From NCBI RefSeq assembly GCF_013137895.1, contig NZ_CP053538.1, positions 929,501 through 993,500 of the forward strand: a stretch of 64,000 nucleotides of DNA. Direction: 5' to 3'. Position 1 is the first letter of the stretch; the number at the start of each line of letters is the position of its first letter. The position numbers were made by a program, and so were the translations under genes. Source of the stretch: Hymenobacter taeanensis. GTDB taxonomy: Bacteria; Bacteroidota; Bacteroidia; Cytophagales; Hymenobacteraceae. Shown piece by piece: positions 1-64,000 of the stretch. Under the pieces are notes generated by a model that was given only the letters and a program-made list of their open reading frames with translations, was not told the origin of the DNA and made no database searches.

Positions 1-368
1 TTCACAACGCCCTGGAAACCTTTACCTTTTGAGGTACCAACTACATCAACGAATTCACCTTCTTCGAAGAGGGAAGCGTCGATAGTAGCGCCAGCGGCGA
101 AATTGGCAACCTCGTCGGTACGGAACTCAACGAGTTTTTTCTTGGGGGTGGTTCCGGCTTTAGCGAAGTGACCAGCCAGTGCTTTGGTGGTATTCTTGGC
201 TTTTTTCTCGCCGTAGCCGAGCTGGATGGCAGTGTAGCCGTCCGTTTCGATGGTCTTAACCTGCGTCACTACGCACGGACCCGCTTCAATGAGCGTGCAG
301 GGAATGTTCTTCCCGTCCGGAGTGAAGAGGCTTGTCATACCGATTTTTTTACCGATGATGCCAGGCAT
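1..368 (-). CDS. rplC: 50S ribosomal protein L3 (N-terminal part, cut by window edge)
   Basis: Large-subunit ribosomal protein L3, an early assembly protein that binds 23S rRNA near the peptidyl-transferase centre. The visible 122 codons begin [15 protein letters not shown], the typical L3 start, and continue through [10 protein letters not shown] and the [11 protein letters not shown] signature that leads into the long rRNA-penetrating loop. The rest lies left of the window; about 205 residues would be expected. In most bacteria rplC follows rpsJ directly. Here an O-antigen-ligase-like gene and about 270 bp of non-coding DNA lie between them, so rplC probably has its own promoter. A possible -7 box TAGCTTTG sits at 434-441 on the minus strand, but I see no matching -33 TTG. 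Confidence 0.97.
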
Positions 369-637
369 TCGATTGGGGTTTTAGAAAAAGACACACTTGA
401 AAACGCCCAAGTGGCGTTTTCGGAAATGGAGTGCAAAGCTAGGAAATTGTTACGTTATAAGCTACCTACCTTCTGAAATATTTTCAGCGTCACTTACTTA
501 GCTCCCATCAAACCTCTCTTTCTAATAGTTAATGACTTCCTTTACCCCTACCCTATCACTTGTGCTTTTCGATTCCCACGAAATACCTTTTTCAATAAAA
601 TTCTCTTAAGCTATTCCTTCGGAAAAATCCAATAGGC

Positions 638-1924
638 CTAACAAGGACGCCAGAGCCCCTCTGCTGATTCATTATTTTCCTTCTTTGCCCCTTCTAAAGC
701 TAGTAGCAGGAAAAACAGAGAGAAAGCAATGCCTATCTGCGTCTCAATAGTGTACTCCACCAAAAATGATATAGTAACAATTATATATTGGGTTAGCAGC
801 AGTGGGGCGTAGCGTGTGCCGCTCGTAATGCCAGGGTAGTAAAACCCTATAATGAATAAGACTACTCCTACACAACCAAGTGCCACGGTAGTAAACAAGA
901 ATTGGTTGTGCGGCAAAATGTAGGCCTCTGGCTGAATGTTCGGAAACTCTCGCTTGTAATGCTGAGCTAGCTCTTGCTCCATGTCTGCCTTACCTACACC
1001 GAACCAAGGATTATCTTCCACAACCTTCAAGGCTACCTTGTACGAGTACACCCGCCCAACCAGGGAATAGTTATTAGCGGAAGCTGTATGCTCGACTCGC
1101 CCTACATCTTCTCGAGTGTTAGCCGACTTATTTCTGAAGGTTGGAAAGCAGAGGTAGCTGAGTAATGGAAGTACTACCAGAATACTTCCTAGGCCAGTTG
1201 CTCTCTTATATTGCTTACGGTACAGGACCAGCCAAAGCAAGGCTATTCCCCCCAGCACGTAGAAGGTTACTAAGCCACTTCGCACAGCTAATAGATGCTG
1301 ATACAAGGCTAGGCCTATAACTGCTACTCGTAGCATCGTACGAGTACGTGGCTCCAACTTTGACTGGCCTAGTAGCACTGCGCCTACTGCTATGGCCAAC
1401 GTAACAATGAGACTGAACCGAATATGATCTGGCTCAGTGGGCATTACCTTGGAACGCAGGTATAGCTCATTGATCTCGTCTATATGGAACAAGTAGTTGC
1501 CTGTGCTTATTGCAGCACTAACGACGGTAACCACAATCAACAAATACCAAAGCAGACGCAACTGCCGGGTTGGGATTGGGGGCAAAAGCCAAAAGCCAAT
1601 AGGTAATGCCAGAAAGGGTAGCTGCAACACAATGTCCCGTTCATACTCTCGCAAATTGGCGTTACTAGTCAGCAGACCCGATGCCGCATGTATCCCGTAA
1701 ATGAGTACGAAGGGCAGATAGACCGCTCTACTGTTACGGGTATAGGAATCACCGTGGAGAATAAAAGAGAGTAGGCCACATAACAGCACGCCTACAATGC
1801 CGATGCTCGGGAGAATACGAAAGAATGTACTTGTAAACAGGCCTACAATTACGCAGGCGCAAAAAACGGTGCTAGCCGTTAATATTCGTGGAATAGTCAG
1901 TTGTGAACTGAGTGAGGAGGGCAT
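638..1924 (-). CDS. O-antigen ligase / Wzy-like polytopic membrane protein
   Basis: Polytopic inner-membrane protein of 428 residues, with about ten hydrophobic helices and one larger soluble loop between about residues 260 and 350. This is the layout of the O-antigen ligase/polymerase (Wzy_C) family, which transfers undecaprenyl-linked glycans to lipid A core or polymerises repeat units. The loop carries NYSLVGRVYSYKVAL followed by NPWFGVGKADM (near residue 305) and HNQF. The second ligase-like protein at 29332-30648 has equivalent motifs at the same positions, so the two are paralogues. It lies between rpsJ and rplC, behind an intrinsic terminator, which is an odd place for a glycan gene. 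The exact reaction, ligase or polymerase, cannot be told from sequence. Confidence 0.82.
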   Translation of the reverse strand: MPSSLSSQLTIPRILTASTVFCACVIVGLFTSTFFRILPSIGIVGVLLCGLLSFILHGDSYTRNSRAVYLPFVLIYGIHAASGLLTSNANLREYERDIVLQLPFLALPIGFWLLPPIPTRQLRLLWYLLIVVTVVSAAISTGNYLFHIDEINELYLRSKVMPTEPDHIRFSLIVTLAIAVGAVLLGQSKLEPRTRTMLRVAVIGLALYQHLLAVRSGLVTFYVLGGIALLWLVLYRKQYKRATGLGSILVVLPLLSYLCFPTFRNKSANTREDVGRVEHTASANNYSLVGRVYSYKVALKVVEDNPWFGVGKADMEQELAQHYKREFPNIQPEAYILPHNQFLFTTVALGCVGVVLFIIGFYYPGITSGTRYAPLLLTQYIIVTISFLVEYTIETQIGIAFSLFFLLLALEGAKKENNESAEGLWRPC

Positions 1925-2021
1925 GCAAGCGGGTACGGAATAAGCGGACTTGTAGTAAAGTTACCGCTGTCAAAAGCTCTATCATACGGCAGAGCTTACA
2001 TCTTACGCCACAAGTTGCACC

Positions 2022-2069
2022 GATTAAAACGAAAACACCCCACCGACTCCGAAGAATCGATGAGGTGTT
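2022..2069 (-). terminator. Intrinsic terminator after rpsJ
   Basis: Arms 2034-2045 and 2058-2069 form a 12-bp stem, with two G-U wobbles when read on the minus strand. A T-rich stretch (TTTTCGTTTT) follows on that strand. It lies just after the rpsJ stop codon and should end the rpsL-rpsG-fusA-rpsJ transcript. Confidence 0.8.
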
Positions 2070-2095
2070 GTTCCTAATTAGTCGGGAATCAGTCC

Positions 2096-2401
2096 TCAGA
2101 CTTTGATCTCAACGTCTACGCCGCTAGGCAGCTCCAGCTTCATCAGCGCATCTACGGTCTTCGACGAGGTCGAGTAGATGTCAACGAGACGCTTGTAGGT
2201 GCAGAGTTGGAATTGCTCACGCGACTTCTTGTTTACGTGGGGCGAACGTAGAACGGTGAATTTTTCCTTATCGGTTGGCAGTGGAATAGGACCGCTTACG
2301 ATAGCGCCCGTAGCCTTCACCGCCTTCACAATCTTCTCCGACGATTTGTCCACCAGGTTGTGGTCGTAGGATTTCAGTTTGATGCGAATTTTCTGGTTCA
2401 T
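2096..2401 (-). CDS. rpsJ: 30S ribosomal protein S10 (NusE)
   Basis: Small-subunit head protein that also acts as NusE, linking NusG to the ribosome. It has 101 residues, the usual length. The family features are [15 protein letters not shown] at the start, GPIPLPT in the middle, [15 protein letters not shown], and the ending [11 protein letters not shown]. It is the last gene of the str-type operon here: 21 bp separate it from fusA upstream, and a strong hairpin with a T-tract follows. The S10 gene is therefore transcriptionally split from rplC, which it usually precedes. Confidence 0.98.
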
Positions 2402-2422
2402 GTCAATTAATGAGAAAGCGGA

Positions 2423-4564
2423 TTAGCGAATGGCGTTACCCTTTTGCTTAGCGATGATGCCTTCGGCCAAGTTCTGCGGCACCTGATCATAGTGCGAGAA
2501 CGTGAGCGAAGCCGAAGCACGGCCCGAAGAGATGGTACGCAGCGACGTTACGTAACCGAACAGCTCCGACAGCGGAACGTCAGCCTTGATAACATTAGCA
2601 CCACCCTTGGTGTCCATACCTTTCATAATACCCCGACGACGGTTCAGGTCACCCGTTACCGAGCCGGTGTACTCGTCTGGCGATACTACTTCTACAGCCA
2701 TGATGGGCTCGAGCAGTTTCGGACCAGCCTGCTTGCCAGCCTCACGGAAGCCACCACGAGCAGCGAGTTCGAACGACAGGGCGTCCGAGTCAACATCGTG
2801 GTAAGAACCGAAGAACAGACGTACACGCATGCCTTCAATAGGGAAGCCAGCCAGCGGACCGTTCTTCATAGCTTCTTCGAAGCCTTTCTGAACCGGAGCG
2901 ATGAATTCGCGGGGGATAACACCACCCGTGATATCGTTTACGAACTCCAGACCTGGTTTCTCTGGGTCGGTCAGTTTCGGACCGAGTTCGAATACGATGT
3001 CACCGAATTTACCACGACCACCCGTCTGCTTCTTGTAAGTCTCGCGGTGCTCAACTGTTTTGGTGAGAACCTCTTTGTAGGCCACCTGAGGAGCACCCTG
3101 GTTGATCTCTACCTTGAACTCACGACGCATACGGTCGATGATGATTTCTAGGTGAAGCTCACCCATACCTTTCAGTACGGTCTGGCCCGTCTCGGGGTCA
3201 GTCTGTACCACTAGGGTAGGATCTTCTTCTACAAGCTTGGCAATAGCCATACCCATCTTATCAACGTCGGCCTGAGTTTTGGGCTCAATGGCGTAACCGA
3301 TAACGGGCTCAGGGAAGGACATCGATTCCAGAACTACGCGCGACTTCTCGTCGGTCAGCGTGTCACCGGTTTTGATGTCTTTGAAACCAACACCAGCAGC
3401 AATGTCACCGGCCTGGATCTTGTCGATGGGGTTCTGCTTGTTGGAGTGCATCTGCATCAGGCGCGAGATACGCTCCTTTTTGCCGGTGCGGTTGTTGAAC
3501 ACGTACGAACCAGCGTCGAGCTGACCGCTGTAGCAGCGGAAGAAGCACAGACGGCCTACGAACGGGTCGGTAGCAATTTTGAATGCCAGAGCAGTAAAGG
3601 GCTCGTCATTGTCGGGGTGACGCTCGATTTCCTCACCAGTATCGGGGTTGGTACCGATGATGGCAGGCATATCCAGCGGCGAAGGCAGGTAGGCCATAAC
3701 GGCATCCAGCATCGACTGTACACCCTTGTTTTTGAAGGCCGAACCGCACATTACGGGCGAGAACTTCATGTCGATAACCGCTTTGCGGATTACCACCATC
3801 ATTTCTTCGCGGGTAATGGAGTCTGGATCATCAAAGAACTTCTCCATCAGCGTGTCGTCGTATTCAGCTACGCTTTCTACGAGCTTCTCACGCCACTCGG
3901 CAACCGTATCCACGAGGTCCTCGGGAACAGGGATTTCCTTGTAGGTTTTGCCCTGGGTTTCGTCGTCCCACACGATGGCTTTGCCAGTGAGCAGGTCAAC
4001 TACACCTTTGAAGGTATCTTCAGCGCCAATCGGGATTTGCAGAGGCACGGGGGTTGCGCCCAGTTTCTCCTTGATCTCGTTAACAGCCTTGAAGAAGTCA
4101 GCACCAGCGCGGTCCATCTTGTTTACGAAGCAGATGCGCGGCACTTTGTATTTGTCAGCCTGACGCCACACGGTCTCCGACTGCGGCTCTACGCCCGAAA
4201 CGGCGCAGAACAGAGCTACGGCACCGTCCAGAACACGCAGTGAACGTTCCACCTCTACGGTGAAGTCCACGTGACCGGGGGTATCGATCAGGTTGATTTT
4301 GTATTGCTTGGTCTCCGGCGTTGGATCACCCTGTACGGTAGGGTAGTTCCAGAAGGTAGTAGTAGCAGCCGACGTGATGGTGATACCACGCTCCTGCTCC
4401 TGCTCCATCCAGTCCATCGTGGCAGCACCTTCGTGCACCTCCCCGATTTTGTGGGTCTTACCGGTATAGTAGAGAATGCGCTCCGAAGTCGTGGTCTTAC
4501 CGGCGTCGATGTGCGCCATAATCCCGATGTTCCGGAGGTATTGCAGGTCTTTGTTTACAGCCAT
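2423..4564 (-). CDS. fusA: Elongation factor G
   Basis: Ribosomal translocase GTPase of 713 residues. The G1 motif AHIDAGKTT lies at about residues 17-25, followed by the switch region ([11 protein letters not shown]), G3 DTPGHVDF and G4 NKMDRAGA. Domains II-V follow; domain IV has the [12 protein letters not shown] segment and domain V the usual [15 protein letters not shown]. It drives tRNA-mRNA translocation and also works with RRF (encoded at 26491-27054) in ribosome recycling. It sits between rpsG and rpsJ in the str operon. I see no missing motif and no sign of being a second, divergent EF-G2 copy. Confidence 0.98.
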
Positions 4565-4669
4565 TGCTTTTTTGTGACGTAGGGACTTCAGTAGTTGAGC
4601 TTGGGGAACACGAAAATCACTTTTCTCATTCCCAGAGCTACCAACTTCTAAAGCCCCTGTCTGTCTAAA

Positions 4670-5137
4670 TTAGAAGCGGAAGTGCGAGAAGGCCTTGTTG
4701 GCTTCGGCCATCCGGTGGGTGTCGTCCTTTTTCTTAACGGCAGCACCCTCACCTTTAGCAGCGGCAATGATTTCGCCAGCCAGCTTGTCTTTCATGGTTT
4801 TCTCACCACGACGACGAGCGTACTGAATCAACCACTTCGAGCCTACAGCGATACGACGGTCAGGGCGAACTTCGGTAGGCACCTGGAAGGTAGCACCACC
4901 TACACGGCGGCTCTTCACTTCTACGGTTGGCATTACGTTGTTCAGGGCTTTGCGCCACATCTCTACGCCACTCTCTTTAGTGCGCTGCTCTACTAGCTCG
5001 CAAGCATCGTAGAAAATGGTGTAGGCCAGGTTTTTCTTCCCGTCATACATCATGTAGTTGACGAAACGGGTTACCAGCGTCTCCTTGTACTTGGGGTCGG
5101 GCAGGAGGATGCGCTTCTTTGGTTTTGACTTTCTCAT
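4670..5137 (-). CDS. rpsG: 30S ribosomal protein S7
   Basis: Primary 16S rRNA-binding protein of the 30S head, 155 residues, normal length. It starts [17 protein letters not shown] and has the helical core [15 protein letters not shown], then [16 protein letters not shown] (the rRNA-contacting beta-hairpin) and [14 protein letters not shown]. The C-terminus [18 protein letters not shown] is typical. It lies between rpsL (84 bp upstream) and fusA (105 bp downstream) and is expected to be transcribed from the rpsL promoter. Confidence 0.98.
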
Positions 5138-5221
5138 GGGTGTAGAAATGAGTGGTAAGTAGCGAGCAGTGGGATAAGAACCATGTGCTATCCGGCACTG
5201 GGCACTACCTCACTCGTTCAA

Positions 5222-5650
5222 TTACTTTTTCTTGCCGGGTGCTGGTTTACCGCCTTTGCCTGCTGCGGCAGCTTGGCCTGGCTTCGGACGCTTAGCGCCA
5301 TACTTAGAACGACGCTGCAGACGACCGTTTACGCCAGCGGTGTCAAGAGCACCACGGATGATGTGGTAACGCACACCGGGAAGGTCTTTCACACGGCCAC
5401 CACGGATCAGCACGATGCTGTGCTCCTGCAGGTTGTGGCCTTCACCTGGGATGTAGGCATTAACTTCTTTGCCGTTGGTCAGACGCACGCGGGCAACTTT
5501 ACGCATAGCCGAGTTTGGCTTCTTAGGCGTAGTGGTATACACGCGAGTGCAAACGCCACGGCGCTGCGGGCACGAATCAAGGGCGGGCGACTTCGACTTC
5601 GTCGTCAGCTTCTCGCGGCCTTTTCGTACTAACTGGTTGATAGTAGGCAT
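5222..5650 (-). CDS. rpsL: 30S ribosomal protein S12
   Basis: Decoding-centre protein, 142 residues. The core matches S12 throughout: [43 protein letters not shown] and [10 protein letters not shown]. Both lysines where streptomycin-resistance changes usually arise (TPKKPNS and GRVKDLP) are present, so the sequence predicts a streptomycin-sensitive form. After KRPK comes an Ala/Gly/Pro/Lys-rich tail of about 20 residues, a low-complexity extension beyond the usual C-terminus. First gene of the rpsL-rpsG-fusA-rpsJ operon, with a clear Bacteroidota-type promoter upstream. Confidence 0.98.
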
Positions 5651-5698
5651 TTATGGAATGTTTTGTCAAGGAGGGTTCTCTCCCAAAAATTAGGCTTG

Positions 5699-5730
5699 CA
5701 AAGGTATAGAAGATGGGTTGAAATAGCAAA
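5699..5730 (-). promoter_or_regulatory. Promoter of the rpsL-rpsG-fusA-rpsJ operon
   Basis: On the minus strand there is TTTG at 5730-5727, a 20-bp spacer, and TACCTTTG at 5706-5699. This fits the Bacteroidota sigma-ABfr consensus TTTG-N19/20-TAnnTTTG. Transcription would start near 5692, about 40 bp ahead of the rpsL ATG. Confidence 0.7.
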
Positions 5731-5868
5731 CGGGTTGAAATAGATAATTTTAGAGAAACCCAGCCCGCTTTTTTGAGGCTGCTTGCCGGAGTTTAAATAA
5801 TGGTTACGGTAGTGTTTAAATGGTGCTTATGACTGTTCCAAACAGTTGGCCCCTCCCCTACCACCGGT

Positions 5869-6744
5869 TCAAACTTCTAACTGCGGCATCTTCCAGCGCT
5901 GCCCTACTAGCTTGCGGAGCGTCCGCTGCCAGCTCGGGAGGTTGCGGTAGGCCAGTTCCTGCTGATGTATCATCGGCAGGTTGAGCTTATCTAGTTGCCC
6001 CAATAGTTGAGACTGTTTGCCATACTTGGCTACTACCTGTGAGATAACTGGCCTAGCATCCTTCAGATTCCAGTAGTGCCACAGATAGTCCGGCACATCA
6101 GCAATAGGACCTTCTACCGCGAAGCGCAGGCTCCACGCCAGCTGCTCCATCATGTGCTTGTTATAGGTAGCGTAGAGCTGCTCGGCTAGTGCCATAACCT
6201 CGCGCAGCAGATAGGCTTTGTCACTGCGGAATGCCAGCACTCCGGAATTAAACAGCTCTGTTTCGGGAGTTACGCGCATCGTATGACCACCGCTAGGCCA
6301 CCCATGGCCACGTAGGTGCTTATATACTTTACGGCTGAGCGTATTGCCACTGATTAGCTTGCCCTCGTTCTGATGCATATAGAATGTACCGGCTTCTACT
6401 TGCTCAAAAAGTGGCCTAGGATCTTTACGCCAGATAGTGTCGGTATCGAGGAAGAACATGTTACCGGGGTAGTGTGCCGCGGCATGCTCCAGCACTCCAA
6501 TCTTCAGCAGGTACACTTTATTCACCGCTCCCAGCCACGCTTGCCACTGCTCCGATTCCACGGCCGGGTACTGAACATCGGGACGGTGGCCTAGCACCTC
6601 CTGAAAAGGCGTAGCATCATCTGTATAAATCAGTATCTGAGTATCCGCCCTTGTAGGAGTTACCTGGTCATATGAAAGGATGCTATAGAAAGCTTCGTTA
6701 CGAATGTCCGCTGAGCCGTAGGCCAGGTAGATCAGGTAGTTCAT
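5869..6744 (-). CDS. Putative nucleotide-sugar glycosyltransferase (GT-A type)
   Basis: Cytosolic protein of 291 residues that looks like a GT-A fold transferase. It opens with MNYLIYLAYGSADI, has a QILIYTDD strand near residue 38, and carries FFLDTDTIW near residue 100, the DxD motif that binds metal and nucleotide-sugar. A later LFNSGVLAFR segment and a tryptophan-rich stretch (DYLWHYWNLKD) are typical of GT8-like and related capsular transferases. An upstream in-frame start at 6771 would add nine residues; the ATG at 6744 fits the family better. It stands alone between the DUF3467 gene and rpsL. The acceptor is unknown. Confidence 0.65.
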   Translation of the reverse strand: MNYLIYLAYGSADIRNEAFYSILSYDQVTPTRADTQILIYTDDATPFQEVLGHRPDVQYPAVESEQWQAWLGAVNKVYLLKIGVLEHAAAHYPGNMFFLDTDTIWRKDPRPLFEQVEAGTFYMHQNEGKLISGNTLSRKVYKHLRGHGWPSGGHTMRVTPETELFNSGVLAFRSDKAYLLREVMALAEQLYATYNKHMMEQLAWSLRFAVEGPIADVPDYLWHYWNLKDARPVISQVVAKYGKQSQLLGQLDKLNLPMIHQQELAYRNLPSWQRTLRKLVGQRWKMPQLEV

Positions 6745-6808
6745 TCCGTAAAGATACCAGCCTAGAGTCACCTGTTCTCGACTGGTCTAGAATTGTCTTT
6801 AAATCAGC

Positions 6809-6839
6809 AACGGCTTTTACCATCCCGGTAAAAGCCGTT
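6809..6839. terminator. Inverted repeat between DUF3467 and glycosyltransferase genes
   Basis: Perfect 13-bp arms (AACGGCTTTTACC at 6809-6821 and its complement at 6827-6839) with a 5-base loop. It has no strong T-tract on either side. It may still end or process the transcript coming from the DUF3467 gene. Confidence 0.5.
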
Positions 6840-6863
6840 ACACCCGTTGCATTATTCTACTTT

Positions 6864-7211
6864 CTAGGCCTCTCCCATCGTGCCACCAAAACCCATTGGG
6901 TACCCCTGAGCGTCAGGCTGCACCTTAATGGGACCGTATGCCTTTTCGTATCGGTCTAGGTTTTCGGTTAGAGCAGTAACCAAGCGCTTCGCATGCTCGG
7001 GCGTAATCACAATCCGCGCTTTTACCTTAGCCTTCGGTAAACCTGGCATCAACCGTATAAAGTCGATAACGAATTCGCTCGTGCTGTGCGCAATCATCGC
7101 CAGGTTGGCGTACTGCCCTTCGGCAATTTCCTCCGATAGCTCAATGCTGATGGCATTGGGGTCCTGGGGTTGTTGTGGGGCGTTAGGATCTGCTGGTTGG
7201 TTGGGTTGCAT
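6864..7211 (-). CDS. DUF3467 family protein
   Basis: Small soluble protein of 115 residues. After a Pro/Gln/Asn-rich N-terminus (first 20 residues) comes a compact domain with IELSEEIAEGQYANLAMIAHS, FVIDFIRLMPG, AKVKARIVITPEHAKRLV and LTENLDRYEKAYG. This is the DUF3467 pattern. Members often lie close to rpoC in Bacteroidota, as here, where only a small membrane-protein gene intervenes. The function is not established. The spacing to the upstream 78-residue ORF is 6 bp, so the two are probably cotranscribed. Confidence 0.8.
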   Translation of the reverse strand: MQPNQPADPNAPQQPQDPNAISIELSEEIAEGQYANLAMIAHSTSEFVIDFIRLMPGLPKAKVKARIVITPEHAKRLVTALTENLDRYEKAYGPIKVQPDAQGYPMGFGGTMGEA

Positions 7212-7217
7212 GTCGAG

Positions 7218-7454
7218 TTATTGTTTGTGCTCTGATTTCAGTTGCATGAGCCTTTGCCTACTCACATAAATGGTAAAAATAGAGATAACCGTAGTTAGCA
7301 ACACGCTTACATACCCAATAACATCAAAAGCATCTTGATCAAGCTGATTATTAAAGCTATTGACAACAGCAAATACTAGCATAATAACATGGTAGAAAAG
7401 TAACCAAGTGGAGCACACCATAAGTGATATATAGCCTGTCTTTTTCAAGCTCAT
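7218..7454 (-). CDS. Small two-helix membrane protein
   Basis: A 78-residue protein with two predicted transmembrane helices (about residues 9-31 and 45-63) and a short basic tail ending QRLMQLKSEHKQ. I recognise no family. It is six bases ahead of the DUF3467 gene on the same strand and follows the rpoC terminator, so the pair probably forms its own small transcript. The codon use and base composition look more AT-rich than rpoC next door. It is a likely real gene because of the tight spacing and hydrophobic pattern, but the evidence is modest. Confidence 0.6.
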   Translation of the reverse strand: MSLKKTGYISLMVCSTWLLFYHVIMLVFAVVNSFNNQLDQDAFDVIGYVSVLLTTVISIFTIYVSRQRLMQLKSEHKQ

Positions 7455-7470
7455 AATATCGTCAAATAAC

Positions 7471-7502
7471 AGAAAAAGCCGACCGAATTGCTTCGGCCGG
7501 CT
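7471..7502 (-). terminator. Intrinsic terminator after rpoC
   Basis: Arms 7477-7487 and 7492-7502 give an 11-bp GC-rich stem (one G-U pair) with a 4-base loop. A TTTTTCT tract follows on the minus strand. It lies 25 bp past the rpoC stop and should end the long secE-to-rpoC transcript. Confidence 0.8.
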
Positions 7503-7526
7503 TCTCCTATTTACGCTACTTCAAAA

Positions 7527-10500
7527 CTACTCCGATACGGACTCGCGGCGTGAGGCCCGGGCGGGGCGCTTGGTAGGAGCCGCAGCTTCGTCGGTCTTCG
7601 CAGCTTGAGCGGCTTCGAAATCCTCCTTCGAGCCCACGACCTGACGCGTGTATTCGCGCAGACCGGTACCGGCCGGAATGAGGTGACCTACGATTACGTT
7701 CTCCTTCAGGCCCAGCAGTTCGTCGGCCTTGCCACGGATGGCAGCTTCCGACAGCACCTTGGTCGTCTCCTGGAAGGAAGCGGCCGAGATGAACGACTGC
7801 GTACCCAACGAAGCCTGGGTGATACCCTGCAGCGTGGGCCGCGATACGGCCGGCTGTGCTTCGCGTACTTCTACCAGAGCCAAGTCGCGACGACGCAGGC
7901 TGGAGTTCTCGTCGCGCAGGCGACGGGCACTCACAATCTGGCCAGGCTTCAAGTTGGTCGAGTCGCCGGCATTCGTTACCACCTTCATGTCGATGATGGT
8001 ATCGTTTTCTTCCATGAACACGATCTTGTCGATAACCTGATGCTCCAGGAAGGTCGTATCGCCGGCGTCGAGGATCACGACTTTCTGCATCATCTGGCGA
8101 ACTACCACCTCGATGTGCTTGTCGTTGATCTTCACACCCTGCAAACGGTATACTTCCTGAATCTCGTTCACGAGGTACTCCTGCACCGCACCGGGACCCT
8201 GAATGCTCAGGATGTCGGACGGCGTGATAGCACCATCGGAGAGCGGCATACCAGCCCGGATGAAGTCGTTGTCCTGCACCAGAATGTGCTTAGAAAGCGG
8301 CACCATGTACTTCTTCTTGACGCCGTCTTTCGACTCCACGAAGATTTCACGGTTACCACGCTTCACCGTACCGTAGGTTACTACACCGTCGATTTCCGAC
8401 ACAACAGCCGGGTTCGAGGGGTTACGAGCTTCGAAAAGCTCCGTAACGCGGGGCAGACCACCGGTAATGTCGCGGGTTTTGCCCACGGCACGCGGAATCT
8501 TGGCCAGAATCTGACCAGCCTTGATTTTCTCGCCATTCTCTACGTTCAAGTGCGAACCTACCGGGATGCTGTAGCCCTTTGAGCCTTCCATGTCGCCCTT
8601 CTTGCCGGGGCGCACGATGATCGAGGGGTTCTGGTCCTTGGCTTTCGATTCGATAATCACTTTCTCGCGGTGACCAGTCTGTTCGTCCGACTCCTCGCGG
8701 TAAGTGATACCTTCGGTGATGGCGTCATACTGAATGGTACCATCAAACTCGGCCAGAATAACGGCGTTGTAGGGGTCCCAGTTATTCAGCTCCTGGCCTT
8801 TCTCTACTTCTTGACCTTCGTCAACCAGCAGGAATGAGCCGTATGGAACGTGGTTCGAGATGAACACCTTACCGGTGCCTTTCTCCACGATACGAATTTC
8901 GCCCGAACGACCCATTACCACTTTCACTGGCTCGCCATCGGCGTTAGCAGTTTCAACGGTCCGGATGTCTTCGAACTCCACCACACCGGCGAACTTAGCA
9001 CGGATGCTAGCTTCAACGGCAATGTTCGAGGCAGTACCACCTACGTGGAAGGTACGCAGGGTCAGCTGGGTGCCGGGTTCACCGATCGACTGAGCAGCAA
9101 TTACGCCTACAGCCTCACCTTTCTGTACCATGCGGCCCGACGACAGGTTACGGCCGTAGCAACGGGCGCAGATACCACGCTTCGACTCACAAGTCAGTAC
9201 CGAACGGATTTCCACCGATTCGATGCTGGTGTTGTCGATACGACGCGTGATTTCTTCCGTGATTTCGTCACCAGCCGTCAGAATCACCTCGTCGGTCAGC
9301 GGATCGATGATATCGTGTACTGCTACACGACCCAGGATACGCTCAGCCAGCGGCTCTACGATGTCCTCGTTATCCTTCAGAGCGAAGGTTTCGATGCCAC
9401 GGAGAGTGCCGCAGTCGTTTTCGTTTACGATAACATCCTGCGATACGTCCACCAGACGACGCGTCAGGTAGCCGGCGTCAGCCGTCTTCAGAGCGGTGTC
9501 GGCCAGACCCTTACGGGCACCGTGGGTAGAGATGAAGTACTCGATTACGTCTAGGCCTTCTTTGAAGTTAGACAGAATCGGGTTTTCGATAATCTCACCT
9601 ACCGAGCCCTGCAGCGACTTCTGTGGCTTAGCCATCAGACCCCGCATACCGCCGAGCTGACGGATCTGCTCACGCGAGCCACGAGCACCGGAGTGCATCA
9701 TCATGTAAATCGAGTTGAAGCCCTGGTTCTCCTTTTCGAGGCGACCCATGAGGGTTTCAGTGATTTGGTTGTTGATGCGGGTCCAGATGTCGATAACCTG
9801 GTTGTAACGCTCATTGTCGGTAATCAGACCCATCTGGTAGTTCTGAGTAACGGCCTTCACGTCGTTCTGCGCTTGCAGAACCAGGGCATCCTTCTCTTTC
9901 GGAATCTGGATGTCGCCCAGACCCATTGATAGACCACCTTTGTAAGCCGACTGGAAGCCCAGCGTCTTGATGTCGTCGAGGAACTGCGCCGTGCGGGCCA
10001 TGCCCGTACGCTTGAACACCATCGAGATGATCTGCTGAAGCTTCTTCTTCGTCAGCAGTTCATCCACGAAACCTACTTCTTCTGGTACGAGCTGGTTGAA
10101 TAGCACGCGGCCAGCCACCGTCTCGATGATCTTCGTTACGAGGTTATCTTCCTCGTCACGAACCTTCGTGCGCACCTTAATATAGGCGTGCTTCGAAAGT
10201 TGACCTTCGTTGATAGCAATAACCACTTCCTCGTCGGAGTAGAACATGCGGCCTTCGCCTTGGATGCTCTCCTCTTCAGTGCTGCGCTTGCCTTTGGTTA
10301 CGTAGTACAGGCCTAGAACCATGTCCTGCGACGGTACCGCGATGGGCGCGCCGTTGGCGGGGTTCAGGATGTTGTGCGACGCCAGCATCAGCATAGAGGC
10401 TTCCAGGATAGCGGCCGGTCCCAGGGGAACGTGCACAGCCATCTGGTCACCGTCAAAGTCAGCGTTGAAAGCCGTACACACTAGTGGGTGCAGCTGGATA

Positions 10501-11879
10501 GCCTTACCCTCGATGAGACGGGGCTGGAACGCCTGGATACCCAAGCGGTGCAGCGTAGGAGCACGGTTCAGGAGCACTGGGTGGCCTTTCAGCACATTCT
10601 CCAGGATGTCCCATACTACGGCGTCCTTGCGGTCAACGATTTTCTTAGCCGACTTCACCGTCTTCACGATACCGCGCTCGATGAGCTTACGGATGATAAA
10701 CGGCTTGAACAGCTCAGCTGCCATGTTCTTGGGCAGACCGCACTCGTGCAGTTTCAGCTCGGGGCCTACTACAATAACCGAACGACCAGAGTAGTCAACA
10801 CGCTTACCGAGCAGGTTCTGACGGAAGCGGCCCTGCTTGCCTTTCAGCATGTCAGACAGCGACTTCAGCGCGCGGTTACCCTCGGCACGCACGGCGTTAA
10901 CCTTACGTGAGTTGTCGAAGAGCGAGTCTACTGCTTCCTGCAGCATGCGCTTCTCGTTCCGCAGAATCACTTCAGGAGCCTTAATTTCAATCAGGCGCTT
11001 GAGGCGGTTGTTACGGATGATCACGCGACGGTACAGGTCGTTCAAGTCGGAAGTAGCGAAACGGCCACCATCCAATGGAACCAGTGGGCGCAATTCCGGG
11101 GGAATAACTGGCACCATGCGGATGACCATCCACTCGGGCTTGTTCTCCACGCGGGTTGCGGCATCACGGAAAGCTTCCACTACGCGCAGACGCTTCAGAG
11201 CCTCAGCCTTACGCTGCTGCGAAGTCTCGTGCGCAGCAGAGTCACGCAATGAGTACGACAGCTCGTCGAGGTTGATGCGCTCCAGCAACAGCTGCAGAGC
11301 ATCAGCACCCATACGGGCAATGAATTTATTCGGATCCTCGTTCGGCAGCATCTGGTTCTCGCGGGGGAGCTTGTCGATGATGTCGAGGTATTCGTCCTCG
11401 GTGAGGAAGTCGAGCTGCTGCACGCCTTCTTCGCCCAGTACACCCGGCTGCACTACTACGTAGCGCTCATAATAAATAATCTGATCAAGCTTCTTGGTAG
11501 GCAGGCCTAGCAGATAGCCGATCTTGTTGGGTAGGGACTTGAAGTACCAGATGTGCGCAACGGGCACCACCAGTTCGATGTGGCCCATCCGCTCCCGACG
11601 TACTTTCTTCTCGGTCACCTCTACGCCGCAACGGTCGCAGATGATGCCTTTGTACCGGATGCGCTTGTATTTACCGCAGTGGCATTCCCAGTCCTTCACG
11701 GGACCGAAAATCCGCTCGCAGAACAAGCCACCCATTTCGGGCTTGTACGTCCGGTAGTTGATCGTCTCAGGCTTTACAACCTCACCGTTCGACCGCTCCA
11801 AAATGGATTCGGGCGAGGCCAGCGAAATGGTAACTTTCGAGAAGTCCTGTACCAGTTTTTTGTTTTTTGCAAACGCCAT
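7527..11879 (-). CDS. rpoC: DNA-directed RNA polymerase subunit beta'
   Basis: Catalytic subunit of RNA polymerase, 1450 residues. The N-terminal zinc ribbon [19 protein letters not shown] is intact. The active-site loop is [12 protein letters not shown], and the second zinc site reads [13 protein letters not shown]. The trigger loop and the [16 protein letters not shown] region are present. The C-terminus is a short basic tail. rpoB is normally immediately upstream; here a 193-residue ORF and about 260 bp of non-coding DNA separate rpoB and rpoC, so rpoC expression must either read through this insert or use an internal promoter that I could not identify. Confidence 0.98.
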
Positions 11880-12142
11880 GTAGAGTAGCTGTTGTTAGCT
11901 GGTGGCTTTTATCTGTCCGTTGGTTCCGCCAGTCTTAAGAGTGGTCGGAAAGAACATAACAGTTCGACTCTGCGAAAAGTGCTCTACGGGTCGGACAGGT
12001 ACGCCACGCAGTAGTTTTTCGCCAGGTCTATACTTCTAGATCAAGCTGTGCAAGACTCTTTAATCCTCTCTGATGATGTTCTGACCATGTCTCGGAACAT
12101 CAGATATGATGAGTCTATTGAGCTATGATTACTATGTTTTGA

Positions 12143-12724
12143 TTAAGCTTCTTTGAATGCGGATAAATCTCTTTCCATGATATCAAGCCGATCTAAGTAT
12201 TCCCTAAGCAGCTTTTCATCGTTTCCGAAATCATTCCCAACGTCACCGTGTATTTGCTTGCCTTTTGCTAGGTCTTTCTCGTGAATCATTTTCTGCCGCG
12301 CAATTGCAGTTTTTACAAGCTGCTTTAACTCTACATTAATGCTTCCCGTGATTTTGCATTGGCCAAATCCTACGCCGATGATTGTCCGGTCCATACACCC
12401 AATGAAACTTGGATCTTCCTTTTCAAGCTTCTGAAGTTCCTCAGCACTTACTAAGCCTGAAGCCCATTTGCTTTGATAGGAAAACCCGTACTCATCAATG
12501 GTTCGAAATAACCAGTTGACAATCTTGTTTCTCCCTCTGGTTTCTTGGTACCACTCGGTTAATGAGAGTAGAGCATCAGCGCCATCATCATTACCGAAAG
12601 GGGAGAAATCGTCTACGCAGTCGAAGTAGAATTCTTCTTTTACCACAGCGGTGAAGTTGGGGTGGCTGGTTTGAATTGCCAATCCTTCCTCTTCGTCGTC
12701 GAAGTAGAATTTCTGCGGTTTCAT
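12143..12724 (-). CDS. Uncharacterised protein inserted between rpoB and rpoC
   Basis: Soluble acidic protein of 193 residues, which I cannot assign with confidence. It starts MKPQKFYFDDEEEG, then has HPNFTAVVKEEFYFDCVDD and FSPFGNDDGADALLSL, followed by a helical C-terminus (ELKQLVKTAIARQKMIHEKD, then LREYLDRLDIMERDL). The HP.F...EEFYFD..D..SPFGNDDG pattern resembles YfeS-like or immunity-type proteins as I remember them; this is not verified. Its DNA is clearly more AT-rich than rpoB and rpoC on either side. It starts 81 bp after the rpoB stop and is followed by 263 bp with no gene before rpoC. Gene placement and composition suggest insertion by transfer. Confidence 0.65.
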   Translation of the reverse strand: MKPQKFYFDDEEEGLAIQTSHPNFTAVVKEEFYFDCVDDFSPFGNDDGADALLSLTEWYQETRGRNKIVNWLFRTIDEYGFSYQSKWASGLVSAEELQKLEKEDPSFIGCMDRTIIGVGFGQCKITGSINVELKQLVKTAIARQKMIHEKDLAKGKQIHGDVGNDFGNDEKLLREYLDRLDIMERDLSAFKEA

Positions 12725-12805
12725 CTGGCTACTTCTTATTCAGTATTTAAAGACTTGAAAAGTAGCTGCCGATACTTGCGCATCAGCAGCCACTACTTTC
12801 AAACC

Positions 12806-15800
12806 TCAGTCAAGCGTGATTTCCAGAGCCAGACCGCGTAGCTCGTGGATGAGTACGTTAAATGACTCAGGGATATTCGGCTTGGGCAGTACGTCACCTT
12901 TTACAATGGCTTCGTACGCTTTAGCGCGGCCTACCACGTCATCCGACTTCACCGTCAGAATTTCTTGGAGGACGTTGGAAGCACCGAAGGCCTCAAGAGC
13001 CCATACTTCCATTTCGCCGAAGCGCTGACCACCGAACTGAGCTTTACCACCGAGCGGCTGCTGAGTGATGAGCGAGTACGGTCCGATTGAACGGGCGTGC
13101 ATCTTGTCATCAACCAAGTGGCCTAGCTTCAGCATATAAATTACCCCAACGGTTACCGGCTGGTCAAAACGCTGACCAGTCAGACCATCGTGCAGATAAG
13201 CACGGCCGAAGGTTGGTAGGCCTGCTTCCGTCAACTCACGCGATACTTCCTCTTCGGTAGCACCATCGAAAATTGGGGTAGCGTAGGTACGGCCCAGCTT
13301 CAAGCCAGCCCAGCCCAATACAGTCTCGTAGATCTGACCGATGTTCATCCGGCTTGGTACACCAAGCGGGTTGAGCACGATGTCCATCGGAGTACCGTCG
13401 GGCAGGAAGGGCATGTCCTCATCGCGCACGATGCGGGCTACCACACCCTTGTTACCGTGACGACCTGCCATTTTATCACCCACCTTCAGCTTACGCTTCT
13501 TGGCGATGTAAACTTTGGCCAGCTGCACGATACCAGCGGGGAGTTCGTCACCTACCTCCAGCGTGAACCGGTCGCGCTTGAAGCGAGCCGTGATGGTGTT
13601 ACGCTTCTTGGCGTAGTTTTTCACCAGGTCCAGCACCATGCTGTTAACGCGAGCGTCAGCAGTCCACCCTTCCAGCACGAGGTCCTTAAACATGTTCACC
13701 TCTTCGGGAACAGCGTAGTTGCTCTCGTCCTTGTAGGGGTTCTTCTCGGGGAAGAGGTTTTCAGCAATGTTCTTCTTGCCAAATTTCACACCCTTCGAGA
13801 TGATTTCGTCGCCAAACTTGTGCTTCACACCCTGGGAGGTTTTGCCTTCCAGTAGCTGCACCAGCTTTTCAACCATCACGGCTTTGATACCGCGCAGTTC
13901 CTTAGCATACGAATCCTTCAGCTCTTCTACTTCCTTCTTGGACTTGGCCCGCAGGTTTTTGTCTTTCTTAGGACGTGAGAACAGCTTGGTACCGATAACT
14001 ACACCATTCAGGGAAGGTGGCGCCTTAAGCGAGGCATCCTTCACGTCGCCAGCTTTGTCACCGAAGATGGCGCGGAGTAGCTTCTCTTCTGGGGTTGGAT
14101 CGGTCTCGCCCTTAGGCGTGATCTTACCGATGAGGATATCGCCCTCGCGAACCTCAGCACCCAGACGGATGATGCCGTTATCGTCGAGGTTACGCACGGC
14201 TTCTTCGCTTACGTTCGGAATCTCCGAGGTCAGCTCTTCTTCGCCACGCTTGGTCTCGCGTACTTCCAACTCAAACTCCTCAATGTGAATTGAGGTGAAG
14301 ATGTCGTCGCGTACTACTTTCTCCGAGATTACGATAGCATCCTCGAAGTTGTAGCCCTGCCATGGCATAAATGCCACCTGCATGTTGCGGCCCAGGGCCA
14401 GCTCACCTTTGTTCGTGCCGTAGCCTTCGCAGAGTGGCTGTCCTTTCACTACCCGCTCGCCCTTCTTCACGAGAGGCGTCAGGTTGATGCAGGTGTCCTG
14501 GTTGGTCCGACGGAACTTGATCAGGTCGTACGAAATCTTCTCAGCATCGAAGCTTACGAGGATATCGTCTTCCGTCAGGTCGTACTTCACTACAATGCGG
14601 TTAGCATCTACGTAGTCAATTACACCGTCGCCCTCGGCTACTACCAGAGTGCGCGAGTCAATTGCTACGCGCCCCTCTAGGCCAGTGCCCACGATGGGGG
14701 CCTCCGCCTTCAGCAACGGTACTGCCTGACGTTGCATGTTCGAACCCATCAGGGCACGGTTAGCATCGTCATGCTCCAGAAACGGAATCAGCGAAGCAGC
14801 TACCGATACAATCTGGTTAGGAGCTACGTCCATGTAGCTGTACTCGTCGGGACCTACTACGGGGAAGTCACCTTCGAAACGACCTTTTACCAGCTCGTTG
14901 ATGAAGTTACCCTCTTCATCGATGCGGGCGTTAGCCTGCGCGATGTGGTGAGTATCTTCCTCTTCAGCCGTCAGGTACTTCACGTTCTCCGTCGTATCCA
15001 CCTTACCGTTCTCAACAGTGCGGTAAGGAGTTTCGATGAAGCCCATGGAGTTTACTCGGGCGTGCACGCAAAGCGACGAAATCAGACCAATGTTTGGTCC
15101 TTCCGGCGTTTCGATAGTGCAGAGACGGCCGTAGTGGGTGTAGTGAACGTCACGTACTTCGAAACCAGCACGCTCCCGCGACAGACCTCCTGGCCCCAGT
15201 GCCGATACACGACGCTTGTGCGTCACCTCGGCCAGAGGGTTAGTCTGGTCCATAAACTGCGAAAGCTGGTTCGTACCGAAGAACGAGTTGATTACGCTCG
15301 ACAGAGTACGAGCGTTGATCAGATCAACTGGCTTGAAGTCCTCGTTGTCGCGCACGTTCATGCGCTCCTTGATAGTACGCGCCATACGGGCTAAGCCTAC
15401 GCCGAACTGGGCGTACAACTGCTCCCCTACCGTGCGTACACGACGATTGCTCAAGTGGTCAATGTCATCGACAATGGCCTTCGAGTTGATCAGACCGATC
15501 AGGTATTTCACGATGAGAACGATATCCTCGTTGGTCAGCACGCGGGCATCCCAGTTCGTGTCAATACCCAGCTTCTTATTAATACGGTAGCGGCCTACGT
15601 CACCAAGGTCGTAGCGCTTATCCGAGAAGAATAGCTTTTGGATGATGTCGCGGGCAGTCTCTTCGTCGGGAGCTTCCGTGTTACGGAGCTGACGGTAGAT
15701 TTGCTCAACGGCTTCTTTCTCCGAGTTAGAGTTGTCCTTCTGCAGGGTGTTGTAAATAATTGCGTAGTCCGCAATGTTTACATTCTCGCGGTGCAGAATT

Positions 15801-16708
15801 ACCGACTTAGCACCAGCGTTCAGGATGGTGTCAATGTCCTCTTCCTCGATAGTAGAGTCGCGCTCCAGCAGTACCTCGTTCCGGTCAATAGATACCACTT
15901 CACCGGTATCCTCATCCACGAAGTCTTCCGTCCAGGTGCGGAGCACCCGAGCGGCCAGCTTGCGGCCTACTGCCTTCTTAAGGTTCTTCTTATCGGCCTT
16001 CACTTCCTCCGATAGCCCGAACAGGTCCAAGATATCTTTGTCGGTGCCGTAACCGATGGCGCGAAGCAGCGTAGTAACCGGAAACTTCTTCTTCCGGTCG
16101 ATGTACGCGTACATCACATTGTTCACGTCCGTGGCAAATTCAATCCACGAGCCTTTGAACGGAATAATACGGGCCGAGTACAGCTTAGTGCCGTTGGTGT
16201 GCTTGCTCTGCGCAAAGAATACACCGGGTGAACGGTGCAGCTGCGATACAATAACACGCTCAGCACCGTTGATTACGAACGAGCCCTTCTCGGTCATGTA
16301 AGGGATGTTACCCAAGAACACTTCCTGCTCGATCGTCTCGAAATCTTCGTTGTCCGTGTCATTGCAGACCAGGCGCAACTTAGCTTTCAGCGGTACCGAG
16401 TACGTCAGGCCCCGGTCGATGCACTCATCTACTGAGTACTTAGGCGGGTCGACGTGGTAGTCAATAAAGGTCAGCACGAAGTTCTCGCGCGAGTCCGAAA
16501 TCGGAAAGTTCTCGGCGAATACTTTGAAGAGACCCTCATCGGTACGGTTCTCGGCAGCCGTTTCCAACTGGAAGAAATCCATGAACGAGCGAACCTGCAC
16601 GTCCAGGAAATCCGGGTACTCAATAACCTTTTTAATCTTGGCGAAGTTGATCCGCTCGTCAGCCGCCTGCAGTTTTTGCAGACCTGTCTGTGCTTTCGGT
16701 GTAGCCAA
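12806..16708 (-). CDS. rpoB: DNA-directed RNA polymerase subunit beta
   Basis: RNA polymerase beta subunit, 1300 residues. The rifampicin-pocket region reads [20 protein letters not shown], then [20 protein letters not shown], with the usual wild-type residues (Q, D, H, S) at the positions where resistance changes arise. [13 protein letters not shown], the catalytic [12 protein letters not shown] segment and the beta-flap/clamp motif [14 protein letters not shown] are all intact. The C-terminus ends [13 protein letters not shown]. rplL lies upstream with a hairpin in the 259-bp gap, which is the position of the classical rplJL-rpoBC attenuator. Confidence 0.98.
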
Positions 16709-16906
16709 TGTATGTGGGGTTAGGAAATGGACACTGAGAGAATCCAGTTCAGGGCAATAGCAGTACTACTACCTTGAAAAAATGAGAAGTTGTTGGCGCA
16801 CGAAAGCGCAAAGCAAAACTTTGCGCTTCAGCGTCCGTAGGCACAAAAAGCCGCAAAGCGGCGTGCAAACGAACTTCCGACTAGTTTGTTGCCTACAAAC
16901 AGGAAA

Positions 16907-16930
16907 AGACCTGGCTTAGTTGCCAGGCCT
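16907..16930 (-). terminator. Hairpin (possible attenuator) between rplL and rpoB
   Basis: On the minus strand AGGCCTGGC and GCCAGGTCT pair over a 6-base loop and are followed by TTTTCC. It lies 38 bp past the rplL stop. In many bacteria a partial terminator here lowers rpoBC output relative to L7/L12. A second hairpin (GCGCAAAG arms, 16809-16829) lies nearer to rpoB. Confidence 0.55.
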
Positions 16931-16967
16931 CTCCATATTTGCTGGTTTTAAGAGCAGGCAGCAGAAA

Positions 16968-17348
16968 TTACTTAACTTCTACTTCAGCGCCGGCTTCTTC
17001 CAGTTGCTTCTTCAGCGACTCAGCTTCGTCTTTAGCAACACCTTCTTTCAGGGCCTTGGGAGCACCGTCAACCAGTTCTTTGGCTTCTTTCAGGCCCAGA
17101 CCGGTCAGGTCTTTCACCAGTTTCACCACAGCCAGTTTGCCAGCACCAGCCGACTTCAGGATTACGTCGAACGAGGTCTTCTCCTCAGGAGCGTCAGCAG
17201 CAGCGCCAGCGCCACCACCAGCCATCATTACGGGAGCAGCAGCAGCGGGCTCAATGCCGTACTCGTCCTTCAGGATAGTAGCCAGTTCGTTTACTTCTTT
17301 TACCGTCAGGCTAACGAGCTGCTCGGCGAATGCTTTCAAATCTGCCAT
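16968..17348 (-). CDS. rplL: 50S ribosomal protein L7/L12
   Basis: Stalk protein that recruits translational GTPases, 126 residues. The N-terminal dimerisation domain ([20 protein letters not shown]) is followed by an Ala/Gly-rich flexible hinge at about residues 35-52. The C-terminal domain ([20 protein letters not shown], then [20 protein letters not shown]) binds EF-Tu and EF-G, both encoded in this window. It is in the standard place after rplJ (64-bp gap). Confidence 0.98.
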
Positions 17349-17412
17349 TTCTGTAGATTGTTAAAAAGGGGGGTTATTAAAAGAAATTGAAAGTGAAAAA
17401 GATGAGCAGCGG

Positions 17413-17967
17413 TTAGCCTGCAACCTCTTCTTTTTCGGAAAGCGTTTTGATGAGGCCAGCCAGAATGTTGCCACCGCTTGACAGAGCAGAGATAACGTTT
17501 TTGGCAGGCGACTGGAGCAGACCGATAACTTCACCGATGAGCTCGTTTTTACCTTTCAGCGTGCTGAGGCCGCTCAGTTGATTAGCGCCGATATAGATGC
17601 TAGCATCTACGTAAGCACCTTTCAGAGCAGGCTTCGGCTCTACGTTTTTGCCGTAGTTCTGTGCTTTATAAAAATCCTGCAGCAGTTTAGCAGGAGCATT
17701 GCCTGACTCTTTCGAGAACAGGATGCCCGACTGGCCTTTCAGTGCAGCGTCCATCTCCGTAGTATCGGTACCGAGAGTATCGAGCGCCTTACGGATGAAC
17801 GTATTCTTGTACACCTTGAACTCCATACCGCGGTTGAAGCACAGGCGACGGAATTCGTTGATTTTCGCCACCGACATTCCCGAAGCATCGGCAATGTAGA
17901 ACGCGTTGTGCGATTGGAACTTCTCGCTCAACTCGTCGACGAGGGCTTGTTTTTCTTCCCGGATCAT
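17413..17967 (-). CDS. rplJ: 50S ribosomal protein L10
   Basis: Base of the ribosomal stalk; it binds L7/L12 dimers through its C-terminal helix. It has 184 residues, starting MIREEKQALVDELSEKFQ and containing FYIADASGMSVAKINEFRR and EFKVYKNTFIRKALD. The C-terminal helix is LSSGGNILAGLIKTLSEKEE. L10-L12 complex autoregulation on the rplJ leader is known in other bacteria, but the gap to rplA here is only 19 bp, leaving little room for a leader structure. Confidence 0.97.
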   Translation of the reverse strand: MIREEKQALVDELSEKFQSHNAFYIADASGMSVAKINEFRRLCFNRGMEFKVYKNTFIRKALDTLGTDTTEMDAALKGQSGILFSKESGNAPAKLLQDFYKAQNYGKNVEPKPALKGAYVDASIYIGANQLSGLSTLKGKNELIGEVIGLLQSPAKNVISALSSGGNILAGLIKTLSEKEEVAG

Positions 17968-17986
17968 ATCGTCGTGTTGATTAAAA

Positions 17987-18682
17987 TTATGCGGAAGTTA
18001 CCGAGGTGTCAACCGGAACAGCAGGAGACATAGTGCTCGAAAGCGTGATGCTCTTGATGTACGTACCTTTAGCCGAAGAAGGCTTCAGACGCTGAAGCGT
18101 CTGGATTACTTCGATAGCGTTTTCAGCGAGCTTCTGCTCGTCGAACGACACTTTGCCTACTGAGCAGTGGATGATACCAGTCTTGTCAACTTTGAAGTCG
18201 ATTTTACCAGCTTTCACCTCCTGTACAGCTTTAGCTACATCAGTTGTAACCGTACCAGACTTAGGGTTAGGCATCAGGCCACGAGGACCTAGTACGCGAC
18301 CCAGACGACCAACCTTAGCCATAACTGATGGCATTGTGATGATTACGTCAATGTCAGTCCAGCCTTTCTCGATCTTGGCGATATAATCGTCCAGACCAAC
18401 GAAGTCAGCGCCAGCAGCAGTTGCTTCAGCTTCTTTGTCAGCCGTTACGAGAGCCAGAACGCGAACAGTTTTACCGGTACCGTGGGGTAGCGTTGCTACG
18501 CCACGTACCATCTGGTCAGCTTTGCGGGGGTCAACACCCAGGCGAACATCGATATCTACTGAAGCATCAAATTTGGTATAGGTGATGTCCTTTACCACTT
18601 TGGCAGCTTCAACCAGATTCCGAACTTCGGTCAGGTCATGCTTAGCAAGGGCTTCCTTGCGCTTTTTGCTTACTTGTGCCAT
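17987..18682 (-). CDS. rplA: 50S ribosomal protein L1
   Basis: Protein of the mobile L1 stalk, contacting E-site tRNA, 231 residues. The start ([20 protein letters not shown]) is usual, as are [53 protein letters not shown] and [13 protein letters not shown]1 usually also represses its own rplK-rplA mRNA by binding a site that mimics 23S rRNA. It follows rplK by 18 bp. Confidence 0.97.
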
Positions 18683-18700
18683 GTCTTCTCCGTCGTTAGA

Positions 18701-19144
18701 TTATTCAGCAAAAGGAGAAGCACCCGACACAGTGATGCCCATGCTGCGAGCCGTACCGGCTACTTGCAGCATTGCCGACTCCACTTTGAAAGCATTCAGG
18801 TCTGGCATCTTCGTCTCAGCGATGGTGCGTACCTGGTCCCAGGTCACCGAGCCAACCTTGTTACGGTTAGGCTCTTTTGAACCGCTCTGGAGCTTAGCAG
18901 CCTCCATAAGGAGAACTGGCACCGGAGGAGTCTTCACAACGAAGTCAAACGACTTGTCGGTGTACATGGTGATGAGTACAGGACAAACTTGGCCGGCCTT
19001 ATCCTGGGTGCGAGCATTGAACTGCTTGCAGAACTCCATAATGTTAAGGCCTTTGCTACCAAGTGCAGGTCCAACCGGCGGCGCGGGGTTCGCGGCGCCT
19101 CCCTTTATCTGAAGCTTCAGATAACCTCTAATTTCCTTGGCCAT
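18701..19144 (-). CDS. rplK: 50S ribosomal protein L11
   Basis: L11, at the GTPase-associated centre, 147 residues. The start was placed at [16 protein letters not shown]; an upstream in-frame codon at 19180 would add 12 residues that do not fit the family. The N-terminal [19 protein letters not shown] segment is the thiostrepton-site and methylation region. The C-terminal domain ends [13 protein letters not shown]. It begins about 190 bp downstream of nusG, and a hairpin lies in that gap. Confidence 0.97.
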
Positions 19145-19275
19145 TTGGTTTGTAAGGCTTCGGATTCTGCATCGTAACACGCAGCATCCTCAGTTTTTTT
19201 GATTGCTCCTAGTGGAAGCACCGCCAATCCGGAGCGGATAACTGGCGACGTTGCTTGTGCTGAAGCTATATTAGA

Positions 19276-19316
19276 GAGCTTAGAACTCAGAGTCAGATGA
19301 TTCTCAGTTCTAAGCT
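19276..19316 (-). terminator. Hairpin between nusG and rplK
   Basis: Arms GAGCTTAGAACT (19276-19287) and the complement ending at 19316 form a 12-bp stem that extends three more pairs after one mismatch. No real T-tract follows on the minus strand. It could be a weak terminator or an RNA-processing site separating secE-nusG from the ribosomal genes. Confidence 0.45.
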
Positions 19317-19333
19317 CCTTAATTCAAATCAGC

Positions 19334-19900
19334 TTATGACTCCTTTTCAACCTGCGTGTAGCTCAGCTCCATTGGAGTGCTACGGCCGAATATTTTTACA
19401 ATTACGTTGAGCTTCTTACGCTCTTCGAAAACTTCCGAAACTGTACCAGACATTCCAGCAAAACCACCATCTACAATCTTCACCAGCTCGTTTACTACGA
19501 ATGGAGTCTCTAGAGTAGCTGTTTGTTCTTCTGCTTCGTCCACGATACCGAGAATGCGGTTCACTTCAGAAATATGCAGAGGCACTGGCTTCGTGTTCTG
19601 ATTAGCTGCTTTCCCTTCTTTATCACTGAGGAACCCAATTACTCCCGGGGTGCTAGTGATAATGTGGTCAACTTCTCCGTGCGTCAGATCAGCATGAATA
19701 ATGATATAGCCAGGATAAAGGTTTCTTTCGCGCACACGCTTTTTGCCATTGCGCATCTCGAACACCTTCTCTACTGGAATCAGTACCTGAGGCACTAGAT
19801 CAGAGAGACCATGGCGGCCAATCTCTGTTTCCAGATAGGTTTTGGCTTTTTTCTCCTGTCCGCTAACTGAGCGGACCACATACCATTTTAACTCGCCCAT
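19334..19900 (-). CDS. nusG: Transcription termination/antitermination factor NusG
   Basis: NusG, 188 residues, binds RNA polymerase and couples it to ribosomes or Rho. The N-terminal NGN domain starts MGELKWYVVRSVSGQEKKAK and contains RNLYPGYIIIHADL and TSTPGVIGFLSDKEGK. The C-terminal KOW domain reads VKIVDGGFAGMSGTVSEVF. It follows secE by 21 bp, the usual pairing, and acts on the polymerase encoded just downstream. Confidence 0.97.
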   Translation of the reverse strand: MGELKWYVVRSVSGQEKKAKTYLETEIGRHGLSDLVPQVLIPVEKVFEMRNGKKRVRERNLYPGYIIIHADLTHGEVDHIITSTPGVIGFLSDKEGKAANQNTKPVPLHISEVNRILGIVDEAEEQTATLETPFVVNELVKIVDGGFAGMSGTVSEVFEERKKLNVIVKIFGRSTPMELSYTQVEKES

Positions 19901-19921
19901 TGTCGTCGTGTGTTCTGCCGC

Positions 19922-20116
19922 TTACCGGAACGAAGTGTAAAACGCTTCCAGGCTCTTGCTGAACGCCACATCCATGATGCCAACTACTGCAGCGAAAAGA
20001 AGCGAGCCGAGCAGCACTAGGCCAGCGCTCTTCTGTAGTTCTTCTAAAGAAGGCCACGTTACCTTGTAACGCATCTCCTCAGAGGTTTCGCGGAAATAGT
20101 TTGTCAGCTTACTCAT
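19922..20116 (-). CDS. secE: Protein translocase subunit SecE
   Basis: Single-helix SecE of 64 residues, the short form usual in Bacteroidota. It starts MSKLTNYFRETSEEMRYKVT, followed by the conserved WPSLEELQKSAG amphipathic segment and one transmembrane helix (LVLLGSLLFAAVVGIMDVAF). It clamps SecY in the SecYEG channel. It lies between tRNA-Trp and nusG, the standard order. Confidence 0.96.
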   Translation of the reverse strand: MSKLTNYFRETSEEMRYKVTWPSLEELQKSAGLVLLGSLLFAAVVGIMDVAFSKSLEAFYTSFR

Positions 20117-20169
20117 GATGCGGCACCGGTTAGGCTTGGTAGGTGCGGCTGCAGTGGCAGCCTTGTTTA

Positions 20170-20243
20170 TGGCACGGGCGGAGAGATTCGAACTCCCATC
20201 AAAGGTTTTGGAGACCTCTATTCTACCCTTGAACTACGCCCGT
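20170..20243 (-). tRNA. tRNA-Trp (CCA)
   Basis: Full cloverleaf on the minus strand. The 7-bp acceptor is ACGGGCG/CGCCCGT, the anticodon loop is TCTCCAAAA with anticodon CCA, and the T-loop is GTTCGAATC. The 3' CCA is encoded (20170-20172). It lies between tuf and secE, its usual place in Bacteroidota. Confidence 0.96.
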
Positions 20244-20282
20244 GTATGCGTCCCTACCCTTCAAGGTGCTGGATTGGGACTG

Positions 20283-20313
20283 CAAATGTACTGAAGTGTT
20301 TAGACAAAACAAA
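20283..20313 (-). promoter_or_regulatory. Promoter for tRNA-Trp-secE-nusG-rplKAJL-rpoB
   Basis: TTTG at 20313-20310, a 19-bp spacer, and TACATTTG at 20290-20283 on the minus strand match the TTTG-N19-TAnnTTTG consensus. The -33 element overlaps the base of the tuf terminator stem. Transcription would start near 20276, about 33 bp before the tRNA. Confidence 0.7.
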
Positions 20314-20343
20314 TCCGCCCCCGAAAAATATCGAGGGCGGATT
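20312..20343 (-). terminator. Intrinsic terminator after tuf
   Basis: A 12-13 bp GC-rich stem (AATCCGCCC arms at 20312 and ending 20343) is followed on the minus strand by TTTGTTTTG. It ends the tRNA-Tyr/Gly/Thr-tuf transcript. Confidence 0.85.
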
Positions 20344-20361
20344 GGCTTATTCTAGCAGAAA

Positions 20362-21549
20362 TTAGTCGAGGATTTCAGTAACCTGACCAGCACCTACAGT
20401 ACGACCACCTTCGCGAATAGCGAAACGCAGACCTTTTTCCATAGCTACCGAGTTGATCAACTCAACCGAGATGGTTACGTTGTCACCAGGCATTACCATT
20501 TCCACGCCTTCACCCAGCGAAATGATGCCGGTTACGTCGGTGGTGCGGAAATAGAACTGAGGACGGTAGTTGTTGAAGAACGGCGTGTGACGGCCACCTT
20601 CTTCTTTCGACAGAACGTACACCTCAGCTTTGAACTTCTGGTGAGGCTTAACTGAACCGGGCTTGCAGATAACCATACCACGACGGATGGCTTCCTTTTC
20701 AATACCACGGAGCAGCAGACCTACGTTGTCGCCAGCTTCACCACGGTCAAGGATTTTGCGGAACATCTCAACACCAGTTACGGTCGACTTGAGGTTCTCA
20801 GCACCCATACCGAGGATTTCTACTTGCTCACCCGAGTTGATGATACCACGCTCGATACGGCCGGTAGCAACCGTACCACGACCCGTGATAGAGAACACGT
20901 CCTCTACTGGCATCAGGAAGGGCAGGTCGGTCAGACGAGCAGGAATTGGAATGTAGCTATCAACAGCAGCCATCAGTTCCTCGATCTTGGGAACCCAGTT
21001 AGCGTCGCCGTTCAGGCCACCTAGAGCAGAACCCTGGATAACTGGAATGTTGTCGCCGTCGAAGTCGTAGAACGAGAGCAATTCGCGGATTTCCATTTCC
21101 ACCAGCTCGAGCAGTTCGGGGTCATCCACCATGTCCACTTTGTTCATGAACACTACCAGCTGAGGTACACCTACCTGACGAGCAAGCAGGATGTGCTCAC
21201 GAGTCTGGGGCATTGGGCCGTCGGTAGCAGCTACTACGAGAATAGCACCGTCCATCTGGGCAGCACCCGTTACCATGTTCTTCACATAGTCAGCGTGACC
21301 AGGGCAGTCAACGTGAGCGTAGTGACGGTTTTCGGTAGCGTATTCAACGTGAGCGGTGTTGATCGTGATACCACGCTCTTTCTCTTCGGGAGCGTTGTCG
21401 ATCGACGAGAAGTCACGCTTAGCGGCCAGACCTTTGTTCGCCAGAACCGTGGTGATTGCAGCGGTCAGGGTGGTTTTGCCGTGGTCGACGTGCCCGATCG
21501 TACCGATGTTCACGTGCGGCTTGGAACGATCAAAATTTTCTTTGGCCAT
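20362..21549 (-). CDS. tuf: Elongation factor Tu
   Basis: EF-Tu, 395 residues, the GTPase that delivers aminoacyl-tRNA. The start was set at [19 protein letters not shown]; a longer in-frame start at 21612 adds 21 residues unlike any EF-Tu. G1 is [13 protein letters not shown], the switch I segment is [18 protein letters not shown]3 is [12 protein letters not shown] and G4 is NKVDMVDD. Domains II and III are complete, ending [11 protein letters not shown]. Its transcript starts at the tRNA cluster upstream and ends at the hairpin at 20312-20343. Confidence 0.98.
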
Positions 21550-21715
21550 TGTAACAGAGATTAAGAGACTTTGAAGTAAAGAGGGGGAAAAAGCGAAGTG
21601 GCTATACTGCAAGAAAGCGAAACGCAGCTCCGTTTAGTGAGGACTGCACGTCGCTTTACTTGTCTGACAGATCCAGCAGAGTAGACCAGCTATTCCGTTG
21701 GTACTCGTAATTCTG

Positions 21716-21787
<72 letters not shown>

Positions 21788-21849
21788 TTATTCTGTTCAA
21801 CAAAGGTACGCTAGCGAATCAACAATTCAACCAGCAAACTTTTGCACTG

Positions 21850-21922
21850 AGCGGGAGACGAGGTTCGAACCCGCGACCTGCAGCTTGGAAGGCTGCCGCT
21901 CTACCAACTGAGCTACTCCCGC
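21850..21922 (-). tRNA. tRNA-Gly (TCC)
   Basis: Cloverleaf on the minus strand with acceptor GCGGGAG/CTCCCGC, D-arm GCTCAGTTGGTAGAGC, anticodon loop CTTCCAA (anticodon TCC) and T-loop GTTCGAACC. Second gene of the tRNA-Tyr/Gly/Thr-tuf cluster. Confidence 0.96.
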
Positions 21923-21995
21923 GTAGGTGAGGTGGCGAAATAGCGAGATACTAACCTAGGCCACTACCTCATTCTTTCAACAACTCAGATATATG

Positions 21996-22075
21996 TGGGG
22001 GCGAAAGGACTCGAACCTTTGAACCCGAAGGAGGTGAGTTACAGTCACCCGCAATTGCCGCTATGCGACGCCCCC
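21996..22075 (-). tRNA. tRNA-Tyr (GTA)
   Basis: Type II tRNA with a long variable arm. The acceptor is GGGGGCG/CGCCCCC, the anticodon loop is CTGTAAC (anticodon GTA), and the T-loop is GTTCGAGTC. First gene of the tRNA-tuf transcript. Confidence 0.95.
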
Positions 22076-22157
22076 AGCTTGCATATTCCTCACCATTTAT
22101 GAGAAACGAACCCTTTCATTTCCGTGGCCGATGCCGTTCTGGTTGTGATTGGAGCTG

Positions 22158-22187
22158 CAAAATTAAGGGCTTTCTGATGCAAGTCAA
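22158..22187 (-). promoter_or_regulatory. Promoter of the tRNA-Tyr/Gly/Thr-tuf transcript
   Basis: TTG at 22187-22185, a 19-bp spacer, and TAATTTTG at 22165-22158 on the minus strand. This is a full match to the Bacteroidota consensus, about 75 bp upstream of tRNA-Tyr. Confidence 0.7.
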
Positions 22188-22315
22188 GCGCTGAAGCAAA
22201 AAACGTTTTGACTTTTTTCTTAAAACCTCCACCTAAATGTTTTTCTAACCTCACAAACATCTGATACTCTATAACAAGCAAATTATTATTACTCTAGCCA
22301 ACAGCGAAAAAAAGT

Positions 22316-24913
22316 TTATGGAATGAGACTGTAAATCGATTTCAGTCGCTCATCTTTTTCCTTTGCCCGAATATCCTGAAGGGTAGGTTTAAGCACTGGC
22401 ATACTCGCTATCAGCTCGTTTAGGCCTTTGTAAGCACCTAAGCGCACATAGTACATAGGATGCGTACGAGCAAGCACTTCTAATCGCTGTATCCCTTTTT
22501 CACGCTCTATGGGCGGCATGCGCTGCATAAGCGTACCAAAGTTTTCTAGTAAAGTATATAATACTTCACTCGGAGCGTCTTTAGTTCTGGCCAGAAACCA
22601 CTGGTAATGATCTGCGGTGCCATTTAGCGCATAATAATTTGACAGCGCAGTGATAAGGCCGGGGTTTTTAGTGTCTTGCAGAGCATTGATTGGCTCACGG
22701 GTGGCTACAGTAGGCGATTTTGCCAAAGCATCAACAGCGGCCCCTACCACTAGGTAGGAGCTGTCGCGCAATGCCGCTGAATACAGCTCACTAAAATCTT
22801 CATTGGGGAAGGAGGCTAGTGTAGTAATAGCGGCAGCACGCACTACGCCTTTTTTCTCATTGAGTGCTAAGCGTTGGAGTTCTTTCCGTATGGCAATGCC
22901 CTCAGCCCCTTTATAGCGGCGTAAGCCTTCTAAAGATTTTTGTCTAATGGCCCAGAAATTATCATTTAAGGCATTTCGAAATATGGCGCTGACATTTAAA
23001 TCAGCTGTTTTATTTCTCAGACCGTCAAGCGCCTCAAACTTTTGCAAGTAACTACGAGCGTGGTTGTATTGATATATCAATTCATCTTGGGTGCGCTCTT
23101 CATCTAATTGCGCTAATAGCACGCCTTCATTGTCAAACTTTACCAAGCTAGGTTTTTGGCTTACTGGCAAACGAAACGTCTGGTCAGCCTTGGTAATGAC
23201 AATGTGGTGATCAGTAGGCTGGTTATTGTTCCAGGTAGTGACAGTAACTGGCAGCCGATATACTGGCTGAAACAGGGTATCCTGCACTTGGCGTACACGC
23301 AGCGCAACTTGCCCATTATCGTAACTGTGAGTAATGCGCAGCTCAGGGTGACCACGCTGCATAAACCACTGGTCAAAGAACCACATTAAGTCCTCTCCGG
23401 TCACATCTTCAAAAGCAATTCTCAGCTTGGCAATTTCGGAGGCTGAAAATTTGTTCTGACTCAAGTAGTGATTGAGAGCAGTAAAAAATGCCTCATCGCC
23501 AACGTAGTTGCGCAACATGTGCAGTACCCGGCCACCCTTATCATAGGAGTGCCGGTCGAACATATCCTCTCGGTTCGCATAACGATACCGGATTAGGGGC
23601 TCCCGCTTCGTTTGCGCCTCCTGCAGATAATTATTGAGCTTGGTCTGCAACACTAGGCCAGCCGCATCCTCACCGTATTTGTGCTCTGCCCACAAATACT
23701 CCGAGTAATCGGCAAAGGATTCGTTTAGTGGCAGGTTGGCCCATGATTCCGTAGTCACATAGTCGCCGAACCATTGGTGGAACACCTCGTGGGTGATTAC
23801 TGATTCCGTATCGTAGCTGACATCGGGCAACTCTCGGTTAGTGAATTGCACGAGCTGTTGTTGAATGGTGGTGGCAGAGGTATTTTCCATAGCCCCCGAC
23901 ACAAAATCGTGTACGGCTACTTGCGAATACTTCTCCCAGGGAAAATCTACCCCTAGTTTCTTGGAATAAAATTCCATCATCTCGGGAGTATTACCAAATA
24001 CTCGCTTGGCAGTATGCTGATAAGCGGGGTCAACGTAGTAGGCCACTGTTTTACCCCGCCACAGATCAGATACGACGGCAAAGTCGCCGACGGCGAGCAT
24101 CGTCAGGTACGGAGCCGCCGGTAATGATTGCTTCCACACGTCGGTGCGGGTACCGTCTGGGTTGCGCTGAGAGGAGGTTAGCAAGCCATTGGAGAGAGTC
24201 TTTAGTTCACTTTCAACCGTGATGCTGATTTCCTGCGTCATGCGCTGGTTAGGCTTATCAATAGTTGGGAACCAGCACGAGCTAGATTCCGACTCACCTT
24301 GGGTCCAGATCTGTCGGGGCTTGGTTTTGTCGGTACCAAGAGGGTTGATGAAGTACAGCCCTTTGTCGTCGGTAATAGCCTCGCTGCCCCCGGTTGAGAG
24401 GATTTCATTAGGTTTGGCTACATATTGGATGCGAACCTGACAGGGTTCGGTACGAGTATAGGAGCGGTCAAGAAAGACCGTCAGCTTTTTCTTATCGTAA
24501 GCAAACTTTAGGTCTTTGCCCTTTTCAGCGCTAGTAACCAGCTCTACGTTTTTTACATCAAAACCTTTCGCATCCAGAACAAGCTGGTTTTGCGGATAAA
24601 AATGAGGCCTAACGGTTAAAGTAGCCGTCCCGAGCAGCCACTGCTTGGCCCAGTCGAAACGAACATCAAGCTTGGTATCTAATAGGTCATGAACGATAGT
24701 GGCAGCTGGCTGAACTGGATTAGTAGGCGGCAACCAATTGGGCACGGGTAACTGGGCAGGCGCGGCTATAGACGCTGCTTCCACCGGAGCAGGTACTTTC
24801 TTACGAACGGCCGTTTTATTAGTGGCTGATTTAGACGTGGTTGTAGTCTGAGCTGGGGCCACTATATAACAGGTCAGAATCAGGCTAAGAGCACCGAGGA
24901 CCGGATATTTCAT
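22316..24913 (-). CDS. M1 family zinc aminopeptidase (aminopeptidase N-like), exported
   Basis: Secreted metallopeptidase of about 865 residues. A signal peptide (MKYPVLGALSLILTCYIVAP) is followed by a Thr/Lys/Ala-rich linker and the M1 beta-saddle domain. The exopeptidase motif GAMEN lies near residue 337 and the zinc site HEVFHQWFGD near residue 375, with the third ligand in LNESFADYSEYLW. The C-terminal third is a helical, HEAT-like region. It removes N-terminal residues from peptides in the periplasm or outside the cell. An upstream TTG at 24925 would add four residues; the ATG at 24913 gives a cleaner signal peptide. It diverges from the biotin carrier gene and has no operon partner. Confidence 0.93.
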   Translation of the reverse strand: MKYPVLGALSLILTCYIVAPAQTTTTSKSATNKTAVRKKVPAPVEAASIAAPAQLPVPNWLPPTNPVQPAATIVHDLLDTKLDVRFDWAKQWLLGTATLTVRPHFYPQNQLVLDAKGFDVKNVELVTSAEKGKDLKFAYDKKKLTVFLDRSYTRTEPCQVRIQYVAKPNEILSTGGSEAITDDKGLYFINPLGTDKTKPRQIWTQGESESSSCWFPTIDKPNQRMTQEISITVESELKTLSNGLLTSSQRNPDGTRTDVWKQSLPAAPYLTMLAVGDFAVVSDLWRGKTVAYYVDPAYQHTAKRVFGNTPEMMEFYSKKLGVDFPWEKYSQVAVHDFVSGAMENTSATTIQQQLVQFTNRELPDVSYDTESVITHEVFHQWFGDYVTTESWANLPLNESFADYSEYLWAEHKYGEDAAGLVLQTKLNNYLQEAQTKREPLIRYRYANREDMFDRHSYDKGGRVLHMLRNYVGDEAFFTALNHYLSQNKFSASEIAKLRIAFEDVTGEDLMWFFDQWFMQRGHPELRITHSYDNGQVALRVRQVQDTLFQPVYRLPVTVTTWNNNQPTDHHIVITKADQTFRLPVSQKPSLVKFDNEGVLLAQLDEERTQDELIYQYNHARSYLQKFEALDGLRNKTADLNVSAIFRNALNDNFWAIRQKSLEGLRRYKGAEGIAIRKELQRLALNEKKGVVRAAAITTLASFPNEDFSELYSAALRDSSYLVVGAAVDALAKSPTVATREPINALQDTKNPGLITALSNYYALNGTADHYQWFLARTKDAPSEVLYTLLENFGTLMQRMPPIEREKGIQRLEVLARTHPMYYVRLGAYKGLNELIASMPVLKPTLQDIRAKEKDERLKSIYSLIP

Positions 24914-25011
24914 GAATAAACGCAATAGGGGAATGAAGGGTCAAGTTCCGAATTTATTTCAGATTTGACCTATCTTTAAGCCCTTTTCCGCTCTACACCT
25001 TCCTCTCCCAC

Positions 25012-25515
25012 ATGCTACAAGTACGCACCGGTCCTGATCAAGTATGGGACATTGATTACCGCCCTGGCGGCTCTACCACTGTGAACGGCCAAGTATTTGA
25101 GTGGGATTTGGCCTCCTTAGGCAACGGGCAATACCATATTTTACACAATGGGCAATCTTTCGCAGCTGAGCTTATCTCAGTAGATTACCCTTCCAAAACC
25201 TTTGTGCTAAAACTCAATGGGCAACGCTTGGAGTTGCAGGCTAAAGACCGGTTTGACTTGCTGTTGGACAAGCTAGGTATGAGCAATACTACGGCTAGCA
25301 AAGTCAATGAGCTAAAGGCTCCCATGCCCGGCCTTATTGTTGACATTCGGGTGGAGCCGGGCCAAGTAGTACAGAAGGGCGACCCATTGTTAGTACTGGA
25401 AGCCATGAAGATGGAGAATATTCTAAAAGCACCTGGAGAGGGCACCATATCAGCCATTAAAGTAACCTTGCGCGACAACGTTACGAAAGGACAGGTACTA
25501 GTGCTTTTCAGCTAG
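25012..25515 (+). CDS. Biotin/lipoyl-attachment carrier protein of an acyl-CoA carboxylase
   Basis: A 167-residue biotin carrier. The N-terminal ~75 residues form a beta-rich domain typical of the propionyl/acetyl-CoA carboxylase-type BCCP of Bacteroidota. The C-terminal biotinyl domain starts [20 protein letters not shown] and has EAMKMEN with the biotin-accepting lysine at residue 133, ending KGQVLVLFS. It would carry CO2 between biotin carboxylase and a carboxyltransferase; neither partner is in the window. Whether the substrate is acetyl- or propionyl-CoA cannot be read from this subunit. The next gene, pyrH, follows 101 bp downstream. Confidence 0.88.
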
Positions 25516-25616
25516 GCCACCCTCTTGCCCAACCTGCATCTGGTAGCGTTGCGCCACCCCAGCTACTGGCTATTGCCAAGCTTATTTACTGCATTTCACG
25601 CCTAACCCCATTTGTT

Positions 25617-26378
25617 TTGAAGTATAAACGGATTCTGCTAAAGCTGAGCGGCGAAGCTCTCATGGGCCAGCAACAGTACGGTATTGATGCCGCCCGACTA
25701 ATGCAGTACGCGGAGGAAATCAAGACGGCGGCGGCCACTGGCACCGAAATAGCCGTAGTTATTGGAGGTGGTAATATCTTTCGCGGCGTACAGGCGGAGG
25801 CTTTTGGCCTAGACCGTGTGCAAGGTGACTACATGGGTATGCTAGCCACGGTTATCAACTCTATGGCCTTGCAGAGTGCGCTGGAAAAGCTGGATGTAAA
25901 TACTCGTTTGCTTTCTGGGGTAACCATTCAGCGGGTTTGTGAGCCTTACATACGTCGGCGAGCATTACGCCACCTAGAGAAAGGCCGTGTGGTAATCTTT
26001 GGGGCCGGCATTGGCTCCCCTTACTTCACCACCGACTCGGCGGCCTCACTGCGGGCCATTGAGATTGAGGCCGACGTGGTACTGAAAGGTACGCGAGTAG
26101 ACGGCATTTATACCGCTGACCCCGAAAAGGATGCTTCGGCAGTGCGCTACCCGGAAATCACGTTTGATGAGGTAATGGAGAAGAACCTCAACGTGATGGA
26201 TATGACGGCCTTCACACTTTGCAAAGAGAATAACCTGCCAATCATTGTTTTCGATATGAACAAAGAAGGCAATCTGCAACGCCTGATTGAGGGTGAAAAA
26301 GTAGGTACGCTGGTGAGCATGAAAGGCTCAGAGGCGCAACAGCCATCTGCCACTGACACCTTGCAACCAGCTGTGTAA
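25617..26378 (+). CDS. pyrH: UMP kinase
   Basis: Converts UMP to UDP with ATP, the bacterial hexameric amino-acid-kinase-type enzyme, 253 residues. It starts at TTG (25617), reading [17 protein letters not shown]; no ATG fits the conserved start. Other motifs are [46 protein letters not shown] and [17 protein letters not shown] 15-20 residue low-complexity tail follows the usual end. pyrH-frr is a common pair, with frr 112 bp downstream here. Confidence 0.96.
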
Positions 26379-26490
26379 GCATCTTCTTACGGAACTGGCA
26401 CCAATCAACTAGAATGATGAAGTGAAAGTTGAGGCGGAGCGCTGATTCATAGCCTAGGCTTTCATTTCTTACTGTTTTATTCCTTCACAC

Positions 26491-27054
26491 ATGGACGAAG
26501 AAATTAAGTTTTACCTCGACGAGGCTGAAGAATCAATGGGCAAGGCCCTGCAGCACACTGGCGTGGAGCTAACGCGCATTCGGGCAGGTAAGGCCTCGCC
26601 GGCAATGCTCGACTCGCTGCGGGTAGATTACTATGGCACCCCTACTCCCGTGGCACAGGTAGCCAACGTGTCGGCGCCAGATGCCCGCACGCTGTTTATC
26701 AAGCCTTGGGAGAAGAACATGATCAGCGAAATTGCCAAGGCTATTAAGAATAGCGACCTAGGCCTCAACCCGCAATCAGACGCCGAAGGCGTGCGCCTGA
26801 ACATTCCAGCCATGACCGAGGAGCGTCGGCGGGAACTGGTGAAGCAGGCTAAGTCCGAATCGGAAAGTGGCAAGGTGCGCATTCGCGGCATCCGGAAGGA
26901 CGTAAACGAATCGTTGCGGAAGTTGCTGAAAGAGGGAGCCTCGGAAGATGCTATCAAGGATGCCGAAGCCAAAGTGCAAAAGGCCACTGACTCTTACATC
27001 ACGAAAGTTGACGACTTGCTGAGTAAGAAGGAAAGTGAAATCATGACTATCTGA
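26491..27054 (+). CDS. frr: Ribosome recycling factor
   Basis: RRF, 187 residues, splits post-termination ribosomes together with EF-G. It has the tRNA-shaped helical domain I (LTRIRAGKASPAMLDSLRVD at about residues 27-46 and the C-terminal helices) and domain II (YYGTPTPVAQVANVSAPDA). The core LNIPAMTEERRRELVKQAK is highly typical. It ends with LLSKKESEIMTI and is followed by a strong bidirectional terminator. Confidence 0.97.
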   Translation: MDEEIKFYLDEAEESMGKALQHTGVELTRIRAGKASPAMLDSLRVDYYGTPTPVAQVANVSAPDARTLFIKPWEKNMISEIAKAIKNSDLGLNPQSDAEGVRLNIPAMTEERRRELVKQAKSESESGKVRIRGIRKDVNESLRKLLKEGASEDAIKDAEAKVQKATDSYITKVDDLLSKKESEIMTI

Positions 27055-27077
27055 TTTCTGTTGCCCTCAGTTCACAG

Positions 27078-27112
27078 AAAAGCCCCACTTATTCAAAATG
27101 AGTGGGGCTTTT
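27078..27112. terminator. Bidirectional terminator between frr and nadD
   Basis: Arms AAAAGCCCCACT (27078-27089) and the complement at 27101-27112 with an 11-base loop. T-tracts lie on both strands (TTTTGTTTTG on plus). It serves the convergent frr and nadD genes. Confidence 0.9.
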
Positions 27113-27140
27113 GTTTTGTTGTTGAGTTAGTGTTACTGGC

Positions 27141-27734
27141 CTAGCGCCAAAACCCTCCTTGCTCAATGCGAGCTTCTACGGCATCGGGTACTAAGTAGCG
27201 GATAGACTTATGCTCCCGTACGCAGTCGCGGATGAACGTAGCAGAAATATCTAACAACGGTGCATCTACTACTTTAACTCCTGGATGGGCATTCACTCCG
27301 GTAATGTCAACCCCAGGCCTTGGGTATACATATACCTCATGTTCATTGAGAATACGCTCGGCGTGTTTCCAGCGTGGTAGGCCAGGTAGGTTATCCTCGC
27401 CCATCAGGAGCACGAAACGATACGCCGGGTGCCGCCGATGCAGTTCATCAAGCGTATCGATGGTGTAGCTTGGCTTAGGCATCTCAAACTCAATGTTGAG
27501 TGCTTGCAACCTCGAATTGCCAACAATAGCCAATTGCACCAACTCATAGCGTTGGCTTTCAGGAAGCAACTCCTGGCCAACCTTAAACGGGCTTTGCGGC
27601 GAAACCACCAGCCACACTGCATCTAGGTCAGTGTGAGTGGCCATATAGTTGGCCAGTATCAGGTGCCCAGTATGAATAGGATTGAAAGAGCCGAAGAGTA
27701 GCCCTACTTTCTTTCCCGGAGTAGCGGTGTTCAC
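27141..27734 (-). CDS. nadD: Nicotinate-nucleotide adenylyltransferase
   Basis: Joins NaMN to ATP to make deamido-NAD in NAD synthesis, 197 residues. The nucleotidyltransferase signature is GSFNPIHTGHL (HxGH as HTGH) at residues 16-26. It also has MGEDNLPGLPRWKHAERIL and the C-terminal ISATFIRDCV motif that stands for ISSTxIR. The start overlaps the gmk stop by 4 bp, so the two are translationally coupled. Confidence 0.95.
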   Translation of the reverse strand: MNTATPGKKVGLLFGSFNPIHTGHLILANYMATHTDLDAVWLVVSPQSPFKVGQELLPESQRYELVQLAIVGNSRLQALNIEFEMPKPSYTIDTLDELHRRHPAYRFVLLMGEDNLPGLPRWKHAERILNEHEVYVYPRPGVDITGVNAHPGVKVVDAPLLDISATFIRDCVREHKSIRYLVPDAVEARIEQGGFWR

Positions 27735-28315
27735 AGTATCTCTGACTCGGACATGATAAATTTCCGAACGAGCTGCTCCGCTTCATCAATGGCCCGATCC
27801 AGATCGTCGTTCACGATGGTTACATCAAAACGATCTTCGAACGTCAGCTCAAAGTTGGCTTTATAGAGACGGGAAGAAATGCTGGCGGCAGAGTCGGTAG
27901 CGCGGTTGCGCAGGCGCTGCTCCAGAATCTCAAGGGAAGGAGGCTTTACAAACACGGCCAAGGCACGGTCTTTGTAAAACTCCTTGATACTTAAACCACC
28001 CTTCACATCTACGTCCAGCACGGCATGATGGCCGCCTTCCCAGATGCGCTCAACTTCAGATTTGAGCGTTCCATAGAAGGCACCTTCGTATACTTCTTCC
28101 CATTCCACGAATGCATCGTGCCGGATTTTCTCCTGGAACTCCTGAACGGATATGAAGTAATAGTCTTTACCGTTGGCTTCCGTCCGGCCGCGCTTGTCGC
28201 GCGTACAGGCTGATATTGAGAAGCTTAGCTCTGGGATTCGCTCCAGGAGCCGATGAACAATAGTGGTCTTACCGGCTCCGGAGGGAGCCGAAAAGGCGAT
28301 GATTTTACCCTGCAT
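27731..28315 (-). CDS. gmk: Guanylate kinase
   Basis: Phosphorylates GMP to GDP, 194 residues. The P-loop is SAPSGAGKTT at residues 9-18. The GMP-binding segment has SISACTRDKRGRTEANGKDY and FVEWEEVYEGAFYGT, and there is DVDVKGGLSIKE further on. Cotranscribed with nadD downstream; the anti-sigma gene lies 9 bp upstream, so it may share a transcript with the sigma/anti-sigma pair. Confidence 0.96.
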   Translation of the reverse strand: MQGKIIAFSAPSGAGKTTIVHRLLERIPELSFSISACTRDKRGRTEANGKDYYFISVQEFQEKIRHDAFVEWEEVYEGAFYGTLKSEVERIWEGGHHAVLDVDVKGGLSIKEFYKDRALAVFVKPPSLEILEQRLRNRATDSAASISSRLYKANFELTFEDRFDVTIVNDDLDRAIDEAEQLVRKFIMSESEIL

Positions 28316-28324
28316 GGGGTAAAA

Positions 28325-28609
28325 TTAGGCCATTTCTGCCTGAACGCGCGCAAGAATTGCGTTGGGCAGCGAAGAAGGAGCACCTTTACGGCCTACATGC
28401 TGCGACAAGAAATCGATAAAAATGCGCTGCTTATCGATGCTGTCGAAACAGGGAGAACAATCTTCGGCATGATTTACGAAGTAGTCTTCGTCCTCAGCCG
28501 TGGGCTCCTGGCCTACGATAATTTGGTCGAGTATTGTATTCACGCGTTCACAGTCGGGGGCATTGGGGATGGCCCCGCTCTGGTTGGTTTTTGTAGAAGT
28601 AGTTTCCAT
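28325..28609 (-). CDS. Small zinc-binding anti-sigma factor
   Basis: Soluble protein of 94 residues with an HX3CX2C motif (NHAEDCSPC, about residues 47-55), the core of zinc anti-sigma (ZAS) domains. An upstream Cys (PDCERV, residue 20) may be the fourth ligand. There is no transmembrane helix, so it is a cytoplasmic redox- or partner-responsive type. It follows the ECF sigma factor gene by 20 bp and probably holds that sigma inactive. The trigger is unknown. Confidence 0.8.
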   Translation of the reverse strand: METTSTKTNQSGAIPNAPDCERVNTILDQIIVGQEPTAEDEDYFVNHAEDCSPCFDSIDKQRIFIDFLSQHVGRKGAPSSLPNAILARVQAEMA

Positions 28610-28629
28610 AACTGTTTCCTGGCAGGAGT

Positions 28630-29268
28630 TTATTCGGTGTCGTCTGAATCGGTTTCGTCGCCGCCATCTGAGCCGTAGCCCATTGACTTAGCGTATCTTT
28701 CAAGTTTATCCTTCAGGAAGTTACGCGCCCGGTGTAAGCGAGAGCGCACTGTTCCGATGGGGATGTCAAGTACCTTAGCCATTTCCTCGTACGTGAACCC
28801 TTCTAGATCACAGAGGATAATGACGGTGCGGAAATCCACGGGCAGTGAGTTAAGTGCGCTGGCCACTTCGTCGCCGATGAGGTCGCGCACGGCTTGCTGC
28901 CGCATGTCAGAGGAAGTGCTGCCGGCGTCGCCTTCGGCTTCTACATCTTCTGAGTTGTAGTACCCTTCGATTTCGCTGTAGTCAACCTTGGCAGGCTGCT
29001 TGCTCTTTTTGCGAAAATCGTTGATGAACGAATTTTTCAGGATGCGAAACAGCCACGCTTTGGCGTTTGTTCCCTGCTCGAAGTACTCAAAGAAGCGATA
29101 TGCTTTCAGATAAGTTTCCTGTACGAGGTCATTTGCGTCATCTTCGTCAAGCGTAAGGCGAAATGCGAAGTTGTACAGCGAATCGAGCACAGGCATGAGT
29201 TCGGCCTGAAAACGCCGGTCTTTTTCCTCTTTGCTCAGTTTGGGAACCCGTTCGGGAGAGTCGCTCAT
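28630..29268 (-). CDS. ECF-type RNA polymerase sigma factor
   Basis: RpoE-like sigma factor of 212 residues. Region 2 is LYNFAFRLTLDEDDANDLVQ followed by ETYLKAYRFFEYFEQGTNAK. Region 4 is SLPVDFRTVIILCDLEGFTY, then EEMAKVLDIPIGTVRSRLHR. It has a charged N-terminal stretch and an acidic C-terminal tail (about 15 residues of Gly/Asp/Glu). Paired with the downstream ZAS gene. The target promoters are not evident in the window. Confidence 0.92.
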   Translation of the reverse strand: MSDSPERVPKLSKEEKDRRFQAELMPVLDSLYNFAFRLTLDEDDANDLVQETYLKAYRFFEYFEQGTNAKAWLFRILKNSFINDFRKKSKQPAKVDYSEIEGYYNSEDVEAEGDAGSTSSDMRQQAVRDLIGDEVASALNSLPVDFRTVIILCDLEGFTYEEMAKVLDIPIGTVRSRLHRARNFLKDKLERYAKSMGYGSDGGDETDSDDTE

Positions 29269-29331
29269 AAACGCTGAAAATTGCGGCCGAATATTGAAAA
29301 ATTACTGCCGATAGACAAATGATGTTACGGA

Positions 29332-30648
29332 TTATACCGTAGGAAGGGCGGAAGGTTTTAGCGTTTCAGCTTCTTGACTTACACGGCGTTCGGTGGCTAC
29401 CACGATAAAACCGTAGAGAAACACGAACAAATTGAAGCCGATCTGCAGCTCAAGCAGCGAATCTACCAGCATAGCGGTAGCTTCCATCAACAGGAAGTGA
29501 TACACGTACGGATTGCGCCGCAGGCTAGGTTGCATAAGGGGACCAAATAGCACCAAGAGCCATACACTCAGGCCTACAATTCCGCCGCTCAGCAGCTGAT
29601 GTAGATACTGATTATGAACCATTACGCGGTTTTCAGGGCGAAGGCCAAAATTCTTCCAGCTGTATTGGTTCATCATTGCCTGGTAAGCATCAGCGGGGCC
29701 CACTCCCAGCCACGGGTGCGCCTGGGCAACCGTTAGGGCCGTTTGCCAGGCGGCTAGGCGGCGGGAGAGGGAATACTCATTGATATCATGCCCGAGTTGG
29801 ATCTGCTGCACATCCCAGATGGTAGCATCTAGGCGCTGGTGTACGGGCTCAAGGGTGTGGTACGCTACTAACGGCGAGGCCACAAGCAGGAAGAGCACTC
29901 CGAGCCCTAACAACAGGCGTTTTCTAAGCAGCAGCCGCAGCGCCTCTAGCAACGCCATAACGTAAAACACCAGCAGCCCTGTGCGGTAGGCCAGTAAGTG
30001 TAAGGTCACAACGCACACGGCCGCAGCTATCAGGAGCCCCAGGCGCAGACCCGGAGTATGGCTGTTGTGGCGCAGCAGCAGGGCAAAAAAGGCTGCCAAT
30101 GCCAGCATCAGCCCAAAGTGAATATGGAAAATGCCCGTAACGGAAGGTAAGCTCTGCCCTAACCCGAAAGCTTTGTTTGCGGCGGCCGGATCTAAAAAGT
30201 ACTGCCCTAGAGTAGCCAGGGCTACTAGCACAAAGCCCGTTACATACAATAGGCCTATCCCTGAGCGCTGCCGCTTGGTAAGCGGCACAGCCACACCAAA
30301 AGCCAAGGGCACACCAAGCCAGGGCAACAACCGAAAGGTTTCATGACGCCATACGTTCCATTGCTCAGTATGGAAGCCACTCAACAGCAGCAGGGCATAC
30401 ATAGCCGCCGGTGCCCAGACGGTACGCAGCCGGAGCCACTGGCCTAGCGCCCGACTAAGCGCGGGGTTAGCTAAAGCGGCCACCACACCCGTTACGGGGC
30501 TGAGTGCTACAAGGGCCCGCGATGTTAGCAGCCCTACTACGCCCGCAGTACATGCCAACAACAGCAAATGCTGCGATAGTAGCCCAGAACGCCACCAGGA
30601 ATACCACCACGCTTTTTGTGGGTGGTGCTTTATGGTATGCGCCCTCAT
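29332..30648 (-). CDS. O-antigen ligase family protein
   Basis: Polytopic inner-membrane protein, 438 residues and about ten to twelve helices. The large loop carries NEYSLSRRLAAWQTAL, HPWLGVGPADAY near residue 311 and VMVHNQYLHQLLSGG. These are the Wzy_C/WaaL-type motifs. The protein is clearly paralogous to the one at 638-1924. Its ATG abuts the stop of the GT9 gene (TAA then ATG with no gap), and it is the last of three glycan genes transcribed together. It probably attaches or polymerises the glycan whose sugars the two upstream transferases add. Confidence 0.87.
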   Translation of the reverse strand: MRAHTIKHHPQKAWWYSWWRSGLLSQHLLLLACTAGVVGLLTSRALVALSPVTGVVAALANPALSRALGQWLRLRTVWAPAAMYALLLLSGFHTEQWNVWRHETFRLLPWLGVPLAFGVAVPLTKRQRSGIGLLYVTGFVLVALATLGQYFLDPAAANKAFGLGQSLPSVTGIFHIHFGLMLALAAFFALLLRHNSHTPGLRLGLLIAAAVCVVTLHLLAYRTGLLVFYVMALLEALRLLLRKRLLLGLGVLFLLVASPLVAYHTLEPVHQRLDATIWDVQQIQLGHDINEYSLSRRLAAWQTALTVAQAHPWLGVGPADAYQAMMNQYSWKNFGLRPENRVMVHNQYLHQLLSGGIVGLSVWLLVLFGPLMQPSLRRNPYVYHFLLMEATAMLVDSLLELQIGFNLFVFLYGFIVVATERRVSQEAETLKPSALPTV

Positions 30649-31707
30649 TTAACGGGTGGTGATAGATGGAACTGATGTCAGCACCAACGGCTGCCAACTC
30701 AGAATGCGAGCCAGCGCCTGTGTAGGCTCCAGAGCTTTAATGCAACTGCAAGCAGCTGGCTGGGCGCGGCAGTCTTGGCAGTTTGGCTTATCGAATACCA
30801 GATACTCAGCATAAGGGCCCAAGGGAGCCCAGCGGCCTGGGTGCATAGGCCGGATGGGTGGGTACAGGCCTAACGCATGGCGCCCCAAGGCGGCAGCCAG
30901 GTGCAGAGGCCCCGTGCTGCCCGCCACTAGGCCATCAGCGGCACCAATGAAGGCCAAAAGTTGAGGCAAGCTGAGCTGTCCGGTTAGGTTGGCGGCCAGG
31001 AACTGGTGATGCTGCTGAAGCCAGGAATGCAACTCCTCCCCTTCGGCGGCAGTGCCGGTTACGAACACACGATGCCCCGCCTGGTGCAGTAGCCGGGCCA
31101 GAGTGCCAAAGTGCTCTAGCCCCCACTCACGAGCACTGCCCCGGCTACGCGGATGCAGTATGACATTTAACTGATGAGGCTGGCGAGCAGCCAACAGCTC
31201 TTGTATAACCGCTGGTAAGGCAGCCACGGGCTGCAAGCGAACCAGCGCCGCTGTTTCTGGTAGTGGTAGCACTGTTGCCTGGCCTAGCGGCTCCACCAAT
31301 TGCAGATTGAGCTGGGCCTCATGCAGTGGAGAGTGGCGGCGGCTGAGAGCTACCAGTTGATTGCAGGTAAACCAGTGAAACAGGCGGTTGCGTGTACCAA
31401 TACGGACTGGCACTCCTGCTTTCCGGGCCAGTTTGGCTACTAGCTTATTGGGGAAGATGTGCAGAATGGCGTAGGCCTGTTGCTGGCGTAGCAGCGTTAC
31501 CTGGGCCTGTTCATCTAAACTCAGCAACTCATCAAAATTCAGAAAGGCATCTACCCACGGACAGGCTTCTGCTACTGCCTGCGTGTAGGTGCGCCCAAGT
31601 AACACCACCCGGCAGCCAGGGTATAGCTGCTTAAGGCGCCCAGCTACGGGCAGCGTGAGCACAACGTCGCCAATAGCATCGGTGCGGCTAATGAGGAACG
31701 TCTTCAT
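30649..31707 (-). CDS. Glycosyltransferase family 9 (heptosyltransferase-like)
   Basis: GT-B fold transferase, 352 residues, similar to ADP-heptose:LPS heptosyltransferases. It starts MKTFLISRTDAIGDVVLTLP, the family hallmark. The C-terminal half has NVILHPRSRGSAREWGLEHF, GSTGPLHLAAALGRHALGLY and a cysteine cluster (CQDCRAQPAACSC) of the kind often seen before the end. It overlaps the upstream GT2 gene by 4 bp and abuts the downstream ligase gene. It likely acts on the inner leaflet in lipid A core or surface glycan assembly. Confidence 0.92.
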   Translation of the reverse strand: MKTFLISRTDAIGDVVLTLPVAGRLKQLYPGCRVVLLGRTYTQAVAEACPWVDAFLNFDELLSLDEQAQVTLLRQQQAYAILHIFPNKLVAKLARKAGVPVRIGTRNRLFHWFTCNQLVALSRRHSPLHEAQLNLQLVEPLGQATVLPLPETAALVRLQPVAALPAVIQELLAARQPHQLNVILHPRSRGSAREWGLEHFGTLARLLHQAGHRVFVTGTAAEGEELHSWLQQHHQFLAANLTGQLSLPQLLAFIGAADGLVAGSTGPLHLAAALGRHALGLYPPIRPMHPGRWAPLGPYAEYLVFDKPNCQDCRAQPAACSCIKALEPTQALARILSWQPLVLTSVPSITTR

Positions 31708-32465
31708 ACGGCAGCTTTGGTTTTGAGCTTAGCGAATTTCAGAAATACGCCCCACGCCGAGATAGTAGCAATACTTAGCCCCGCGAAGCCATCGAGAAAA
31801 CCGAGCCGGAAAAAGTAGCCGTGCACAAATTTCCACCACGGCTTCAGCAGTAAGTGAAACAGCGAAACCCGGCGCTTGCCCCGCAACCACAACTCATCGG
31901 CCGCGATGCTGGTGAAGCGGTTGAGCTGCTGCACGTGCTGCTCCACAGAATCATAGGAATAATGCAGGGCATCACCGGTGAGGGCTCCTACTGACTGGCC
32001 TACGGCTACCTCATAGCGCTCGTGCAGGAGCAAGCCCTCCCACTGGCCCAGGCGCCGATCATAGAGGCGCAACTTACGATCAGGGTACCAGCCGCCGTGG
32101 CGCACCCAGGAGCCGCAGTAGTTGGTAAGGCGGGCCAAGGTGTAGCCGGCGTGCTGCCAGTTGCTTTTAGCCGCCAGAATGCTTTGCCGGAGCTCCTCCG
32201 TCAGGACTTCGTCCGCATCGAGCTGCAAAACGTGGTTGTGCGTGGCCTGGGCAGTAGCAAAGTTTTTCTGTTGCACATAGCCCGCAAATGCGTGTTGCAC
32301 CACCCGCGAGCCCATCTGCTGGCTGATAGCAACGGTATTGTCAGTGGAGAAGGAGTCTACTACCACTACCTCATCGGCAATACTGCGCACAGCCTCCAGG
32401 CAGCGAGCAATATTGCGCTCTTCATTGTAGGTGATGATAACAACTGATAAGAAGACGGTGGGCAT
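31704..32465 (-). CDS. Glycosyltransferase family 2 (LPS core type)
   Basis: GT-A fold transferase of 253 residues resembling WaaE/KdtX-like LPS core glucosyltransferases. MPTVFLSVVIITYNEERNIA is followed by DEVVVVDSFSTDNTV and the catalytic LQLDADEVL (DxD). HHGGWYPDRKLRLYDR-like residues (RHGGWYPDRKLRLYDRRLG) follow. An upstream in-frame start would add 30 residues that do not fit the family, so the ATG at 32465 was chosen. First gene of the three-gene glycan operon. Confidence 0.92.
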   Translation of the reverse strand: MPTVFLSVVIITYNEERNIARCLEAVRSIADEVVVVDSFSTDNTVAISQQMGSRVVQHAFAGYVQQKNFATAQATHNHVLQLDADEVLTEELRQSILAAKSNWQHAGYTLARLTNYCGSWVRHGGWYPDRKLRLYDRRLGQWEGLLLHERYEVAVGQSVGALTGDALHYSYDSVEQHVQQLNRFTSIAADELWLRGKRRVSLFHLLLKPWWKFVHGYFFRLGFLDGFAGLSIATISAWGVFLKFAKLKTKAAV

Positions 32466-32604
32466 GCAGAAGCAAATATCCGCAATTTGGCCGCTAATCA
32501 GTTTCGGGAGTTGCAGCGAGGAGCTGGGGGCCGTTGCCCGAAGGTTACATTTCACTGATCATCAGCCTAAACAGCAGTTATAGGCCACTTCAAATCAAAC
32601 AGAT

Positions 32605-33408
32605 ATGGGCATTATGCGCACTTCTGCATTTCTCGGGTTACCCTTGCTTGTATTGCTTGGTTGCGAGAGCCCAAGTACCACGTTTGATGCCTTTCACATT
32701 CGACACCCTCAAAACCTGGAAAAGGTACTGGGCTCACGCTTGCACCTTGTTTCAGCGCGAGATACCCTGGATTTGCAGGTGCAGTACAACCCCGTATCGA
32801 AACGCAATATTATTACCCGGTCAGGCACCCCAGATACCCTCCTGAATGCGTGGGCGTTTCGTTACAAGCAGCTTTACTATGTGGTGCAGCCTAACAATGG
32901 CACCGCCTACTGGGTGCACGCCATGCGCATCCGCGGCAACGAGGTACAGGGCTTAGCTACCGGCTGGGAACAAATGCTGGATTTATCGGAGGCAGTAAAG
33001 CAAGGAGGATTCTCGGGCTTAGTCCGGTACCAAAGCCTAACCCGCGACTCTAGCCGGCTGCAGTTTGATGTGCGGCAGCTCCGAGACTTCTACACCACTG
33101 AAATTGATAGCTTCACGGTGTATAGGGTAGCTACTGCTGCGGTACGCCACCCCCCATCTGACACGCAGGAGGCGCCAGTGCTTTACCCAAATCCGGCGCA
33201 GCACTATACTACCGTGCGCTTCCCAGAGCCGGGCAAGCGTACGGTGCAGTTATTTACTCCTACCGGCCAGTGCGTGTACCGCATAGAAACGGTTGCTCAT
33301 ACGCTCACGCTGCCCTTATCCCAGTTGCCCGTAGGCCAGTATACGGTTCGGGCGGATGGCTTGCGAGGTCAGAAAGCTAGTGCTCTGCACTTGCTCATCA
33401 GCCGGTAG
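32605..33408 (+). CDS. Lipoprotein with a type IX secretion C-terminal sorting domain
   Basis: Exported protein of 267 residues. The N-terminus is a lipoprotein signal peptide with lipobox LVLLGC (Cys20). Residues 25-185 are of no family I recognise. From about residue 190 the YPNPAQHYTTVRF segment starts a type A T9SS C-terminal domain (a beta-sandwich ending LRGQKASALHLLISR). Carrying both a lipobox and a T9SS signal is unusual; T9SS cargo is normally released from the inner membrane by signal peptidase I. It is read away from the glycan operon, with 140 bp between them. Confidence 0.75.
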   Translation: MGIMRTSAFLGLPLLVLLGCESPSTTFDAFHIRHPQNLEKVLGSRLHLVSARDTLDLQVQYNPVSKRNIITRSGTPDTLLNAWAFRYKQLYYVVQPNNGTAYWVHAMRIRGNEVQGLATGWEQMLDLSEAVKQGGFSGLVRYQSLTRDSSRLQFDVRQLRDFYTTEIDSFTVYRVATAAVRHPPSDTQEAPVLYPNPAQHYTTVRFPEPGKRTVQLFTPTGQCVYRIETVAHTLTLPLSQLPVGQYTVRADGLRGQKASALHLLISR

Positions 33409-33478
33409 AGCGCCAAAGTCAAACGGTTGTTTTCTTCGTAACTCCGTATAGAGGAGCTGTTAAGAAACTACTAGACCT

Positions 33479-34348
33479 ATGGCCCCTCTCGCGCAGCAAC
33501 TCATTTTGGTTACGGGTGCTACATCCGGCATTGGTAAGGTCACGGCTCAAACCCTGGCCAAGCAAGGTGCTCACGTAATACTGCTGGCCCGCTCCGCCGA
33601 AAAAGCAGAACGCACCCAGCACGAGATACGAGCCGCAGCCGGCCACGACCGGGTAGATATTTTGCTATGTGACCTCTCTGACCTAACTCAGGTAAGGAAA
33701 GCGGCGGCTGAGTTTAACCAGCGTTACCCCCGTTTAGATGTGCTGGTGAATAATGCTGGGCTGCTGTTTGGCAAGGAGCGCCAGTTATCGGCCCAGGGCT
33801 ATGAGATGACACTGGCCACCAACTACCTCGGTCCTTTTCTGTTGACTGCCCTGCTACTGGACAAGCTACGCCAAAGCCCGGCGGCCCGAATTATCAATGT
33901 GGCTTCTATGGCATACCGATTTGCGAAGCCTGACCTCACGAATCTAAACCAGGAACGGGGCTACGGTGCCATGCGGCAGTACGGCAACACCAAGCTCTAC
34001 AATATTCTGTTTACACAGGAGCTCAGTCGGCGCCTACGTACTAAAGGCATTTCTAACGTGGTAACGAACAGCCTACACCCAGGCGTAGTTGCCAGCAACT
34101 TCGGCGACAACGCCAAGGGCTGGCTTGCCAAACTAACCAAGCTATTCCGCCCCTTTATGATTTCGCCGGAGCAGGGTGCACAAACTACTTTGTACCTGGT
34201 TACTGATGAGGCAGCCGGCCACATTAGCGGGGGCTTTTTTGCGAAGCAGAAAGCCGTGGCCGTGAAGCACCCTTTCACCACTCCCACCGACGCCCAGCAA
34301 CTTTGGGAACAGACAGAAGCATTAGTAGAGCAGAATTTCCTGGATTAA
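33479..34348 (+). CDS. SDR family oxidoreductase
   Basis: Short-chain dehydrogenase/reductase of 289 residues, retinol-dehydrogenase-like in layout. The cofactor motif TGATSGIG is at residues 12-19 and an Arg following the second strand (LLARS) suggests NADP(H). NNAG lies near residue 90, and the catalytic Ser and Tyr-x3-Lys are in NVASMAYRF and QYGNTKLYN. The C-terminal substrate-binding lid is variable, and the substrate cannot be inferred. It stands alone between the T9SS lipoprotein and a small membrane-protein gene. Confidence 0.9.
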   Translation: MAPLAQQLILVTGATSGIGKVTAQTLAKQGAHVILLARSAEKAERTQHEIRAAAGHDRVDILLCDLSDLTQVRKAAAEFNQRYPRLDVLVNNAGLLFGKERQLSAQGYEMTLATNYLGPFLLTALLLDKLRQSPAARIINVASMAYRFAKPDLTNLNQERGYGAMRQYGNTKLYNILFTQELSRRLRTKGISNVVTNSLHPGVVASNFGDNAKGWLAKLTKLFRPFMISPEQGAQTTLYLVTDEAAGHISGGFFAKQKAVAVKHPFTTPTDAQQLWEQTEALVEQNFLD

Positions 34349-34411
34349 TTCACCAGGTTTCCATCGTGCAGTTATATTTCAGCATCTATCTCATTCTAGC
34401 CTGTTTATCCG

Positions 34412-34702
34412 ATGATTATAGCTTGGTCTATATTCAACCTGCTGCTTGTACTGCTATTCCTCTACGCTTGCTGGCGCGTAGGCCGTTTTCTGAAGAGCCA
34501 CGTCGGCACGGCTACAACTATCCCCTTTATGCTAGGCCACTCCTGGAGTGCGCAGGATGGTATACTTAACGTAAAGGACAATGCTTTTCAATACGACGTA
34601 TCAGTGAAGCATGACTGGTCTGTTTTAGGGACGCAAGTGTACACCAGTATGGAGAACTACACCGGTCAGATGCCTATAAAAGACGAAAACACACTACATT
34701 AA
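34412..34702 (+). CDS. Small membrane-anchored protein of unknown function
   Basis: A 96-residue protein with one N-terminal helix (MIIAWSIFNLLLVLLFLYAC) and a soluble C-terminal part of about 65 residues with several Trp (HSWSAQDGIL, KHDWSVLGTQVY). I recognise no family. Its stop codon overlaps the left arm of the terminator shared with ahcY, which supports it as a real 3' end. It starts 63 bp past the SDR gene and may be cotranscribed with it. Confidence 0.5.
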   Translation: MIIAWSIFNLLLVLLFLYACWRVGRFLKSHVGTATTIPFMLGHSWSAQDGILNVKDNAFQYDVSVKHDWSVLGTQVYTSMENYTGQMPIKDENTLH

Positions 34703-34737
34703 AAAAGCCCCGCTCTTATTACAGAGCGGGGCTTTTT
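34702..34737. terminator. Bidirectional terminator between small ORF and ahcY
   Basis: Perfect 15-bp arms (AAAAAGCCCCGCTCT at 34702-34716 and the complement ending at 34737) over a 6-base loop, with T-tracts on both strands. It serves the convergent genes. Confidence 0.92.
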
Positions 34738-34756
34738 ACTAGTGGACCAAAGTAGT

Positions 34757-36076
34757 CTAGTAGCGGTACAGATCCGACTTGAATGGGCCTTCAACTGGTA
34801 CGTTAATGTACTCAGCCTGCTTAGGCTTCAACTCATCCAGCTCCACGCCAATTTTGGCTAGGTGCAGGCGGGCTACCTTCTCATCGAGGTGCTTGGGCAG
34901 AGTGTACACTTTGTTCTCGTACTGGTCAGCATTCTGCCACAGCTCAAGCTGGGCCAGGGTCTGGTTCGTGAACGAGTTCGACATTACGAACGAGGGGTGG
35001 CCAGTGGCGCAGCCCAGGTTTACCAAACGGCCTTCGGCGAGGATGATTACCTCTTTGCCATCAATGTTGTAGATGTCAACCTGCGGCTTCACGGTATCTT
35101 TGGTGTGGCCGTAATTCTTGTTCAGCCAAGCCATGTCAATCTCATCGTCGAAGTGGCCGATGTTGCAGACAATAGCTTTGTCTTTTAGAGCACGGAACGC
35201 TTCTTCGGTGATGATGTCGCAGTTGCCGGTAGCAGTTACCACGATGTCGGCTTCCTTGATAGCGTTGGCCATTTTCTTTACCGCATAGCCATCCATGGCG
35301 GCCTGCAGAGCGCAGATAGGGTCGATTTCAGTTACGATAACGCGGGCACCAGCGCCGCGCAACGAGGCAGCAGTGCCTTTCCCGACGTCGCCGTAGCCAG
35401 CAACCACGGCAATTTTGCCAGCCATCATCACGTCGGTGGCCCGACGGATAGCGTCAACAGCCGACTCTTTGCAGCCGTACTTGTTGTCGAACTTCGACTT
35501 TGTTACCGAATCATTTACGTTGAAGGCAGGCATGGGTAGCGTACCGTTCTTCACCCGGTCGAGGAGGCGCAGCACGCCCGTGGTAGTTTCCTCCGACAGG
35601 CCTTTGATGCCAGCAGCCAGTTCCGGGAACTGGTTGAGCACCATGTTGGTCAGGTCGCCGCCGTCGTCGAGAATCATGTTCAGGGGTTCGCGCTTCTCGC
35701 CGAAGAACAGCGTCTGCTCGATGCACCAGTTGAACTCCTCCTCGTTCATGCCCTTCCAGGCATATACCGGGATGCCAGCCGCCGCAATAGCCGCCGCCGC
35801 GTGATCCTGGGTAGAGAAGATGTTGCAGGAAGACCACGTAACATCAGCCCCCAGCGCAATCAGCGTCTCGATGAGTACTGCCGTTTGAATGGTCATGTGC
35901 AGGCAGCCAGCGATGCGCGCGCCTTTCAGCGGCTTCGAATCACCGAACTCCTCGCGCAGCGCCATCAGGCCGGGCATTTCTGCCTCCGCCAAGCGGATTT
36001 CCTTGCGGCCCCACTCAGCGAGGCTCATGTCTTTTACTTTATACGGAACGTAGGCCGTGGTCTTGGTCTCAACCAT
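34757..36076 (-). CDS. ahcY: Adenosylhomocysteinase
   Basis: NAD-dependent S-adenosylhomocysteine hydrolase, 439 residues. It clears the SAH made by methyltransferases, giving adenosine and homocysteine. Substrate-binding segments include [20 protein letters not shown] and [16 protein letters not shown]. The NAD domain is [20 protein letters not shown]. The family's C-terminal KSDLYRY tail, which reaches into the neighbouring subunit's active site, is intact. It stands as a single gene; a -7 box lies just upstream. Confidence 0.98.
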
Positions 36077-36470
36077 GATGCAGAGAATGTTTGCGAATCA
36101 ACCGCAAAGGTAACTGATTTGTTAGCCTTTTCCTTCTACAACTGAATTACAAGCACTTAAACGCACATGGCGGGCTTTGGTGTAAGCCCTATCCTTCGCG
36201 GAGGCAGGCCAAGGCCTCTAAAGTCAGGAGCGAATAGATTATTGATTAGGTGGGCCAACAGTTCTATCTCTTGCGCCATACGCCATATAGAGTAGCTGAG
36301 AATGTCCTCATAATTTGCTGAGTATGCTGAGCGAATTATGGGGAGCCCACACGGGTCACTTGGGGCTTTCAGCCGTAACGAGTTGCGCTAAAATTATTCT
36401 TCGACGAATTGCACTTTTTTTTCGATGAGAGGCTTAGGTAGCTGTGGTTTAGCCAACTACATTTGCTCAC
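36077..36470. other. Intergenic region between ahcY and an exported protein gene
   Basis: No gene seen. It contains the ahcY -7 box near its left end. At 36310-36341 there is an imperfect inverted repeat with CATAATT/AATTATG ends. A T-rich run lies at 36413-36422. No tRNA or riboswitch pattern is apparent. Confidence 0.5.
36105..36112 (-). promoter_or_regulatory. Probable -7 box for ahcY
   Basis: TACCTTTG on the minus strand matches TAnnTTTG exactly, 29 bp ahead of the ahcY ATG. The only upstream TTG is 26 bp away, outside the usual spacing, so this is a partial promoter call. Confidence 0.45.
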
Positions 36471-37097
36471 ATGCTTCAATCTATGATGATTCCAAATTTT
36501 GGCTCCTTGCGCCGCGCTCTACTCCTATTGCCTCTTGCTTTCGTGACATTTTTCGCTCATGCTCAGCAGAAGCCAGCAACACTTGTCCAGCTTAGCCCAG
36601 AAGACCAGGCACGGGGCTTAAATGGGGTGCAGAAAAATTTCTTCTTTGCTACGGGTCTTGACACCCCCAAAGAATCAGATTATCAGAGCGCTGGTTTCTT
36701 CGGCCAGAAGCTCCGCCCTTATTTGGCGGGCAACCAGGAGGCGCTCCATGAACTCAACAACTACCGCCGGCAAAAGTGGCTGTTCCTGGCTGAGCGCCTG
36801 ACGTTTGTAGGCGCCGTAGGCCTCTATGGGCAGCAGGTGCTAGCTGACCCGGAGGTGCAGCAATACCATAACAACACGCAGAAAGCTGCGGTAGGCCTAG
36901 CAGCCGTAAGTCTGCTTTCGAATATTTTCATCTCGCGCCACACCAATGAGCACTTCCAGCGTGCCGTAGATGCGCACAATGCCGGCCTGCCCGCTGCCCG
37001 CACTGGAGCCTTGCAGTTATTGCGCCCAAGTACCGTAGGCCTCACAGCTAGCCGGTGGGGCCAGCCGCAGGTTGCGCTGAGCTGGAACCTGCGCTAG
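36471..37097 (+). CDS. Exported protein of unknown function
   Basis: A 208-residue protein with a signal peptide (RRALLLLPLAFVTFFAHAQQ, cleavage after AHA). The mature part has two hydrophobic stretches (LTFVGAVGLYGQQVLA and KAAVGLAAVSLLSNIF) joined by a DPEVQQYHNNTQ loop. This pattern repeats in small Bacteroidota envelope proteins of unknown role. The end (QVALSWNLR) resembles a terminal outer-membrane strand. Later in-frame ATGs (36483, 36486) are also possible starts. The neighbours give no functional hint. Confidence 0.65.
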   Translation: MLQSMMIPNFGSLRRALLLLPLAFVTFFAHAQQKPATLVQLSPEDQARGLNGVQKNFFFATGLDTPKESDYQSAGFFGQKLRPYLAGNQEALHELNNYRRQKWLFLAERLTFVGAVGLYGQQVLADPEVQQYHNNTQKAAVGLAAVSLLSNIFISRHTNEHFQRAVDAHNAGLPAARTGALQLLRPSTVGLTASRWGQPQVALSWNLR

Positions 37098-37253
37098 CGC
37101 TGCTGGCGTTACGTATTCAGATAGTTTTTTTGGAGGAATCCGGCAACTAGCTTCCAGCTTCTGGGGGTCAGTTGCCGGATTCCTCCTTACGTTTGGTAAA
37201 CCTTTCTGCTTTAGTTGCTGACTAAGGCTAGTGTTTTTTCGTAGGAACCCTAC

Positions 37254-38441
37254 ATGGAATACCCGCTGCCGGCAGCGGCCCGGCAATACGTTGCCGAGCA
37301 TCTGCACGACGACCCCGCCCAACTGGCGCTGCAGGCCCGCCGATACCCAGGCCTCCCCGTTCCGGACCTCGTGCGCCAGATTCAGGCGCGCCAGAAAGCC
37401 CGGGCTAAGCTGCCCACTTGGGCCGAAAACCCTGACCTGATTTTTCCGCCTACCCTCTCGGTGGAGCAGGCTTCCTCGGCCCGCACGGCAGCTTATAAAG
37501 CCAGCCTGGTACAAGGCCAACGCCTTGCTGATCTTACGGGAGGCTTTGGGGTTGATGCCGCCCACTTTGCGGCCACCATACCAGAGGTGCATTATGTGGA
37601 GCGCAACGCAGCGCTGGCCGACGTAGTGCGCTACAATTTGCAGCAGCTGGGCATTGAAAACGTGCAGTGCCACAACGAGGATGCTGTGCACTTCCTGCGC
37701 AATACGCCCGAGCACTTCGACTGGCTGTACCTCGACCCCGCCCGGCGCGACACGGCAGCCCGCAAGATTTTCCGGTTGCAGGATTGTGAGCCCGATGTGT
37801 TACGCATACTACCACTGCTGCTGCAAAAGAGCCGGAGTGTACTGCTCAAGACCTCGCCCATGCTCGATATTGAGCAGGCCCTCCAGGAGCTACGCCACGT
37901 GCGCCGCCTGTGGGTACTGGCCGTAGATAATGAATGCAAAGAGGTGCTGTACGAATTAGGCCCGGAACCTGCCGTTGACCCCGAGCGCTTCACGGTAAAT
38001 CTGCTCCGTAATGGCCAGCAGCAGGAGTTCCGCCTGAACCGGGCCCGTGAAGGTCGCGCCATTGCCCGCTACGCCCTGCCTCAGCAATACCTCTATGAGC
38101 CCAATGTGGCGGTGCTAAAGGCGGGTGGTTTCCGCAGCGTAGGTACAGCCTTTGAGATGCTGAAGCTGCATCAGCACAGCCACCTCTACACCTCCGATAT
38201 TCTGCGCCCTGAATTCCCAGGCCGCATTTTCCGGATTAAAGCTACGGAGCGGTACGATGCCGCTGCCCTGCGTGCGCACCTGGGGCCCGATGTCCGGGCC
38301 CACGTGACCACCCGTAACTTCCCCGACACCGTAGCCGAGTTCCGCCACCGGACCGGCATCCGCGAGGGCGGCGACTTGTACCTATTTGCTACCACCAACT
38401 TGGAAGGCAAATTGATGGTACTGGTGTGTGAGAAACTATGA
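37254..38441 (+). CDS. Class I SAM-dependent methyltransferase with THUMP-like domain
   Basis: Predicted RNA or nucleotide methyltransferase of 395 residues. The N-terminal helical region (to about residue 95) precedes a Rossmann methyltransferase domain with motif I LADLTGGFGVDAAHFA, motif II YVERN and motif IV DWLYLDPARRD (about residues 155-165). The C-terminal part (PNVAVLKAGGFRSVGTAFEM to the end) matches the THUMP-like domain that accompanies this enzyme in Bacteroidota. Substrate not known. SAH produced would be handled by AhcY, encoded nearby, but there is no operon link. Confidence 0.85.
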   Translation: MEYPLPAAARQYVAEHLHDDPAQLALQARRYPGLPVPDLVRQIQARQKARAKLPTWAENPDLIFPPTLSVEQASSARTAAYKASLVQGQRLADLTGGFGVDAAHFAATIPEVHYVERNAALADVVRYNLQQLGIENVQCHNEDAVHFLRNTPEHFDWLYLDPARRDTAARKIFRLQDCEPDVLRILPLLLQKSRSVLLKTSPMLDIEQALQELRHVRRLWVLAVDNECKEVLYELGPEPAVDPERFTVNLLRNGQQQEFRLNRAREGRAIARYALPQQYLYEPNVAVLKAGGFRSVGTAFEMLKLHQHSHLYTSDILRPEFPGRIFRIKATERYDAAALRAHLGPDVRAHVTTRNFPDTVAEFRHRTGIREGGDLYLFATTNLEGKLMVLVCEKL

Positions 38442-38489
38442 CACGGTGGTTGAGCGAAATGGTCTAGGCCAGTTACTGCCGGCAGAGCC

Positions 38490-38631
38490 AAGTAATCCCT
38501 CCTTTCGCCTTCCTCAAGCCTCGACCTACGCAAAAGCCCTTACTTCCGTGCTGGAGGTAAGGGCTTTTCTATTTTCAAGGTTCGTGCAGCAACGAAGGAA
38601 GGATTGCTTCGTCGTACCTCCTCGCAATGAC
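38490..38631. repeat. Dispersed palindromic element with internal hairpin (copy 1, left arm degraded)
   Basis: The centre is a hairpin with 16-bp arms (AAAAGCCCTTAC..., 38532-38547 and 38553-38568), like an intrinsic terminator. The right end (38602-38631) matches the outer arm of the copy at 46073-46235 with a few changes. The left part from 38490 aligns with that copy but lacks its outermost arm. It lies between the convergent methyltransferase and Mpg genes. Confidence 0.7.
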
Positions 38632-38658
38632 ACGGCACAAATTCACCATTTCACCTTA

Positions 38659-39258
38659 TCACTTCGCCGGGCTTACCCATTTACTGCCTTGTAGGCGGAA
38701 GCGCCAGGGTAGAGAAACATCGTCGCCGGCGTAATCAATGCCTACTCTAGGTGAGGCAATAATGTCGTCGGAGGCCACTTCCTCGTTTAGGTCCTCCATC
38801 CAGATTAGGTCACCAGTAAGGTCGGTGCCATAATGGGCGGTAGTGATACCGAGGGCTTGGGTGAGTAGGCCAGGGCCAGCGGTGAGGTTACGTTGCACTG
38901 CGGTTAGGTTGCGGCGCAGCAGCATTTCTGGGATTCCCTCGGTGGGCTCTAAGCCTCTTATCAGCACGGCATCAGCTTTGCCGGCCTCGTTGGTGATGAT
39001 GTTGAAGAGGACGTAACGGCCGTAAATGAGGTAGGTGTAGGCCACTCCGCCGGGCTCATACATGACTTTGGTGCGGGCGGTGTAGCGGCCAAGGTGCGAG
39101 TGGCAGGCCTGGTCGTTAATGTGGGCATAGGCTTCCGTTTCTACGATACGCCCGCCGGTCAGTACCCCATTAATGTGGGTGAACAGGTACTTCCCAATCA
39201 ACTCACGGGCAATTTCTACAGGGCTGGAGCGGCGGTAAAAGTCGAGGGGAATCTTCAT
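38659..39258 (-). CDS. 3-methyladenine DNA glycosylase (AAG/Mpg family)
   Basis: Base-excision repair enzyme removing alkylated purines, 199 residues. It starts MKIPLDFYRRSSPVEIAREL and contains GRIVETEAYAHINDQACHS (the catalytic Glu is in ETEAY), then VMYEPGGVAYTYLIYGRYVL and NIITNEAGKADAVLIRGLEP. GPGLLTQALGIT near the C-terminus is the other family motif. A longer in-frame start near 39600 would run through the riboswitch region and was rejected. It diverges from the riboswitch-btuB operon. Confidence 0.92.
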   Translation of the reverse strand: MKIPLDFYRRSSPVEIARELIGKYLFTHINGVLTGGRIVETEAYAHINDQACHSHLGRYTARTKVMYEPGGVAYTYLIYGRYVLFNIITNEAGKADAVLIRGLEPTEGIPEMLLRRNLTAVQRNLTAGPGLLTQALGITTAHYGTDLTGDLIWMEDLNEEVASDDIIASPRVGIDYAGDDVSLPWRFRLQGSKWVSPAK

Positions 39259-39374
39259 AAAGGAATTACATAAACAACACTCCGCAACCCATGCTGGTAG
39301 CTGCGGAAGCCGCTGGCTGCACGGCATCAAACAAACTTCGGATACGGATGAGTCGAAGCTTAGGCCACTTTGTC

Positions 39375-39382
39375 TATCTTTG
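39375..39382 (+). promoter_or_regulatory. Probable -7 box for the cobalamin-regulated operon
   Basis: TATCTTTG matches TAnnTTTG and would start RNA near 39389, exactly where the riboswitch fold begins. I see no clear -33 TTG at the usual distance. Confidence 0.5.
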
Positions 39383-39388
39383 CGGCCG

Positions 39389-39595
39389 TAAAGGTGGCCA
39401 GACCCTAATTGCAGGGCGAGGCTTAAAAGGGAATCCGGTTCAATGCCGGAGCTGTCCCCGCAACTGTACGCTTCACTTACCCAGGCGGTCATTCCCCCTG
39501 CCACTGTTTCGATGAAAGCAGCTGCGCTCTGCAGCTGCCGGAGAAATGGGAAGGCGACCGACCCGAAGCAAGCCAGGAGACCTGCCTTTACGTTT
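39389..39595 (+). ncRNA. Cobalamin riboswitch
   Basis: The RNA has the conserved core of cobalamin riboswitches: AAAAGGGAATCCGGT at about 39433, then GCCGGAGCTGTCCCCGCAAC at about 39454, and the B12-box-type end GAAGCAAGCCAGGAGACC at about 39565-39582. A side hairpin (GCAGCTG arms at about 39518-39537) lies between them. It is read toward the TonB receptor gene, 170 bp further on. With cobalamin bound, the family usually shuts off translation or transcription of B12-uptake genes. Confidence 0.92.
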
Positions 39596-39764
39596 CCCAT
39601 GTTCAGCGCCTTCGGAGGAAGGGCGGAGAATGATTGCAGTAAGCGGCCTTCGGGCAGCTTGAATTCCCTGTATTCGGCCTCGGCTTCGGTAGAGTATTCC
39701 GGTTTCGGAAAACAGTACCAGAAGTTTTGAACTGAACTTTCCTACCCCGGAAATTTTGGTTCGG

Positions 39765-41741
39765 ATGTTTGAGTTTTGTGCGCCCCTCCTACACTTGCTC
39801 CGCTTGGCACGGACGGGGCGAAGCTATGCGCTACTCACTACTGGTTGGCTGATGGCCAGTACGGCAGCGGCTCAAAATAAGCCGGGCTTTTCGCTTGATT
39901 CGGTGCAGGCCTTGCCCTCAGTGCGGGTGCAGGCAGTACGGCCCAGCAGGTTTGCAGTGGGCAGCCGGGTTACGTCGGTGTTAGACTCGGGGGCAGTGCT
40001 ACCTACGGGCGCCACCCTGGCGGAAGCCCTGGCCTCCCGCACGGCCTTATACCTGAAAGAGTACGGGCCGGGGCAGCTGGCTTCCATCTCTATTCGAGGC
40101 ACATCGGCTCAACATACCGCGGTGCTGTGGAACGGCTTTAACGTGATGCTGCCCACGCTAGGCCAGTCGGATTTTGCGCTGCTGCCGCTGAGTGGTAACA
40201 CCCGTGCCGAGGTACAGCACGGGCCTGCTGGCGCTACCTATGGCACCGGCGCGGTGGGTGGTACAGTGCTGCTATCGTCGCCGGTGGTGTGGGGCGCGGG
40301 GCTACGCGGCACTGTGCAGACGGATGCCGGCAGCTATGGCCTGCGGGCCGGCAGTGCCGAGGGCAGCTTCAGCAACCAGCGCATTTCGGTGCGCACCGCC
40401 GCCTCCTACCGCACCGCCGACAACGATTTCCCCTACTCTACCCCAGGCACAACAGGCCTAGTGCGGCAACGGCAAGCAAACGCTGCGCTGCATCAATGGA
40501 GCGTAGCCCAAGATGTAACACTGCGCGTAGGCCAGCAGGGCGAGATCCAGGCCTCGGCGTGGCTGACAGATGCCGACCGCCAGATTCAGCCGGCTATTGG
40601 CTCAGCCAACACCCACGCCCAAGAGTGGGACCAAAGCCGCCGCTTGCTGGCCGGGTACCGGCACGTTACGAGCCAGCAGGAGACGGGGGTGCGAGTGGCC
40701 TGGTTTGAGGATGTGCTCAACTACCGCAACGAGGCCACCGTGAGCAACTCCAGGGTGCGCACCACTCAAGCCCAGGCCGACCATACCATCAACTTCGGCA
40801 GCCGGGCCAGCGTGCGGGGTGGCCTAGAAGCCCAGCATTTTGCCGTAACCCCCGAGCTGTACCGCCGCCCGGTAACCGAAAATCGGTATGCGGGCTATGT
40901 GCTGCTGCGCTACGACCCACGCCCTGCGTTGCACCTCTCAGCCAATGTGAGACAGGCAGTGCTGCCCGGCCGGCGGGTGCCGCTTACCCCTACGCTGGGC
41001 GCTGAGTGGCAGGTCTGGCAAACCAGCCACCAGCAGCTTACGCTTAAGGCCAGCACCTCCCGCAGCTACCGGGCACCCACCCTCAACGAGCGGTTCTGGC
41101 CCCAGGGCGGCGACCCCAACCTGCTGCCGGAAAGTGGCTTTGGCTACGAGGGTGGCCTACTGCACACGGTGAAACCCACAACTCAACTCACGCTCGTTTC
41201 TGAGCTGACGGGGTATCACCAGTTGGTAAATAACTGGGTGGAGTGGACCTCTGACCCGCGCACCAACTTCACTACCCCGCGTAACCTGCGGCAGGTACGG
41301 GCCCAGGGCCTGGAGGCCAGCTCACAGGCGCAGTGGCAACCGGGAGCGTATCGCTTGAGCGCGCGCGCCAGCTATGCCCTCACCCAGTCAGAGAAAACCA
41401 AGGGAGATGCCGCTGACCAGCTGGCGGCGGGCAAGCAACTGGCCTACGTGCCCCTGCACAGCGCGGCGCTAACCACGGAGCATGGCTGGCACGGGTGGCA
41501 GCTCACCACGGCGCTGCGCTACACCGGCTACCGCTACCTCTACTCCGGCAATGGGCGCTACCTGCCTTCCTACCTACTGCTGAATGCCACGCTGGGCTAC
41601 AAAATCAAGCTTACGCCGGCGCTAGGCCTATTGATAGCCGCGCAGGGCTTCAACCTCACGAATCAGAATTATCAGGTGTATGAAGCACGGGCCATGCCTC
41701 CCCGCTGGGGTAGCCTGAGCTTACGCCTGAACTGGCGCTAA
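39765..41741 (+). CDS. TonB-dependent cobalamin receptor (BtuB-like)
   Basis: Outer-membrane receptor of 658 residues. A signal peptide with a long basic start ends at ASTAAAQ. The plug domain has LPSVRVQAVRPSRF (TonB-box region), ALYLKEYGPGQLASISIRGT, HTAVLWNGFNVMLPT and EVQHGPAGATYGTGAVGGTV. A 22-strand-type barrel follows, with PTLNERFWPQGGDPNLLPES and the terminal strand GSLSLRLNWR. The upstream cobalamin riboswitch makes a B12 (or related corrinoid) substrate very likely. A TTG at 39756 is an alternative start. The next gene is a BtuG-like lipoprotein 27 bp downstream. Confidence 0.88.
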   Translation: MFEFCAPLLHLLRLARTGRSYALLTTGWLMASTAAAQNKPGFSLDSVQALPSVRVQAVRPSRFAVGSRVTSVLDSGAVLPTGATLAEALASRTALYLKEYGPGQLASISIRGTSAQHTAVLWNGFNVMLPTLGQSDFALLPLSGNTRAEVQHGPAGATYGTGAVGGTVLLSSPVVWGAGLRGTVQTDAGSYGLRAGSAEGSFSNQRISVRTAASYRTADNDFPYSTPGTTGLVRQRQANAALHQWSVAQDVTLRVGQQGEIQASAWLTDADRQIQPAIGSANTHAQEWDQSRRLLAGYRHVTSQQETGVRVAWFEDVLNYRNEATVSNSRVRTTQAQADHTINFGSRASVRGGLEAQHFAVTPELYRRPVTENRYAGYVLLRYDPRPALHLSANVRQAVLPGRRVPLTPTLGAEWQVWQTSHQQLTLKASTSRSYRAPTLNERFWPQGGDPNLLPESGFGYEGGLLHTVKPTTQLTLVSELTGYHQLVNNWVEWTSDPRTNFTTPRNLRQVRAQGLEASSQAQWQPGAYRLSARASYALTQSEKTKGDAADQLAAGKQLAYVPLHSAALTTEHGWHGWQLTTALRYTGYRYLYSGNGRYLPSYLLLNATLGYKIKLTPALGLLIAAQGFNLTNQNYQVYEARAMPPRWGSLSLRLNWR

Positions 41742-41768
41742 CACTATTTTCCTTTTCAACTTTCACTC

Positions 41769-42863
41769 ATGCTGCAAGCATATCGCACCACATCTTTTAT
41801 CAACCGCTTTTTCCTTATTGGGGCCGGTGTACTGGCTCTCACCAGCTGCGACCCAGAGAACGAGGAGGCCAAACCCATCTATAGCCTTAGCAAAGATGGC
41901 AGCAATGTATTTGTGCTGAACGAAGGCCAGTATGGCACGCCCAACGGCGAAATCAGCCTGTTCAGCAAAACAGCGCGGGAAGTACGCGACAACAGCGCCT
42001 TCCGCACGGTAAACCAGCGCGACCTCGGCGACGTGGTACAATCCATGCTGGTGGTAGGTGAGAGAGGCTACGTGGTACTCAACAACAGCAAGAAAGTACA
42101 GGTACTCGACCTTAAAACGCTGCAGGCGCAGGGCGATGCCATAACAGGGTTTGAGCAGCCACGCTACGCCATAGCAGCAGCTACCGATAAAGTGTACGTT
42201 ACGGAGTGGGTGGCCCTAGGCCAGCCGGGCCGCGTGGCGGTGCTTGACACCCGCACCAATAAAATCACCAAAACCATTCCCGTGGGCCGTCAGCCGGAGC
42301 AGTTACTGCTGGCCAATGGCAAAGTGTATGTTGCTAACTCTGATGAGAACACCATCTCGGTTATCAACCCCACTACCGATGCCGTAGAAACAACGCTTAC
42401 GGTGCAAGATGGCCCCAGCAGCATGGTGCTAGACCAGGCCGGCGCCATTTGGGTGCTGTGCGGAGGTATTACCCGCTACGGTGGGGCTCCATCATACCCC
42501 GTGCTCTCCTCTACGCCTGCCAACTTAGTGAGGCTAAACACAACTACTCCTGCGGCTTCTGTCACGCTGCCCTTTGCCAAGGGGGGAGCCAGCAGCTTGC
42601 GCACTAATGGCGCCAAGAATCAGCTGTATTACCGCTACAGCGGAGCAGTGTACCGCATGAACACCTCAGACCTAACGCTGCCCACTACGCCACTCATCCG
42701 TCGGAGCTTCTATGGCCTGGAGGTTGACCCCGCCGACAACACCATTTATGGCTCAATAGCCCCCTATACCTCTACCGGCAAATTTATCCGGTACCAGAGC
42801 ACTGGCACCGCCATCGACTCTTTCAACGTAGGCCTGCTGCCCAACGGCTTCGTGTTCTACTAA
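41769..42863 (+). CDS. Surface beta-propeller lipoprotein (BtuG-like B12-binding candidate)
   Basis: Lipoprotein of 364 residues with lipobox LALTSC (Cys27). Directly after the cysteine comes DPENEEAK, an acidic run like the lipoprotein export signal that sends Bacteroidota lipoproteins to the cell surface. The rest is a YncE-type seven-bladed propeller with repeats such as GRVAVLDTRTNKITKTIPVG and NGKVYVANSDENTISVINPT. In Bacteroides, BtuG is a propeller lipoprotein that captures B12 and sits as a lid on BtuB. The gene follows the btuB-like receptor under one riboswitch, so the same role is inferred here. The binding residues are not verified. Confidence 0.75.
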   Translation: MLQAYRTTSFINRFFLIGAGVLALTSCDPENEEAKPIYSLSKDGSNVFVLNEGQYGTPNGEISLFSKTAREVRDNSAFRTVNQRDLGDVVQSMLVVGERGYVVLNNSKKVQVLDLKTLQAQGDAITGFEQPRYAIAAATDKVYVTEWVALGQPGRVAVLDTRTNKITKTIPVGRQPEQLLLANGKVYVANSDENTISVINPTTDAVETTLTVQDGPSSMVLDQAGAIWVLCGGITRYGGAPSYPVLSSTPANLVRLNTTTPAASVTLPFAKGGASSLRTNGAKNQLYYRYSGAVYRMNTSDLTLPTTPLIRRSFYGLEVDPADNTIYGSIAPYTSTGKFIRYQSTGTAIDSFNVGLLPNGFVFY

Positions 42864-42907
42864 GCTGCTCAGCACCCCAGCTGAGCGGTACAAGTCTTAC
42901 ATACCTG

Positions 42908-42954
42908 AAACGCGAAATGGCCGGCTCCCTTTGGGGGCCGGTCATTTCGCGTTT
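42908..42954. terminator. Terminator after the btuB/btuG-like operon
   Basis: Long hairpin with AAACGCGAAATG (42908-42919) and its complement (42943-42954) closed by a CCGGC/GCCGG inner stem. Both strands have short T-runs, so it may serve the convergent small lipoprotein gene too. Confidence 0.85.
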
Positions 42955-42984
42955 ATCACCGGTGGTAAAGCCAACGTGCGAGGC

Positions 42985-43260
42985 TTAGTCAGCCAGTCCG
43001 TCGCGGTTATGGTCTTGCGCGTCGCCGGCCGCCTCATACTGCTCACGCCCGGTTGGCCGGTTTTTGTCGGCGGCATTCAACCCAGAGGTAGCTGAGTCAG
43101 AAGCCAGGCTATGCCCAGGATCGGGGTCTTTCTGCTTATAGTCGCCGCGCTCTACGTTGGTGTCGCCGTTATCGGTACCGGTGTCGCAGGCGGTGGTAAA
43201 AAGGGCCGCGGAAAGCAGTAAACCAGCGGCTACTGAACGAAGGGGGAAGAGGGTTTTCAT
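42985..43260 (-). CDS. Small lipoprotein of unknown function
   Basis: A 91-residue lipoprotein. The signal peptide MKTLFPLRSVAAGLLLSAAL ends in lipobox FTTAC (Cys25). The mature part is short, hydrophilic and Asp/Gly-rich, probably unstructured: DTGTDNGDTNVERGDY, then KNRPTGREQYEAAGDAQDHN. It ends RDGLAD. I recognise no domain. It faces the B12 operon and shares its terminator region. Confidence 0.65.
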   Translation of the reverse strand: MKTLFPLRSVAAGLLLSAALFTTACDTGTDNGDTNVERGDYKQKDPDPGHSLASDSATSGLNAADKNRPTGREQYEAAGDAQDHNRDGLAD

Positions 43261-43536
43261 GGTGCAGGGAAAGGAGGCACAAAAAAGGGAAACTATTCTG
43301 CTGTACGGCTGACCTCCTTCGTGGTTTTTCCGTACAACCAGTTCCTTGACGAAACAGCACCGTGGCGAAAGAGTTAGCAGGGGTTATGTCAGGGAACCCG
43401 TTCTATTTTTATTGTCCACAATCACAACCATGACTACACGTTACCCGCACTGTTTGCCCCTGCGCGGCGACCCACTCCTGCCATTCCGTAAAACGCCCCA
43501 CAACCAATATATTTGCCGCCCCCCTTTGGGCTGCTT

Positions 43537-43890
43537 ATGAACCGTACCCCTACCTGGTCTGTTACCTACAAACCGCTTCTGCGGCGGGCCGCCACGTTAG
43601 CAGCTATCAGCTTAGGGCTGGCGCTGGTATTAGTGGCCTATCTGTTTGGCGTACAAGACCATTTCTTCGGCCGCCTGTTTGGCGCATTTTTCGTATTTTT
43701 CTGGCTGTTGGCTGTTACGTTTCTGGGCATAGTGCCCTTCGTGACGTGGGCAGCCGCCAGCTGGTTCGGGAAAGCCTGGACCGAGGCTCCGCCGGCCCCT
43801 ACTCGGCGCCCTCGCTCAAGTGCTGCCCCTTCCTCCACTCGTAAACCTACGCGGACCGCTACGCGGTTGGACTCAACTAAACACCCGTGA
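43537..43890 (+). CDS. Small two-helix membrane protein upstream of HMA-AraC regulator
   Basis: A 117-residue protein with two predicted helices (about residues 17-37 and 45-69) and a cytoplasmic, Pro/Ser/Thr/Arg-rich tail (PAPTRRPRSSAAPSSTRKPT). No family recognised. ATG at 43537 was preferred to one eight codons upstream. Its TGA overlaps the GTG start of the regulator gene (GTGA), so the two are likely translationally coupled. A role in metal handling is possible from the context only. Confidence 0.6.
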   Translation: MNRTPTWSVTYKPLLRRAATLAAISLGLALVLVAYLFGVQDHFFGRLFGAFFVFFWLLAVTFLGIVPFVTWAAASWFGKAWTEAPPAPTRRPRSSAAPSSTRKPTRTATRLDSTKHP

Positions 43891-44459
43891 AAACGACGCT
43901 CCTCCACATCAAAAATATGGTTTGCCCACGCTGCATTGATGCCGTGCGCACCCTCCTCGAACAAGCCGGCTACCATGCCACCGATGTCAAGCTTGGCCAG
44001 GCGCAGCTCGATCAAAGTACGCCCGTGGACCCCGCTTCGGTGGCTCCCATCCTGCGGGAAGCGGGCTTTGATGTGCTCCTGGGTCGGGCTGACCAACTAA
44101 CGGAACAGATCAAGGCGGCCCTGGTAGAATACCTAGAGCACCTGCGTACCGCCCGCATGCCGCTAACTACCTCTGCTTTCCTGACGGAGCGCTTTGCGGC
44201 TACGTACTCGCACCTGAGCAAAGTGTTCTCGCGCACGGCCAACCTCACCATCGAGAAATACCTCATCCGTCTGAAAATTGAGCGCGTGAAGGAGATGCTG
44301 AGCTACAATGAAATGACCCTAAGTGAAATAGCTGAGCACATGCGTTACAGCAGCGGCCAGCACCTGAGCAACCAGTTCCGTCAAGTGACGGGCCGCTCCG
44401 TGAGCGAGTTCCGCCGCGACCTGATGCCCAAGCGCCTTTCGCTGGATCAACTGGTGTAG
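43887..44459 (+). CDS. AraC-type regulator with an N-terminal heavy-metal-associated (HMA) domain
   Basis: One-component regulator of 190 residues, starting at GTG. Residues 1-65 form an HMA-like fold: KTTLLHIKNMVCPRCIDAVR with Cys13 and Cys16 as a CxxC metal site. Residues 85-185 are an AraC/XylS double helix-turn-helix (FSRTANLTIEKYLIRLKIER, then MTLSEIAEHMRYSSGQHLSN). Such fusions are seen near copper/heavy-metal genes in Bacteroidota. It is coupled to the small membrane-protein gene upstream and followed by a Met/His-rich outer-membrane protein gene, which is a likely target. The ligand is inferred as copper or another soft metal. Confidence 0.82.
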   Translation: MKTTLLHIKNMVCPRCIDAVRTLLEQAGYHATDVKLGQAQLDQSTPVDPASVAPILREAGFDVLLGRADQLTEQIKAALVEYLEHLRTARMPLTTSAFLTERFAATYSHLSKVFSRTANLTIEKYLIRLKIERVKEMLSYNEMTLSEIAEHMRYSSGQHLSNQFRQVTGRSVSEFRRDLMPKRLSLDQLV

Positions 44460-44523
44460 GCCACTGCGCCGGGCACAACCTTGCACGTGCCCAGCACTAA
44501 TCATGTAAAACTTTGATACCCGT

Positions 44524-44566
44524 GTCGGGGTACTATTGCAGAGTGATTTTGCTGTAGTACCCCGAC
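44524..44566 (+). promoter_or_regulatory. Terminator-like hairpin abutting the start of the Met/His-rich OMP gene
   Basis: Perfect 12-bp arms (GTCGGGGTACTA at 44524-44535 and the complement at 44555-44566) with a 19-base loop that can pair 3 more bases. TTGTTTTTTATG follows directly, so the T-tract runs into the ATG at 44576. It could be a terminator/attenuator, a translation-blocking hairpin or an operator for the adjacent regulator. Confidence 0.7.
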
Positions 44567-44575
44567 TTGTTTTTT

Positions 44576-46069
44576 ATGCCCTCTTCCCGCCTGCTCCTCC
44601 CTGCTTTGCTGCTCTCGGTCACTGCCTACGCCCAGCATAATATGCACAAGATGGCCTCCCCAGCTGATACGGCTCGCGCCAAGAAGGCCGTGGACCACAG
44701 CCAGCACATGGGCCACACCATGCCCGGCATACCGGCCACACCCGACACAGCCCGTAAAGCGAAGTCTATGCCAGGCATGAACCACTCGGGCCACGACATG
44801 AGCAACATGGCCGGCATGGACCACGGGGGCTTGAACATGAGCCACGCGTATTCCCGCAACCTGCCCATGAGCCGCAACGGCTCGGGCACGGCCTGGAACC
44901 CCGATAATACGCCCATGTTCATGTGGATGCATCACAAAGGCCAGTGGATGATCATGAACCACGGCGCCCTGAACTTGCGCTACACCAATCAGAACATTGG
45001 CCGCAACAGCGGGCAGCGGGGCGGCAGCACCTTCGACGCGCCCAACTGGTTTATGACTATGGCCCAGCGCCGCATCGGGGAGAAAGGCCTGCTCAACCTC
45101 ACGGCCATGATTTCCCTCGACCCGCTTACGGAAGGCGGTAACGGCTATCCGCTGCTGTTCCAGAGCGGAGAGGCCTACAAGGGCAAGCCGCTCGTTGACC
45201 GCCAACACCCTCACGACTTGTTCTCGGCCCTAAGCATAGGCTACACCCACGCTTTCTCCGAAGATGTAGACCTGACCCTGTACCTGGGCTACCCCGGCGA
45301 GCCGGCCATCGGGCCCGTGGCGTTTATGCACCGCATTTCAGCCATGCCCAACCCCGATGCTGCCCTAGGTCACCACTGGCAGGATGCCACCCACATTGCC
45401 TTCGGGGTAGCCACCGTAGGCCTGCGCTACAAGCAGTTTAAGCTGGAAGGCTCCAACTTCACGGGCCGTGAGCCCGATGAGCACCGCTACGGTTTCGACA
45501 AGCCCCGCGCCGACTCGTGGGCGGGCCGCCTGAACTGGAACCCCACCCCCTCACTGGCCCTGCAGGTGTCGAAGGCCTACATCAAAAGCCCTGAGGAGCT
45601 ACATCTGGATGAAGACGTGAAGCGTACTACGGCTTCCGTAATCCAGAGCAACCAATGGGGCGACTACCGCTTTATCACCTCAGCACTGGTTTGGGGGATG
45701 AACAAGCATGTGGAAGCTGATGGCCACAGCCACGGCAGCGCCTCGCACTCGGTGCTGGCTGAAACCAATGTGCAGCTGGGCAAGCCCGCCGTGTACGGCC
45801 GGTATGAGTTCGTGCAGAAATCAAATGAAGAACTAGGCATTCCACTGTTTGGCCCCGCCGACGAGGAAGTAACCGCTAACTATAACGTGCACGCCCTCAC
45901 GGTGGGTGCTAACTACCGCGTGGCGCAGGTAGCTAAAACTGATTTCACCTTGGGCGCCCAGGCTACCGTTTACCGTCCCGATTCAGATATCCGCTATTTC
46001 TATGGCCGCACTCCGGTATCGGGGCAAGTGTATCTGCGCCTAAACCCGTCGTTGATGAAGCGGATGTAA
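44576..46069 (+). CDS. Met/His-rich outer-membrane protein, probable copper-related
   Basis: Exported protein of about 497 residues. A signal peptide (PSSRLLLPALLLSVTAYAQH) is followed by a Met/His-rich stretch (about residues 20-90: HNMHKM, DHSQHMGHTMPG, MPGMNHSGHDMSNMAGMDH). This is like the metal-binding repeats of CopB, PcoA and similar copper proteins. The rest is a large beta-barrel with alternating aromatic strands and further His clusters (DRQHPHDLFS, EADGHSHGSASH). The TTG at 44567 is an alternative start. I infer copper or other metal handling at the outer membrane; this is supported by the adjacent HMA-AraC gene. Confidence 0.72.
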   Translation: MPSSRLLLPALLLSVTAYAQHNMHKMASPADTARAKKAVDHSQHMGHTMPGIPATPDTARKAKSMPGMNHSGHDMSNMAGMDHGGLNMSHAYSRNLPMSRNGSGTAWNPDNTPMFMWMHHKGQWMIMNHGALNLRYTNQNIGRNSGQRGGSTFDAPNWFMTMAQRRIGEKGLLNLTAMISLDPLTEGGNGYPLLFQSGEAYKGKPLVDRQHPHDLFSALSIGYTHAFSEDVDLTLYLGYPGEPAIGPVAFMHRISAMPNPDAALGHHWQDATHIAFGVATVGLRYKQFKLEGSNFTGREPDEHRYGFDKPRADSWAGRLNWNPTPSLALQVSKAYIKSPEELHLDEDVKRTTASVIQSNQWGDYRFITSALVWGMNKHVEADGHSHGSASHSVLAETNVQLGKPAVYGRYEFVQKSNEELGIPLFGPADEEVTANYNVHALTVGANYRVAQVAKTDFTLGAQATVYRPDSDIRYFYGRTPVSGQVYLRLNPSLMKRM

Positions 46070-46072
46070 GGT

Positions 46073-46235
46073 GTCATTGCGAGGACGCAGGACGAAGCAA
46101 TCCTTCCTTGGCCTTCTTCCAACACCAATCTATTCAAAAGCCCTTACCTCCTGCGTGGATGTGAGGGCTTTTTATTTACGCGGGTTTCTGACTGCAAGCA
46201 GAACAGATTGCGTCGTCCTGCGTCCTCGCAATGAC
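46073..46235. repeat. Dispersed palindromic element with internal terminator hairpin (copy 2, complete)
   Basis: Outer inverted arms of 30 bp (46073-46102 and 46206-46235) differ at one base. Inside is a hairpin with AAAAGCCCTTAC-type arms at 46137-46172. The two-level structure and the match to 38490-38631 mark a MITE-like repeat family. It sits between the outer-membrane protein gene and the radical SAM gene. Confidence 0.75.
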
Positions 46236-46308
46236 AGGCCTACGGAACGGACTTTAGCGCCACGTCGTTCGGGCGTATCTTTGTAGCCCTTCTTGACTTC
46301 GTGCTGCC

Positions 46309-48651
46309 GTGTCTGCTTCGCTCAACATCCTGCTCATTACCCCGCCGCTTACGCAGCTCAACACGCCTTACCCGGCTACGGCCTACCTGAAGGGCTTTCT
46401 CGGCTCGCGTGGCTACAGCGTAACGCAAGCTGACCTGGGCCTGGAACTGGTATTGAAGCTGTTCTCGCAGACTGGCCTAGCGCGGGTTTTCAACGCTATT
46501 GAGGAGGGCAGTTTTGACCTGAGCGACAATGCTAAGCGCATGCTGCGCCTGCGCCGCAGCTACCTCAGCACCATTGAGCCGGTTATTCGGTTTCTACAGA
46601 ACAAGGACAACACGCTGGCCCCGCGCATCTGCCACAGCCGTTTCCTGCCCGAAGCCAGCCGGTTTGACAACGTAGCCGACCTGGAAAGTGCTTTCGGCAC
46701 CATGGGCCTCACCGACCAGGCCCGCCACCTGGCCACGCTCTACCTCGAAGACCTCGGCGACCTGATTAAGGAAACCGTGGGGCCGCAGTTCGGCTTTTCG
46801 CGCTACGCCGAGAAGCTGGCTATGTCGGCCACCTTGTTCGACGGTTTGCAGGAGGCGCTGGATGCCCCCGCCAACCTCCTGGACCAGATGCTGCTGGAGC
46901 TGCTGGATGAGCTGGTGGCCGGCACCGAGCCCGACGTAGTGGGCTTCACGGTGCCCTTCCCTGGCAACCTGTACGGGGCGCTGCGCCTCGCTGGCCGTGT
47001 GAAGCAACTGCGCCCGACAGTGAAAACCCTTATGGGTGGCGGGTATCCTAATACCGAGCTACGCCAGATCAAGGAGCCCCGCTTCTTTAACTACATCGAC
47101 TTCCTGACTCTGGATGACGGCGAGGGCCCTTGGCTGCGACTGCTGGGATATTTGAGTGAGGAGAAAGAACGGCAGTCTGTACCAGTACTGGAACGTCATG
47201 CTGAGCCTGTCGAACCGCAGGTCGCCGTTAGGCAAGCATCTCTACCGCTGGCTAACTCCAATCGTGTGGGCGAAGCGGTAGAGATGCTTCGACAGGCTCA
47301 GCATGACGTTCTGTTGAGTCACCAGCTTCCCTTCCAACGGACTTTCCTGCGGGATGAGGCGGGGGAGGTGGTGTATATCAACCAGCCCTTCCCGGATATT
47401 CCGCACCCGGAAGTTGGCACACCGGACTATTCCGACTTGCCCCTGACGGAATATCTGTCGGTGATTGAGGTGCTGAACCCCATGCACCGGCTCTGGAGCG
47501 ACGGGCGCTGGAACAAGCTCACGGTGGCCCACGGCTGCTACTGGAAGCGCTGCTCTTTCTGCGATGTCACGCTGGACTACATCTCACGCTACGAAACCGC
47601 GCCCAGTACCCTGCTGGTTGACCGCATCGAGCAGATTGTGCGGCAAACCGGCCAGACCGGCTTCCACTTCGTGGACGAAGCTGCCCCGCCCCTGGCCCTG
47701 CGCGACCTGGCCATTGAGCTGCTAAAGCGCCAGGTGAACATTACCTGGTGGGGCAACATCCGCTTCGAGAAAACCTTCTCCCCCGACCTGTGCCGCCTGC
47801 TGGCGGCCTCCGGTTGCATTGCCGTATCGGGTGGCCTGGAGGTGGCTTCTGACCGGCTGCTGGCCCTCATGGAGAAGGGCGTAACCATTGCCCAGGTAGC
47901 CCGCGTGACGGACGGCTTCACCCAGGCCGGCATTATGGTGCACGCCTACCTGATGTATGGCTTCCCCACCGAAACCGCCCAGGAAACCGTGGATTCGCTG
48001 GAAGTGGTGCGGCAGCTGTTTGGAGCGGGCATCGTGCAGAGCGGCTACTGGCACCGGTTTTCTATGACGGCCCACTCGCCCGTAGGCAAAAACCCGGAGA
48101 AGTATAAAGTGCAGCCCATCGGCCCAGAACCCGGCCCCTTCGCCTGGAACGACCTTTGGCACGACGACCCCACCGGCACCGACCACGAACAGTTCGGGCC
48201 GGGCCTGGCCAAGGCCCTTTATAACTACCTGCACGGCGTAGCCCTCAATGAGCCTCTCAGCTTCTGGTTTGATTTCCGGGTGCCCAAGCCCACCGTGCCG
48301 CGCCACCTGATTCAGCAGGCCCTGCAGGAACCCGTTAAACCCGACTTCGCCAAGCAAAACCAGCGCCTGTTCTGGCTGGGCAACGCCCCGGAGCTGACGA
48401 TGGAAGCCGGTAAGAAAGGCCCGCGCGCCGTGCTCACTTTCTATGAGCAGGCTGAGGATTTCGAAGTAAAGGTACCCGCTGCCATAGGCCAGTGGCTGCA
48501 GGAGCTTCTAGTGGGGCTAACTGCGGATTACGATACTAAAGTCCTGCTAAAAGATGCCGCCCGCACTTTCCCACAAGGCCAGAGCTTCGAGCAGTTCCTG
48601 CAATCACAAAGCTGGCATCTGCTGCGGGAAAAGGGCCTGTTGATTCTGTAG
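46309..48651 (+). CDS. B12-binding-domain-like radical SAM protein with an in-frame repeat insertion
   Basis: Protein of 780 residues starting at GTG. Residues 1-290 resemble the cobalamin-binding (B12) domain that precedes many radical SAM proteins (NILLITPPLTQ, EPDVVGFTVPFPGNLYGALR, TLMGGGYPN), but the DxHxxG cobalamin motif is not visible. Residues 295-334 are encoded by a dispersed palindromic repeat. The radical SAM core starts near residue 408: HGCYWKRCSFCDVTLDY, whose cysteines are spaced CX4CX2C instead of CX3CX2C. GGLEVASDRLLALMEKG and YLMYGFPTETAQETVDSLEV follow. The C-terminal ~150 residues are variable. The substrate is unknown. Confidence 0.82.
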   Translation: MSASLNILLITPPLTQLNTPYPATAYLKGFLGSRGYSVTQADLGLELVLKLFSQTGLARVFNAIEEGSFDLSDNAKRMLRLRRSYLSTIEPVIRFLQNKDNTLAPRICHSRFLPEASRFDNVADLESAFGTMGLTDQARHLATLYLEDLGDLIKETVGPQFGFSRYAEKLAMSATLFDGLQEALDAPANLLDQMLLELLDELVAGTEPDVVGFTVPFPGNLYGALRLAGRVKQLRPTVKTLMGGGYPNTELRQIKEPRFFNYIDFLTLDDGEGPWLRLLGYLSEEKERQSVPVLERHAEPVEPQVAVRQASLPLANSNRVGEAVEMLRQAQHDVLLSHQLPFQRTFLRDEAGEVVYINQPFPDIPHPEVGTPDYSDLPLTEYLSVIEVLNPMHRLWSDGRWNKLTVAHGCYWKRCSFCDVTLDYISRYETAPSTLLVDRIEQIVRQTGQTGFHFVDEAAPPLALRDLAIELLKRQVNITWWGNIRFEKTFSPDLCRLLAASGCIAVSGGLEVASDRLLALMEKGVTIAQVARVTDGFTQAGIMVHAYLMYGFPTETAQETVDSLEVVRQLFGAGIVQSGYWHRFSMTAHSPVGKNPEKYKVQPIGPEPGPFAWNDLWHDDPTGTDHEQFGPGLAKALYNYLHGVALNEPLSFWFDFRVPKPTVPRHLIQQALQEPVKPDFAKQNQRLFWLGNAPELTMEAGKKGPRAVLTFYEQAEDFEVKVPAAIGQWLQELLVGLTADYDTKVLLKDAARTFPQGQSFEQFLQSQSWHLLREKGLLIL
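47192..47310. repeat. Palindromic repeat inserted within the radical SAM coding sequence
   Basis: Outer arms of 23 bp (47192-47214 and 47288-47310) are perfect inverted copies; inner arms at 47234-47249 and 47274-47289 also pair. The same sequence occurs in intergenic DNA at 51007-51177 and, in part, at 48757-48799 and 49005-49047. It adds about 40 residues without a stop codon. Confidence 0.85.
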
Positions 48652-48670
48652 GCCAGGTAAGAGCAACTAG

Positions 48671-49137
48671 AACGGCAGCTCCCCTCCTCAGATGATTCCG
48701 CGCATTAAGCGGCGTGGGGTTGGGGGTGGTTGATGCTGGCGGAACGACCAAACTAGAACGTCATGCTGAGCTTGTCGAAACATCTCGCGTGCTGACGTTG
48801 TCGGACTAATTCAACCTAAAAGCACGTCATCCTGACGAAGAAAGGATCTTCTCACGTTAGCACGAGGCGCTAGGCCAGTCGTTTCAGCGTTGCACCCCAC
48901 CCCAACCCCTCCCCTCAGGAGAGGGGCTTAGATTACTAATGCAGCGTCAGCGGTAGATAGGATTGCTTGGTCAAGGTGACGTACGGGTGCGCTAGATTAC
49001 CATTGCAACGTCAGCACGCGAGATGTCTCGACAAGCTCGACATGACGGGCTTGAGGGTAGTCGTTCCGCTAGCATCAACCACCCCCAACCCCACGCCGCT
49101 TGATGCGCGGAATCATCGGAGGAGGGGAGCTGTCGTT
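48671..49137. repeat. Nested inverted-repeat cluster
   Basis: No gene in this stretch. Outer arms of about 78 bp (48671-48748 and 49060-49137) are inverted copies with about four differences by eye. Inside them a second pair, 48757-48799 and 49005-49047, belongs to the repeat family seen in the radical SAM gene. The centre includes a short element reading CGTCATCCTGACGAAG and a CCCCTCCCCTC/GAGAGGGG hairpin. Confidence 0.8.
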
Positions 49138-49163
49138 CTACCAGCCGTTCTTACAGCCCTTCC

Positions 49164-50273
49164 CTACTTCGTCACTGCGCGTAGCCAGTCGGTGAGGCCT
49201 TCCCAGTAGCCGGGGGCGGGCGTAGGCCACTGCCACTGGCCGTTAGCGCCTGCGCGGCCGGGGACGATGAAGGCGGCGGTGGCGCGTGGGTAGGTGCGGA
49301 CCATGCCGTTGCGGCGGAGGCCCAGCACCCTGCGCAGGTTGCGGTAGTTGTCGGGGATGTTGAGGGAGGTGTCGAGGGCGGCGTAGAGGCCCAGGGCCGG
49401 GATGCGCTGCTGGCTCAGGACCTGGTAGGCTTTGGCCTCGGCGGCGGTGCGGGCGGGGGCGCCCTCCAGTACGACAAAGGCCGCCTGGGGCTGAGCTTGC
49501 GCGGCAGCAGCTACGGCCCATGGCGCGGCGGGCCCGCGGCTCCAGACGCCTACTTTGCTGCTATCAACGGCTGCCTGAGTACGCAGCAAGGTTAGGGCAG
49601 CGCTTACGGCTGCCGTGGCTCCCGAATCGGTGGGGACGGCGGCGGGCAGCACCAGGGTCACGTAGCCCTGGCGGGTTAGCCTGACTGCTTGGGCGGCGGG
49701 CACGCCCAGCATTACCACGGCCGGGTGGCGCGCAACGGTGTCTTCGGGCAGGCGCATGGTAGCCAGTTGGCCCAGGCCGGCGTAGCGTAGCTTTAGGTCC
49801 TGCTCGCGGTAGCCGCGGGGAGCGGCTTCGCCCCGGCGCACCCACACAAAGTCAACCTGAGCGCTGTCCCAGCTTAATACGCCGCGCAGGAAGTCGCCTT
49901 CACGGAGGGCGTGCAGGCTGATGCCGCCGGGTTGGGTGGGGTCTTGCTCCAGGCGCAGCTGGGGCTCTTTGTACCGTAGCTGCCCCGCCGGGAAGGAGAG
50001 ACCGGGGTTTTCGGGGAAGCTGATGTCGCCCTGCAACTGGCCGGGGGTGGCCTCGCGCAGGTCAAGGGCCACGCGCAGTTCGGAGCCGCGGTAGGTGATG
50101 GGGCCCTCGTAGTGGCCCGTGGGCAGCGGAATGGTGGGCTGGTCGCGGGAGCTATCCAGGGAGCAGGCCGTAGTGAAGGCCAGGGCCACGGCGCTCAGCC
50201 ACCACCGGCCCCGCGGGGCTACTATCGGAGCGGATATCCGCTCCGCCGAACAAGCATACCAAACTGATTTCAA
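49164..50273 (-). CDS. Exported alpha/beta-hydrolase-like lipoprotein with a degenerate nucleophile motif
   Basis: A protein of about 369 residues. The signal region RGRWWLSAVALAF ends in TTAC, a lipobox. An N-terminal beta-rich domain of about 120 residues (GHYEGPITYRGSELRVALDL) precedes a hydrolase-type fold: PAVVMLGVPAAQAVRLTRQG, then KVGVWSRGPAAPWAV where a nucleophile elbow GxSxG would be expected, and PALGLYAALDTSLNIPDNYR for the acid-loop region. The motif reads GVWSRG, lacking canonical spacing. The start is uncertain: TTG at 50273 is the best I found, as upstream codons overlap the divergent reading of the GNAT gene. Bracketed by repeat clusters. Confidence 0.6.
   Translation of the reverse strand: MKSVWYACSAERISAPIVAPRGRWWLSAVALAFTTACSLDSSRDQPTIPLPTGHYEGPITYRGSELRVALDLREATPGQLQGDISFPENPGLSFPAGQLRYKEPQLRLEQDPTQPGGISLHALREGDFLRGVLSWDSAQVDFVWVRRGEAAPRGYREQDLKLRYAGLGQLATMRLPEDTVARHPAVVMLGVPAAQAVRLTRQGYVTLVLPAAVPTDSGATAAVSAALTLLRTQAAVDSSKVGVWSRGPAAPWAVAAAAQAQPQAAFVVLEGAPARTAAEAKAYQVLSQQRIPALGLYAALDTSLNIPDNYRNLRRVLGLRRNGMVRTYPRATAAFIVPGRAGANGQWQWPTPAPGYWEGLTDWLRAVTK
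50226..50245. repeat. 20-bp perfect palindrome
   Basis: CGGAGCGGATATCCGCTCCG is its own reverse complement. It lies inside or just ahead of the 5' end of the hydrolase-like gene and might be an operator or a small repeat unit. Confidence 0.6.
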
Positions 50274-50325
50274 GAGCAAGCAGCTAAGGGGTACAACGTG
50301 TAAAGGTAGGCGACACAAGCTTGCC

Positions 50326-50862
50326 CTACAGTCCCTTCCGCAGAATGAGGTCGGTTTGCACATCCTGGCCCAGCAGAAACTCGTGCTGCCCGATGGGCTT
50401 AAACCCGAAGCGGCGGTAGAACTCAATGGCGCGGGTGTTCTTCTCCCACACGCCCAGCACCACTGCCCGGCACTTCTGCTGGCGGGCTTCCTCAATGGCG
50501 CGGCGCATGAGGGTGGCGCCCAAGCCCGTCCCAATCCAGTCTTCCAGGATATACAGGCGCTCAATCTCCAGCCGGTCTTCGGGCACTTTACCCTCCTCCT
50601 GGCCCAGCGTGGAGTGGAGCTTGAGCTTAGCGTAGCCCACCACGTCCTGCACCATCTGGGCCAGCAGGAACACCGCGTTAGGGTCCTGCAGCTCCACCAG
50701 CTGCTGCTCGGGGCTGAAGTTCGCCGCCAGGTAGGCCGCCATATCCTCGGGCTTGTTCTGGGCCGCGAAGGTATCGTGAAAGGTCTGCCGGCCCAGCTCG
50801 GCGAGTTGGGCCGCGGTGGCCGCGGTGCGTTTGGCCACCAAAATGCGAAGCGGAGAAGTCAT
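50326..50862 (-). CDS. GNAT family N-acetyltransferase
   Basis: Acetyl-CoA-dependent acetyltransferase of 178 residues. The GNAT core includes YAKLKLHSTLGQ, then LEIERLYILEDWIGTGLGAT (motif A, the Q/RxxGxG/A-type acetyl-CoA loop as WIGTGLG), RRAIEEARQQKCRAVVLGVW (motif B) and NTRAIEFYRRFGFKPIGQHE. It resembles the spermidine/ribosomal-type GNATs, but the acceptor is unknown. It is followed by the hydrolase-like gene 52 bp downstream, starting at 50273. Confidence 0.9.
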   Translation of the reverse strand: MTSPLRILVAKRTAATAAQLAELGRQTFHDTFAAQNKPEDMAAYLAANFSPEQQLVELQDPNAVFLLAQMVQDVVGYAKLKLHSTLGQEEGKVPEDRLEIERLYILEDWIGTGLGATLMRRAIEEARQQKCRAVVLGVWEKNTRAIEFYRRFGFKPIGQHEFLLGQDVQTDLILRKGL

Positions 50863-50920
50863 AGGAAGAAATCAGATCGAGGAAGAGCCGCAAAGGTAAC
50901 AGGCCTAGCGCGGCTTCTAC

Positions 50921-51265
50921 AGAACGTCAACTCCCCTTCTCAGATGATTCCGCGCATCAAGCGGCGTGGGGTTGGGGGTGGTTGACCGGAGCGCTGTCTA
51001 CCTAGCACGTCATGCTGAGCTTGTCGAAGCATCTCTACCGCTGGCTAACCAACTGGCCTAGCACATTGCCCGCTCCATAGCCCAGGGTTTAAACCCTGGG
51101 CTAGTGCACGTTCATCCGAGTGGCCTAGGCTTCAGCAACGAAGCGGTAGAGATGCTTCGACAAGCTCAGCATGACGTTCTTATGTAGTCGTTCAACAGTA
51201 TCGTTCTAGGCCAGTCAACCACCCCTAGCCCCTCCTTAATTAAGGAGGGGAACTAGCTCTAGCAG
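50921..51265. repeat. Second nested inverted-repeat cluster
   Basis: No gene seen from 50863 to 51274. 50921-50985 is a third copy of the 78-bp arm of the 48671-49137 cluster. 51007-51177 is a full palindromic element with perfect 36-bp arms (51007-51042 and 51142-51177). Within it lies a 26-bp perfect palindrome (51078-51103). At about 51230-51252 is another short palindrome of the CCCCTCCTTAA type. Confidence 0.8.
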
Positions 51266-51274
51266 CGCCTACCG

Positions 51275-51517
51275 CTAATCCACGGTATCATTGCCGCGCC
51301 GCTCGCGCCAGCCGTAGCGCAGCATCAACAGGCCTAGCACCAGCAGCGTGAGGTTTATGATAATCTGGACCGAGGTAACGGCATCGGTACCCTGGGTGGC
51401 ATACAGGGTGTAGAGCACGTACATGCGCAGGGCCTCCCCAATCACGAGCAAAGCACCAGAAAGCAGAAACAGCAGCCCCACCAAGCGGCGTGTAGGGGGC
51501 GAAAGCGGCCAAGGCAT
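51275..51517 (-). CDS. Small two-helix membrane protein
   Basis: An 80-residue protein with two helices (LVGLLFLLSGALLVIGEALR and VQIIINLTLLVLGLLMLRYG) and short charged ends. Start set at the ATG at 51517 (MPWPLSPPTRR), which gives a compact membrane protein; the longer reading to 51631 has no hydrophobic or conserved features. No family recognised. Confidence 0.55.
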   Translation of the reverse strand: MPWPLSPPTRRLVGLLFLLSGALLVIGEALRMYVLYTLYATQGTDAVTSVQIIINLTLLVLGLLMLRYGWRERRGNDTVD

Positions 51518-51697
51518 ACGTAGAAAGGTATGAAAGGTGAGGCAGCAGGCAGGGCCCTCAGGAGTAGCCCACCGCTGCGTAGAACGCCTACTTACGGAAA
51601 AGCCGCCACTCACAGCGAAAACTCTGCTCACTTCCCTAGCCGCCGCAGTTGCAAATTGATTTTAGGCGTGTACTTTTGCCACTACCAACCTTCATCA

Positions 51698-51770
51698 GCG
51701 AGAGTAGCTCAGTTGGTAGAGCATCAGCTTCCCAAGCTGAGGGTCGCGAGTTCGAACCTCGTTTCTCGCT
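51698..51770 (+). tRNA. tRNA-Gly (CCC)
   Basis: Cloverleaf on the plus strand with acceptor GCGAGAG/TTCTCGC (one G-U pair), D-arm GCTCAGTTGGTAGAGC, anticodon loop TTCCCAA (anticodon CCC) and T-loop GTTCGAACC. It lies beside a stretch of decayed genes. Confidence 0.95.
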
Positions 51771-51904
51771 CATTGTGAAACAGCCACTTAATCGCAAGAT
51801 TGAGTGGCTGTTTCTTTATACAGATCAATCAGTACTTGGGCCATTCTCGACGAGCATTGATAAGTTATCTAACAATCAGTTATATCCCTCTGTGCTTTTT
51901 ATCC

Positions 51905-52552
51905 ATGCCAAAACTTCTCCTGCTCATACTCTGGTGCATAACGCTCCCTTGTATTGGACAAACTCATCAGCTTTCTTCCTTTAAAGAAATTGCTCCTCCA
52001 GAGCCTCTTAGCAAACCATGGGTAGAACTAAATAATCATGGTACAGGGGTCGCGGTAAAGATTATCAATGACCACCTTGTGCTTCACACAAGCCGGGAGG
52101 TGAATACAACCACCTTGATAATAGCAGAGGGAACGTTTCAGGGTAAAGACCGGGGTGAGTGGGGAGGAGAACTTCTTTTCACAGCAAAGAAGGCTAAGCC
52201 TGTACTTGTTAAAGCGGGTAACGTACGTTTCCTCTTTCAAGCCAAGGGGCATGTCTACTTTATTGAGGGCCTTGCTCACATGGGTTTAACTCGTGGGGCT
52301 CTTTATCAATTGACAGGAGAAGCACCTCATTTCGACTACGTCAAACTATTAGATTTTAATGACTCTCCAGAGGCCTTTACCTTTTTAGGAGAAGATATTC
52401 TGATTGCACAAAGCAGAGGATTCACCATACTGCATAATCTACAGCCTGAAGTGGTAGTAAAAAACACCTTTTGGGCTGGCCTTTACCCAAACTCTGTGGC
52501 AGCTTTGAGTGAGAGAGAGGTGTACATAGGTATTCGTGGAGGTTATGTTTAG
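51905..52552 (+). CDS. Exported protein of unknown function, probably shortened by a nonsense codon
   Basis: A 215-residue exported protein with signal peptide MPKLLLLILWCITLPCIGQT. The mature part is beta-rich, with repeats of the type GHVYFIEGLAHMGLTRGALY and EAFTFLGEDILIAQSRGFTI, as in a small propeller-like fold. No family recognised. It ends ...YIGIRGGYV at a TAG. Reading on past this stop in the same frame gives LDLLTKTFKFFKLQ and then a second TAG, which looks like the natural C-terminus. The DNA is markedly more AT-rich than its neighbours. A point mutation in an imported gene is likely. Confidence 0.6.
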   Translation: MPKLLLLILWCITLPCIGQTHQLSSFKEIAPPEPLSKPWVELNNHGTGVAVKIINDHLVLHTSREVNTTTLIIAEGTFQGKDRGEWGGELLFTAKKAKPVLVKAGNVRFLFQAKGHVYFIEGLAHMGLTRGALYQLTGEAPHFDYVKLLDFNDSPEAFTFLGEDILIAQSRGFTILHNLQPEVVVKNTFWAGLYPNSVAALSEREVYIGIRGGYV

Positions 52553-52661
52553 TTGGACTTACTAACAAAGACTTTTAAATTTTTTAAACTGCAATAGCTC
52601 CGTTTTACACTCTTTGAACGTCGGTTCAATATATGTGAACAAGTAATTGGCGTCGAAGGCC

Positions 52662-53480
52662 CTACCTCCCAAACTGCCGCAGGTTGTAGGTGAAGCTCAG
52701 CAGGAAATACCACGTCAGGACGTTGCTGCGGACGTCTTCCAGGTAGGTATCGGTCACGTTGCGGACTACGCTGCGGTTTTGCTTGAGCAGGTCGTAGGCC
52801 TGTAGCTTTAGCTCGCCCTGTTTGGCTTTGAAGAGCTGGCGCGTGAGGGCCAAGTTCCAGAGGGCTACGCTCTGGTTGAAGCCCGCGGAGCGACCAGCGT
52901 AGCGCGTCAGCCACAGGTCGCTGCTGATGGCCCAGTTGCTGGGCAGCTGGTAGAACAGGTCGGTTTCCAGGGTGTGGGTCCAGTAAGAGGTGTTTTGCTG
53001 GGGCAGCAGCGAGTAGGTGGCCCGCTGGTACGTGGCGTTGGCGCGCAGGCCGAGCTCCAAGTGGTCGTTGAAGGCGGAGTTGAGGCTCACGCCCTGCCCG
53101 AGGTTCCAGGAGCGCGTGTCGTTGGCTTGGTCGTTCACGAAGCTGCGGCTGCGGGTGAGGTTGCCGTTGGTGGTCAGGTTCAGGTTCAGTTTGTGCCAGG
53201 CCAGGCGCTGCCCCAGCGACACAAAGCCGTTGAGCGTACTGTAGCCATCGGCGTTTACGGGCCGGGTGGTTTGCACGCCCCGGGCGCTGAACGACGTGGC
53301 CGACACAATGCGGTCTTGCACCTTGCTGCCGTTGAGGGAGGCAAACACGCTGCGGTTGTTCACGGCGTTGAACTGTGTGTAGGTGCCCGTGAGGGTGTGG
53401 ATGTACTCGGGGCGCAGGTCGGGGTTGCCGAGGCGCACGCTCAGGGGGTTGGTGTTATCGGCCACGGGCTGCAGCTGCAC
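52662..53480 (-). pseudogene. C-terminal remnant of a TonB-type outer-membrane barrel gene
   Basis: A reading frame of 272 codons that matches only the last third of an outer-membrane beta-barrel family protein (the kind with a CarboxypepD-like N-terminus). QLQPVADNTNPLSVRLGNPD and LRPEYIHTLTGTYTQF are the typical strands near this family's 3' part. There is no start codon consistent with a complete protein, no signal peptide and no plug. The frame ends upstream at 53480, where a fragment of an unrelated regulator in opposite orientation begins. The last strand FTYNLRQFGR is intact. Confidence 0.8.
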
Positions 53481-53613
53481 CGCCGCGACGACAACTTCAT
53501 CAAAGGCCGTAGCTCGATGTGTTCATTACCCGCCTGCGCCGCTACCTCAAAGACGCACCCCAATTGCAGATTGTAAACGTGCGCGACAGCGGCAGCAGAT
53601 TACTTTACCAAGC
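53481..53613 (+). pseudogene. Remnant of an OmpR-type response regulator (winged-helix end)
   Basis: The plus strand encodes DDNFIKGRS, then after a one-base frame shift near 53514 DVFITRLRRYLKDAPQLQIV and NVRDSGSRLLYQ. This is the C-terminal part of OmpR/RprY-like DNA-binding domains in Bacteroidota (usually ...GRSMDVFITRLRKYL...). No start and no receiver domain are present. It abuts the barrel remnant and the glycosyltransferase gene. Confidence 0.65.
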
Positions 53614-53629
53614 TCCAGCGGGCCCAGGC

Positions 53630-55165
53630 CTATTTCCGCTGATCAAGTACCAGCGTAGTGCAGGGCCCATCGTGAAACAGCAAGCGAGTTGCAAACACCG
53701 AGTCTAGCCGGGCTCGCACCTGGGGTGCGCACAGCACCACCGTATCCTGCGCGTGGAGCTGGGCAATTTGGCGGGCGCTCTTGAGTTGAAAGTGCAGGCC
53801 CTTTTCCATGCGGTAGGTCAGCTGGTAATACTGCAGCACGGGGTTGTAGTCGGGAGTAGGTTCGTGGGGTTTGGCCGCTACGATATCAGTGAACAGCACC
53901 GGCGAGAGCACCGTGAACCGGGTGAGGCCTGGGTGGGTGGCTGGCAGTGCGGAGAGAAAGGTCCGGTACGGATAATACTCGGGATATAGGCCCTGTTCCA
54001 GGGTAGTAATGCTTTCTAGCAGGAGCCGGTAGGGCCACCAAAACACCAATCCCGCAAACAGCGCCAGGCTGGCTCCGATTGCCCAGGAAGCGGTGTAGTG
54101 CTGGTGCAGCGCCCGGTAGATGCAGGCCAGCCCCTGGCCTACCAGTAACGCCAGCGCCGGTAGCGCGGGCCCATCGTACCACTTGAGCTTGGTGGCGGAG
54201 AGGCTGATGAGCAGCAGCCAGGTACCCGCAAACAGTACCCCTAGCAGGGCCGCCCGCTGCTGCAGCTGGTCTGGCTGCCGCCATAGCAGCACTGCCGCCG
54301 GCCCCACGAAGAGGAACCAGGGCACAAAGTGCTGGTTCTTGAGGTACGACAGATAGAAGACCGGTGAGCCGGAGTTGTTGTTCTGCACAGTGGTGTAGCG
54401 CCCCAGCAGGTCGTTGTACTGCACGGCCTGCCAGTAGCCAGGGGCTGCCTGCTCGCGCAGTACATAATAGCCGCCCACCAGCAGCACAAACAGGCCTAGG
54501 GCCCCATAAAACCGGCGCTGAGTGAGCAATTTCCAGGCCTGCCGCCGGTACAGGGCGTACAGCACCAGCGACGGCACTCCCAGCAGGCCCGCAATGCTCT
54601 TGGTGAGCGTGCCCCCGAGCAAGCCGGCCACCACCAGCCACCAGTTGCGGGGCCGCCCGTCTTCCAGATAGCGGAAAAAGGATGTCCAGACCAGCACCTG
54701 CCAAAAGACCAGCAGCGCATCATAGTCGCCGGACCGGGCCATGTGAAACCCGGTATACCCCGCCGACGTCAGCAACACCAGGCAGGTAAAGATGCCGGTT
54801 GCTGTATCGCGCAGGGTTTTCACGCCAAACCAGTACAGCAGGCTCAGGGTAGCAAAAGCGGCCAGCGCGCTCGGCAGCCGGATGGCCAGCTCGGTGTTGC
54901 CTAACAACTTAATGGCAACCACCTGCAACCAGATCAGCAGGGGCGGCTTGGTGCTCCAGAGGTCGGGCTGCCCGCCTATGGTGGTTAGGAGCCACTGCTT
55001 GCTTAGGGCCATTTCGCTGGCGTTAATGGCCAGGCGCGCCTCGTCCCAGGGGTGCATAACCGTGGTACCCAGGCCATAGAGCAAGGGCACACTGGCTACC
55101 AGCAGCAGCACAAGATATATTTGGTTGGGTGGGTGAGATACCCAACGGCCTAGAGGTGCCAACAT
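53630..55165 (-). CDS. ArnT/PMT-like membrane glycosyltransferase (GT39/GT83 type)
   Basis: A 511-residue integral membrane transferase with about 11-13 helices. The first periplasmic loop has HPWDEARLAINASEM, with the catalytic-type acidic pair (DE), followed by STKPPLLIWLQVVAIKLLGN. MARSGDYDALLVFWQVLVW and KSIAGLLGVPSLVLYALYRR are characteristic. Such enzymes move sugars from polyprenyl phosphates to lipid A or proteins. The soluble C-terminal domain is about 90 residues. It is a single gene and may modify LPS or glycoproteins; the donor is not known. Confidence 0.88.
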   Translation of the reverse strand: MLAPLGRWVSHPPNQIYLVLLLVASVPLLYGLGTTVMHPWDEARLAINASEMALSKQWLLTTIGGQPDLWSTKPPLLIWLQVVAIKLLGNTELAIRLPSALAAFATLSLLYWFGVKTLRDTATGIFTCLVLLTSAGYTGFHMARSGDYDALLVFWQVLVWTSFFRYLEDGRPRNWWLVVAGLLGGTLTKSIAGLLGVPSLVLYALYRRQAWKLLTQRRFYGALGLFVLLVGGYYVLREQAAPGYWQAVQYNDLLGRYTTVQNNNSGSPVFYLSYLKNQHFVPWFLFVGPAAVLLWRQPDQLQQRAALLGVLFAGTWLLLISLSATKLKWYDGPALPALALLVGQGLACIYRALHQHYTASWAIGASLALFAGLVFWWPYRLLLESITTLEQGLYPEYYPYRTFLSALPATHPGLTRFTVLSPVLFTDIVAAKPHEPTPDYNPVLQYYQLTYRMEKGLHFQLKSARQIAQLHAQDTVVLCAPQVRARLDSVFATRLLFHDGPCTTLVLDQRK

Positions 55166-55328
55166 ATACTACTGGTTCAGGAGGGCGGGGTGCCGGGCTT
55201 TTGGGCCGGGCGTGTGCCACCCAAAGGTAGCGGCCAGGGCTTACATGCCGCGGTGGCCAGAGCTCCGCAGCAACCCGGTACCAGCCCCCTTGGTATAGCT
55301 AGGTTACCGAACTGTTAACTCCCCTCCC

Positions 55329-55835
55329 ATGCATTTCCTCAACGAGCTTCTCGGCCTCCACGCGAGTTCGCACAACATCACTACCCTGCAAATGTGCGCT
55401 CGCGCTATTGTTGTTTTTCTGTGGGCCCTCACCCTGCTTCGGCTGGCAGGCCACCAGGCCTTTGGCAGCGGCAGCACTCTTGATATGGTGCTGAAAGTAA
55501 TTTTCGGGGCCGTATTGAGCCGGGCTATTGTGGCTGCCTCTCCGTTTTGGGCTACCCTGATGGCGGGTGGCGTGCTGGTAGGCCTGTACCGGTTGCTGTC
55601 TTACATCTCCTATTACTCTGATGCGGTGGGACGGCTGGTGAAAGGCGACGCCCTGCCCCTGATTAAGCATGGCCAGCCGCTGCCGCTCAACCTCCGGAAA
55701 ATCAGTTTCTCGGAAAAAGACCTGCACGAAGGACTTCGCAACAGCGGTAACCTCGACGACATCACCCAAGTGGAACAGGCCTACCTGGAGCGCAATGGCC
55801 GCATCAGCGTGGTCCCGAAGAAGAAGCAGGCGTGA
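55329..55835 (+). CDS. DUF421 (YetF-like) membrane protein
   Basis: A 168-residue protein with three hydrophobic helices in the first half (about residues 22-42, 52-70 and 75-95) and a soluble domain typical of YetF/DUF421: LPLIKHGQPLPLNLRKISFS, then EKDLHEGLRNSGNLDDITQV and EQAYLERNGRISVVPKK. In Bacillus the family includes spore-membrane proteins; its role in Bacteroidota is unclear. The 3' end overlaps the convergent gene by 32 bp. Confidence 0.85.
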   Translation: MHFLNELLGLHASSHNITTLQMCARAIVVFLWALTLLRLAGHQAFGSGSTLDMVLKVIFGAVLSRAIVAASPFWATLMAGGVLVGLYRLLSYISYYSDAVGRLVKGDALPLIKHGQPLPLNLRKISFSEKDLHEGLRNSGNLDDITQVEQAYLERNGRISVVPKKKQA

Positions 55836-56343
55836 GTGGCTTGCGGAGTAGGTAGCGGGTTTGGTGGAGCATCTCGATGGTGGTAGTACCCGTGTAGGTG
55901 GGCCGTTGCGGGTCGTGGTAGGCCAGGGAGGTTTCTACTTTTTGCGTGGCCTGGAGCGGCTGCGCAGAGGTTTGGATTTCCACCAGCTCCCACCCCTCTT
56001 GGGCCAGCTCATTCACGGCACCCACCAGCAGGGCATCTACTTCGCCCGGTTCAGGACTGGAGAACAAGCCCTGCCTGGGTGGCTGCAGCTTGGTTTGCCC
56101 GCGCCAGGCAGGCGCCAAGTACACGCACCTATCATTGTACAACCGCACTATCTGATACCGGAAGCGTAGGCCACCCGCCGGTGGTAACACGGTACTCAGG
56201 AGCACTGGCTGTAAAGCCGTTTCCGGCAGGTTTGGCAACGGGGCCACGGGGGCTTTACCTGTGTGGGGCTGCCCCTGGGCCGCAGCCAGCCGCAGTGCGA
56301 GTACGGCGGGTAACAGAAAACCACAGCGTACGAATAACAACAT
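55804..56343 (-). CDS. Exported protein of unknown function
   Basis: A 179-residue protein with a probable signal peptide (MLLFVRCGFLLPAVLALRLA). The mature part has a YQIVRLYNDRCVYLAPAWRG segment and a VNELAQEGWELVEIQTSAQP segment. The last is a motif common to several small Bacteroidota families (a strand-helix unit with a GWELV turn). No function is known. Its tail overlaps the DUF421 gene on the other strand, which is unusual but not rare in compact regions. Confidence 0.55.
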   Translation of the reverse strand: MLLFVRCGFLLPAVLALRLAAAQGQPHTGKAPVAPLPNLPETALQPVLLSTVLPPAGGLRFRYQIVRLYNDRCVYLAPAWRGQTKLQPPRQGLFSSPEPGEVDALLVGAVNELAQEGWELVEIQTSAQPLQATQKVETSLAYHDPQRPTYTGTTTIEMLHQTRYLLRKPLTPASSSGPR

Positions 56344-56518
56344 ATACCTAAGCAGTAAAATGAAAGAAGCCCCTGGGGCGTGCTACTACCCCCGAGGACT
56401 TATTTGATTTCTACTATCGTGCCGAAAAATGCACTGTAGGCCACCCTGCCGGCCAAGTGAGGCACTGGTATAATTTACGCTCAGGAAACCTGATGCTGAG
56501 TATAGTAAAGATATTCAG

Positions 56519-57241
56519 CTAGCGCAGCGCCGCCCTTATTTGCTGATGCAGCACGGTAATAACATGCAGCATCTCCTCGTAGGTGGAGGCTTGGTAGGCC
56601 TGACTGGTGGCATTGTCGGCCCCCTCCTCCCAGTTAGCCAGCGCGGCCAGGGTTTCCAGCCGGGTAACCGATGTTTCAATGCGGCGGTAAATCTCGGTCC
56701 AGAGCTCCTGATTCCAGCGGGGCTGTTGGGTCAGGGCTATTCGCACATTCAGCAGGCTCATGATTACCCCCGCCAGTGGTTCCAGCAGGGCCAAGTCCCG
56801 GGGGCTGAATTCGCGGGGCTGATGGTCAATTACGCACAGAACTCCAATGGGCTGACCGTCGGGGGTGCGCAGGGCGTGGCCCGCGTAAAATCCCAGGTTC
56901 AGGTGCTTTACCAGGGAGAGGTTGATGAGGGCGCAGGGCTCGGTGTGCAGATCCTTAAACACGGTGGTGCCCTCTTCCAGCAACGCTACGGAGCAGAGCG
57001 TTTCCCAGCGGTTTACCCGGTCCATAGCAGGTGGCAGCCCGTGGTTAAGGCCAAACCGCACTACATCTTCCTCCACCAGCGCAATTATGCAGATGGGCAC
57101 ATGAAACAGCTTTGCCGTCAGGCGCACCAACTCCGCGAAGGTTTCATCCTGCATGGTATTGAGTAGCTGGTACGGACGCAGGGCCTGTAAGCGCGCCTCC
57201 TCATCAAGAGGCATCGGATGAAACTCGGGGGAAATACTCAT
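56519..57241 (-). CDS. GAF domain protein
   Basis: Soluble sensor-like protein, 240 residues. After an N-terminal LQALRPYQLLNTMQDETFAE comes a GAF domain at about residues 35-165 (LTAKLFHVPICIIALVEEDV, NLGFYAGHALRTPDGQPIGV, LCVIDHQPREFSPRDLALLE). It is the GAF class often found alone or before histidine kinases. The final ~70 residues are helical with no kinase or cyclase domain, so it is a stand-alone sensor. No obvious partner adjoins it. Confidence 0.85.
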   Translation of the reverse strand: MSISPEFHPMPLDEEARLQALRPYQLLNTMQDETFAELVRLTAKLFHVPICIIALVEEDVVRFGLNHGLPPAMDRVNRWETLCSVALLEEGTTVFKDLHTEPCALINLSLVKHLNLGFYAGHALRTPDGQPIGVLCVIDHQPREFSPRDLALLEPLAGVIMSLLNVRIALTQQPRWNQELWTEIYRRIETSVTRLETLAALANWEEGADNATSQAYQASTYEEMLHVITVLHQQIRAALR

Positions 57242-57457
57242 AGCTACCTCAACAACAATAACACCTTCAGGCCCTGGCTTACCAGAGCTGCACCTCCGTA
57301 GTACATCCCAAGCTCAACCTTTACCGAGTTGCTTAACGATTATTCACTTTAGGAGTTTTCTGCCGCGAAGGTACTAAATGCAACAGCCCCCACACTCAGC
57401 GCTTACGCTTTACGTGGGGGCCCCCTGCTACTACGCCGCTGGTGTGTATTATATGGC

Positions 57458-59494
57458 CTATTCTCGCTTGGTTTTGAGCACTTGCTTGAGGGCGGCCAGC
57501 TCGTCGCGGAGCTTGGCGGCGGTCAGGAAGTCGAGGTCTTTGGCGGCAGCTTCCATCTGCTTCTCGGTCTGCTTAATGAGCTTCTCCAGCTCGGGGCGCG
57601 CCATAACGGATACCACCGGCTCGGCGGCAATGGCCAGCGTCACATCCTCGGAAGGGCCGGCGTAGCCCTGCGCTTCCACAATGCGGTAATCAGAGAGGGA
57701 CGTTTGCTCCATAATAGCCTCCCGCGACTTACGCACCGTGCGGGGCGTGATGCCGTGCTCCTGGTTGTAGGCTAGCTGGGTGGCGCGGCGGCGGTTGGTT
57801 TCATCAATGGCCCGCTGCATAGAGCCCGTAATCCGGTCGGCATACATAATCACCTTGCCCCGGTCGTTACGGGCGGCGCGGCCCATGGTCTGGATCAGGC
57901 TGCGCTGGTCGCGCAGGAAGCCTTCCTTGTCGGCGTCCAGAATGGCCACCAAGCTTACTTCGGGCAGGTCAAGACCCTCCCGAAGCAGGTTCACCCCAAT
58001 GAGCACGTCAATTTCACCCAGGCGCAGCTGCCGCAGAATCTCTACCCGGTCCAGGGTTTTCACATCGGAGTGCACGTAACTGGACTTAATGCCCAGGCGC
58101 TCCATGTACTTCTGCAGCTCCTCGGCCATGCGCTTGGTGAGGGTGGTTACCAGCACCCGGTCGCCCATTTTTACGCGGTTGTCCACCTCATCCAGCAAGT
58201 CGTCAATCTGATTCACGCTGGGGCGCAGGTCAATTTCGGGATCGAGCAGGCCCGTCGGGCGGATAATCTGCTCCACTACCACACCCTGGGCACGGGCCAG
58301 CTCGTAGTCGGCGGGCGTGGCTGATACAAACACGGCCTGCCGGATCATACTCTCAAACTCATTGAAGGTCAGCGGGCGGTTATCAAAGGCGGAGGGCAAG
58401 CGGAACCCGTACTCAATGAGGGCCGCCTTGCGGCTCCGGTCGCCGCCCCACATGGCCCTGATCTGGGGCATAGTGGCGTGGCTCTCGTCTACTACCAGCA
58501 GGTAGTCGTCGGGGAAGTAGTCGAGCAGGCAGAAAGGCCGGGAGCCCGGCTGGCGGCCATCAAAATAGCGCGAATAGTTCTCAATGCCGGAGCAGTAGCC
58601 CAATTCCCGAATCATCTCCAGGTCAAACTCCGTGCGCTCTACAATCCGCTTAGCCTCTGAGTCGCGCCCCTCCTTCTCGAAGTAAGCATGCTGCTGCACC
58701 ATATCAAACTGAATCTCCTTGATAGCCTGATTCAGCGTGTCTTTTCCCGTCACGAAGAGGTTGGCGGGGTACAGCGTCACCGATTTTTCATCGGCCAGCT
58801 TTTTGCCGCTGGCGGGGTCAATCTTGTGAATGGCCTCAATCTCGTCGCCGTAGAAGAAAATGCGGTAGGCGTGGTCGGCGTAGGCCGGGAAAATGTCCAC
58901 GGTATCGCCCTTCACCCGGAACGAGCCGCGGGTAAACTCCATCTCGGTGCGCGAGTACAGAATCTGCACGAAGGAGTAAAGCAGGTTGTTGCGCGAATAC
59001 CGCAGGCCCGGCGCCAGGTAAATTACGTTCTTCCCGAATTCCTCGGGGTTGCCAATACCATAGATGCACGACACCGAGGCCACCACAATGACATCGCGGC
59101 GGCCGCTGAGCAGCGTGGAAGTGCAGTGCAGACGCAGCTTTTCAATTTCCTGGTTAATGGCCAGGTCCTTCTCAATGAATACGTCGGTGCTGGCAATGTA
59201 GGCCTCCGGCTGGTAGTAGTCGTAGTAGCTGATGTAGTACTCGACGGCATTGTTGGGGAAAAACTGTTTGAATTCGCCGTAAAGCTGCGCCGCTAGGGTT
59301 TTGTTGTGGCAGAGTACCAGGGCCGGCTTGCCCGTTTGGGCAATAACGTTGGCCATGGTGAAGGTTTTACCCGTGCCGGTGGCACCCAGCAGCACCTGCG
59401 CCGGCTCCCCGTTATTCACGCCCTCCACCAATTGCGCAATGGCGGTAGGCTGGTCGCCGGTGGGTTTAAACTCTGAGGTCAGTTGGTATTCCAT
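57458..59494 (-). CDS. uvrB: UvrABC excinuclease subunit B
   Basis: UvrB, 678 residues, loads at DNA lesions and positions UvrC in nucleotide-excision repair. The start was taken as MEYQLTSEFKPTGDQPTAIA; a longer reading to 59563 adds 23 unrelated residues. The Walker A is GATGTGKTFT, followed by the beta-hairpin YYDYYQPEAYIASTDVFIEK, motif II DESH in LVVDESHATMPQ, and motif VI QTMGRAARN. The C-terminal UVR motif (ELEKLIKQTEKQMEAAAKDL) that contacts UvrC is intact. Confidence 0.98.
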   Translation of the reverse strand: MEYQLTSEFKPTGDQPTAIAQLVEGVNNGEPAQVLLGATGTGKTFTMANVIAQTGKPALVLCHNKTLAAQLYGEFKQFFPNNAVEYYISYYDYYQPEAYIASTDVFIEKDLAINQEIEKLRLHCTSTLLSGRRDVIVVASVSCIYGIGNPEEFGKNVIYLAPGLRYSRNNLLYSFVQILYSRTEMEFTRGSFRVKGDTVDIFPAYADHAYRIFFYGDEIEAIHKIDPASGKKLADEKSVTLYPANLFVTGKDTLNQAIKEIQFDMVQQHAYFEKEGRDSEAKRIVERTEFDLEMIRELGYCSGIENYSRYFDGRQPGSRPFCLLDYFPDDYLLVVDESHATMPQIRAMWGGDRSRKAALIEYGFRLPSAFDNRPLTFNEFESMIRQAVFVSATPADYELARAQGVVVEQIIRPTGLLDPEIDLRPSVNQIDDLLDEVDNRVKMGDRVLVTTLTKRMAEELQKYMERLGIKSSYVHSDVKTLDRVEILRQLRLGEIDVLIGVNLLREGLDLPEVSLVAILDADKEGFLRDQRSLIQTMGRAARNDRGKVIMYADRITGSMQRAIDETNRRRATQLAYNQEHGITPRTVRKSREAIMEQTSLSDYRIVEAQGYAGPSEDVTLAIAAEPVVSVMARPELEKLIKQTEKQMEAAAKDLDFLTAAKLRDELAALKQVLKTKRE

Positions 59495-59568
59495 GCAGGG
59501 AAATATAGGCCAGAAAGGGTAGCCTATGATAACTGAATTAGAATAGCGGAGGTTTCCTGGCAAAAGAA

Positions 59569-59597
59569 AAAACCCACTTGCCAGGCAAATGGGTTTT
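59569..59597 (-). terminator. Terminator for the Cys-rich lipoprotein gene
   Basis: AAAACCCA (59569-59576) and TGGGTTTT (59590-59597) pair with an inner TTG/CAA. On the minus strand a TTTTTTCTTTTG tract follows. It ends transcripts coming from the minus-strand lipoprotein gene ahead of uvrB. Confidence 0.75.
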
Positions 59598-59728
59598 CAG
59601 GAGGGTAGCAGCAGTGGCCCAGAGCGGTATAAACCGGCCATGCTAAGGCCGTTTAGCAGGTCAGGAGCGCCACAAAGCGCTTCAGGCCCCAAGGCCTTTC
59701 ACCACTTCACAATTTTACTACCTCACCA

Positions 59729-60094
59729 CTAGCGCGGGTCGCGCCACAGTAGCACCGGATCGGTGGCTTTGGCGGTAAAATCAGCGCAGCGGCCATCGCC
59801 CGTGCCTGACAGCCCGCCACTGGCCGCACACAGCACATTGCCGCAACGGTCAAACAGGTAGTTGTAGTTGTCGCAGCAGCCTCCGGTTACCAGATACACT
59901 GTGTTGCCCTTGTAGGTATACTGCGTTACCTCCGCGGCGGGGGTCTGCTTGGGTTTCTGCTTCAACTGCTCAATGAGAGTGGCAGAAAAGTCGCTGGGGC
60001 ACACCATATTGGTGTTGTCGCCAGATAAATCGGCGGTGCAGGCACTGAACAGGGAGAGCAGCAGTGCTGCCAAAAGGGTAATCGTTTTATTCAT
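59729..60094 (-). CDS. Small Cys-rich lipoprotein (DUF6970-like)
   Basis: Lipoprotein of 121 residues with lipobox LLSLFSAC (Cys19). The mature part has VTQYTYKGNTVYLVTGGCCD, then YNYLFDRCGNVLCAASGGLS and GTGDGRCADF. The pattern of four to five cysteines and GG.tG.GDGRC is one I recall from small Bacteroidota lipoproteins annotated as DUF6970; not verified. The role is unknown. Confidence 0.7.
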   Translation of the reverse strand: MNKTITLLAALLLSLFSACTADLSGDNTNMVCPSDFSATLIEQLKQKPKQTPAAEVTQYTYKGNTVYLVTGGCCDNYNYLFDRCGNVLCAASGGLSGTGDGRCADFTAKATDPVLLWRDPR

Positions 60095-60213
60095 AGGGTG
60101 GATGAGAGGAGAACCCGGACTGAGGGAATGGTTGAGCCGGCGGCAAAGTTCCAGGTCTGTTTGAACCGCCCGGGAATGTGTCCCTCCTGCTTACCGGCGC
60201 TGGTTACGCGGGC

Positions 60214-61806
60214 TTAGTGCAGCGCTACCACGGGCCGGACAGTGCCAAACTCCACACTGGCCTCCAGGCCTATTGAGTATGGGCGGCTCTGGTGCAGAGT
60301 GGCCTGGTTTGGGTGAGCATTGAGGGTGGTTAAGCCGGCTTCGGCCACGGGGCCCACGGCCATGCTCCACTTGGCCGTAGCAGGCTGGTAGCGTACCCCT
60401 GCGCCACCACGCACCGTCGTCATCACCTTGCGGTAGGGTGAGTCCTGCGAGGCCAGGGTGTAGGTGCGGGCAACTCCGGGGGAGCCATCCAGCTCAGAAT
60501 GCGTACTCAGGAGCACATTTACGGCGGCCCCTACTTTGGCGTAGAGAGAAGCGCCCGGCCGGCTAGATCCATAACGAACCGTTACGGGCACGCTGGCACT
60601 CCGGTACCGATAGGAGGTAGTGCGCGCCTCCTGCGGAACCGTGGGGTATGCCCGCGAGGCGGAGCTAAACAGCACCACGTCGCTGCTGCGCACCTGCTTG
60701 CCATCAATAAAGCCATAAGAAGTGGCCGAGGTAGCGCGCTGGTCGGCGAGTTCTACTCCTGAGCCCACGCTCCATTTTTTAGTGATGGCGTAATCTACCG
60801 TTAAGGCTACCCGCTGAGCCAGGCCCGCGCGCAGGTTACGGCGGTACTCGGTTTCGGCATCCTCACGGTAATAGCTGTTGAGTGCCAGCGTTACGGCATC
60901 GGCATTCACGCGGCCATCAACCTGCGAAAAATTGATGTTGGGGTTGAAGGCCGAAGCCGCGTAGGTACCACCCACCCGCAGGCGGTGCCAGAGCTTCGGC
61001 GCTTGGTGCTCTTCGGACGCTGGAGGCGTTACAGCCGCCAGCTGGGCGGCTGCCGGCATGGGTTGCGCCAGCAGGGAGGGCTTCAGCGTATCGGGCAGGC
61101 CTAGGCCCAGGGAGCTACGCAACCGTGAGGTGAGGTATGAAAGGCCCATCAGGTTGTCAGATGAGGTAGCGGCGCCATACTGCCCCTGTGAGGCAAAGCC
61201 ATAGTTGATACCACCCTCGGCGGTGCCTCCTGAGCGGCCATAAGCTGCGGGGCGGTTGGCCGCGGCGTAGCTGTTCAACTGGCCTAGCTCGTAGGCCTGT
61301 TCCCGCGCAGCACTGGCTGCGGCGGCTCCTGAATAGAGGTTACCAGCACCTGCCCCCGTAGCCGCACCATATACCCCCGACTGGCCTAACGGTCCCATGG
61401 CCAGCAGGTCGGCCGCATCTGCGCCGGCGCCAGGCTGTGTACCATCATTCGCCAGCTCAGTGGCTGAGCTATTATTGCCAGATTGGGCATCTGTGGCGGC
61501 GCCGGCCTCTAGGCCAGTCCGGGAGTTGCCGGCGCCGCGGGTGCCAGTGGCAGCTACCGGCCCGGCGTTGCCTTTGTTTAACTGCCATAACGCGGCCCAG
61601 CTGCCAAAGCCCAGGGCCAGCAGCAGGCAGGCAGCGGCCACCCAGCGGTGTACCACCAGGCGCCGCCGGAAGCTGTCGTTTTGTTGTACTACCAGCTCAT
61701 GATCGAGCTGTTCCCAGAGGTTCGTGCGGGGCTGAATTTCGGCCTCCGCAAAGGTTTGCCGGAACAAGTGCTCCAGGTCGCCGGAAGGGCGCGGGTTGTT
61801 AGACAT
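60214..61806 (-). CDS. Anti-sigma-like protein with a C-terminal outer-membrane-type barrel
   Basis: A 530-residue protein. Residues 1-50 are a cytoplasmic anti-sigma-like segment (LEHLFRQTFAEAEIQPRTNL, then WEQLDHEL). A single helix follows at about 56-74 (WVAAACLLLALGFGSWAALW). A Gly/Ala/Ser/Asn-rich linker of about 180 residues (many AGAG, TGAG and SAAAAS repeats) leads to a beta-rich domain from about residue 270 with outer-membrane strands (VGGTYAASAFNPNINFSQVD and KVGAAVNVLLSTHSELDGSP). This links the sigma factor encoded just upstream to an envelope barrel. A longer start at 61827 is possible and would overlap the sigma gene. Confidence 0.75.
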   Translation of the reverse strand: MSNNPRPSGDLEHLFRQTFAEAEIQPRTNLWEQLDHELVVQQNDSFRRRLVVHRWVAAACLLLALGFGSWAALWQLNKGNAGPVAATGTRGAGNSRTGLEAGAATDAQSGNNSSATELANDGTQPGAGADAADLLAMGPLGQSGVYGAATGAGAGNLYSGAAAASAAREQAYELGQLNSYAAANRPAAYGRSGGTAEGGINYGFASQGQYGAATSSDNLMGLSYLTSRLRSSLGLGLPDTLKPSLLAQPMPAAAQLAAVTPPASEEHQAPKLWHRLRVGGTYAASAFNPNINFSQVDGRVNADAVTLALNSYYREDAETEYRRNLRAGLAQRVALTVDYAITKKWSVGSGVELADQRATSATSYGFIDGKQVRSSDVVLFSSASRAYPTVPQEARTTSYRYRSASVPVTVRYGSSRPGASLYAKVGAAVNVLLSTHSELDGSPGVARTYTLASQDSPYRKVMTTVRGGAGVRYQPATAKWSMAVGPVAEAGLTTLNAHPNQATLHQSRPYSIGLEASVEFGTVRPVVALH

Positions 61807-61810
61807 GTTA

Positions 61811-62500
61811 TTAGGAGCGGAAGCCATGGGTACGCTGCGCGTCGAGGCGCTCTACTTTACTTTTCAGAATTGCCCGAGCCCGGGAATACTGTGATTTGCT
61901 GGTGCCTTCGGAAATTCCCAGCATCTCGCCGATTTCCTTGTGCCCGTAGCCCTCAATGGCGAACAGGTTAAACACCATGCGGTAGCGCGGTGCCAGATCC
62001 TGAATCAGGTTCAAGAGCTCTTCGAAATTGTAGTTTGACAAGGTAAATTCTTCGCCGGCCAGGTCCTCGGGGTACTCCCCGCCGTCGCTGACTGCCACCA
62101 GCGGCGCGTTGCGGCGGTGCTGGCGCAGAGCGGCGTTTATCATAATACGGCGAATCCAGAATTCGAGCGGGCACTCCCGCCGGAAACTGCCCAAATTCTT
62201 AAACACCGTCAGAAACCCTTCCTGCAGCACGTCTTCGGCCTCGAAAGTGGTTTGAGCGTACCGCATGCACACGGCCATCATGCGGCCCGCGAAACGTTCG
62301 TAAAGGTATTTCTGCATCAGGCGGCTACCAGACAGGCAACCGTCCAGCAGCTCATTGTCGGTGAGCTGCGAAGGCGGAGTGAGAGTACGCACAGGAGCGG
62401 ATAACGACGAGGATAGGGCTTCCGAGCGGGTGGTAGTGGCTCGGTTAGGTAACAGGCTGCGCAGCCCGCCCCCTCCTACTGATGCCGACAAGGCGCTCAT
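61811..62500 (-). CDS. ECF-type RNA polymerase sigma factor
   Basis: Sigma factor of 229 residues with an N-terminal Ser/Thr/Pro-rich extension of about 45. Region 2: YLYERFAGRMMAVCMRYAQT, then FEAEDVLQEGFLTVFKNLGS. Region 4: LAPRYRMVFNLFAIEGYGHK, then EIGEMLGISEGTSKSQYSRA. Members of this type pair with a membrane anti-sigma plus barrel protein, and the next gene is exactly that (start 4 bp after the sigma stop). Together they probably report on the envelope state. Confidence 0.92.
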   Translation of the reverse strand: MSALSASVGGGGLRSLLPNRATTTRSEALSSSLSAPVRTLTPPSQLTDNELLDGCLSGSRLMQKYLYERFAGRMMAVCMRYAQTTFEAEDVLQEGFLTVFKNLGSFRRECPLEFWIRRIMINAALRQHRRNAPLVAVSDGGEYPEDLAGEEFTLSNYNFEELLNLIQDLAPRYRMVFNLFAIEGYGHKEIGEMLGISEGTSKSQYSRARAILKSKVERLDAQRTHGFRS

Positions 62501-62911
62501 GGAGTTGTCCGGCCCGCGCGGGGTCCGGCAGTAAGACGCTCACCCGCGGCTGGTCCCTCCTGGGGTGCATAACCGCGCAAGTAAGAATGCTGCATACGCT
62601 ACTAATTCGAATAAGCTTGATGCTAAACAGGTAACTAAAGCGCCGCTTTATACAGGGTAAGTGGCGTTCTGGGATGGAGATGCCGGTTCACGCTGGTTAG
62701 GTTGCATACCCTCCCCATAAAATTAAAATTTCCGGGCTGCACTCCCGGCAAAAGCTAGATGAGCCGGCGTATTTACCCGACCACAACAATGCCACCACTT
62801 ATCATGTATATACATATATTAGCCTCGCGGTAGCTTTCCTGCGTAGCATTAGTAGGTGGCGCCGGGCGCCCAACGAAAATTCTCTTACCCACTTTACCAA
62901 ACCCAACTTAC
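62501..62911. other. Intergenic region between the ECF sigma gene and wrbA
   Basis: No gene seen. It contains a 12-bp perfect palindrome (ATGTATATACAT, 62804-62815) in an AT-rich patch, and TAGCTTTC at 62832-62839, one base from the -7 consensus, about 75 bp ahead of wrbA. It must also hold the sigma gene promoter, which I could not identify. Confidence 0.4.
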
Positions 62912-63523
62912 ATGAAAACCCTTGTTCTGTTCTATTCAACCTATGGTCATATCTGGAAAATGGCCGAAGCAGTAGCCGAAGGTGCCCGCCAGGTATCCGG
63001 CAACGAGGTAGTGGTAAAGCGCGTGCCCGAAACGCTGCCCCAGGCTATTCTGGACCAGATTGGTGCCACCGAGGCGCAAAAGGCATTTGAGCACATTCCG
63101 GTGGCTACGCCTAATGAACTGGAGCAGTACGACGCTATCATCTTTGGTACGCCCACTCGCTACGGCAACCTGTGCGGCCAGATGCAGGCCTTCATGGACT
63201 CAACGGGTGGCCTGTGGGCCCAGGGCAAGCTGGTAGGCAAAGTAGGCGGCGTATTTGTGAGCACCGCCACTCAGCACGGCGGCCAAGAAACCACCATTCG
63301 TGCCTTCCATACTGAGCTGCTGCACCACGGCTTTGTAATTGTGGGCCTCCCCTACGCCTGGCAGGGTCAGATGGGCCACGAGACCGTAACGGGTGGCACG
63401 CCCTACGGCGCCAGCACCGTGGCCGGCGGCCAGGGCGAGCGGCAGCCCAGCGAGAACGAGCTGGAAGGCGCAATTTTCCAGGGTCGGCACACCGCCGAAA
63501 TTGCCAGCAAGCTAGCCAAGTAA
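62912..63523 (+). CDS. wrbA: NAD(P)H:quinone oxidoreductase, type IV (WrbA)
   Basis: FMN flavoprotein of the WrbA family, 203 residues, performing two-electron reduction of quinones. The flavodoxin-like start is [40 protein letters not shown] and [18 protein letters not shown] bind FMN and define the family. The C-terminus [20 protein letters not shown] is typical. It stands as a single gene ending at a strong terminator. Confidence 0.95.
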
Positions 63524-63540
63524 ACTTGCCATTTGTTACC

Positions 63541-63584
63541 ACACAAAAAGCCCGACCAGAATACTCTGGTCGGGCTTTTTGTGT
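63541..63584. terminator. Bidirectional terminator between wrbA and the LytTR gene
   Basis: Perfect 20-bp arms (63541-63560 and 63565-63584) with a 4-base loop; a TTTTTGTGT run and its mirror give T-tracts on both strands. Serves convergent genes. Confidence 0.95.
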
Positions 63585-63599
63585 GGTAGCTGCCTGGTT

Positions 63600-64000
63600 C
63601 TATAACTGATTATATGCCTTGATAAGGCTGGCGAAAGACTCCCGGTAGGTGTCGCCGATGGGCAGCAGCCGGCCGGCTACCTGCACCTTGCCCCGTTCCA
63701 GGTGCTCAATGCGGCTCAGGGCTACCAGGTACGATTTATGGATGCGGGCAAAACGGTCGGGGGGCAGCACTTCCTCTACCCGCCTGAACGACTGCAGCGT
63801 GAGCACCTTACCGGTGGTGGTGTAAATCATGAGATACTCCTTCATGCCCTCGATGTAGAGAATATCATTGAAGGCAACGCGCTGCAGCCGGTGCTCGTTT
63901 TTCACGAACATGGCATCGGAAGAAGCGGGCTGGTGCTCTGCTGAAGCAACGGGAGCGGGCGCCAGGCCAGTGGCCGCCGGCGCCGCGCTTGCCCCGGCCA
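63600..64000 (-). CDS. LytR/AlgR-type response regulator, C-terminal part (cut by window edge)
   Basis: The visible 133 codons hold a LytTR DNA-binding domain: FVKNEHRLQRVAFNDILYIE, MIYTTTGKVLTLQSFRRVEE and FARIHKSYLVALSRIEHLER, ending FASLIKAYNQL. Upstream of the ATG at 63911 the frame stays open to the window edge as an Ala/Pro-rich stretch (APAATGLAPAPVASAEHQPA). This is probably a linker to a receiver domain that lies outside. The partner kinase is presumably beyond the edge. Confidence 0.85.
   Translation of the reverse strand, partial: AGASAAPAATGLAPAPVASAEHQPASSDAMFVKNEHRLQRVAFNDILYIEGMKEYLMIYTTTGKVLTLQSFRRVEEVLPPDRFARIHKSYLVALSRIEHLERGKVQVAGRLLPIGDTYRESFASLIKAYNQL

Follow-up and report, generated by a model that had tools for sequence, protein, structure and literature searches.

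In-frame palindromic repeats of unrelated families at one interdomain linker of a B12-binding/radical SAM protein in Hymenobacter

How does a dispersed palindromic repeat come to be read through as part of a conserved protein, and does this happen more than once at the same place? The question is raised by a 64,000-nucleotide stretch of a Hymenobacter genome, referred to here as the window, in which a gene encoding a 780-aa B12-binding/radical SAM protein (the host gene) carries a palindrome in frame. Palindromic elements of Rickettsia are described as lying in frame inside unrelated conserved genes, to which they add tens of residues (PMC10969869; PMC3733652), and a preliminary description of the window had pointed to a possible parallel in this lineage. 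The features on which the analysis rests are as follows; except in the first line, coordinates are those of the window.

929501-993500: position of the window within genome G000 (Hymenobacter, 4.88 Mb)
46072-46236, unstranded: other palindromic repeat of the TGTCATTGCGAGG type, just upstream of the host gene
46309-48651, plus strand: host gene, 780-aa B12-binding/radical SAM protein, GTG start as called
46906-47118, plus strand: partial B12-binding domain, residues 200-270 (PF02310, 27.2 bits, cut-off 32.1)
47146-47334, plus strand: variable interdomain linker, residues 280-342, flanked by invariant W275/L278 and Q343-F346
47191-47312, unstranded: in-frame palindromic element made of two CGTC-tagged repeat units placed head to head (sequence, repeat search)
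47191-47214, plus strand: outer left arm, 24 bp, perfect, partner 47288-47311 (repeat search)
47215-47234, plus strand: 20 extra bases splitting the left arm (sequence, comparison with relatives)
47235-47249, plus strand: inner left arm AGCATCTCTACCGCT, pairing with inner right-arm sequence
47274-47312, minus strand: uninterrupted right arm, 39 nt, 95% pairing with 51004-51042
47524-48003, plus strand: radical SAM domain, residues 406-565 (PF04055, 40.8 bits, cut-off 29.5)
48759-49047, unstranded: intergenic copy of the same family, arms 48759-48800/49006-49047, 93% complementary
51004-51180, unstranded: intergenic copy of the same family, arms 51004-51042/51142-51180, 39 nt, 97% complementary

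A strong match to the host gene (E 1e-165 or better) was obtained in 119 of 120 genus genomes, with a match of E 5e-4 in G094 and a gene truncated at the contig end in G096, and no stop was found in its frame among the genus matches listed. Among named species, H. fodinae and H. wooponensis are closest, with 95-96% protein identity. The radical SAM cluster cysteines C410, C415 and C418 were invariant in 30 of 30 sequences, and the PF02310 match remains under Pfam's own cut-off.

The palindromic element itself is real and far above chance: the linker reaches an inverted-repeat score of 24.0, compared with a maximum of 9.5 in up to 15 control windows of the same gene. The preliminary description had given a 119-bp element with perfect 23-bp arms at 47192-47310; the element stands, while its outer arms measure 24 bp (47191-47214/47288-47311). 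As that description had also held, the open reading frame passes through the element with no stop, and the element lies between the N-terminal domain and the radical SAM core, in the linker that joins them. The dimer encodes RHAEPVEP..ASLPL..EAVEMLRQAQHD, and its 20-base interruption is shared by the H. fodinae sequence (L125) and missing from that of H. wooponensis (L124). A search of the window against Rfam returned no family at the element. Measured from the DDGEGP anchor, the linker comprises 74 residues compared with 23 in the compact linker of relatives, so that a contribution of about 40 residues (295-334) describes the palindrome, and the net gain is 51. The earlier interpretation is supported, and the element-derived residues are presumably translated. 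That they form a flexible surface loop is a more tentative reading of the AlphaFold2 model, in which residues 292-338 fall below a pLDDT of 50 with more confident flanks; the radical SAM core is modelled poorly too (mean pLDDT of the protein 59.5), and for this reason the model lends weak support to such a loop. The model was deemed too weak for a fold search, and a search of solved structures with the host protein gave 0 matches.

The element belongs to a family dispersed in the same genome. At least 75 BLAST matches to the 119-bp element were counted in the genome of the window (40 of 109 candidates scored, arms and strands counted separately), and the proposed kinship with the intergenic copies was upheld by the 95% match of the right arm to 51004-51042; looking for a lack of homology did not refute it. 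In the copy at 48759-49047 the arms are parted by 205 nt of other nested repeats. Both dimer ends carry CGTCATGCTGAG, which contains the CGTC motif, and in standard copies (e.g. from 51007 onward) the stem opens with complementary AT bases, ATGCT/AGCAT, giving by eye a unit stem of 5 bp with an 11-nt loop, followed by CTC and not by a CCA-like tail. Di Nocera et al. (2013) defined the CGTC and GTAG REPs and reported CGTC repeats in Bacteroidetes too, with a stem of 8-9 bp, a loop of 4-5 nt and a CCA-like tail in most, not all, cases (PMC3733652). The Hymenobacter repeats resemble the CGTC REPs in their CGTC end, AT first stem bases and head-to-head dimers, and differ from the published rules in stem, loop and tail. 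Dimers were present in the window and in a wider survey that covered inverted repeats only. The label "mobile" used in the preliminary description is favoured indirectly by dispersal and by the turnover described below. PF01797 (Y1_Tnp, RAYT type), the sole dispersal enzyme sought, gave 0 matches in the genome of the window and was found in 5 of 14 control genomes.

Comparison with genomes outside the genus indicates that the element is an insertion relative to the outgroups. The linker from DDGEGPWLRLL to QRTF spans 74 residues in the window species and 23 in Pontibacter virosus, and an unbroken full-length match was obtained in 71 of 77 same-family genomes outside the genus, the remaining six all belonging to group g5, which also includes several species that bear the name Hymenobacter. 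Among 41 loci from outside-genus genomes, the linker was 23 residues long in 29, long in 5 and unreadable by pattern in 7; hence 29 of 34 readable loci were compact and the long ones were all from g5, two further members of which have a compact linker. The comparison with orthologues suggested earlier thus comes out in favour of an insertion: those outside the lineage lack the residues.

Within the lineage, the linker was read in 119 distinct orthologues (from 190 of 198 loci), including one Pontibacter (L203) and several g5 species (L182, L188, L192 and L200 among them). Five of the eight loci unread at first were read later and stand outside the 119; they represent three distinct sequences, one of CAGTTGTCAG type and two compact, and L107, L146 and L123 stayed unread. 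Classes were set by peptide patterns, with L077 and L136 reassigned by eye and with family labels coined in this analysis. Eighteen orthologues are compact and 101 have longer linkers. CGTC-tagged dimers account for 49 of the 119 and occur in three subtypes (RHAELVEAS..MLRQAQHD; RHAERSEAS or RHAERSRSIS; CHPERSEGP), CAGTTGTCAG-type palindrome units (CQLSVASCQ..LTTDNWQLAT) for 26, and a GTAG-tagged GC-rich palindrome (GAGLAPA..DDGRGQAPPL) for 2. Another 24 were classed as "other", some of them clearly decayed. By eye, a piece of a further family, SPLSxGEG, lies within the loop of L096, L158, L182 and L199. Each linker was compared with as many as 15 control windows from its own gene: in 82 of the 101 long linkers an inverted repeat outscored all of them, and in the other 19 none did. 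Three or more mutually unrelated palindromic families are found at this site, their lack of relation being also shown by the 0 matches of the CAGTTGTCAG and GTAG types in the CGTC-rich genome of the window. By eye, the compact residues in the radical SAM gene look replaced rather than split, with no clean insertion points. The CGTC type was read in the same frame in every listed case despite a second open frame, which was seen by eye in none of the rows classed as "other"; the count is partly circular, since classes were set by peptide patterns. As a separate observation, the linkers of L175, L178 and L183 are plain Pro/Ala-rich tandem repeats.

The families found at the linker were searched for in the genomes, with match counts that are lower bounds (25-40 candidates scored per genome) and include both strands and the linker itself. 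Each of the two non-CGTC families is found as a dispersed repeat in its carrier genomes: the CAGTTGTCAG type gave at least 31, 82, 31 and 99 matches in four carrier genomes, 0 in the genome of the window and at least 9 and 5 in two compact-linker genomes, while for the GTAG type the two carriers had at least 73 and 60 matches, G077 and the genome of the window 0, and the compact-linker genome G048 at least 105. The CGTC family was present in all 32 genomes searched (from at least 24 to at least 90 matches each), and its repeats were equally plentiful in the 17 of these with a compact linker. Since the CGTC type is abundant in compact-linker genomes, and the GTAG type in one of them, presence in the genome is insufficient for occupancy of the linker, and the repertoire of a genome seems to limit what can land without forcing a landing. 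The idea that an empty linker reflects absence of the repeat was rejected for the CGTC family, which is present in compact-linker genomes.

The window together with 40 stretches of its genome of 20 kb each, 864 kb in total with 753,657 bases in long ORFs, yielded 37 inverted repeats with a score of 24 or more. The host-gene element was the single one of these inside a long ORF; as the window was picked for this feature, the fair count is none within long ORFs in the 800 kb outside the window. With the threshold lowered, 3 of 62 (score 20) and 9 of 105 (score 16) lay in long ORFs, the host-gene element included. A search of ten further genomes with the CGTC peptide gave 219 matches overall, and frames were judged among the matches listed: the peptide occurred in a long stop-free host-gene frame in 7 genomes (8 carry a CGTC linker), six other stop-free frames of at least 300 aa had it at or before the probable start, and it lay well inside a long frame in the host gene only. 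Searching 5.8 billion proteins with the same peptide recovered the window's own protein alone at E 1e-3 and, when the limit was relaxed to E 10, 12 proteins between 430 and 1365 aa in length (44 candidates). Eleven of these have a radical SAM domain, three of which were read and proved to be the host gene (P0002, P0005, P0011); the twelfth is an outer-membrane efflux protein (PF02321) with the peptide ahead of a signal-like sequence. The same search with the CAGTTGTCAG linker gave four proteins, three of them radical SAM proteins and the fourth a DUF1343 protein in which the palindrome peptide is internal. Among the matches listed, the CGTC type lies well inside a coding frame in the host gene only, and other families hit other genes.

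One of these is the SPLSxGEG-type family. In the genome of the window, MenD (TIGR00173, 375.9 bits) contains in-frame PRPLSSGEG..SERGPGGEAH with an inverted-repeat score of 20.9 compared with a control maximum of 8.8; MenD was left unclassified, as linker reading gave 12 of 41 loci. The family is also internal in Pnkp (TIGR04075, 1373.8 bits), methylmalonyl-CoA mutase (1305.4 bits) and a UvrD/RecB-like helicase (PF00580), occurs in Hen1 (657.1 bits) as an insert at 325-362 between Hen1_L and the methyltransferase domain, is found as a single unit in a GH106 protein, and fuses AcrB-type and outer-membrane efflux frames into one frame of 1518 aa. All seven inserts scored, Pnkp apart, were above every control window. 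An effect confined to one gene was accordingly rejected, with another family carried by MenD, Pnkp, Hen1, the mutase and the RecB-like gene. Of 25 loci scored for the Pnkp loop between DLGVRV and FLGDLVDRG (30 fetched), 9 had a compact loop and 16 a long one, and the five unscored loci comprise two further carriers and three compact cases. Each of the 16 long loops exceeded its controls, L373 narrowly, and the inserts include SPLSxGEG palindromes, AGACGCAATATCTTGCGTCT-type palindromes and at least one further kind. The Pnkp loop is a second multi-family palindrome site.

We consider it probable that REP-like palindromes insert repeatedly, and largely neutrally, in interdomain loops that tolerate them. 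Under this reading, Hymenobacter genomes hold several short dispersed palindrome families (REP-like dimers), normally intergenic, whose inserts presumably arrive through the copying process of the dispersed repeats. Most coding insertions would be purged, and a few interdomain loops between conserved parts of proteins would tolerate nearly any in-frame insert. The B12/radical SAM loop would thus repeatedly acquire whichever palindrome family is dispersed in that lineage, and an insert that can be read through would be kept, then decay or shrink, and then be replaced again. The linker inserts themselves would be mostly neutral. At this spot of the gene most of the related species examined have some palindromic repeat, often of an unrelated family, which leads to the view that palindromes keep rewriting one tolerant stretch of protein. 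Several observations weigh against this reading: the CGTC repeats that are plentiful in compact-linker genomes and the GTAG repeats abundant in one of them, the replaced look of the compact residues, the single frame in which the CGTC type is read, the coupled changes of the two arms described below, and the 0 matches to PF01797.

An unlikely alternative, and the best placed of those weighed, is that a machinery recognising hairpins independently of their sequence inserts any palindrome at a few fixed sites such as the B12/radical SAM and Pnkp loops; with such fixed landing loops, unrelated repeat families would succeed each other at the same codons. Unrelated families do share one site in each of two genes, CGTC inserts were seen in no other gene (among the matches listed, and at the strong threshold in the surveyed stretches), and by eye the compact Pnkp site has CCGGCCGG-like palindromes, with several inserts flanked by GGCC or GGCGCC. 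However, by eye, junctions in the radical SAM gene differ from one another and have lost sequence, another family lies in frame in MenD, methylmalonyl-CoA mutase, Hen1, the RecB-like gene and GH106, and the PF01797 search of the window's genome yielded no candidate enzyme.

Still lower we place the proposal that the hairpin itself is selected as an mRNA or DNA structure between the domains, for example as a translation pause that aids folding. The arms do pair strongly in most long linkers, and a hairpin of one kind is provided at this position by different families. Moreover, in the seven closest linker pairs (246 base pairs) 3 complementary double changes and 16 single changes were counted, compared with about 0.2 complementary doubles expected if the arms were independent; all 17 pairs (649 base pairs), of which some more distant ones may be separate insertions, gave 9 complementary doubles, 8 pair-breaking doubles and 90 single changes, with about 2 complementary doubles expected. 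Plain neutrality does not explain the paired arm changes in close relatives. Nevertheless, arm-to-arm correction by template switching would yield identical complementary changes, and the paired changes fit such correction as well as selection. The 8 pair-breaking doubles also speak against selection on the hairpin, as do the 18 of 119 orthologues without an insert and the 19 of 101 long linkers without an above-control inverted repeat. On the coding strand of 71 linkers, arm mismatches were A.C in 120 cases and G.T in 83, which is the reverse of the pattern that an RNA hairpin would retain, with no excess of G.U.

That linker alleles spread between species by homologous recombination, and not by new insertion, appears very unlikely, even though distant species have linker classes in common. 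Turnover was gauged on a tree that omits the linker (FastTree, 119 rows; of 116 inner branches, 44 were starred and 41 left open), where the fewest class changes required were 45 for five classes, 26 without "other" (95 rows of recognised class) and 11 for compact versus long, compared with shuffled-label means of 60.6, 39.9 and 16.9, respectively. These values below the shuffled means point to inheritance, yet there is much switching too: the sister pairs L076/L191, L050/L084 and L100/L162 (support 99-100) differ in recognised class. Against allele exchange speaks a neighbour test of 117 rows, in which nearest neighbours had the linker class in common at a rate of 0.47 when chosen by the flanks (120 columns each side of the linker) and of 0.54 when chosen by the rest of the gene (random 0.19). 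As the flanks are no better predictors of class than the remainder of the gene, there is no sign of allele exchange over such lengths; the comparison does not bear on very short tracts. In addition, carriers of either non-CGTC family have that family dispersed in their own genomes.

A spurious origin through annotation or assembly error, or as an ordinary low-complexity linker, for which the Pro/Ala-rich repeats of L175, L178 and L183 might be cited, carries practically no weight and is refuted as a general account by the same element in separate assemblies of close species (H. fodinae, H. wooponensis), by strong stop-free matches throughout the genus (119 of 120, no stop among those listed) and by the invariant cysteines in 30 sequences.

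The parallel with Rickettsia holds in so far as Hymenobacter palindromes, too, occur both in intergenic DNA and as in-frame parts of conserved genes; to this pattern the present locus adds multi-family turnover at one site, by which it differs, together with its placement in the phylum Bacteroidota. Some published CGTC and GTAG REP copies lie inside genes, recB and other repair genes included, and two Xanthomonas species have different REPs at about the same recB site (PMC3733652); at the Hymenobacter linker far more species and families are involved. Intragenic REPs were listed by Di Nocera et al. (2013), with the suggestion that insertions may sit in flexible linkers (PMC3733652). The likeness to RAYT-mobilised REPs (TnpA-REP) consists in REP-like palindromes at high copy number, and the difference in the missing Y1_Tnp match in the genome of the window. 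Intragenic MITEs (ERIC, Coxiella QMITE1) are small non-autonomous repeats that give in-frame fusions (PMC10969869); in contrast, the radical SAM junctions inspected by eye gave no sign of a target duplication. A term search of the RepRanger paper (PMC12306157) returned neither Hymenobacter nor "intragenic", and our literature search, for which subscription papers were largely beyond reach, found no published account of this linker site.

The approximately 119 orthologues provide a natural series in which one linker is seen empty, with an insert, with a decayed remnant and with a replacement, and which makes testable how REP-like repeats spread without a known transposase and how often such DNA becomes protein. 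For annotation, the peptides RHAELVEAS, MLRQAQHD, SPSPSERGPGGEA and CQLSVASCQ should be taken as repeats and not as domains. Two of the lower-scoring inverted repeats from the 864-kb survey are also worth recording: in L251 a CGTC-like repeat lies ahead of the apparent real start, and L266 has an internal inverted repeat at residues 186-204 of 803 that belongs to none of the families treated here.

The cluster-binding cysteines of the radical SAM protein (residues 410–418, CYWKRCSFC) follow a CX4CX2C pattern that was invariant across 30 sequences, departing from the CX3CX2C spacing that is usual for radical SAM enzymes. A search of the window against Rfam also returned a cobalamin riboswitch, so that one window holds both this element and the B12-type radical SAM gene. 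Several palindrome families were found nested as mosaics in the intergenic regions at 48668–49140 and 50921–51252, and a repeat search of the window delimited two of the components of these mosaics.

39375–39603, + strand: cobalamin riboswitch (RF00174, 94.6 bits)
48668–48748 and 49060–49140: 81-nt arms (95%) surrounding the split copy of the CGTC palindromic repeat
50921–50985: inverted recurrence of a 65-nt stretch

Comparison by eye of the inserts at two loci from related species, L138 and L133, revealed arms that differ at several paired positions while complementarity is kept, and these paired changes alter the protein on both sides. The two look like one inherited insert.

Palindromes were also observed inside other protein genes. 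In the RNA-repair enzyme Pnkp (loci L348–L377), the loop directly ahead of the phosphatase domain match constitutes a second multi-family palindrome site, and its partner Hen1 likewise carries a palindrome in genome G115. The unrelated metagenome protein P0016 (DUF1343/YbbC family) contains an internal CAGTTGTCAG-type palindrome peptide. Within the window's own genome, an inverted repeat (locus L266, 5483–5536; inverted-repeat score 21) occupies residues 186–204 of an 803-aa frame and showed no link to the palindrome families treated here. At locus L330 (G012:C1:1412000-1422000), a palindrome of the SPLSxGEG type links a transporter of the AcrB family to an outer membrane efflux protein within one open frame of 1518 aa, possibly a gene fusion made by the repeat.
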